NCBI GenBank assembly: GCA_013214205.1
Contig: JABSPQ010000084.1
Coordinates: forward strand, 1 to 32,846
Source of the DNA: Flavobacteriales bacterium
GTDB taxonomy: Bacteria > Bacteroidota > Bacteroidia > DT-38
Length of the DNA stretch: 32,846 nucleotides
Direction: 5' to 3'
Shown here: positions 1 through 32,846 of the stretch, piece after piece
How the letters are laid out: each line of letters begins with the position of its first letter
How positions within the stretch are numbered: position 1 is the stretch's first letter
Notes under the pieces: generated by a model
What the model was told of the DNA's origin: nothing
Databases searched by the model: none
What the model saw: only the letters and a program-made list of their open reading frames with translations
Made by a program: the position numbers and the translations under genes

Positions 1-163
1 CTTTTTTTGTTTCTCCAAAAAGTTCGATTTCTGTCCACGAATCACATCCTGAAATTATTGCTGATACTGTTTGAAAAATAATAGCTTCTAAATTATAAAG
101 TTTGGTACGGTTAATTCTAGGGTCTTTCAAAACAGAAAAATAGCCTAACGGATTTTTAGTCAT
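1..163 (-). CDS. ISAs1-family transposase, N-terminal part, cut by window edge
   Basis: Reading leftwards from an ATG (CAT at 161-163) gives 54 codons with no stop before the window ends. The protein starts MTKNPLGYFSVLKDPR and contains IISGCDSWTEIELFGE. This matches the N-terminal transposase-associated domain of ISAs1/H-repeat transposases, whose usual pattern is YFxxLxDPR...LLEIxxxxxxAxxxGxDSWxEIExFG. The catalytic DDE part lies outside the window, so it cannot be said whether the gene is intact. It is the only recognisable transposase here and it lies about 360 bp from the methylamine gene cluster, pointing away from it. Confidence 0.75.
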   Translation of the reverse strand, partial: MTKNPLGYFSVLKDPRINRTKLYNLEAIIFQTVSAIISGCDSWTEIELFGETKK

Positions 164-292
164 TTTTACTTGCAAGACACTATCAATCAGTTGACTGTGC
201 AAGCTTTCAATAGTGTATTTGACTGGTTTTTAAACAGTTAATTGCGAACAATCTTCCTTTAGAATTGGGCTAATTTAGACCCGATTGCCCTG
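1..292 (-). mobile_element. Partial ISAs1-like insertion sequence (outer end inferred)
   Basis: The transposase fragment ends at 163. About 130 bp upstream of its start, reading on the minus strand, the sequence CACAGGGCAATCGGG begins. The CAGGGC at 287-292 is a plausible terminal-repeat start, since ends of this family often begin CAGG; I cannot compare it with the other end, which is outside the window. The region 164-292 has no gene; it holds a CACTAT...ATAGTG inverted pair. The transposase identity is well supported, but the boundary is a guess. Confidence 0.4.
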
Positions 293-526
293 TGTAATTG
301 TAAGCATCAATGGTTTGTATGTTTAATATTCATTAAAGAGATACTGTCCCTAGTGGGATATCGTGTTTTTTATTAATCCCTTCTAAGAAATACGCGAAAT
401 TACCAACACGTGTAAATTCAGGTAAATTTCAGAAAATGATCTAATGCAGCAGATTGTGTCAATATCTCTGGAAAATCGAGTGGAATTTTGAAGATTTATT
501 TTCATATTTACAACATCATAAAAAGC

Positions 527-1867
527 ATGAAAAGAGAAGAAGCAAAAAAATATCTTGAAGAGCACGACATCAAGTTTGTATTGGCTCAATTCGTAGATAT
601 TCATGGCGTTGCAAAGACCAAGTCTGTGCCCGCCGATCACTTAGATCTGATTTTAGATGATGGAGCCGGTTTTGCTGGCTTTGCCTTGTGGGGGTACGGA
701 ATGGGACCCGAGGGGCCCGACCTAATGCAGCGTGGCGATCTGAGTACACTTACCGTAATTGATTGGATGCCCGGTTACGCCAGCATTACTTGCGATGGTT
801 ATGTAAACAACAAACCATGCGATTTCGATTCGAGGGTTGTGCTTAAAAATATGATGAAAAAATTTAAGAAAGAAACTGGAATGACTTTCTATTCTGGTTT
901 AGAACCTGAGTTTTTCTTGCTTCAAAAGGATTCACAAACAGGAGAATTAGCACCTATTCTTAATAACGACAAGTTAGAAAAGCCTTGCTACGACTATAAT
1001 GGCATGGAGCAAATATCTGATTTTCTTTCAGAATTGGTTACCGATGTTAAAGCTGCTGGTTTAGATGTGTATCAAATAGATCACGAGGATGGCAACGGAC
1101 AATACGAAATCAATTTCACCTACGATGACGGGGTAAGGTCTGCCGATAAATACATCCTGTTTAAAATGGCTGCATCTGCTATTGCACGTAAGTACGGTGC
1201 TATTGTTAGCTTTATGCCTAAGCCATTCTCCGACAAAACGGGCAACAGCATGCACATGCATTTATCTGTTGGTAACGATAAGGTAAAGAATGCTTTTCAA
1301 GACGATAAAGACAAGAACGGTTTGGGGCTTTCTAAAATGGGCTACCAGTTTTTAGGCGGAATTATGAAGCATGCGCAAGCCATAACTGCTATTGCTTGTC
1401 CTTCGGTTAATTCATACAAACGTTTAGGAATCCTGGATGTAGCTTCTGGCTCAACATGGGCACCAGCCTTTGTGGGGTATGGCGATAACAACAGAACCGC
1501 CTTTGTTCGAGTGCCTTATGGTCGGTTGGAGTTTAGAGCAGGCGATAGTTCTTCCAACCCATATTTAACTACCGCTGCAATAATTGCTGCTGGTATGGAT
1601 GGTATTGCGAACAACATCAACCCCGGTAAACCTAATAATGTAAACTTCTACACCCTTACCGCTAAAGAGCGAGAGGCTAGAGGCATTGGCATGTTGCCAG
1701 CTACTTTGTCGGAAGCAATCGATCATTTAGAAAATGATACAGTGATTACGAAAGCATTGGGTGAAAATATAATTGGCGAATTCATTAAAATTAAACGTCA
1801 GGAGTGGAACGAATACCACAAGCATGTTTCAGATTGGGAGCGAGATAGATATTTAGAATTTTATTAG
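527..1867 (+). CDS. gmaS: Gamma-glutamylmethylamide synthetase (glutamine synthetase-like)
   Basis: ATP-dependent ligase of the glutamine synthetase superfamily, predicted to join methylamine to the gamma-carboxyl of glutamate, the first step of the NMG pathway. The ATG at 527 gives 446 aa and starts MKREEAKKYLEEHDIKFVLA, where family homology begins; an in-frame TTG at 488 would add 13 poorly conserved residues. Visible motifs (numbering from 527): EPEFFLL metal/ATP-site strand near 125, NSYKRL near 294, SGSTWAP near 307, then NNRTAFVRVPYGRLEFR near 320-337. Ordinary GlnA has a different insertion after NSYKRL; the SGSTWAP/NNRT arrangement is what I know from GmaS/GlnT. mgsA follows after 9 bp. 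Alternative: a GlnT-type glutamine synthetase with another amine substrate, but the downstream mgs and mgd homologues favour GmaS. Confidence 0.85.
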   Translation: MKREEAKKYLEEHDIKFVLAQFVDIHGVAKTKSVPADHLDLILDDGAGFAGFALWGYGMGPEGPDLMQRGDLSTLTVIDWMPGYASITCDGYVNNKPCDFDSRVVLKNMMKKFKKETGMTFYSGLEPEFFLLQKDSQTGELAPILNNDKLEKPCYDYNGMEQISDFLSELVTDVKAAGLDVYQIDHEDGNGQYEINFTYDDGVRSADKYILFKMAASAIARKYGAIVSFMPKPFSDKTGNSMHMHLSVGNDKVKNAFQDDKDKNGLGLSKMGYQFLGGIMKHAQAITAIACPSVNSYKRLGILDVASGSTWAPAFVGYGDNNRTAFVRVPYGRLEFRAGDSSSNPYLTTAAIIAAGMDGIANNINPGKPNNVNFYTLTAKEREARGIGMLPATLSEAIDHLENDTVITKALGENIIGEFIKIKRQEWNEYHKHVSDWERDRYLEFY

Positions 1868-1876
1868 AGAAGAACT

Positions 1877-2779
1877 ATGTGTGGAATTGTTGCATTGTTT
1901 TTAAAAAACAAGGAACTAGAAAGTAAGATAGGCGAAATGTTTGCGCCTATGTTGGTTTGTATGACCGACAGAGGGCCAGATAGTGCTGGTTTGGCACTTT
2001 ATGGAAGTGAGGTGAGTGGAGATCAAATTAAGGTTACTATTCAGCATCCCGATGATGATTATAACTGGCCTGCTATTCAAGCGTCACTAAAGGATAAATT
2101 GGGAGTTGACAGTACTTTTATCTTGAATTCGAACCATGCCATATTTACCATGTCGGCTAACGATGCTGAAGTTAGTGATTGGTTGGATGTAAATCATCCA
2201 GAATTAACTTTGATGAGCATTGGTCAATCAATTGAGATTTTAAAAGAAGTAGGACTGCCCGAGGCAATTGTAAAACGTTTTAATGTCAGTAAACTTACAG
2301 GTTCGCACATTATTGGGCATACTCGTATGGCAACGGAGAGTGCCGTAACCACAGCAGGTTCGCATCCTTTTACTACAGGAAAAGATATTTGTTTGGTACA
2401 CAATGGTTCATTGTCAAATCACAACCGATTAAGGCAATGGTTGCAGGCAAATGCAGGCATTAAATTTCAAACAGAAAACGATTCGGAAGTTGCAGCAGCC
2501 TATTTGATGTGGAAAATTAACGAAGGCTCAACAATTAAAGAGGCTTTAGAATCTGCTGTTGATGATTTAGACGGATTCTTTACGTTTGCGGTGGGTACAA
2601 AAGATGGCTTCGCTGCTATGAGAGACCCAATTGCATGTAAGCCTGCCGTATTAGCAGAAACAGATGATTACGTGGCAATGGCGTCAGAATATCAAGCCTT
2701 GTCGAATTTGCCAGGAGCTGCCAACGCCAATATTTGGGAGCCAGAACCGGGAGTTGTTTATAGTTGGAGTCATAATTAG
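1877..2779 (+). CDS. mgsA: N-methylglutamate synthase subunit A (class II glutamine amidotransferase domain)
   Basis: A 300-aa protein corresponding to the N-terminal glutaminase domain of glutamate synthase, encoded as a separate subunit (also called GlxB-like). It begins MCGIVALF, so Cys2 becomes the N-terminal nucleophile after Met removal. Other class II (Ntn) amidotransferase marks are GHTRMATESAVTTAGSHPF around 148-166, LVHNGSLSNHNRLR around 172-185 and TENDSEVAAAY just after. In the NMG pathway this subunit would hydrolyse gamma-glutamylmethylamide and release methylamine for transfer. It sits 9 bp after gmaS and 6 bp before mgsB in one apparent operon. Alternative: the GlxB subunit of a glutamate-synthase-like complex using glutamine. 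Confidence 0.85.
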   Translation: MCGIVALFLKNKELESKIGEMFAPMLVCMTDRGPDSAGLALYGSEVSGDQIKVTIQHPDDDYNWPAIQASLKDKLGVDSTFILNSNHAIFTMSANDAEVSDWLDVNHPELTLMSIGQSIEILKEVGLPEAIVKRFNVSKLTGSHIIGHTRMATESAVTTAGSHPFTTGKDICLVHNGSLSNHNRLRQWLQANAGIKFQTENDSEVAAAYLMWKINEGSTIKEALESAVDDLDGFFTFAVGTKDGFAAMRDPIACKPAVLAETDDYVAMASEYQALSNLPGAANANIWEPEPGVVYSWSHN

Positions 2780-2785
2780 GAGAGG

Positions 2786-3472
2786 ATGGAAACAATAGAT
2801 CTAGCAAAAACAGAATTGCGTGAGCTCAATCAGCAACTGCACGATTTAACAGCAGACACAGATAAAACCAACTGGACAGTGGAAAACCCTAAGGGGATGC
2901 ACAATGTAGCGGTTGGTTTAAACGTACCAGTAACGGTAGAAATTAACGGACATGTTGGTTATTACTGCGCAGGTATGAATCAGGAGGCCACAGTAATTGT
3001 TAATGGGAGTTGCAGTACTGGTGTGGCCGAAAACATGATGTCGGGCTTGGTACACATAAAAGGCAACGTAAGCCAGTCGGCGGGAGCTACCGGTGTTGGT
3101 GGTTTGCTTTTGATTGATGGCAACGCATCATCTAGATGTGGCATTTCTATGAAAGGCATCGACATTGTGGTTAAAGGATCAGTAGGGCACATGTCGGCAT
3201 TTATGGGGCAGAAAGGCAATTTGGTTGTTTGCGGCGACGCTGGCGATGCACTAGGAGATTCGCTTTACGAAGCACATTTATACGTTAAAGGAGTTGTTAA
3301 AAGTTTGGGCGCCGATTGCATTCAAAAGGAAATGCGCGACGAGCATAAAAAAGAATTGGGCGACTTGCTTGAAAAAGCAGGCATCACCGACCACAAAGTG
3401 GAAGACTTTACGAGATATGGTTCTGCAAGAGAGCTGTATAATTTCAAGATTGATAATGTTGACGCATACTAA
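2786..3472 (+). CDS. mgsB: N-methylglutamate synthase subunit B (GXGXG domain)
   Basis: A 228-aa protein equivalent to the C-terminal GXGXG beta-helix domain of glutamate synthase large subunit (GlxC-like). Regular glycine turns are visible along the helix: GHVGYYCAG, VNGSCSTG, GLVHIKGNVSQSAG, GGLLLIDG, VKGSVG, VVCGDAGDALGDS. After about residue 165 there is a charged alpha-helical tail (IQKEMRDEHKKELGDLLEKAG). In glutamate synthases this domain is structural and helps form the tunnel between the amidotransferase and FMN sites; here it should bridge MgsA and MgsC. Its start is 6 bp after mgsA and its stop is 2 bp before mgsC, consistent with translational coupling and fixed stoichiometry. Confidence 0.85.
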   Translation: METIDLAKTELRELNQQLHDLTADTDKTNWTVENPKGMHNVAVGLNVPVTVEINGHVGYYCAGMNQEATVIVNGSCSTGVAENMMSGLVHIKGNVSQSAGATGVGGLLLIDGNASSRCGISMKGIDIVVKGSVGHMSAFMGQKGNLVVCGDAGDALGDSLYEAHLYVKGVVKSLGADCIQKEMRDEHKKELGDLLEKAGITDHKVEDFTRYGSARELYNFKIDNVDAY

Positions 3473-3474
3473 TT

Positions 3475-4812
3475 ATGAGTTCAGATAATTCACGTTTAAG
3501 AGAATCGGCTCTATTTGATAGAAGAGTTATAGCAGAAATTCAACGTGCTGCTAACGAGGGGATGTACGAAATTAGAGGGTTTGGAGCCAAGCGTAAGATG
3601 CCTCACTTCGACGATTTGGTATTTCTTGGAGCAAGTGTATCAAGATATCCACTAGAGGGCTATCGTGAAAAATGCGGAACTGATGTGCTTTTAGGTACAC
3701 GATTCGCTAAGAAACCAATCAGATTAAAGGTTCCGATTACCATTGCTGGAATGAGTTTTGGTTCACTTTCTGCCAATGCAAAAGAGGCGTTGGGTAGAGG
3801 CGCAAACGAAGTAGGAACCAGTACTACCACCGGCGATGGAGGCATGACGCCCGAAGAGCGTGGCCATTCTTCTCAATTGGTTTATCAATATTTGCCATCC
3901 AGATACGGAATGAATCCAGATGATTTACGAAAAGCAGATGCCATAGAAGTAGTAATAGGTCAGGGGGCTAAACCCGGTGGCGGCGGAATGCTGTTAGGCC
4001 AAAAGATCAGCGACCGTGTTGCAGAGATGAGGTGCTTGCCAAAAGACATCGATCAAAGAAGTGCATGTCGACATCCAGATTGGACAGGGCCAGATGATTT
4101 GACCATTAAGATCAACGAGCTTAGAGAAATCACCGATTGGGAGAAGCCGATTTATGTTAAAATTGGTGCTACCAGAACTTATTACGATGTAATGCTTGCA
4201 GTAAAAGCTGGGGCAGATGTAATTGTTTTAGATGGTATGCAAGGCGGTACAGGCGCTACTCAAGATGTTTTTATCGAGAATGTAGGGATTCCAACCTTAC
4301 CAGCAGTTCGATTGGCTGTTGAGGCTTTACAAGAAATGAACATGCACCGCAAAGTGCAACTCGTTGTATCTGGCGGAATTCGTTCGGGTGCAGATGTGGC
4401 GAAAGCCTTAGCCTTTGGTGCCGATGCGGTATCTGTTGGTACGGCTGCGTTAATTGCATTAGGCGATAATAGCCCAGAGTTTGAAGAAGACTACAATAAG
4501 CTAGGCACATCAGCTGGTTTCTACCACGATTACGCCAAAGGCAACGATCCAGCAGGTATTTCAACCCAAACAAAAGAATTATCCGACAGATTAGATCCTG
4601 TAAAAGGAGGGAAGCGACTAGCAAATTATTTAAGAACCATTACGCTAGAAGCTCAAACAATAGCAAGAGCATGCGGTAAATCGCACGTACATAACCTAGA
4701 GCCAGAAGATATGGTGGCCTTAACAATGGAAGCCGCTGCAATGGCAAAACTCCCATTAGCTGGTACTGATTGGTATCCAGGGAAAGGATTTAATGCGGCA
4801 TCTAGGCGGTAA
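3475..4812 (+). CDS. mgsC: N-methylglutamate synthase subunit C (FMN-binding glutamate synthase domain)
   Basis: A 445-aa protein with the (beta/alpha)8 FMN-binding synthase domain (GltB_2/GlxD-like). Motifs: AGMSFGSLSANAKEALGRGA at about 91-110, TSTTTGDGGM at 115-124, IGQGAKPGGGGMLLGQKI at 161-178, VLDGMQGGTGAT near 250-262, and SGGIRSGADVAKALAFGADA near 300-319, the phosphate-binding half of the barrel. It would condense the released methylamine with 2-oxoglutarate and reduce the imine to N-methylglutamate. Only Cys187 and Cys198 are seen in the region where glutamate synthases carry their iron-sulphur cysteines, so the cluster ligands may differ. It ends the first gene block; a 358-bp spacer follows. 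Confidence 0.85.
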   Translation: MSSDNSRLRESALFDRRVIAEIQRAANEGMYEIRGFGAKRKMPHFDDLVFLGASVSRYPLEGYREKCGTDVLLGTRFAKKPIRLKVPITIAGMSFGSLSANAKEALGRGANEVGTSTTTGDGGMTPEERGHSSQLVYQYLPSRYGMNPDDLRKADAIEVVIGQGAKPGGGGMLLGQKISDRVAEMRCLPKDIDQRSACRHPDWTGPDDLTIKINELREITDWEKPIYVKIGATRTYYDVMLAVKAGADVIVLDGMQGGTGATQDVFIENVGIPTLPAVRLAVEALQEMNMHRKVQLVVSGGIRSGADVAKALAFGADAVSVGTAALIALGDNSPEFEEDYNKLGTSAGFYHDYAKGNDPAGISTQTKELSDRLDPVKGGKRLANYLRTITLEAQTIARACGKSHVHNLEPEDMVALTMEAAAMAKLPLAGTDWYPGKGFNAASRR

Positions 4813-4991
4813 GGTTTATTATAGTTTAGGTTAAGCACTTGTTACTATCGTGTGCATTTTTTAAGTGTGAAGTCCTTCGGATTTATATCTTAATCATGTC
4901 ATTGAGTCTTGTCTTTTAGGGCAAACCCAGCAGCAAGAACGAAATGCCTTCTTTTAATCTAAAAGAAAGTTTAAACACAACGAAATGTTTT

Positions 4992-5015
4992 TGCCGTGTC
5001 CTTTAGGGCGCGGCA
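4992..5015 (+). repeat. Palindromic (REP-like) hairpin, copy 1
   Basis: TGCCGTGTCC, loop TTTA, GGGCGCGGCA: a 10-bp stem with two G-U pairs if transcribed. It is preceded by ACAACGAAATGTTT. The same arrangement recurs at 10336-10359 with compensating base changes in the stem. Confidence 0.7.
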
Positions 5016-5116
5016 TAGCCATGGAGGTAAAATATTTAACACTTAACACTTAAAAAATTCCCTCCATAAATAGTTCAAATCGTGTTGATAAGTAGCAACC
5101 AACCCTTCATTATTGT

Positions 5117-5148
5117 TTTCCATCTGCTAAATTCAATATCTATATTTA
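5117..5148 (+). promoter_or_regulatory. Candidate Bacteroidota-type promoter upstream of the mgd genes
   Basis: TATATTTA at 5141-5148 differs in one base from the Bacteroidota -7 consensus TAnnTTTG, and TTTC at 5117-5120 (consensus TTTG) lies 20 nt upstream, within the usual spacing. Transcription would start just before the ATG at 5171, leaving a very short leader. This is pattern matching only. Confidence 0.4.
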
Positions 5149-5170
5149 CGTTATAACCAATACTTAAACA

Positions 5171-5428
5171 ATGAGCTTTATGCTTACCTGCCCAAACTGT
5201 GGCAAAAGAAACGTAGGAGAGTTTTCGTACAAAGGTTCTTATAATAAAAGGCCTGATGCAGCTGCGTCCTTCGACAAATGGGTTGATTACGTTTACATGG
5301 ACGAAAACCCTACAGGGATGAACCGAGAGTGGTGGTATCATGGAAATGGTTGTAAGAGATGGTTTATTGTTGATCGAGATTCGATGGATAATTTAAGTCA
5401 TAAAAGCCAGTGGTTTAGTGAGGTGTAA
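5171..5428 (+). CDS. mgdB: N-methylglutamate dehydrogenase / sarcosine oxidase, delta subunit
   Basis: An 85-aa protein of the SoxD family, the small zinc-binding subunit of heterotetrameric sarcosine oxidases. It starts MSFMLTCPNCGKRNVGEFSY, and Cys7, Cys10, His57 and Cys61 (in WWYHGNGCKRWF) match the family's zinc site. The typical SoxD ending, FxVxRDTxxN...S, is seen as FIVDRDSMDNLSHKS. Its length is normal. In this setting it should be part of N-methylglutamate dehydrogenase, where the SoxD equivalent is usually called MgdB. The alpha-subunit gene follows after 28 bp. True sarcosine oxidase remains possible, because sequence alone does not settle substrate choice. Confidence 0.85.
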   Translation: MSFMLTCPNCGKRNVGEFSYKGSYNKRPDAAASFDKWVDYVYMDENPTGMNREWWYHGNGCKRWFIVDRDSMDNLSHKSQWFSEV

Positions 5429-5456
5429 TTTAGTAATTAAAGTAAAGGTTTAAATT

Positions 5457-8345
5457 ATGTCGAAAGTAAAAAGAATCGAAAAGCACGACTTTATAAGTCT
5501 TCCCAGCTATTCAGATTCATTCACATTTACCTTTAATGGTAAAACGATTACTGCCAACGAAGGCGACACAGTAGCAAGTGCTATGTATGCAGCCGGACAG
5601 CAATTAGTATCAAGAAGTTTTAAATACCACCGTCCACGCGGACTAAAAGACAACTTTGGTCAGGGGCCCGAAACGTTGGTTACCATCGATCATGCGCCAA
5701 ACCTTCGTGCCGACACCATTATGGCTAAAAAGGGGATGGCTGTAATTTCTCAAAATCATGTGGGTTCTTTAGAAAACGATTTAATGGCGATAAACGACAC
5801 CGTAATTCGCTGGTTACCTTATGGTTTTTACTATAAAATGTTCCACAAGCCCAAATGGGTTTGGAAAATTGTTGAACCCATTATTCGTAAAGCTGCCGGA
5901 ATAGGCAGTATCGACACCAAAGGGCACGCGGTAGATACCCGTTACGAAAAACGATATAGATTTCCAGAAGTTTGCGTTATTGGCGCTGGTCCTGCGGGAA
6001 TGGCAGCAGCTAAAGGCGCTTTAGATGCTGGTAAAAAAGTATTATTAATTGAGGAACAAGCAAATATAGGCGGTCGTTCGCAGCACACTTTTGTAAATGT
6101 AAACGGTTGTGCAGATACTGAATTGAATGAAATTTCGGAAAATGAGGCTGGGAAATTGCTCATGTTCGAGATATTGGGTAATCCCAATTTGGAAGTGATG
6201 ACGCTCACGCAGGTGTTTGCCGTTTACGAAGACAACCTCGTTGCAGCTTATTCGGGAACAGATTTGTTTAAAATTAGAGCAGAAAACATTGTAATAGCCA
6301 CTGGAGCAACAGATCGGCATTTAGTATTTGAGAACAACGATAAGCCTGGCATTATGACGGGTAGAGGTGTAGAGCGATTAATTGCGATGCATGCCATTAA
6401 GCCAGCAAACGAGGCGGTAGTGGTTACTACGCATAACGGAGGTTATCACACAGCTAAATTGTTACATGGCGCTGGCACCAAAGTGTTGGCGGTAGTAGAT
6501 GGGCGTTCTAGTGTTTCCAATACCAAAGAAGTTGAGGAAATAAAAGCATTGGGAATTAAGGTGATCGAAAATCAAACCATTCATAAAGCAAAAGGTTCTA
6601 AATGCGTTACAGGTGTTGCCATTGGAAGCAAAGACGGTAAGCAAAGCGGGGAATCGTTTAATTGCGACATGTTGGTGATGGCAGTTGGTTATAAAACTCA
6701 ATTGAGTTTATTGGCCATGGGAAGGCACAAGCCTGCGTGGGATAAAGAGCGTGAGGTGTTAAAGATTACTAAGGACACACCAAATATGTATGCCGTTGGC
6801 GATATCAATGGTTATGCCTCTTTCGGACATCTTTACAACGAGGGTTTTGCTGTTGGGCAAAGAGCTGCCAAGGGTGAAGTAGCAATTGAAGATTCGAGAA
6901 AACCTGAAGATAATATAATGGCATTACCAGCTGATATTGAGTGTGGTGGCGACAATCATTTTATTTGCCCTTGTATGGATGTTACCCGAAATGAAGCCAT
7001 TGGTTCAATTGCCGAAGGTTTCGATCAGGTAGAAACATTGAAAAGATACAGCAGTATGGGCATGGGGCCATGTCAGGGTAAAACTTGCCACGAAGCCGTA
7101 GCCCGATTAACTGCAAAAGACACAGGTTTAGGAATTAATGATGCAGCTCCAACAACTTACAGACCGCCATATAATGGGGTTAAACTAGGCTTGCTTGCTG
7201 GTCGTGCGCCACATTTGGGGCCAGTTAAAAGAACTGCCATGCACGCTTGGCACGAAGATAATGGAGCCACTTTCCTAAACGCAGGGCAATGGAAAAGGGC
7301 ACGCGATTATGGAGACAACCTACAGGAAGCGCTCAACGTTCGCAATGGTCTCGGAATAATCGATGTAAGTACACTTGGAAAAATTGAAATATCTGGCCCA
7401 GATGCATTAAAGTTTATTCACTTTATGTTCCCCGGTAAGTTTGCCAGGTTAGCGCAAGGTAAAGTGCGTTATTCCACGATGATAAAGGAAGACGGGATAA
7501 TTTTCGAGGATGGCACACTGGCTCATGTTGAGGATGGAGTTTATTATCTGAGCACCACAACTGGAAATCAGGATGCTATAGAAGGTTTGTTCCGATGGTG
7601 GATTTTAACCGATGGATACGAAGCATACATCCGAAATTTAAGTGGGGTAAATGCCGCGGTTAATATTGCTGGCGAAAAGTCGAGAGACTTAATGGAGCAT
7701 TTGGTAGACATCGATATGGACAACGAAGCATTCCCGTATATGTCGTGCCGAGAAGCCGAGATAGAAGGCGTAGAAGTAATGCTTTTTCGAATAGGATTTA
7801 CGGGTGAACTTAGTTACGAAATTCATTTCCCCTCGGAAGTAGGCGAATCTATGTGGAGTCACATCATGGCAAAAGGAGGCAAATATCACATTAAACCATT
7901 TGGCCTAGAGGCGCAACGAATCTTAAGATTAGAAAAGGGGCATTTGCTGCCGGGTGTTGATACAGATGCGCTTTCGAATCCTTTTGAGGCAGGTGTGGGC
8001 TTTACAATCAAAGACGATAAAGAGAACTTTATAGGAAAGGCTTTCTTGAAAGACTTCAAAGAAAAAGGAATTAGAAACCGATTGGTGAGCTATAAGCTCG
8101 AAAAAGGGGCGCAGATTCCAGATGATGGTGTGGCGGTTTTAAAAGCAGGAGAGATCGTAGGACGTGTTTCTAGTTCGAGATACGCACCCGTGTTTGGTCA
8201 TGGAGTTGGCTTGGCTTGGGTAACTAAGGAATTATCTGAAGCTGGTACTAAGATTCAGATTAGATGTGCCAACGGCAGCGATGTAGCTGGAGAGGTATTA
8301 GACCATTGTTTATACGATCCAGAAGGAATTAAATTAAAATCTTAA
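5457..8345 (+). CDS. mgdC: N-methylglutamate dehydrogenase / sarcosine oxidase, alpha subunit
   Basis: A 962-aa SoxA-family subunit of full length. Domain order: an N-terminal ferredoxin-like fold without cluster cysteines (VSRSFKYHRPRG, about 51-62); a pyridine-nucleotide/FAD Rossmann domain with VIGAGPAGMAAA near 172-183; a cysteine-rich segment with CPCMDVTRNEA near 504 and CQGKTCHEA near 540; and a C-terminal aminomethyltransferase (GcvT-like) tetrahydrofolate-binding domain from about 590 to the end (GLGIIDVSTLGKIEISGPDA, GFTGELSYEIHFP). In this enzyme class, the methyl carbon removed at the beta subunit is transferred to tetrahydrofolate on alpha, giving 5,10-methylene-tetrahydrofolate. 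The gamma-subunit gene starts 2 bp after the stop. Specificity for N-methylglutamate over sarcosine is inferred from the adjacent gmaS-mgsABC. Confidence 0.88.
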   Translation: MSKVKRIEKHDFISLPSYSDSFTFTFNGKTITANEGDTVASAMYAAGQQLVSRSFKYHRPRGLKDNFGQGPETLVTIDHAPNLRADTIMAKKGMAVISQNHVGSLENDLMAINDTVIRWLPYGFYYKMFHKPKWVWKIVEPIIRKAAGIGSIDTKGHAVDTRYEKRYRFPEVCVIGAGPAGMAAAKGALDAGKKVLLIEEQANIGGRSQHTFVNVNGCADTELNEISENEAGKLLMFEILGNPNLEVMTLTQVFAVYEDNLVAAYSGTDLFKIRAENIVIATGATDRHLVFENNDKPGIMTGRGVERLIAMHAIKPANEAVVVTTHNGGYHTAKLLHGAGTKVLAVVDGRSSVSNTKEVEEIKALGIKVIENQTIHKAKGSKCVTGVAIGSKDGKQSGESFNCDMLVMAVGYKTQLSLLAMGRHKPAWDKEREVLKITKDTPNMYAVGDINGYASFGHLYNEGFAVGQRAAKGEVAIEDSRKPEDNIMALPADIECGGDNHFICPCMDVTRNEAIGSIAEGFDQVETLKRYSSMGMGPCQGKTCHEAVARLTAKDTGLGINDAAPTTYRPPYNGVKLGLLAGRAPHLGPVKRTAMHAWHEDNGATFLNAGQWKRARDYGDNLQEALNVRNGLGIIDVSTLGKIEISGPDALKFIHFMFPGKFARLAQGKVRYSTMIKEDGIIFEDGTLAHVEDGVYYLSTTTGNQDAIEGLFRWWILTDGYEAYIRNLSGVNAAVNIAGEKSRDLMEHLVDIDMDNEAFPYMSCREAEIEGVEVMLFRIGFTGELSYEIHFPSEVGESMWSHIMAKGGKYHIKPFGLEAQRILRLEKGHLLPGVDTDALSNPFEAGVGFTIKDDKENFIGKAFLKDFKEKGIRNRLVSYKLEKGAQIPDDGVAVLKAGEIVGRVSSSRYAPVFGHGVGLAWVTKELSEAGTKIQIRCANGSDVAGEVLDHCLYDPEGIKLKS

Positions 8346-8347
8346 GC

Positions 8348-9004
8348 ATGAGATTAAGAAGTGATAGTCCGCTAAATAGTGCTTACAACAAGCTGCAAGG
8401 CAATTTTGCTGATGCAGATGGCTGGAATATAGTTGTTGATTGCGGACAGCCAGACAAAGAGCAAAAACAGATTGAAACTGGCAGCGTTTTGGCCGATTGG
8501 TCGCACATTGCAAAGGTGATTGTTAGAGGAGATGATGCTGATGAGGCCATTGCTGGCTTAAATGCTGATGCCGCTAAAATGGAGATAGGAGCCACTATTG
8601 CTCAAAAGGAAAGCGTTATTCTTCGCTTAACTTCCGATGAATACTTGGTTTTGAGTTTGGCTGGTGAACAAGAAGAAATATTATCGAAAACGCAGCACGC
8701 AAAGGTGAAATCTTATGCTGTTGGTGGCGGTTATGCTTGTTTGGTACTTGCTGGCAGTAATCGGAATGAGGTTTGGGAGCGCTCAACGGCATTCGATTTA
8801 ATAACCGACAAAATAGGCGAGGGGCGAGTTATTCAAACTTCTGTACATGGGGTTCATTGTACAATTTACCGCATGGCAGGCAAAGATTTAATTGTTTGCA
8901 ACAGAGATTTAGCCCACTTTTTAATGGATGCATTAATGGACGTAGGTCATCTGGTTGGTTTAATGCCAACAGGTGTTAATGTTGTACCAATCTCATTTGT
9001 ATAA
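8348..9004 (+). CDS. mgdD: N-methylglutamate dehydrogenase / sarcosine oxidase, gamma subunit
   Basis: A 218-aa protein of SoxG type, identified mainly by position between alpha and beta subunit genes and by SoxG-like features: an N-terminal MRLRSDSPLNSA, a central LRLTSDEYLVL strand, and a C-terminal segment with IYRMAGKDLIVCNRDLAHFLMDAL. The gamma subunit resembles part of the aminomethyltransferase fold and is structural in sarcosine oxidase. This is the most divergent subunit across the family, so weak motif content is expected. It is spaced 2 bp from the alpha gene and 12 bp (containing AGGAAGAG, a possible ribosome-binding site) from the beta gene. Confidence 0.75.
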   Translation: MRLRSDSPLNSAYNKLQGNFADADGWNIVVDCGQPDKEQKQIETGSVLADWSHIAKVIVRGDDADEAIAGLNADAAKMEIGATIAQKESVILRLTSDEYLVLSLAGEQEEILSKTQHAKVKSYAVGGGYACLVLAGSNRNEVWERSTAFDLITDKIGEGRVIQTSVHGVHCTIYRMAGKDLIVCNRDLAHFLMDALMDVGHLVGLMPTGVNVVPISFV

Positions 9005-9016
9005 AAAAAGGAAGAG

Positions 9017-10213
9017 ATGACGAAGAGACTATGGAATACACATGAACTGAAAAAAAGCTACGATGTAGTAATAATCGGTGGGGGGGTAAATGGTTTGGCT
9101 ACAGCTTACTACATGGCTAAGATGGGGCAGAAAAACATTTGCGTACTCGAATCTAAGTTTGTTGGATACGGTGGTTCTGGTAGAAACACAGCCATTTTGC
9201 GATCTAACTACCGTACGCCAGAAGGAATTAAGTTTTACGAGCAAAGCATGAGCATGTATCGTGGTTTGGCTCAAGAGCTAGACTTTAACCTTATGTTTAG
9301 TGAGCAAGGGCACTTTACGCTTGGGCATTCAGAGTCTTCTATGTCGGGTTTGGTTACTAGAGCCGAGAACAACAAGGCATTGAATGTAGATAGCTATATG
9401 CTAGATCCTAAGCAGGTAAAAGAAATGTTGCCCGAAATCGACATCACAGATCATCCTCGATACCCTGTTATGGGAGCATTGTATCATCCTCCGGGAGGTA
9501 TAATTAGGCACGATGCTGTTGTTTGGGCGTATTGCAAAGAAGCGGAGAAGCTAGGGGTGGAAGTACACAACCTTACAACAGTTGAAGAAGTTATTATTGA
9601 AAAGGGTAAAGTAACTGGCGTAAAAACCAATCGAGGACAAATTAACTGTGGTAAATTGCTCTCTGCAGTGGCTGGATGGAGCTCGGAAGTGTGTAAAAAA
9701 GTTAACTTAAAGTTACCCATTACTACACACCCGTTACAGGCTATGGTAACAGAAAGTTATAAGCCGTGGTTACATCACGTTGTGGTAAGCTCTACTTTAC
9801 ACATTTATCTAAGTCAAACAGACAGAGGTGAACTAGTTTGTGGAAATGGAATAGACAATTACACCCACTTCGGAATGAAGTCTACTTTGGGCTTTTTAGA
9901 GGGTTATGCAGCCCATGTATTAGAGCTTTTTCCAATCTTGCACAACGTTAAGGTTCAGCGTTCGTGGGCTGGTTTGTGCGACATGACACCTGATTATGGT
10001 CCAATTATCTCTAAAATTAACGAAATAGAAGGCTTCTATCTCAATTGTGGTTGGGGAACTTATGGTTTTAAAGCTGGCCCTGCCAGTGGTCTCAACACTG
10101 CAAAAATGATTTTAGACGATAAAGAACCTGATATGATTAAAGCATTTAGCTTCTATCGTTTCCAAAACAACGAGTTAGGCGGCGAAAAAGCCGCCGCTTC
10201 AGTAGGGAATTAA
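9017..10213 (+). CDS. mgdA: N-methylglutamate dehydrogenase / sarcosine oxidase, beta subunit
   Basis: A 398-aa FAD/FMN-dependent amine-oxidising subunit (SoxB/MgdA, DAO fold). The N-terminal dinucleotide motif is VVIIGGGVNGLATAYYMA (about 17-34), with ESKFVGYGGSGRNTAILRSNY following. His165 in GGIIRHDAVVWAY sits where the beta subunit of heterotetrameric sarcosine oxidase binds FMN covalently. The C-terminus has RSWAGLCDMTPDYGPI and the FAD-domain GWGTYGFKAGPASG. This subunit would oxidise the N-methyl amine. In many organisms the beta gene comes first (B-D-A-G); here it is last. An ordinary sarcosine oxidase is the main alternative. Confidence 0.87.
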   Translation: MTKRLWNTHELKKSYDVVIIGGGVNGLATAYYMAKMGQKNICVLESKFVGYGGSGRNTAILRSNYRTPEGIKFYEQSMSMYRGLAQELDFNLMFSEQGHFTLGHSESSMSGLVTRAENNKALNVDSYMLDPKQVKEMLPEIDITDHPRYPVMGALYHPPGGIIRHDAVVWAYCKEAEKLGVEVHNLTTVEEVIIEKGKVTGVKTNRGQINCGKLLSAVAGWSSEVCKKVNLKLPITTHPLQAMVTESYKPWLHHVVVSSTLHIYLSQTDRGELVCGNGIDNYTHFGMKSTLGFLEGYAAHVLELFPILHNVKVQRSWAGLCDMTPDYGPIISKINEIEGFYLNCGWGTYGFKAGPASGLNTAKMILDDKEPDMIKAFSFYRFQNNELGGEKAAASVGN

Positions 10214-10381
10214 ACAAGAAACGAAATGCAAGCGGCTCTCCTATCACCCTTCGTAGCTTTAGCGAAGTAGGGCTGGGATAGCAGTGGGCTGGACTGAGGG
10301 GTTTGAAAAATGCCAACAATAAACGAAATGCATTTTGCCATGTCCTTCAGGTCATGGCACAGCACAGCACAGCATTAAAAT
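10214..10381 (+). repeat. Intergenic repeat region after the mgd genes, with two hairpins
   Basis: The spacer between convergent genes contains two AACGAAATG motifs (near 10219 and 10322), as in the spacer at 4.8-5.2 kb. A hairpin at 10241-10281 pairs CTATC with GATAG and CCCTTCG with CGAAG..GGG around a TTTA-containing loop. A second hairpin at 10336-10359 is TGCCATGTCC, TTCA, GGTCATGGCA with one T-T mismatch. A short CAGCA iteration follows. The pair of hairpins between converging genes could limit transcription in both directions, though neither has a T tract. Confidence 0.6.
10336..10359 (+). repeat. Palindromic (REP-like) hairpin, copy 2
   Basis: Same layout as 4992-5015, including the preceding AACGAAATG. 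Stem positions 5 and 6 change from G-C and T-G in copy 1 to A-T and T-A here, so pairing is kept despite substitutions. That argues that the folded form is what is conserved. Confidence 0.65.
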
Positions 10382-10702
10382 CTAAATACTAATCAACTTA
10401 TCCGATTCTTCAATCAAACCATACAAATCGGCCATGCTCGACATCGGACATAATTTTGTTCCCATAGAACCCCTCACTTTAAAAGCAGTTGCACAAGCTA
10501 AAATTTCGCCACCATTTTTAACAAACTCATTCATTAAATCGGGCACATCAAATTTATCCGCTGGTAACTCTTCCGCTTCAACACCCTTTGCCGATAGAAA
10601 AATCTTGACTTGATTGTTTTGTTTTAGCGAAAAAATCCCAAGTCGAAAACCGTTCCAAACAGTTTCTGGATCATTTGAATAAATTACAATGCCTAATTTC
10701 AT
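10382..10702 (-). CDS. DsrE/DsrF-like sulfur-relay family protein
   Basis: A 106-aa protein with the DsrE-like fold: N-terminal MKLGIVIYSNDPETVWNGFR, a central FLSAKGVEAE, and a C-terminal GGEILACATAFKVRG...CPMSSMADLYGLIEESDK. The two cysteines, in ILACATAFKVRG and KLCPMSSM, are where members of this family carry the Cys that holds sulfur or a disulfide. It is cytoplasmic, with no signal peptide. Its ATG overlaps the stop codon of the repeat lipoprotein gene (ATGA), so the two are translationally coupled. Function beyond sulfur or redox handling cannot be assigned from sequence. Confidence 0.75.
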   Translation of the reverse strand: MKLGIVIYSNDPETVWNGFRLGIFSLKQNNQVKIFLSAKGVEAEELPADKFDVPDLMNEFVKNGGEILACATAFKVRGSMGTKLCPMSSMADLYGLIEESDKLISI

Positions 10703-11232
10703 TCTGTTAACTTTCTAAGGTAAATACTACTTGTAAATATCGGGACAAACATAATAGCCATTCTTACATTGTTATCTAGTTTAGAGAGGTCTGCATCTAT
10801 TTCCCAATAGTCCCAATCCTCATTCATATACGTTTTTATCTTGCCCGATGCATCACCAGAAATCTCCCAGTAATCCCAATCTTCCGACGAATACGTTCTC
10901 ATTTTAATGCTAAATCCATTTCCTCTAATCTCCCAATGATCCCAGTCGTTGCTCGAATATGTTTTAATAGAAACATTACCACCATCAACTTCCCAATGGT
11001 CCCAATCTTCCGACGTATAAGTTTTTATACGACCCGACCCTTCATCACAACTATATTCCCAACTGTCCCAGTCTTCCGACATATACGTCTTTATCTTTCC
11101 AGAGTTGTCGCCTAAATCAAATTCCCAATAATCCCAATCTTCCGACATATAGGTTTTTATTTTTCCGCGCTGTGCTTGCAGGTTACAGCTTATAAAGAGT
11201 AGGGGGACGAGTATGATTGATAGAAATTTCAT
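10699..11232 (-). CDS. Lipoprotein made of six DWDxWE tandem repeats
   Basis: A 177-aa protein with a lipoprotein-type signal peptide (MKFLSIILVPLLFISC, Cys16). Residues about 23-152 are six imperfect units of 21-22 aa with core IKTYxSEDWDxWE; variable linkers are short and rich in Gly, Asp and Asn. A short hydrophobic stretch (MAIMFVPIFTSSIYL) lies near the C-terminus. The strictly spaced Trp and acidic residues suggest a regular beta-repeat or carbohydrate/peptide-binding surface, but I do not recognise a named family. Both ends overlap neighbouring genes by ATGA: the upstream TonB_C gene and the downstream DsrE-like gene. Export to the periplasm or outer membrane is inferred. Confidence 0.75.
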   Translation of the reverse strand: MKFLSIILVPLLFISCNLQAQRGKIKTYMSEDWDYWEFDLGDNSGKIKTYMSEDWDSWEYSCDEGSGRIKTYTSEDWDHWEVDGGNVSIKTYSSNDWDHWEIRGNGFSIKMRTYSSEDWDYWEISGDASGKIKTYMNEDWDYWEIDADLSKLDNNVRMAIMFVPIFTSSIYLRKLTE

Positions 11233-11693
11233 TGTTTATTTTTTCTTCTTTTTTTCTTCTTCTTGACTTTCTTCAAACTAAAATTAATGGGCAAATTAAA
11301 CTGAACGCTTACTGGTTTTCCACGTTGCATCCCAGGAATCCAATCAGGCATTTCATTCACAACCCTCAACGCTTCTGGATCGAAGTTGATAGAACCTTCA
11401 ACAGACCTTAGAATTCTGGCCTCCCTAACCTTTCCTTCCTTGCCAACTATAAATGTAACATAAACCCTGCCTTGTATGTTGTTATCTTTCTCATATTTAG
11501 GGTACTTAACATTTTTTTCTAAATAAACTTTCAACGAGTCCAAACCACCAATATACTCAGGCATTTTCTCGACAGCCATCACCATCAACTCTTCTTCTTT
11601 GTTTTGACTCATAGCAACACTACTATAACTTAGCAGGCCTACAAACAGCATTACTTTACTTACTGTTGATATATTTGGAAATCGCATTCTCAC
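11229..11693 (-). CDS. Secreted single-domain TonB C-terminal protein, copy 2
   Basis: A 154-aa protein with an N-terminal signal peptide (about 1-29, ending AMSQ) and then a TonB C-terminal domain: MPEYIGGLDSLKVYLEKNVK, YPKYEKDNNIQGRVYVTFIV, then ILRSVEGSINFDPEALRVV and MPDWIPGMQRGKPVSVQFNL. It lacks the usual TonB transmembrane anchor and Pro-rich spacer, so it is a free periplasmic TonB_C protein of a type frequent in Bacteroidota, not a classical energy transducer. The C-terminus is a strongly basic tail (LKKVKKKKKRRKNKQ). Its stop overlaps the start of the repeat lipoprotein gene. Met3 is an alternative start. It is a close paralogue of the upstream gene at 11724-12140. Confidence 0.8.
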   Translation of the reverse strand: MRMRFPNISTVSKVMLFVGLLSYSSVAMSQNKEEELMVMAVEKMPEYIGGLDSLKVYLEKNVKYPKYEKDNNIQGRVYVTFIVGKEGKVREARILRSVEGSINFDPEALRVVNEMPDWIPGMQRGKPVSVQFNLPINFSLKKVKKKKKRRKNKQ

Positions 11694-11723
11694 TTTAATT
11701 TGGTTTATTATTATTCTTCAATC

Positions 11724-12140
11724 TTACTTTTTCTTCCACCGTCCTTTTAGCTTAAACTCTATGGGGAGACTAAAGCGTACATTAACCGGCTGCTTGCTGT
11801 GCAAACCCGGAATCCAAGCTGGCATAGCCGTTACAACTCTTATAGCTTCTTTGTCGAAGTTTTTGGCACCTTCCACACCGCTCATTACTTGCGGATTGCT
11901 AATTTTTCCATCAGCCATTACAACAAAGCTTAGGTAAACGGTGCCTTCAATACTCTGTTCATACTCGTATTCCGGATAAAGTAGTTTTTCCTCTAAATAT
12001 TTTAAGAGCGCTTTTTTACCGCCATCAAAAGCAGGCATTTGCTCGGCCACCATTAATATTTCGTCGGTAGATTGGCTTTCTTGGCCTAGTGCTCCAAATG
12101 AAATTCCGAATAAACAGAACCAGATTATTATTTTTTTCAT
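11724..12140 (-). CDS. Secreted single-domain TonB C-terminal protein, copy 1
   Basis: A 138-aa protein, first gene of the minus-strand operon. Signal peptide MKKIIIWFCLFGISFGALGQ (cleavage near residue 19), followed by a TonB C-terminal domain with AEQMPAFDGGKKALLKYLEE, YPEYEYEQSIEGTVYLSFVV, GVEGAKNFDKEAIRVV and MPAWIPGLHSKQPVNVRFSL. Like its neighbour it lacks the N-terminal inner-membrane anchor. It lies 30 bp upstream of the second copy, suggesting tandem duplication. A role in envelope interactions or TonB-like signalling is inferred from the family only. Confidence 0.8.
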   Translation of the reverse strand: MKKIIIWFCLFGISFGALGQESQSTDEILMVAEQMPAFDGGKKALLKYLEEKLLYPEYEYEQSIEGTVYLSFVVMADGKISNPQVMSGVEGAKNFDKEAIRVVTAMPAWIPGLHSKQPVNVRFSLPIEFKLKGRWKKK

Positions 12141-12241
12141 GCGATCATATTTAAATCTGTAATATCGAATATACCAATTATCCCATTACATGCGTCTTAA
12201 ACCCATTTGGGATTAATAAGTTGGAATAATCCTTTCAAATT

Positions 12242-12682
12242 GGCCATTTCCTAGAATGTGGCATAATGCTTTAAGCTCTTCAAAAAAGAACGATGCCCAA
12301 TTCCATTCTTGGCTGGCCTTTGAACAATTCAGCCACCCGCCCGAACGTAGCGTTCGGTACGGGCGGGTAAAACAAGCCTTGGATTTTGTGCGGTTGCCCG
12401 CCTCTCGGCGGACCTAGTAAGCATTCCATAAGTTGAGTTTTTCTTGAAAAGAAAAAGGAACGGCTTGGTATGCGCGAGAGAAATTCAAGGCGTAGTTTTA
12501 TCTGAATTATTCAGATGCCTTGAATTTTTTCCTTAGTTTTTTTTTCAAGAAAAAAAGTGAGCGGCCGCCCGCTGCTAGGGCAAATGATAAAAAGAAAGCT
12601 CTTGCTTTCTTTCACCTTAAGAGTTTGCTCTCACCGAAAAAGTTAGTATTCAAATGCAATATGCCTTATTCTAGGAAATGGC
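12242..12682 (+). mobile_element. MITE-like multi-hairpin non-coding element, copy 1
   Basis: A 441-bp element bounded by imperfect 27-bp terminal inverted repeats at 12243-12269 and 12656-12682 (24 of 27 positions pair; the right end reads ATTCTAGGAAATGGC). Flanks share TTTCAAATT (12233-12241 and 12683-12691), a possible 9-bp target duplication, although an inverted alignment of the same bases is also possible. Inside are several hairpins: TTTTTCTT/AAGAAAAA at 12438-12456; an 11-bp stem 12481-12491 with 12517-12527 enclosing a 7-bp stem around 12507; T-rich/A-rich arms at 12539-12556; and AAAGAAAGC/GCTTTCTTT at 12591-12612. The same element recurs at 15870-16271. No transposase is encoded. 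Confidence 0.75.
12335..12368 (+). repeat. 34-bp GC-rich palindrome nested in element copy 1
   Basis: Outer arms ACCCGCCC and GGGCGGGT, inner arms GAACG and CGTTC, loop TAG, with a 5-nt bulge GGTAC. At the homologous position of the second element copy only a few bases (TTAT) are present, so this palindrome was inserted into or deleted from one copy. Confidence 0.75.
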
Positions 12683-12754
12683 TTTCAAATTTGAGGCCAC
12701 TAGATTATTTAGGGTTTTAATAATATTCACTAGTTTTAAGGAACATAGGGTACA

Positions 12755-12780
12755 ACGGTGTAAATTATATAGGTCACCGT
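12755..12780 (+). promoter_or_regulatory. Inverted repeat upstream of the T9SS secreted protein gene
   Basis: ACGGTG at 12755-12760 and CACCGT at 12775-12780, separated by 14 AT-rich bases, end 26 bp before the ATG at 12807. It could be an operator or a leader hairpin. No matching site was noticed before the paralogous gene. Confidence 0.35.
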
Positions 12781-12806
12781 AAATAATTAATCAATAGCAC
12801 AAGAGA

Positions 12807-14252
12807 ATGACGAAAAGCCTACTTACGATAATTGCATTCACATTAGTTTCTACACTCGCATTCAGTCAAGCATTCACCATTGGCGATCCATCTAAAACAT
12901 ACATGTACCAAACAGATGCTTATTTGTCGGACTTGTATAATACTTGCTTGTTTAATGATTCTTGTTTTACAGGGCACAGAGTAGATAGTATCGATTCAAC
13001 AGGAGTAAATACTATTTACTATTTCAATAAATTTTTAAGAGACACGGGTGATTATTCGTATTGCGCTGAGGCAAGCTGGATGGGCGAGTATGCAGTAGTT
13101 GAACCTGGTGGGGGAACAAGTTTTTACAATAAGTGGATGGAGGAAATTTATATCCAACCTTTTAGTGCAAGCGACGAATGGGTAATATACTCTGATGGAG
13201 GGTCTACTGAAATTACAGCTTACCTAGATAAAGAATATTCAGCAACCATTTATGGTGAGTTAGATGAAGTAAAGGAATATATTTTGTCATCTGGAAATGG
13301 AGGAGAAGCCCTAGAGGGAGCGAGAATTATTTTGTCCAAAAAATTTGGATTACTTCAAACCGTCGATTTTTACAATTTCCCTCTTGATGGCACACCAATC
13401 CGTCAAGTAGGTTTTAATAACTCAGATGAAAGGACTTTGAATTTAACCTCCGATAAAATTTATGATTTTAATGTTGGCGATGAATTTCACAGACAATTCT
13501 ATTATGGTGCTTGGGACTTTGTTACTGAAGGAGAAGAAATAACTACCAATTGGACGGTTTTAGAGAAATCTGTATCAAACAATTTGGATACAATTAGCTA
13601 TGTAATTGATGAGTATGCCTACACCTGGAGAATGAGTGACTTTACAACAACAGACAGTATATACACGAGAGATACAATTGATGTTACCTATATTGTTTCG
13701 GAGTTGAAACAGTTCGAAAAAGTTCCACTCGATATCAACGATGCTTATTCTGTTCAGTTTACAGAAAGCAATACCATGTTTAAAACAATAGATTCCGACT
13801 GGTCTGCGTATGATAATTGCATTAACCTTCCGGTTGGTTGTGGGGCTGGACAAAAAACTTATGGTGAGCATTTAGGCCTTTCAAAATTTAACTTTAGTTG
13901 CCACGGTGCTTCGGCAGGAGAATCCCTGGTTTATTATAAAAAAGGAGATGAAGAATGGGGAGAGCCAGTATATCTTGAAGGTATTGTAAATAGTGTTTCT
14001 AACCTTGAAGCATCCAGTATTCAGATCAACATTTATCCCAACCCCGTTAACGATATTTTAAATATTTCTTTAACTCAAAATTCAACAGGCACATTACAAT
14101 TAGTTGATGTATCGGGTAAAACAATATTAAAAGATTCATTCCGAAATAAAACCGAAATACAATTGAACCTATCGGGCTTTGCAGCAGGCATGTACGTTTT
14201 GCAAATTAAAACTGGAGACCAAACCAAGCATCTGAAAGTTTTTAAAAAATAA
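12807..14252 (+). CDS. Secreted protein with T9SS type A sorting domain
   Basis: A 481-aa exported protein. Signal peptide MTKSLLTIIAFTLVSTLAFS at residues 1-20. The body (about 22-390) is rich in Asp, Tyr and aromatic beta-strand sequence with several Cys, and matches no enzyme family I recognise. The C-terminal 75 residues are a typical T9SS type A domain: INIYPNPVNDILNISL near 406, LVDVSGKTIL, then FAAGMYVLQIKTGDQTKHLKVFKK. It should cross the outer membrane by T9SS and be attached or released. The next gene (14335-15843) is a paralogue with the same layout, so the pair arose by duplication. Both lie between two direct copies of the multi-hairpin element. Confidence 0.85.
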   Translation: MTKSLLTIIAFTLVSTLAFSQAFTIGDPSKTYMYQTDAYLSDLYNTCLFNDSCFTGHRVDSIDSTGVNTIYYFNKFLRDTGDYSYCAEASWMGEYAVVEPGGGTSFYNKWMEEIYIQPFSASDEWVIYSDGGSTEITAYLDKEYSATIYGELDEVKEYILSSGNGGEALEGARIILSKKFGLLQTVDFYNFPLDGTPIRQVGFNNSDERTLNLTSDKIYDFNVGDEFHRQFYYGAWDFVTEGEEITTNWTVLEKSVSNNLDTISYVIDEYAYTWRMSDFTTTDSIYTRDTIDVTYIVSELKQFEKVPLDINDAYSVQFTESNTMFKTIDSDWSAYDNCINLPVGCGAGQKTYGEHLGLSKFNFSCHGASAGESLVYYKKGDEEWGEPVYLEGIVNSVSNLEASSIQINIYPNPVNDILNISLTQNSTGTLQLVDVSGKTILKDSFRNKTEIQLNLSGFAAGMYVLQIKTGDQTKHLKVFKK

Positions 14253-14291
14253 TTTGATTTTCGATTAGGGTAAACACCGCTTATTGGTGTA

Positions 14292-14307
14292 TTGAATATA
14301 TATTCAA
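14292..14307 (+). promoter_or_regulatory. Perfect 16-bp palindrome upstream of the broken paralogue
   Basis: TTGAATATATATTCAA reads the same on both strands and ends 27 bp before the ATG at 14335. It is preceded by an ACACC...GGTGT hairpin (about 14274-14290). It could be a dimeric regulator site; AT-rich palindromes also occur by chance. Confidence 0.3.
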
Positions 14308-14334
14308 ACTTCTCAAAAATCTAAACCAACCAAC

Positions 14335-15843
14335 ATGAAAACAACATTACTATCTATATTCTTAGCTTCCGTTTGTGGAACAGCTCTTGCTCAAGATTAC
14401 ACCGTTATTAACCCCGATAGGGAATACCTGTACGAAACCGAAGCGCTTATAAATAGGCTTGTAGATGAACATCGATACGAATTCGACAACAGTTACATCG
14501 ATTTTAAAGTAGACAGCATTGCAATTAATGCTTCCTACACCAGTTACTATTTTTAACAAAATGTTTCGCGATACCGCAATGGGATCGCATTATTGCCTGC
14601 ATAGCAGCTGGATGGGTGAGTTTGCATTTGTTGACAATATCGGGATTACCGGGTTGATGAATAAAAATGAGGAACACTTTTACTTTAAAGGCGATCTGGA
14701 AATGGGCGACGAATGGTTCTTTGGATCGTTTGATACCGAAGCTGTTTATGCAACCGTAGTAAGTGAATCTGCCACAACAACCCACGGCAAGGCAGACTCT
14801 GTAATAGTGATTGAGCTGCAAGCTAAAGACATTGATCTAAACAATATTACACACGCCGTTAACGGATTACAATTTGAACTTTCTCAAAATTTCGGACTCA
14901 TTAAAACCTACGATATTTACAATTTCCCGAACGATTTAACACCGGTTACTCAAGTCGGTATTTCGAACCCAGCCGCTGGTAAGTCCTTAATGAGATACGA
15001 TGATATTTTTGGTTTTGATGTTGGTGATGAGTTTCATTGGGAAAAATATGAGTACAATTCGTCCTATAGTGTGTATACAGATAAAGATCATTCTACAATT
15101 TGGAAGGTTTTAAGTGTCTATAACTCTAAGCAGGATACCCTAGTGTATCAAATAGATCAAGAAGTTTATACTCTTTTAATGAGTTTGAAAAAAGATTCGG
15201 TAATCTACAGCCATGATACAGTCGAGATCTCTTATTCTAAATCAGACAACAGTATCCTGCAAGCTCCTGTATATAGCTTTAATGATGGAGATAATTATAA
15301 TAATTATTATAACGGAGTATACACTAGTTTGGGAATTGAAGACGAAATCTACATAAAAAAACTAACGGTGTCTATGGCTATGAATCTGGGTGCTTGTTTT
15401 ATCCATTTGGTTGTGTAGGAGCAGGTAACAGAACTTTTGGCGAAGGTTTAGGTCTAATTGAACGTTCATACCAATGTAGTCCTGGTGGTTGGGAATTTGA
15501 GGGAGTTGATGAAAAGCAAGTTTACCACAATAAAGCAGGCGTTGAATGGGGTGAACCCATCGATATGGATTCTTTAATTTTAGACGTTTCTGATATCAAA
15601 TTGATTCAAACTTCTATCAATATTTATCCCAACCCAGTTAACGAAACCTTAAATATTTCCCTCAATCAAAATGCAACAGGCACATTACAAATAGTAGATG
15701 TATCTGGCAAAACAGTTTTAGAAGAATCATTCCAAAACAAATCCGAATTGCAATTAAACGTAGTTCAACTTGCCGCAGGCATGTACGTTTTAAAAATAAA
15801 AACAGGCGATAAATCCAATTATCGCAAAGTATTAAAACAGTAA
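14335..15843 (+). pseudogene. Frameshifted paralogue of the T9SS secreted protein
   Basis: The full-length paralogue of the gene at 12807-14252 can be read only across three frames. Part 1 (from 14335) has the signal peptide MKTTLLSIFLASVCGTALAQ and ends at a TAA after TSYYF. Homology resumes at NKMFRDT in another frame; the junction is a T5 run (14550-14554) with one T too many. Part 2 runs to about 15354, where an A7 run (15355-15361) lacks one A, and homology returns to the first frame as TNGVYGYESGC, matching the paralogue's cysteine region. Part 3 ends with a complete T9SS type A domain (INIYPNPVNETLNISL...GMYVLKIKTGD). The two shifts cancel. Either the gene is inactive, or homopolymer errors in the assembly broke an intact gene of about 502 aa. 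Confidence 0.8.
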
Positions 15844-16528
15844 AATCAAACCTTTATCGCGCAGTTAAGGGACATTACTTAGAATACGGTACAATACTTA
15901 TAGTTCTTCAAAAAAGAACAATGCCCAATTCCATTCTTGGCTGGCCTTTGAAGAATTCAGTTATAAAACAAGCCTTGGATTTTGTGCGGTTGCCCGCCTC
16001 TCGGCGGACCTAGTAAGCATTCCATAAGTTGAGTTTTTCTTGAAAAGAAAAAGGAACGGCTTGGTATGCGTGAGAGAAATTCAAGGCGTAGCTTTATCTG
16101 AATTATTCAGAAGTCTTGAATTTTTGCTTACTTTTTCATCAAGAAAAAAGTATGCGGCCGCCCGCTGCTAGGGCAAAAGATAAAAAGAAAGCCCTTACTT
16201 TCTTTCACCCCATAGAATTGTCCCTCACCAAAAGAAAGTATTCAAATACAAAATACTTTTAGTCGGATGTCTAAAACAGGCCGCTCAATCCAACCTCCCT
16301 AGAATCCAACTCTCAGCCTCATTAATACTCAGTTAAAAAAATAGGTATCATTATGTATCCAATGTTCGTATCTAACATAGATATTAATCAATTTTTATAA
16401 CTCACTAAATAATTACCAGAATTTCTGCTGAGCTCAGAAAGCCGCTTTTGATAGGTGTCCCCGACATTTTCCAGAACAATTTCTAAAGTTTTACGAGTCT
16501 CATAAAGCAATTACAGTAAGGCTGTTGT
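15844..16528. other. 685-bp non-coding region holding element copy 2 and the adhesin leader
   Basis: 15870-16271 is the second copy of the structured element. 16272-16528 is an AT-rich leader before the adhesin operon; it has a small hairpin TTTCTG/CAGAAA around CTGAGCT (16422-16440) and no clear promoter match. No gene is evident on either strand. Confidence 0.65.
15870..16271 (+). mobile_element. MITE-like multi-hairpin non-coding element, copy 2
   Basis: About 402 bp, in the same orientation as the copy at 12242-12682 and closely similar along its length. Shared blocks include TTCTTCAAAAAAGAAC, ATTCCATTCTTGGCTGGCC, GCCCGCCTCTCGGCGGACC and GCGGCCGCCCGCTGCTAGGG. The ends are homologous to the ends of copy 1, but its terminal inverted repeats are more degraded and no target duplication is clear. 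The main stem (16078-16088 with 16113-16123) keeps all pairings through a G-U wobble. It lacks the 34-bp palindrome. It ends 257 bp before the adhesin gene. Confidence 0.75.
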
Positions 16529-19500
16529 ATGTTGAAAAGAATAGTTTTCTTGTTAATAACTGCGTTCACCTGCATTATAAACAACACTTGGGCTTCGCAT
16601 TCCATGGGTTTAGACTTAACCTATACGTGTATTTCACTCAACACATATCAACTTAAACTTACCTTTTACCGAGATTGCGATGGCATAGAAGCACCTGGGC
16701 TTGGAGGTCGAGACCTGCCTAAAATTACCATAGCCAGTGCCTCGTGTGGAGAATCGTTTACACAGGAATTCAAATTAATTGAATGGCAAGAAGCTAAAGC
16801 AGTTTGCTCTAGTTTAGTAACCACATGCAGCGGTGGCAACTATCCTAGTTTAGAAGAGTACGTTTACGAATCTACCGTTATTTTACCATTGGCCTGTAGC
16901 GACTGGGTTTTTAGCTCTGGCTTGTGTTGCCGAAACGACGCCATCAATAGAATTGAAGTAACAAAAGTTGATATTTATGTAGAGGCCAAGCTCGATAATG
17001 TTACCGCTGTCTGCAACAATTCTCCCGATTTTTCAATAACCCCCGTACCGTTTATTTGTGTGGGATCGTCGTATTGTTTCAACAACGGCGCAAGCGATAT
17101 CGACGGCGATTCGTTGGCGTATAAACTGGTGCCTCCCACAACTGGGCCTGGCGGAAGCGATACTGTAGATTATGTTGCTGGTTACTCTGCCACCTCACCA
17201 GTAAAGTCCAGTCCTAATTTATCTCTAGATGAAATTACAGGCGACATTTGTTTGAATCCGACAGCCTTGGAAGTTAGTGTGTTGCAAATAAGGATAGAGG
17301 AATGGCGCGACGGGGTTTTAATCGGAATGATAGATAGGGATATTCAGATAAGGGTTATTGATTGCATTGTAGCCAACTCGCTTCCCGAAATAAATGGAAT
17401 TGATACTTCAGGAATCTATACGGCTTCTATATGTGCTGGCGACACTTATTGTTTTTTCACGGAAGCGATAGATGCCGATGTGGGCAATGTGGTTACCATG
17501 ACCGCAGATGATGGAATTCCCGACGCAACTTTCACCGTAACGTCAGATGATTTACCCGTTGGCACCTTTTGTTGGAAACCCAAACTATCTGATGTTAGAT
17601 CAATACCGCATTGTTTTACAGTTTCGGTTAAAGATAATAATTGCCCGTTTTTAGGCTCACAAGTATTTTCGTTTTGCATTACAGTTACCAGTTACTTCTC
17701 TTCGGAAGTCTCTTCGTTTTCTAACGTATCGTGTGTTGGAGATTGCGATGGAGAAGTTGCTCTAAATTTATTGGGAGGCACTCCACCTTTGGAATATGAG
17801 TGGGACGACGGAAGTACCGAAACATCACTCTCAGACTTGTGTCCGGGCGATTATATTTTTGAGGCCTCCGACAGCATTGGTTGCACTGTTAAGCGCAAAG
17901 TAACAATTGAAAGCGCAGAGGAGATTTCTCTTTCTAGCAACCGAACAAATATTTCGTGTTATGGTTTATTAGATGGTACCATTACTACTACAGTTGTTGG
18001 TGGGGCTGGTTTAAATACCTTTTTGTGGAGCGATGGTCAAACCGATTCAGTAGCCACAGGCTTAGGCATTGGTTCGTATACGGTTACAGCAACCGATGTT
18101 AACGGCTGCTCGGTGACTGATAACTTTACAATTTTAGAACCACCCGAACTTTTAACCAATATCAATTCTGTATATCACCTAACCTGTTACGATAGTCTTA
18201 ACGGAACAGCAACCGTTTCAATAAGTGGAGGGAGGTTGCCCTATACCCAGCTTTGGAACAATGCAGCACAAAGTACCAAAGTCACATTATCGAATGTTGC
18301 AGGTGGCGATTTTATAGTAACCGTAACAGATAATTCGGGTTGTGTAAATATCGATTCCGTTACCATTAATGGGCCTCCTAAGCTCGAAGGTGTATTGGAA
18401 GGCAAGGATGTTACTTGCTATGGCACAGGAGATGGAATGGCCATTTACACTGTTACTGGTGGTGTTACGCCTTATTCATATCTCTGGGACGACACGCTAG
18501 TGCAAACTACCGACACAGCTTTTGGCCTTATAGGAAATACATATAGCATTGTTGTTGTAGACAGCAATGGCTGTTCAATTACAGAATCTGTCGAAATTAC
18601 AGAATCTGGAAAAGCACTAGGTCTTTCTCCTATTATTACAAAAGTTAAATGTTATGGCGATTCAAACGGAATTATTGCAGTAAATGCTTCGGGAGGCTCT
18701 GGAGGTTATACCTACCAATGGAGTAGCGAACATATAACTCCCACCATTTTCGGATTGGCTGGCGGAATGTATACTCTAACGGTTACCGATGATGAGGCTT
18801 GTACCATTAGCAAAAGTTATCTACTTCCCGAAGATGATGAATTGTCGATTGAGGTAGATGATTGGAAACATATACAATGTTATGGATTAGAAAACGGATA
18901 CATTGAAACCAGTATTTCAGGCGGTGTAAGTCCGTATACCTATTTGTGGAATGATATCAATACCAGTACCACCCCCGAAATTTACGATTTGCTCCCAGGT
19001 AGTTACACTTTGGTTGTTACGGATGCAAATAATTGCACCACAAACTTTAATCAACCCATTGCCGAACCCGACACGCTTGTTGTTGTAGATATAGCTGGTA
19101 CAGATTTAACTTGTTTCCGTTCCGATGATGGTACGATAACAGTAGATATTGCGGGTGGTACATTGCCTTATCAATATACTTGGAACAAAGGTATAGGAAA
19201 CGACACAGCTCTTATTGATAGTTTATTCGACGGAGTATATCGGCTAACCGTTACCGATAAAAGAGGGTGTATCGTAAAAAGTAATAAAGAAATTACGCAG
19301 CCCGATAAGATTGTTTTAAACGATCATTCTATTAACTCAATCTGTAAATTCTATACTGGGGTTGCCGTGGTTAAGGTAGCTGGTGGTACTAGTCCATATA
19401 CTTATTTGTGGAACGATCCAGATCTCCAAACAGCCGATTCGGCATTTGGTCTCTTAGGCGGGGTTTACACCGTAATAGTTACGGATACCAACCTCTGTGT

Positions 19501-21970
19501 AGATAGTTTAGCCGTTGGTATCAGCGATTACCCCGATCCAACTGCTGCTTACGATAGTACAGCTGTAACTTGCCATGCTGGTACCGACGGCACCGTTACA
19601 GCAACCGTGGTTGGTTTGGCGCCACCGTTTACTTATTTGTGGAACGATCCTTTAACTCAAACTACTGCAACCATTACAGATTTGGTAGCTCGTGGTTACA
19701 ACGTGGTGATAAGGGATACCAACAATTGCGTTATTAGTAAAACCATTTTGGTAACCGAACCCGACGAATTTATTGATACATTATTTACGGCAAACGCAAC
19801 TTGTTTTGGCGATTTGGCGGGAGAGCTTTCCGTGGTGGCCTCTGGTGGTACAGCTCCTTATACTTATTTATGGGACGATCCCGAAAATCAAACCGACTCG
19901 TTAATAATTGGTTTGGGAAAGGGCATTTATAATGTTACCATTACAGATGGCAATGGTTGCGAGTATCTTAAAACCGATAGCATTGTACAGCCCGACAGGC
20001 TTACGGTAATTAGTTCGTTGGCCGATACCGTTTGCCGCGATTCTGTTACTTCTTTATTGGCAACTGTTACAGGTGGGGTGCTGCCATACTCTTACTTATG
20101 GAGCGATGCGTTAAGCCAAACCGATAGCGTTGCAATAGGTCTTGCAGAAGGTAATTATACCGTTACTCTTACCGATAAATATGCTTGCGCCGTTACCCAA
20201 CCTTTCTTCATTTTCGAGTTGTCTGTTTTGGCTGTCGCTGTAGATAGTGCTATCCACATATCTTGTTTCGATGCAGCAGATGGAATTGGTTATATAGGTG
20301 TTACTGGTGGGCTGGCGCCTTATTCGTACTTGTGGAACGATATTAATAAGCAATCGGTTCCAACTCCTACAAATTTAGAACCTGGCACTTTCGATGTATT
20401 GGTTACCGACGATTGGGGATGCGAGGCTACCAATGCATTAACCATTATATCGCCAGCCGAGATAATAGTAGTTATAGACAGCACCAATATACTTTGTTCC
20501 AGCGATGGCGATGGAAGTGTATCTGTAAATGTTTCAGGAGGAGTTGCTCCCTATACTTATTTGTGGAACGATGCTGGAGGGCAAACTAATTCTGTTGCCA
20601 ACGGTTTAGTCGGTGGTAAATATGAGGTTGCTATTGTCGACAGTACTGGTTGTTCAGTTACTGATTCCGTTCAAGTATTTGAACCTGCCAAACTAATTTT
20701 TTCGCTTTCCAACAACGATACAATTTGCCTTGGCGATTCGGCTACATTCCTTGTTAGTGCGTCTGGTGGAACTGCGCCATACACTTACAATTGGTCGCAG
20801 GGCACAAATGATAGTAGTATTACGGTAAGTCCAGTCGATCAAACTTCTTATTTGGTAGACGTAACCGATGCAGCGGATTGTACCACTAAGCCCGATTCTG
20901 TTTCTATATATGTAAAAAGCATGGCGAACGATCTGCTTTCTTTTTCAGGGAATGCGTCACTTTGTTTGGGCGACAGCACTACAATTGAGGCTACGCATGT
21001 GGGCGCTCAAACAGGGCCATATACGTTTAGTTGGAACAATGGATTGGGCACTTCGCTTGGGCCGTTTAGTTTGGTTCCGCTCGATACCACTACTTATGTT
21101 GTTTCAGTTTATGATGGCTGCCCTACACCAAGGGTCGACTCGATTACTGTTACGGTAGATGAACTTCCGAGTTTTAAACCACCATCATTAGTGGGTTTTG
21201 GTTGTATCCCGTTAGAAGTATTGTTTACAGACACCACGGGCAATTCTTCATCCTACTCTTATGTCTGGAATTTTGGTGATGGTATGTCGTCATCTCAAAG
21301 TAATGCTATCTATACTTACGAAACCGCTGGCGTTTATTATACTTCCGTTCAAATTACTTCCGATAATGGTTGTCGTTTTTATTCCGACACATTAGGTGCC
21401 GTTTACGCCAATCCTAGCCCAACGTCGTACTTTACGGTGAGTCCAACCAGAACGGATATCAGAACACCAGAAGTTCAAATATACGAGTCGTCTTATCGTG
21501 ATATAATAGTTTGGAAATGGGATTTTGATGAAGGCGAGGATGTTCATTTTGACGGTGATCATTATGAGTTTGCCGACACTGGCACATACAACATTTCCCT
21601 AAAGGTGCTCAACACTTATTTCTGTGCCGATAGCTCTACCGTGCAAGTTGTAATCGATCCTTATTACGAATTTAAGGTGCCCAATGCATTTGTTCCTAAT
21701 CCAGGTGGAGCAGGCGATGGTAACTATAACATCAATCCTTTGAGTAACGAAATCTTTTTTCCAGTGTTAGAATATGTCGACGAATTTAGGATGGAGGTAT
21801 TTAACCGTTGGGGCGAATTGGTATTTGTAACCAACGATGTAAACGTGGGGTGGGATGGCTATTATAGAGAACGGCTTTGTCAGCAAGATGTATACGTATG
21901 GCGCATTTGGGTGAAATACATAGATGGTAACGAAGATACCCAGGCGGGTGATGTAACACTGATAAGGTAA
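16529..21970 (+). CDS. Giant SprB-repeat surface adhesin with T9SS type B (gliding-associated) C-terminus
   Basis: An 1813-aa exported protein. Signal peptide about 1-22 (ending NTWA), then SHSMGLDLTYTCISLN and a Cys-rich N-terminal region to about 390, typical of large Bacteroidota adhesins. From about 395 to 1400 there are 13-14 SprB-type repeats of roughly 77 aa, each with a C(Y/F)G..DG start, GGxxPYxYLWxD core and YTVTVTDxxGC end. Two Ig/PKD-like modules follow, including YVWNFGDGMSSS, and an IVWKWDFDEG module. The end is the gliding-motility-associated C-terminal domain (VPNAFVPN, FNRWGELVF, QQDVYVWRI, DVTLIR). It should be secreted by T9SS and surface-attached, for adhesion or gliding. 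It shares an operon with the PD40 and PorP/SprF genes, each 1 bp apart, as is usual for SprB-type systems. Confidence 0.9.
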   Translation: MLKRIVFLLITAFTCIINNTWASHSMGLDLTYTCISLNTYQLKLTFYRDCDGIEAPGLGGRDLPKITIASASCGESFTQEFKLIEWQEAKAVCSSLVTTCSGGNYPSLEEYVYESTVILPLACSDWVFSSGLCCRNDAINRIEVTKVDIYVEAKLDNVTAVCNNSPDFSITPVPFICVGSSYCFNNGASDIDGDSLAYKLVPPTTGPGGSDTVDYVAGYSATSPVKSSPNLSLDEITGDICLNPTALEVSVLQIRIEEWRDGVLIGMIDRDIQIRVIDCIVANSLPEINGIDTSGIYTASICAGDTYCFFTEAIDADVGNVVTMTADDGIPDATFTVTSDDLPVGTFCWKPKLSDVRSIPHCFTVSVKDNNCPFLGSQVFSFCITVTSYFSSEVSSFSNVSCVGDCDGEVALNLLGGTPPLEYEWDDGSTETSLSDLCPGDYIFEASDSIGCTVKRKVTIESAEEISLSSNRTNISCYGLLDGTITTTVVGGAGLNTFLWSDGQTDSVATGLGIGSYTVTATDVNGCSVTDNFTILEPPELLTNINSVYHLTCYDSLNGTATVSISGGRLPYTQLWNNAAQSTKVTLSNVAGGDFIVTVTDNSGCVNIDSVTINGPPKLEGVLEGKDVTCYGTGDGMAIYTVTGGVTPYSYLWDDTLVQTTDTAFGLIGNTYSIVVVDSNGCSITESVEITESGKALGLSPIITKVKCYGDSNGIIAVNASGGSGGYTYQWSSEHITPTIFGLAGGMYTLTVTDDEACTISKSYLLPEDDELSIEVDDWKHIQCYGLENGYIETSISGGVSPYTYLWNDINTSTTPEIYDLLPGSYTLVVTDANNCTTNFNQPIAEPDTLVVVDIAGTDLTCFRSDDGTITVDIAGGTLPYQYTWNKGIGNDTALIDSLFDGVYRLTVTDKRGCIVKSNKEITQPDKIVLNDHSINSICKFYTGVAVVKVAGGTSPYTYLWNDPDLQTADSAFGLLGGVYTVIVTDTNLCVDSLAVGISDYPDPTAAYDSTAVTCHAGTDGTVTATVVGLAPPFTYLWNDPLTQTTATITDLVARGYNVVIRDTNNCVISKTILVTEPDEFIDTLFTANATCFGDLAGELSVVASGGTAPYTYLWDDPENQTDSLIIGLGKGIYNVTITDGNGCEYLKTDSIVQPDRLTVISSLADTVCRDSVTSLLATVTGGVLPYSYLWSDALSQTDSVAIGLAEGNYTVTLTDKYACAVTQPFFIFELSVLAVAVDSAIHISCFDAADGIGYIGVTGGLAPYSYLWNDINKQSVPTPTNLEPGTFDVLVTDDWGCEATNALTIISPAEIIVVIDSTNILCSSDGDGSVSVNVSGGVAPYTYLWNDAGGQTNSVANGLVGGKYEVAIVDSTGCSVTDSVQVFEPAKLIFSLSNNDTICLGDSATFLVSASGGTAPYTYNWSQGTNDSSITVSPVDQTSYLVDVTDAADCTTKPDSVSIYVKSMANDLLSFSGNASLCLGDSTTIEATHVGAQTGPYTFSWNNGLGTSLGPFSLVPLDTTTYVVSVYDGCPTPRVDSITVTVDELPSFKPPSLVGFGCIPLEVLFTDTTGNSSSYSYVWNFGDGMSSSQSNAIYTYETAGVYYTSVQITSDNGCRFYSDTLGAVYANPSPTSYFTVSPTRTDIRTPEVQIYESSYRDIIVWKWDFDEGEDVHFDGDHYEFADTGTYNISLKVLNTYFCADSSTVQVVIDPYYEFKVPNAFVPNPGGAGDGNYNINPLSNEIFFPVLEYVDEFRMEVFNRWGELVFVTNDVNVGWDGYYRERLCQQDVYVWRIWVKYIDGNEDTQAGDVTLIR
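17720..20750 (+). repeat. Tandem coding repeats of about 231 bp (SprB units)
   Basis: Unit starts, judged from the conserved Cys codon region, fall near 17730, 17950, 18185, 18410, 18645, 18870, 19105, 19340, 19565, 19795, 20030, 20260, 20490 and 20720, a very regular 225-235 bp period. Units are diverged at the DNA level. Two (near 19340 and 20030) have lost the CYG/DG start, reading ICKFYTG and VCRDSVTS. Confidence 0.8.
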
Positions 21971-21971
21971 G

Positions 21972-23555
21972 GTGAACAGGAGTTTAAAACATATGGTTTG
22001 TTTGGTCATCTCGATTTTAATCGGGGTTGAAGCCTATGCTCAAACCAAGTTTTCGCGAAAGGAAAACCAAGATTTGTTCGAGGCCGATTATTACATGGAT
22101 CTAAAAGATTACGGCGCTGCCCTTAAAATATGTTTAGAACTCTATAAGATAGACAGCACTTTGAGCCAGCTTAATTATAATATAGGCAAGTGCTTGTTTA
22201 CGCTCAATAGCGATAAAACAGAGGCCGCTAAATATTTAAAACATGCTAGCGATACCGATTTTAGAGAAGCTCATTATTACCTCGCTCAATGTTATCACAT
22301 TCAGTTAAAATTCGACAAAGCAATTGCGTTGTTTCAAAAATACGAGTCCATAGAAAAAAAGAAATTGGAATCGAATCAAGAAGTTCAGCGCCGAATTGAG
22401 ATTGCAAAAAGAGCAAAGCAAATGATGGAACTCCCTGTAGATGTTGAGATAATTAACATGGGGTCTACTATTAACTCTACTGCTTCCGATTATGTGCCGT
22501 TAATTAATGCCGACGAATCCGTTCTGTATTTTACATCTAGACGAGCCGGAAGTTCAAACAATAAATTAGATCCTTACGGAAAGTACTTCGAAGACATTTA
22601 TTATTCGGCCAAGGAAAATGAAAAATGGACTGCCCCCCAAAAATTGAATGAAAAGGTAAATACCGAACTGCACGACGCAGCAGTAAGTTTATCGGCCGAT
22701 GGCAGAACACTAATTATTTACCGCACCAATCAGAATTTATTGAGCGGCGATTTATTCGAATGTGTTTTTGAAGGCAACGATTGGAGCCAACCGCTTAAGC
22801 TCAATGATCACATCAACAGCCAGTATGTAGAATCTAGCGCAGTAGTATCATCCGATGGCAACACCTTGTACTTTTCTAGCAACAGGCCTGGTGGTTATGG
22901 CGGGTTCGATATATATAGAGTAAAGAAGCTAAACAATGGCAAGTGGAGCATGCCTTTAAATGTTGGCGGTGTTATTAATTCACCTTTTAACGACGAGCCT
23001 TCCTTTCTCGATCCCGACAACCAAACCCTCTACTTTAATTCTAAAGGGCACACAACAATGGGAGGATACGATATATTTAAATCGCATAAAGTAAACGATA
23101 CAACGTGGTCGGAGCCGCAAAATTTGGGATACCCGATAAACACCGTTGAAGACAATATGCAATTTGTTTTGTCTACCGATGGCGAGCGAGGTTATTATTC
23201 ATCCGTAAATAAGCAACGCAAAAGCGATCAAGATATCTTCATCATTCGCATGCCGTATCCACCGCGATTGCTCACATTAGTTAAAGGAATAGTTACCTCC
23301 AACGATTCCGTTAAAAAACCATTACAATGTAAGATTACCGTTATTGAGAGAAGTAGTTCGGAAATACAAGGCGTTTATAAGTCAAATATGTCTACCGGAA
23401 AGTATTTGCTCGTTTTAAGCCCAGATGTGCTGTATCAGTTGACAATAGAGGCGAAGGGGTATAAATCCACAACAGAATACGTAGAATTCAAGCGAGATGA
23501 TAAAATAAGTGAATTCACACAGCACATAACTTTAGAACGACAGACTGGAAAATAG
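21972..23555 (+). CDS. PD40 beta-propeller protein with TPR-like N-terminus, lacking OmpA domain
   Basis: A 527-aa exported protein. The GTG at 21972 gives a signal peptide with a basic start (MNRSLKHMVCLVISILIGVE), better than the in-frame ATG at 21993. Residues about 28-150 are TPR-like helices (DYYMDLKDYGAALKICLELY, EAHYYLAQCYHIQLKFDKAI). Residues about 165-430 carry WD40-like PD40 blades (YFTSRRAGSSN, ISADG/SSDGNTLYFSSNRPGGYGGFDIY). A carboxypeptidase-regulatory-like domain follows (LVKGIVTSNDSVKKPLQCKI...). Homologues next to PorP/SprF genes usually end in an OmpA peptidoglycan-binding domain; none is seen, the protein ending soon after the regulatory-like domain. It starts 1 bp after the adhesin stop. 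Likely periplasmic, supporting adhesin secretion. Confidence 0.85.
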   Translation: MNRSLKHMVCLVISILIGVEAYAQTKFSRKENQDLFEADYYMDLKDYGAALKICLELYKIDSTLSQLNYNIGKCLFTLNSDKTEAAKYLKHASDTDFREAHYYLAQCYHIQLKFDKAIALFQKYESIEKKKLESNQEVQRRIEIAKRAKQMMELPVDVEIINMGSTINSTASDYVPLINADESVLYFTSRRAGSSNNKLDPYGKYFEDIYYSAKENEKWTAPQKLNEKVNTELHDAAVSLSADGRTLIIYRTNQNLLSGDLFECVFEGNDWSQPLKLNDHINSQYVESSAVVSSDGNTLYFSSNRPGGYGGFDIYRVKKLNNGKWSMPLNVGGVINSPFNDEPSFLDPDNQTLYFNSKGHTTMGGYDIFKSHKVNDTTWSEPQNLGYPINTVEDNMQFVLSTDGERGYYSSVNKQRKSDQDIFIIRMPYPPRLLTLVKGIVTSNDSVKKPLQCKITVIERSSSEIQGVYKSNMSTGKYLLVLSPDVLYQLTIEAKGYKSTTEYVEFKRDDKISEFTQHITLERQTGK

Positions 23556-23556
23556 A

Positions 23557-24561
23557 ATGAGACAGATTCGATTAACGTGTTTAATAATATTGCTGACTGC
23601 ATATGCTGCGTATGCTCAAGATCCTCAGTTTTCGCAATTTTATAGTCATTCTACTTATTTAAACCCTGCCTTTACTGGCAACACCGTTCAAGGACGAATC
23701 TCTATGGGCTACAGAAATCAATGGCCTGGCATATCGGGTAAAGCCTACACGTCATCATCAGTAGCATACGATCAAAATTTGCCCAGAATAAAAAGCGGCG
23801 TAGGCATATTATTTGTTCATGATAAAGCTGGTTCGTTAGGGTTAAACTTTGCCAATATCGGGCTCTTATTTGCCAAAGAAATTAAGATTACAAATAGGTT
23901 TCACCTGCGAACAGGAGCGCATGCTGCCTACACCAACAGAGGAATTAACTTCGCGGATTTAACCTTTGGAGATCAGTTGATCAACAAGACAGATCAATCG
24001 GCTATGACCTTGCCCGACCAAAGTGTAAACTACCTTGATGTTAACGCTGGAGCCGTGTTCTACTCAAGGAAAATGTGGGTAGGCTTCAGTACTCATCACC
24101 TAAATCAACCCTCGCAATCATTAATAGGAGGCGAGGCTAAACTACCAATTAAGTACTCGGTACACGGGGGATACAAATACAGTTTAAGCAATGGAGATGA
24201 CGGTTCAAAATCATCTGGATTAACAGCTACATTCAATTATAAAAAAGAGCAAGATTGGGATCAGTTTGATATGGGCGTGTATTACAACACCTCTGCATTT
24301 GTGTGTGGAATTTGGTATCGGGGTATTCCGTTTTTAAAGAAATACGATAAGGGATATGTCAATAATGATGCTGTTACTTTAATTCTGGGAATCGAATTGA
24401 AAAGGTATTGGTTGGCCTACAGTTACGACATTACAATATCTAAATTGTACCGCCAATCGGGAGGTGCTCATGAAATCTCCCTCGTTTACGAATTTGCAAG
24501 CAAAAGATTGGAGCGAATGGGCAAGAAAAAAGACTTCATAATACCGTGTGCGAAGTTCTAA
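23557..24561 (+). CDS. PorP/SprF-family outer-membrane protein
   Basis: A 334-aa protein with a signal peptide (MRQIRLTCLIILLTAYAAYA) followed by the family's N-terminal signature: QDPQFSQFYSHSTYLNPAFT, then GNTVQGRISMGYRNQWPGI. The rest is amphipathic beta-strand sequence with GVGILFVHDKAGSLG, YLDVNAGAVFYSRKMWVGFS and a C-terminal YSYDITISKL...HEISLVYEF, consistent with an outer-membrane barrel. SprF-type proteins are needed for surface delivery of the SprB adhesin encoded in the same operon, and specific partner pairs are usual. It is the last gene of the three, 1 bp after the PD40 gene. Confidence 0.88.
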   Translation: MRQIRLTCLIILLTAYAAYAQDPQFSQFYSHSTYLNPAFTGNTVQGRISMGYRNQWPGISGKAYTSSSVAYDQNLPRIKSGVGILFVHDKAGSLGLNFANIGLLFAKEIKITNRFHLRTGAHAAYTNRGINFADLTFGDQLINKTDQSAMTLPDQSVNYLDVNAGAVFYSRKMWVGFSTHHLNQPSQSLIGGEAKLPIKYSVHGGYKYSLSNGDDGSKSSGLTATFNYKKEQDWDQFDMGVYYNTSAFVCGIWYRGIPFLKKYDKGYVNNDAVTLILGIELKRYWLAYSYDITISKLYRQSGGAHEISLVYEFASKRLERMGKKKDFIIPCAKF

Positions 24562-24783
24562 AACGCTGTTTTTTCTATTAGACAAATTTGCGTAATACTC
24601 GCAAGGGTTTTTGAAGAAAAATACTGAAAATCTGTGGCATTAAAGGAATGTGAAAATTGAGCCATTTTAGCGTATGTAATAAATAGCCGTTTTGTGTAAC
24701 TCTTATCGAGCTTTTACCGTTCAAGAAACACATGCCACATAGAGGTAATATAGAGGTTAGTTAAAAACATAAAGTTCGGTTTT

Positions 24784-25485
24784 ATGAAGTCCAAAAAAAG
24801 AAGTTCTCTTCTGTTAGGAAAGTACAAAGTCATCTGCGTTGCAAATCAAGTTTTAGGATACGGTGAATACGGTAATTTTTTAATTGATCCGCTTAAGCGC
24901 GATGAGAAATTAGTTGAATTAAGAAAACGCAACGGAATAGAAGAAATAATGTATCTCACAACCAGCAACAGGGAAATGTTTGTGTTGATTACCGAAGACG
25001 ATTTGGATACTGAATATTTAAGCAAGTTTTTCAATTCGTTCAAAGATTCCTTTTCAACAGCCGAATTAAATACGATAAAAAACGATAGCTTTTGTTTAAG
25101 TGGAAGAGCTGCTATATCTCATCTGTTTTGCGTAGCTGGCACAATGGATTCTAGAGGATACATAGAAAGAGGCATCGTAAAAACATTAATTGCAGCGCAA
25201 GAATTTTCGTTACACAACGAACTAAGCGGAAATGCAATGGCACTTATTATTGAGCGAGCTGCAGAATGCGCAAATATGGTATTTACCAAAACCGATATTT
25301 TGAAGAACCGCATGGTATTCGATCCGCAAGACGACACCAAAAGATATTCGATAGCTGAGCATACACTGCATAAAAACAAATGGGTAAAAGCCGTTATCAT
25401 TGTAGAAAGTTATGTTGTCGACTTCGAAATCAGTTTAAAAGGCATTAGAAGAATTAAGAACCTAGAAGAATACGCTGCGGCGTAA
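24784..25485 (+). CDS. Glutamyl-tRNA reductase N-terminal-domain-like protein lacking the catalytic Cys
   Basis: A 233-aa protein that follows the N-terminal region of Bacteroidota glutamyl-tRNA reductase (HemA): YKVICVANQVLGYGEYGN at 14-31, GIEEIMYLTTSNREMFVLIT at 51-70, and ISHLFCVAGTMDS at 111-123 (HemA: xxHLFxVAxxLDS). In HemA the middle motif reads (S/A)TCNR and its Cys forms the thioester with glutamate; here Ser61 replaces it. The GEREI loop is altered to YIERGI. The NADPH-binding domain and the dimerisation helix are absent, replaced by about 55 unrecognised residues. It cannot make glutamate semialdehyde by the known chemistry, so it may be a regulatory pseudoenzyme or a relic. It is monocistronic, with 222 bp upstream and 384 bp downstream. 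Confidence 0.7.
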   Translation: MKSKKRSSLLLGKYKVICVANQVLGYGEYGNFLIDPLKRDEKLVELRKRNGIEEIMYLTTSNREMFVLITEDDLDTEYLSKFFNSFKDSFSTAELNTIKNDSFCLSGRAAISHLFCVAGTMDSRGYIERGIVKTLIAAQEFSLHNELSGNAMALIIERAAECANMVFTKTDILKNRMVFDPQDDTKRYSIAEHTLHKNKWVKAVIIVESYVVDFEISLKGIRRIKNLEEYAAA

Positions 25486-25770
25486 CACAAACAAGCACAA
25501 TTCAATTAGGGCAGTTGAATTAGGGAGAATAATAATGCTTTTCATTGCATGGCGAGACTTAAGAAGCACAGTGTCTATCTTATTTACGGAACGATAGGTG
25601 CTTAAGCGGATTGTTTTATTGGAACTTTATTGAATGTGTAGATAACGACTGCGCAGTTGCTAGTAGCGCAGTGTTTAGCACCGTGTACGGATTGGGCAAT
25701 TGGTTTCTTTGCATCCGATTCGATAAAGTAACTATTTAGCAGAGTAAAGTTTAAATAAAAAACTAGTGAA

Positions 25771-25799
25771 GAGTTCAATCAATTGAGCTCTTTTTTTTT
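25771..25799 (+). terminator. Intrinsic terminator
   Basis: GAGTTCAAT, a 2-nt minimal loop, ATTGAGCTC, then nine T. The nine-pair stem (one G-U) directly followed by a T9 tract is a textbook rho-independent terminator for + strand transcripts. It is the clearest terminator in the window. Confidence 0.85.
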
Positions 25800-25829
25800 G
25801 GTTGAAAATTATCTGATTAACCACCAAAA

Positions 25830-25837
25830 TATATTTG
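25830..25837 (+). promoter_or_regulatory. Candidate -7 box for the helicase gene
   Basis: TATATTTG is an exact match to the Bacteroidota TAnnTTTG element, 32 bp before the ATG at 25870. The nearest upstream TTG is 25 nt away, longer than the typical spacing, so the -33 part is weak. The position just after the terminator suits an independent promoter. Confidence 0.45.
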
Positions 25838-25869
25838 TGTGACACCGAAAGAACAGATAGTTTTGGCAC

Positions 25870-27291
25870 ATGGGACCCGATCAATTTCGAAGCATAATTC
25901 TAACCAATTTCAACTACGATCCAACAGATGATCAGTTAGAAGCAATAGATCGTTTTTCTAAATTCGTATTCAATCTTGCACTCAATTCTGTTTTTATATT
26001 AAGAGGATATGCAGGTACGGGCAAAACAACCATGGTGAACTCTCTGGTAACATCACTGCCTAAAATTGGTAAAAACGCCATTCTTTTAGCGCCAACTGGT
26101 CGCTCGGCAAAGGTGTTGGCCAATTATACAAAAAGGCCAGCAAGTACCATCCACCGACATATCTACAGAAGCAATCCCGAACGCCCTGGAGCAATGAGTT
26201 TTTCGCTGAAAGACAACAAGAGTAAAAATACTTACTTTATTGTGGATGAGGCATCCATGATAGGTGAGAGCCAAAATTATGCAGGGCAAGCCGATTTACT
26301 TGGCGACCTTTTTCGATATGTTTATTCGGGCAAAAACTGCCAACTAGTTTTTATTGGCGACATTGCTCAGCTGCCTCCAATAGGCTCCGATTTAAGTCCG
26401 GCATTAATTCCTAAAATGCTGCGCGACCAATTTTACATGCAGATAAAAGGAGCCGAACTAAAAGAAGTAATCCGTCAGCAACAAAACTCTGGAATCTTAA
26501 AAAACGCTACCAACGTCCGAAATTTAATTGATTTAGAAAACGAAGGAATTTCGAACTTGAAATTAACCACCTATCCTGACGTGGCAGATGTAAAGGGAAT
26601 TGATTTGGAAGATTGGTTGGAGAAATCGTATTCTAAGTACGGCTACCGCGACACTATTGTACTATGTAGATCAAATAAGAGAGCGAATCTTTTCAATCAA
26701 CAAATCCGATCGAGGCTTAAATGGTACGAGGAAAGAATTGAGGGAGGCGATTTGCTGATGGTGGTAAAGAATAATTATTTCTGGCTAAAAGAAGAAGGCA
26801 AAGGCGAATTTATTGCCAATGGCGACATTGTGCAGGTAATGAAGGTAGGCAACAGAGAAGAAATGTACGGTTATAGCTTTGCTGATGTAGTCATAAAAAT
26901 GATCGATCAAACAGATGAGCCAGAGTACCATGTAAAAGTATTGCTCGACACCATCGATAAAGAAACACCTGCTTTAACACAGGAGGAATATCGAGATTTT
27001 TACGAGGCTGTGGCGGAAGATTATTCTCAGGTAATTGGTAAGAAGAAACAATCCGACGCCATTAAAAGCAACGAGTACTTTAATGCGCTTCAAATTAAAT
27101 TCGCATATGCCATTACGTGTCACAAAGCTCAAGGCGGACAATGGAAATCTGTTTTTGTAGATCAAGGCTACCTTACCGAAGAAATGATAGATACGTCATA
27201 TCTCCGTTGGATGTACACCGCACTCACCAGAGCATCCGAACAATTACACTTAGTTAACTTCGATAATAAGTTTTTTACGGAAGCAGGTTAA
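25870..27291 (+). CDS. RecD/Dda-like superfamily 1 DNA helicase
   Basis: A 473-aa ATP-dependent helicase. Visible motifs: Walker A GYAGTGKTT at 46-54, motif Ia LLAPTGRSAKVLA at 72-84, Walker B FIVDEASMIG at 123-132, motif III FIGDIAQLPPIG at 161-172, then a UvrD_C_2-type C-terminal region with YAITCHKAQGGQWKSVFVDQ near 424-443 and the final motif WMYTALTRASEQLHLVNF near 450-468. The length fits the short stand-alone RecD-like/Dda type with no RecBC partner nearby. It probably unwinds DNA 5' to 3' during repair or replication-fork processing, by family knowledge. It has its own candidate promoter and an upstream terminator. Confidence 0.88.
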   Translation: MGPDQFRSIILTNFNYDPTDDQLEAIDRFSKFVFNLALNSVFILRGYAGTGKTTMVNSLVTSLPKIGKNAILLAPTGRSAKVLANYTKRPASTIHRHIYRSNPERPGAMSFSLKDNKSKNTYFIVDEASMIGESQNYAGQADLLGDLFRYVYSGKNCQLVFIGDIAQLPPIGSDLSPALIPKMLRDQFYMQIKGAELKEVIRQQQNSGILKNATNVRNLIDLENEGISNLKLTTYPDVADVKGIDLEDWLEKSYSKYGYRDTIVLCRSNKRANLFNQQIRSRLKWYEERIEGGDLLMVVKNNYFWLKEEGKGEFIANGDIVQVMKVGNREEMYGYSFADVVIKMIDQTDEPEYHVKVLLDTIDKETPALTQEEYRDFYEAVAEDYSQVIGKKKQSDAIKSNEYFNALQIKFAYAITCHKAQGGQWKSVFVDQGYLTEEMIDTSYLRWMYTALTRASEQLHLVNFDNKFFTEAG

Positions 27292-27486
27292 CCAATCCTC
27301 TAAGTTTGTCCAGCCGCTCTTTCAAGTTTGTAACTTGGAAGATGGCTAAAACTATAAAGTTTGCTACTTGAAGAATGTGCTTGCATCTTGGAAGATAGCA
27401 GTAACTTGTAAGAAAAATAAAAAAGACGAACTTTGGTTAAACCCCTAGGATCAAGGCGAAACATCATTAACTAAACAAACATTAAA
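27292..27486 (+). repeat. Short imperfect repeats between genes
   Basis: The spacer contains three loosely similar units: CAAGTTTGTAACTTGGAAGA, AAAGTTTGCTACTTGAAGAA and TGCATCTTGGAAGATAGC. A CAGCCGCTCTTTCAAGTTT segment here resembles TAGCCACTCTTTCACGTTTT in the next spacer (about 28208-28230). Similarity is only by eye and the units are short. Confidence 0.35.
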
Positions 27487-28206
27487 ATGAAATCAATAAT
27501 TACAATTTTACTGTTATCAATTAGCACGCTATTGAGTGCTCAAAACTTTGAAGGAACCCTTACTTATAAAGTAGATTTTACCATTGCGCAAAAAATGATT
27601 GACATGGGAGTTACCCTCGATGTTTTGAAAAAAAGAATGGAAGAAGAGGGCAGTTGGGTTAACACAATAGAGACAAGTATTAAAAACGGCTACTACAAAC
27701 AATTGAATGAGTCCAAAGATAAATCGTGGGTTATTTACCGACCAGATAGTAATATGCTCTATACCTTGCAAGAAGGAGAGGCATCGGATATTTGTGTTAT
27801 AATGGACGCATCTATGGATACAGAATTTAAAATGTTGGGTAAAATGCCAACCGTAACCCTTGTAGATACCATCGTTAAGTACAACGATTACGAACTAAAA
27901 ATGGTAAAAGTAAAATGGAAAATGGGATACTACTTGTATTTATACAGCGAAGATCATTTTAAAACCGATCCCGAATTATTCAAAGGCCATATCTTCGATG
28001 GGTTTTACGAATACCTAAAAATCGCTAAATCCTTTCCAGTAATCGTGATAAAAGATGCTGTAATGATGACAGTCACCACGTCATTAATCAGTTCGTCGGA
28101 AGAAGAAATACAAGATTCTATCTTCGATATTCCCGAGTTGATAGAAGATGAAGAACTGAACCAAATAAGCTTTGGTATAGGAAAAATGATGAAAATAAAA
28201 CAGTAG
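27487..28206 (+). CDS. Secreted protein of unknown function
   Basis: A 239-aa exported protein. Signal peptide MKSIITILLLSISTLLSAQ (about 1-18), then NFEGTLTYKVDFTI, which is the start typical of small Bacteroidota periplasmic proteins of the GLPGLI/DUF4412 kind. It has several short beta-strand blocks (SWVIYRPDSNMLYTL, YYLYLYSEDHF) and a Glu/Asp-rich C-terminal segment (EEEIQDSIFDIPELIEDEEL). There is no lipobox and no sorting domain, so it is probably periplasmic. The family assignment is tentative. A small membrane protein gene follows after 35 bp and may be co-transcribed. Confidence 0.65.
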   Translation: MKSIITILLLSISTLLSAQNFEGTLTYKVDFTIAQKMIDMGVTLDVLKKRMEEEGSWVNTIETSIKNGYYKQLNESKDKSWVIYRPDSNMLYTLQEGEASDICVIMDASMDTEFKMLGKMPTVTLVDTIVKYNDYELKMVKVKWKMGYYLYLYSEDHFKTDPELFKGHIFDGFYEYLKIAKSFPVIVIKDAVMMTVTTSLISSSEEEIQDSIFDIPELIEDEELNQISFGIGKMMKIKQ

Positions 28207-28241
28207 CTCTAGCCACTCTTTCACGTTTTAAACAAACAGCA

Positions 28242-28679
28242 ATGAAAAAGATTAACCTATTAGACTTCTATTCCGATGTAGTGGGATGTTCCTTAACCAT
28301 GCTGTGTTGTGGCCTAGTTTTACGCATGATTTTCTATAGTTTATTTTCGCCAAGCTACTTAATAATGGCCATTATTTTCTTCACATCCATGTGTGCATTC
28401 TATTATTTACGAGGGTTTTATGCTTGGTATTGGTCATTGGGTCAGGCTATTGTAAATAGTGTTTTATCTGCGGGTATGATATTGGGAGTTGCTGCACTGT
28501 TTAACGAAATAGGAACAGCATACCAAGCCGTTGAATTTGTAGGCAAAAGAATCTTGAACATGATTTTTGTCGGCACGTTTTTTCTGAGTGTGATTCCGAT
28601 GAATAAAATATTTTTAGATTTTTTAATAGATAAATTAAACGCAAAAAAAAGAGATGGTAAACCTGTTAAACTCCATTAG
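28242..28679 (+). CDS. Small four-helix membrane protein of unknown function
   Basis: A 145-aa hydrophobic protein with four predicted membrane segments at about 14-33, 38-56, 66-87 and 104-123, short polar loops and a basic C-terminal tail (DKLNAKKRDGKPVKLH). I do not recognise a family. Its 3' end overlaps the start of the following lipoprotein gene by 26 bp in another frame, suggesting coupled translation. Confidence 0.6.
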   Translation: MKKINLLDFYSDVVGCSLTMLCCGLVLRMIFYSLFSPSYLIMAIIFFTSMCAFYYLRGFYAWYWSLGQAIVNSVLSAGMILGVAALFNEIGTAYQAVEFVGKRILNMIFVGTFFLSVIPMNKIFLDFLIDKLNAKKRDGKPVKLH

Positions 28680-29307
28680 AACATTACTAATCATCACTTT
28701 TTTTATTAGTGCTTGCACCTCTGTAGAGCCTCCTTGTTATAGAGAGAAAGGCATTAAACAAGAAATTAGAACTGTGGTTAGTGCTTCTTCCGATACCGCT
28801 CTAATCAAAATGGTTGAGGCGAAAAAAATGTCGAGAACAATTAAATACGATGAGGAAGGCCGGATGCTTGAAGCTATTAATAATAGAGATAATTCATCTT
28901 GGACAATGCAAGATTTTTATGAAGATGAACAACATAAGATGAGGTTGTTTTCAGCTGATTATTATGACGAAAATCAGATAGATACTACCATAACTATAAC
29001 GAATGACCAATTTGGGAGACGACTTGAAACGTTGGATAATAAAGGTGTTAAGGTGCTATTTACTTATTCTGGTTGCGACAAAGAATTGAGAACGGATTAT
29101 GCGCCTGATGGAACTAAATCGGTAGAATTTGAACTTCGATTTGAATACGGAGTGCTTCAAAAAACTACGGGAAGGTATTATCCGAACGCAGGTACCTATC
29201 CTGCTATAACAGAATACAGCGATTATAATTATGACGAAAAGGGACATTGGATTAGCCGAATTTATCATGATGATATTAAAGAAGTAAGAACGCTAGAGTA
29301 TTATTAA
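28654..29307 (+). CDS. Putative lipoprotein with YD/RHS-like strands
   Basis: A 217-aa protein. MVNLLNSIRTLLIITFFISAC is a lipoprotein-type signal with Cys21; no ATG or GTG lies between 28654 and the lipobox, so the overlapping start is favoured. The mature part has repeated short strands such as IKYDEEGRMLEAINN, ITITNDQFGRRLETLDN and YNYDEKGHWISRIYH, with the Y-D-x-x-G-R/H pattern of isolated YD/RHS-type repeats seen in many Bacteroidota lipoproteins. It lacks the RHS core and any toxin domain. The gene at 32146-32742 shows similar strands (FYYDDKNRMITQIEE) and may be a distant relative. Confidence 0.6.
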   Translation: MVNLLNSIRTLLIITFFISACTSVEPPCYREKGIKQEIRTVVSASSDTALIKMVEAKKMSRTIKYDEEGRMLEAINNRDNSSWTMQDFYEDEQHKMRLFSADYYDENQIDTTITITNDQFGRRLETLDNKGVKVLFTYSGCDKELRTDYAPDGTKSVEFELRFEYGVLQKTTGRYYPNAGTYPAITEYSDYNYDEKGHWISRIYHDDIKEVRTLEYY

Positions 29308-29313
29308 AATTAA

Positions 29314-30816
29314 ATGCAGCAAATGAAAAAGTTAATACTAGTAATTGCGCTCTGTGTGGTTTCCTGTTTTGTTATTGGGCAGCAAATACAAAGTGGTGTT
29401 CTATCTACAGAAGAATTAAAACTCTATATGCAGCTTATGGAGTATAGAGAATCAAAAAAACTCCCTATAATTCCATTGTCTAAATCGTTAACAATAGTTG
29501 CCCAAACCCATTGTAACGATCTGTTTAACAATAAACCAGATCTAAAAAAAGAGTGCAATGCGCACAGTTGGTCGGATAAAGGGGAATGGTCGGCATGTTG
29601 TTATACGCCAGATCATAAACAGTCGAGTTGCATGTGGGACAAGCCCAAAGAGCTAACTGGATATAAGGGAATTGGATTTGAGATTGCCTGCGGAAGTTCC
29701 GATCCGCTGTACAAAGCGTTTGTAATGACTGCGGATTATGCTATCAAATCGTGGCAGGGCAGTGTACATCACAATAACGTAATTGTAAATAAGGACATTT
29801 GGAAAGATGCTGAATGGAATGCCATTGGAATTGGAATCTACAAAGGTTTTGCCTGTGTTTGGTTTGGGAAAGTAAAAGACGTTGCGAGCCAACCTGTGGG
29901 CCAATCGCAATGGTATATAAATAAAAAAGAAAGGCTTGCTGAACCTGCTGAGAAAGTATATGAAAATTACTTGGAAGAATTTAGGGCACTGTGTACTAGC
30001 AACGAAATTGTTAAGCAAAGAGAACTCTTAACGAAATGGGAGAAAGAAGATCCTAAATCACCTGAATTAATTACGAGTTACTTCAATTATTATTTTCAAA
30101 AATCGAGGACAACAATGCTTACGTTATCACCTGGCCAGCCCGAAGGTGAGTCTTTGTCAATTAACGATGATGAAGGCAATGCGGTTGGATTCTTTGGAGA
30201 TCAAACTACGACCAACGCTGAAATATTTGAGAAGGGAATGGCTAAAATAGACGAAGGAATTGCTTTGTATCCAAATCGATTAGACATGCGATACGGAAAG
30301 ATTTTTGCAATTGGCCAGGTGAAAGATTGGGAGAGATTTACTAATGAAATTGTTTTAACAGTTCAATATTCGGGTAAAAACAACAACGAATGGACATGGA
30401 CTTTCGATGAGAAAAAAGAGGATGGAAAAGAATTATTTTTGTCGGGTTTACAAAATTACTAACTCGAATTATACAATACTCGCAACGACTCTTTACTCAT
30501 AAATATGAGAACAATTGCCGAAGAAATCTTGAAGTTATATCCAGATCACATCGAGAGTTTATCGAATATTTCGATCACCTATCTATTAACAAAGCAATAC
30601 GATAAAGGAATCGAACCTTTGTTAAGAGCGGAAAAGATAGATCCAACAGATGTGATCGTATTGGCAAATATTGCCCAAGGATATAAATTGAAGGAGAAGT
30701 TTAAAAAGGCCATAGCGTACTACGAGAAAATAATTGAACAAGAGGATGAGCAAGCAATTAAGTTTGCAAAAGTTCAAATTGAGCTTCTTAGTAATAAATC
30801 TCGTTCAGAAAAGTAA
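29314..30816 (+). pseudogene. CAP-domain secreted protein with C-terminal TPR, interrupted by in-frame TAA
   Basis: The first part (29314-30462, 382 aa) has a signal peptide (MQQMKKLILVIALCVVSCFV) and a CAP/SCP domain: CNAHSWSDKGEWSACCYTPD, GIGFEIACGS, a WQGSVHHNNVI segment and WNAIGIGIYKGFACVWFGK. A helical region follows (NRLDMRYGKIFAIGQVKDWE). At 30460-30462 a TAA follows SGLQNY. In the same frame, 14 codons bridge to MRTIAEEILKLYPDHIESLS (30505-30816), which is TPR sequence (TYLLTKQYDKGIEPLLRAEK, IAQGYKLKEKFKKAIAYYEK). Related Bacteroidota proteins, as I remember them, have these parts continuous, so I read it as one gene of about 500 codons with a nonsense codon; CAA to TAA is a simple explanation. 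Two separate genes is the alternative, with 30505 as the second start. Confidence 0.7.
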
Positions 30817-30906
30817 ATATCAAAACCAAAAAACGCCGAATCTATTTAGGTTATATTCCTAGAACGGGGTATAATTAATAACATTCACTATCTCATAAAA
30901 TCAAAC

Positions 30907-32142
30907 ATGAAGCAAGTTTTATTATTTCTCATGGCAATCATAGTATTGGTTGCTTGCAAAAAAGACGCCCCGATCCCTACTGCTGAAGAATTGCGAGACC
31001 CAGATGTTTGTATGTCATTAACATTCGAAAAGACACTTAACATGTATAGCTCATTCGGAATTGTTGAGGATAGCGCAGGGAACACCGTTATATATGGTTG
31101 GTCTACCAACGGTTTTTAGATGACAAAACTAGACGACACGGGAGAATTGATTTGGACAAAAGACGGTATTCACTTTGATGGATCGTTTGAAGAACGGGTA
31201 ATTCTAAGCGACAACTCCTTTGCCATTTTGTCATCTGATAATAATATTACGAGCACAAAAACAGGTGATATACTAACTGGTTTATTTCAAGAAATGGTGG
31301 ATAATCATTGTAAGGACGTTTTATGGAAGACAGATACCATTGAAAAAGACTTTACTAGATGGAAAACCCTGCTAATAAAATTAAGTGCGGAAGGAGAGTT
31401 TGAGTGGGAAAAAGAATTTGATGAAGAGGCCGTACACTTGGTAAGTTCCGAAAATGGCAATATGATTTTGAACAATATGATTATTAATAGTGAACCTGAG
31501 CTGGTAATGGAACAAGGCATTTTTATAGACACCATTAACTTCCCACAAAGCGATAACATCCTTAAAGTGTACAGCATTGCAGGGAATGGAGCCGTGGAGT
31601 GGGAGTGTAGCATTAACGAGTTTTACAATGCAGTTAATTATGGCATATATCCATTTATGGATTTGGCAACCAATGGAAGCGAGGTTGTAATTAAGTCGGC
31701 GACGGAATTAATATTTATAGACAACACCGGAACGATTCAAAACCGGATTGAATTCAATACAGAATATTGCGAAAGCAAAATTATTTCTATGTCGGTGTGC
31801 GATTTTGATAATATTTTGATAACAGGTCAGTACACCAGTTATGACGGAATAGGAGGGCAGATGTTAAATTATTATTCGCATCGAATAAACAGTTCGGGAA
31901 CCATTCTCGACGAATTTGGTTATCTGCACATTAACGATTGCGACGCATTCAGAATTCTCACAAGAGGCTCAAGTAATATAACGATGTTAAATGATTAGGG
32001 ATCGGAATTATAGACCATCGATGATGGCGATGTGAAAGGCTATGGCTACTTAAATTGTTCTCATAGCGTTACGTATTTAAAGCGTGAGATAACTTCAGAA
32101 TACAGTATAGTAAGAACTAATGCGAGAGGGATTGTGTTGTAA
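30907..32142 (+). pseudogene. Putative lipoprotein gene with three in-frame TAG codons
   Basis: One frame runs from the ATG at 30907 to a TAA at 32140-32142 with TAG at 31117-31119, 31996-31998 and 32011-32013. The start encodes a lipoprotein signal (MKQVLLFLMAIIVLVAC, Cys17). The text on both sides of the first TAG fits a beta-propeller-like exported family with a G..KLD..G.L.W pattern: VIYGWSTNGF, stop, MTKLDDTGELIWTKDG. After the second and third stops sequence continues as TIDDGDVKGYGYLN...NARGIVL. The third TAG could be a former TGG (Trp). The central 292 codons are open from 31120. The gene appears inactivated by point mutations; amber readthrough is considered and judged less likely. 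Confidence 0.65.
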
Positions 32143-32145
32143 TCT

Positions 32146-32742
32146 ATGATATTGGAATTACGACATAATCATCAATACCTTCTAATTAGCATTTTGGCGC
32201 TTCTAATTTTATTAAATGCCAACATAGGCCAGGCTAAATATCGTAAAGATAGAATACCCGAAACGTTGCCCATTCTCAAAAATCTTAATTACCAAGTTAG
32301 GAGTGAGTATCTAATAGGGTTTGATACTACTGCTCTTAAGCCTTCTGTAATTGATAGTAATAATATTTATACGTTGCCTAATGGAGATACGGGTTTCATA
32401 ATTTATGGCAAAAGAGAATACATTACATATAGAGATACTACTCTAGATACGATTTTAATTTGGCAAGATTATTTTAACGAGAAAGGAATTGTTGTAAAAT
32501 CGAAAGGAAAAGGAGTGCGAGTTGATTATACGATTGATAGAAAGAACACTTTTTATTATGATGACAAGAACAGAATGATCACGCAGATTGAGGAATCGTT
32601 AGGTAAATCAGGATCAACAGATTCAATAACTTATCAATATCAAGGTTCAGATCAATTGGGAAAATACTATGAATCAGGAGAACTCGAATTTACCTTTAGT
32701 TTTATTTACAATAGTCCGTTAAGGTTTGTCATAAACACTTAA
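32146..32742 (+). CDS. Secreted protein of unknown function
   Basis: A 198-aa protein whose ATG lies 3 bp after the stop of the preceding pseudogene. The N-terminus has a polar stretch (MILELRHNHQ) then a hydrophobic segment (YLLISILALLILLNANIGQA), consistent with a signal peptide or anchor. The mature part is beta-rich with WQDYFNEKGIVVKSKGKG, TFYYDDKNRMITQIEESLG and ITYQYQGSDQLGKYYESGEL, resembling single YD-type strands and loosely resembling the lipoprotein at 28654-29307. No function is recognised. The last 104 bp of the window (32743-32846) hold no gene I can see. Confidence 0.55.
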   Translation: MILELRHNHQYLLISILALLILLNANIGQAKYRKDRIPETLPILKNLNYQVRSEYLIGFDTTALKPSVIDSNNIYTLPNGDTGFIIYGKREYITYRDTTLDTILIWQDYFNEKGIVVKSKGKGVRVDYTIDRKNTFYYDDKNRMITQIEESLGKSGSTDSITYQYQGSDQLGKYYESGELEFTFSFIYNSPLRFVINT

Positions 32743-32846
32743 AAACCAGCAACATAACTCCTTTAAAATTAGATTAACTCATTGATATTCAGTATCTTAG
32801 TGATGTTTCTAACGCAATCATTAAGGTGAATATCAAGAGTCAATCC

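Follow-up and report, generated by a model that had tools for sequence, protein, structure and literature searches.

Two direct repeats in the window (the whole stretch analysed, 32,846 nucleotides, one contig of a 5.1 Mb Flavobacteriales assembly in 464 contigs) are members of a Bacteroidota-wide superfamily of gene-free dispersed elements, seemingly undescribed in databases and open papers. The best explanation of the evidence as a whole, which we consider fairly probable, is a mobile element without genes that carries a triplex pseudoknot as its core and uses it in its own propagation.

Copies in the window and in the source genome

Both window copies lie on the forward strand and belong to the end type that we call A. 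Copy 1 (12242-12682) is full-length, as judged from direct repeats and a genome search, and copy 2 (15870-16271), delimited by direct repeats and its flanks, is a decayed element. Their repeat blocks share the same order and orientation, with direct repeats of 173 nt (95%), 91 nt (86%), 66 nt (92%) and 30 nt (80%) linking 12242-12667 with 15870-16259. As the original prediction had it, copy 1 is a non-coding element with terminal inverted repeats, whose 30-nt arms (left, GCCATTTCCTAGAATGTGGCATAATGCTTT, 12243-12272; right, 12653-12682; both forward) are 87% complementary, and the 9-bp repeats beside it are a target-site duplication, TTTCAAATT being read directly on its left (12233-12241) and again on its right (12683-12691). 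No such duplication was recognisable when the flanks of copy 2 were inspected.

Within copy 1 (all features forward), RNA folding places a multi-branched long-hairpin domain (12370-12518) directly 5' of a predicted pseudoknot. The strands of the latter are S1' (CTTGAA, 12519-12524), whose pairing with 12544-12549 is backed by class-wide covariation; L1 (TTTTTT, 12525-12530), a putative third strand in view of the L1/S2'' length and C.G covariation in relatives; the hairpin arm S2' (CTTAGTTTTTTT, 12532-12543), which pairs with 12550-12561; the hairpin loop S1'' (TTCAAG, 12544-12549), read directly as the complement of S1'; and the arm S2'' (AAAAAAAGTGAG, 12550-12561), the purine strand of the stem. 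A 3' GCCC...GGGC hairpin follows (12567-12581). The corresponding region of copy 2, also read directly on the forward strand, spans 16115-16154 (S1' 16115-16120, L1 16121-16125, S2' 16127-16136, loop 16138-16143, S2'' 16145-16154), with the 3' hairpin at 16160-16174. Both copies look like weathered, partly decayed members with broken pairs. In copy 1, where S1 and L1 are intact, a G.G mismatch stands in place of the conserved C-G pair, and S1 of copy 2 has lost one pair and keeps 5, copy 2 being rejected by our strict pseudoknot finder; its internal hairpins are retained and its ends are degenerate. Selection on folding, which had been suspected from a single G-U pair, is supported. The z-scores of RNA folding against shuffled sequence are -7.6 (copy 1) and -3.4 (copy 2).

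With copy 1 as query, the source genome returned 24 matches at E <= 0.001 on more than 12 contigs, far more than chance would give, so that the other copies expected of a mobile element do exist, and a covariance model of the core hairpins found at least 17 sites, copies or fragments, in the same genome. That the window repeats belong to a dispersed mobile repeat is hardly in doubt. Three end types surround one common core: type A, as in the window (GGCCATTTCC...GGAAATGGCC), type B (CTACCGTGTGTACGC...GTATACACGGTAG) and type C (GCATTCGCGTCAAGCTAA...TTAACCTGACGCCAATGC), with one locus (L040) an A/B hybrid and another (L039) a type C element nested inside a type A. Target duplications were read at two further loci, TTTATAAAA at L042 and AATAAAAA at L038. 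Among the genome's own copies, the 3' hairpin changes in a compensatory manner from GCCC/GGGC through GTCC/GGAC to GTCT/AGAC. The element had been said to lack a named family, and we found none either: no Rfam family matched it at gathering or permissive thresholds, there was no match in plasmid sequences, and a search of the open literature (subscription papers being outside its scope) on the motif, Bacteroidetes repeats and similar structured mobile elements returned no description.

A covarying pseudoknot with a predicted triple helix

The core occurs across the phylum. A core covariance model (R1), applied to 295 genomes of the class, had matches at E <= 1e-4 in 91 of them, often in large numbers (at least 17 in the richest genomes). 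A pattern with free positions was also scanned against a collection of genomes from 84,980 named species, and among the matches listed 78 of 80 loci were from Bacteroidota, including Pedobacter, Pontibacter, Flavobacterium, Mucilaginibacter, Chitinophaga, Belliella, Dyadobacter and others; the other two of these matches came from a Fusobacteria MAG and from Orenia. An exact pattern fitted to the form of the source genome had 0 matches in the GTDB collection. The general order of the core is a long imperfect hairpin, S1' (CTTGAT), L1 (TTTTTTG), S2' (CTTACTTTTT), S1'' (ATCAAG) and S2'' (AAAAAGTAAG), followed in this genome and some others by the GCCC...GGGC hairpin. Over the class, the mean folding z is -2.47 for the 180 nt that precede the pseudoknot and -0.88 for a downstream control. 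No terminal repeats or duplications were evident around the core in three genomes (G092, G145 and G230), and because of this the mobility route may differ between families, with the core riding in different vehicles.

On comparative evidence, the core is almost certainly an H-type pseudoknot in which the upstream CTTGAT pairs with the hairpin loop ATCAAG. The two strands vary together (CTTGAT/ATCAAG, CTTGAC/GTCAAG, CTTGAA/TTCAAG, CTTGG/CCAAG), and larger exchanges still pair (ACGAA/TTCGT, TGCC/GGCA, GCGGCA/TGCTGC, CGGCC/GGCCG). With both dinucleotides left free in the pattern of the named-genome scan, 87 of 89 sites were Watson-Crick complementary among the matches listed, where a shuffled control gave a mean of 45.4 and a maximum of 58 (2000 shuffles, kinship ignored). 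The strict pseudoknot finder had 0 matches in 448 kb of shuffled DNA. The covariation that had been proposed as a check on the hairpins is therefore present: loop and upstream strand change together, and both S2 and the GCCC hairpin show compensatory changes. The earlier reading had missed that the hairpin belongs to a pseudoknot found across the phylum, with a covarying loop and upstream strand.

The same comparisons make it very probable that the T-rich L1 lies along the T/A stem in a U.A-U / C+.G-C triple helix. It consists of a run of pyrimidines, longer where the stem has more pairs above the conserved C-G pair (rho 0.82), and in 39 of 58 distinct cores it is exactly one shorter than this upper stem. 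Wherever the purine strand of the stem has an interior G, a C stands at the parallel position of L1 (9/9 distinct cases). Counted over all L1 and S2'' bases of 58 distinct pseudoknots, C.G occurs 9 times, T.G 0, C.other 5 and T.other 315 (Fisher 1.8e-14, kinship ignored); two of the five C's of L1 opposite a non-G come from one spurious match. When a stem C was fixed in the scan and L1 left free, the hairpin was intact in 7 matches, from genomes of four families, and all of them (7/7) have C at the predicted mirror position. In the distinguishable cases (L110 and L111) the C of L1 sits at the mirror image of the C of S2', so that L1 does not simply repeat the stem. An alternative in which L1 forms Watson-Crick pairs with S2'' was considered and set aside, as it predicts C in L1 regardless of an interior G, which is not observed.

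Length variants of a relative, G250, bear on the same fold. Its long forms (378-544 nt) keep all pseudoknot strands intact. One of their inserts, of 62 nt, sits exactly where S1'' meets S2'', another, a hairpin of 73 nt, exactly where L1 meets S2', and a further segment lies in the left domain. Inserts at the joints that such a pseudoknot would tolerate are independent support for the predicted fold.

Mobility, folded strand and possible role of the core

The mobility of the element is best resolved in G250, where it measures 315 nt, has the ends GGCTCTATG...and...AATAGAGCC and is flanked by target duplications of exactly 8 bp at AT-rich sites (mean flank match 7.05/8 over 19 copies; shuffled 3.76, maximum 5.26). 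Because of the terminal inverted repeats and the 8-9 bp target duplications seen here and in G250, we propose, with support, that the element of both genomes would move as a non-autonomous DNA transposon through a separate transposase. The search for an insertion sequence with the same ends found none in these assemblies, whose fragmentation could have lost it; the IS1 and IS1595 genes examined do not have such ends. As parents, IS1 and IS1595 were rejected, their ends being different or the gene absent. The left ends of G250 formed no opposite-facing pair, and no autonomous copy was seen in that way.

The conserved core would consist of the long hairpin and then the H-type pseudoknot, whose connecting T-rich strand would occupy the major groove of the stem as a pyrimidine-motif triple helix, an arrangement strongly supported by covariation. 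The folded form would be the given strand, single-stranded and most likely RNA. The pseudoknot in turn would serve the propagation of the element itself, for instance by stabilising its transcript or through recognition by the mobilising machinery. We infer this role because no pseudoknot mutation in G250 is common to two copies, while shared changes are common elsewhere in the element; taken singly, we regard it as a tentative proposal that the sequence comparisons make quite possible.

The constraint was assessed in 34 copies of G250 that were located by their left end only and hence independently of the core. The pseudoknot has 4 changes in 1371 cells and the remainder 334 in 8254 (p 8e-18, 34 copies, kinship ignored), so that it varies about 14-fold less than the rest of the element. 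All 4 changes are private to single copies, where elsewhere most changes are shared. For private changes alone, the pseudoknot is depleted by a factor of only about 3 relative to the remainder (p 0.015), and against the long hairpin the difference is not significant. With so modest a depletion of private changes, the constraint seems to act mainly on copies that gave rise to others, and this suggests that the pseudoknot takes part in propagation.

The core might instead be a module useful to the host, a mobile 3'-end stabiliser or terminator whose insertion helps the neighbouring gene each time, which we think unlikely. A long hairpin with CTTGATTTTTT behind it resembles an intrinsic terminator in shape, the gene upstream lies in sense more often than not (58 vs 37, a weak bias), and the strong depletion of changes in the G250 pseudoknot would fit such a use. 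Against this, private changes are depleted just about 3-fold, the excess of sense among neighbours that run in the same direction is not significant (30 vs 20, p 0.2), and the element occurs in all orientations relative to genes, divergent ones included. No recurrent gene family was found beside the core, and the neighbours of related copies are unrelated. An apparent preference for 3'UTRs is too weak for a claim.

With regard to the strand, cores with TTAC in S2' show a change of GTAA to GTGA in S2'' (a U.G pair) 28 times and departures of the A.C type 1-2 times. Since G.U changes are tolerated and A.C changes scarcely so, the given strand is in all likelihood the one that folds. Because it is in RNA that triplex pseudoknots of such a kind are well established, we favour RNA over single-stranded DNA as the probable folded form.

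Single-stranded DNA is a rather unlikely substitute. The pseudoknot would then be a recognition signal on a displaced strand, spread by single-strand transposition in analogy to the REP hairpins recognised by RAYT/TnpA-REP HUH nucleases. Selection on the forward strand is equally compatible with it, several genomes have no terminal repeats evident around the core, and Bacteroidetes possess subclass 2.6 TnpA-REP genes with 'atypical secondary structures' (PMC6006769), one of which occurs in the source genome. The pseudoknot was present, however, at just 1 of 36 Y1-transposase loci (strict finder) and 2 of 30 loci of relatives (covariance model), G283 has about 10 copies and no Y1 gene, and the terminal inverted repeats and 8-bp duplications of the best-resolved family are typical of DDE transposases. 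The RAYT gene of this genome is flanked by a different tandem hairpin repeat, and a RAYT/REP system was rejected as far as the Y1 loci examined go. The hairpin foot of the core is preceded by CTTGATTTTTTG and not by the REP-type GT[AG]G; the atypical REPs of subclass 2.6 are likewise without GTAG.

Very unlikely, in our estimate, is an ordinary MITE, that is, the remains of an internally deleted insertion sequence with hairpins of no role. Terminal inverted repeats, short length, 8-9 bp duplications and a lack of coding capacity are what one would expect of it, but the core is conserved across the phylum while the ends differ between genomes, and the ends do not show the covariation and constraint found in the core. 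A feature of double-stranded DNA (a mirror repeat or H-DNA, or a protein-binding palindrome) is highly improbable: L1 and S2' do form a pyrimidine mirror repeat, in keeping with the sequence rule for H-DNA, yet three observations call for one folded strand: the separate S1 pairing covaries, G.U is tolerated where A.C is not, and hairpin inserts sit at the pseudoknot joints.

The genes between the window copies are paralogues (36-51% protein identity), both with a T9SS type A sorting tail (Por_Secre_tail), the second of them with two frameshifts. The pair is absent from the sole other genome of the genus, and hence no empty site can be read there. The bracketing of exactly two paralogous genes by two direct copies had led the original prediction to see a composite unit carrying the pair, a composite transposon that is refuted as far as present data go: copy 1 duplicated its target separately, the outer flanks share no duplication (TTTCAAATT left of copy 1, TAAAACAGG right of copy 2), copy 1 is nearer to a copy on another contig (L034, 93%) than to copy 2 (86%), the enclosed genes are far more diverged than the elements, and related copies adjoin unrelated genes.

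Significance and comparison with known systems

The strongest form of our preferred reading, namely a class of bacterial mobile elements, found throughout a phylum, which carry a telomerase-like triple-helix pseudoknot RNA and depend on it to propagate, is at present somewhat doubtful. If true, it would describe an RNA-assisted, gene-free transposable element, unlike known MITEs, REPs and retroelements. Pseudoknots with a triple helix have been described in telomerase RNA and in a small number of riboswitches; one upheld by covariation in dispersed mobile repeats would add a large unannotated family of structured nucleic acids to the Bacteroidota, a phylum of importance in gut, soil and sea. 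The many natural compensatory variants of the core are material for testing triplex rules in vivo. The core also accounts for unannotated repeats that recur in many genomes, and it would pose the question of why a gene-free DNA element with transposon-like ends needs a folded single strand.

The element resembles MITEs in being short, gene-free and present in many copies, with terminal inverted repeats and a target duplication, and differs from them in its structured core, conserved phylum-wide between variable ends, and in that no parental insertion sequence was found. With the REP/BIME of RAYT systems (Bacteroidetes subclass 2.6, PMC6006769) it has in common that it is a dispersed structured repeat of Bacteroidetes genomes. 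It is longer than these, however, has a pseudoknot in place of a simple hairpin, was not found beside RAYT genes and in its best-resolved family makes 8-bp duplications. The SAM-V (PMC6061858) and guanidine III (PMC5696562) riboswitches are, like the predicted core, H-type pseudoknots with a major-groove triple helix. The present core differs from them as a mobile multicopy repeat with no fixed downstream gene and no Rfam match.

Work on the telomerase RNA of K. lactis has reportedly described a pyrimidine-motif triple helix. In the pseudoknot of human telomerase RNA (P2b/P3), the major groove of a U-A stem accommodates a U-rich strand (PMC4705647). The core has no telomerase or template, is bacterial and dispersed over many loci, and in most copies its third loop is short or absent, and we make no claim of descent. 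The likeness is a structural one: the two would share the topology, with a loop rich in U running along the major groove of an A-U stem whose 3' strand carries the purines, and they would also share U.A-U triples and, as the covariation in the core indicates, C+.G-C triples.

Protein-coding genes of the window

The second of the two paralogous T9SS genes (14335-15843) carries two frameshifts, at ~14553 and ~15400, which may reflect either decay of the gene or sequencing error, and short homopolymer runs lie close to both of them. The window also encodes, at 16529-21970, a protein of 1813 aa that contains SprB repeats as well as PKD domains and weakly matches the T9SS type B tail.

Core-associated loci in other genomes

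In genome G057, two genes, which by eye look like site-specific recombinases, extend right up to an incomplete pseudoknot core of the gene-free elements and end there (L321 and L329). At L322-L331 of this genome, the 3' side of the core holds repeats of a small hairpin unit (resembling GTGCCxTCCGCAxAGGA) whose copy number varies. Core-like sequence was also observed beyond Bacteroidota, in Orenia metallireducens (L211), where the copy is without the 3' stem arm, and in a Fusobacteria MAG (L201); either horizontal transfer or contamination could account for these occurrences.

Contig-end fold-back and Y1 transposase of the source genome

Within the window's own genome, the final 150 bases of L045, at the end of contig G000:C169, form a palindromic fold-back that is probably an assembly artefact. 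The same genome encodes, within G000:C280:17600-20600 (L117, L118), a 185-aa Y1 transposase, which is adjoined by an IS1-type transposase and whose gene is flanked by a tandem hairpin repeat (CAATTGGTTTTCCGTCATCGTCG...) different from the core element. Its NHLH and YIHQNP motifs are as in TnpA-REP subclass 2.6 (PMC6006769).
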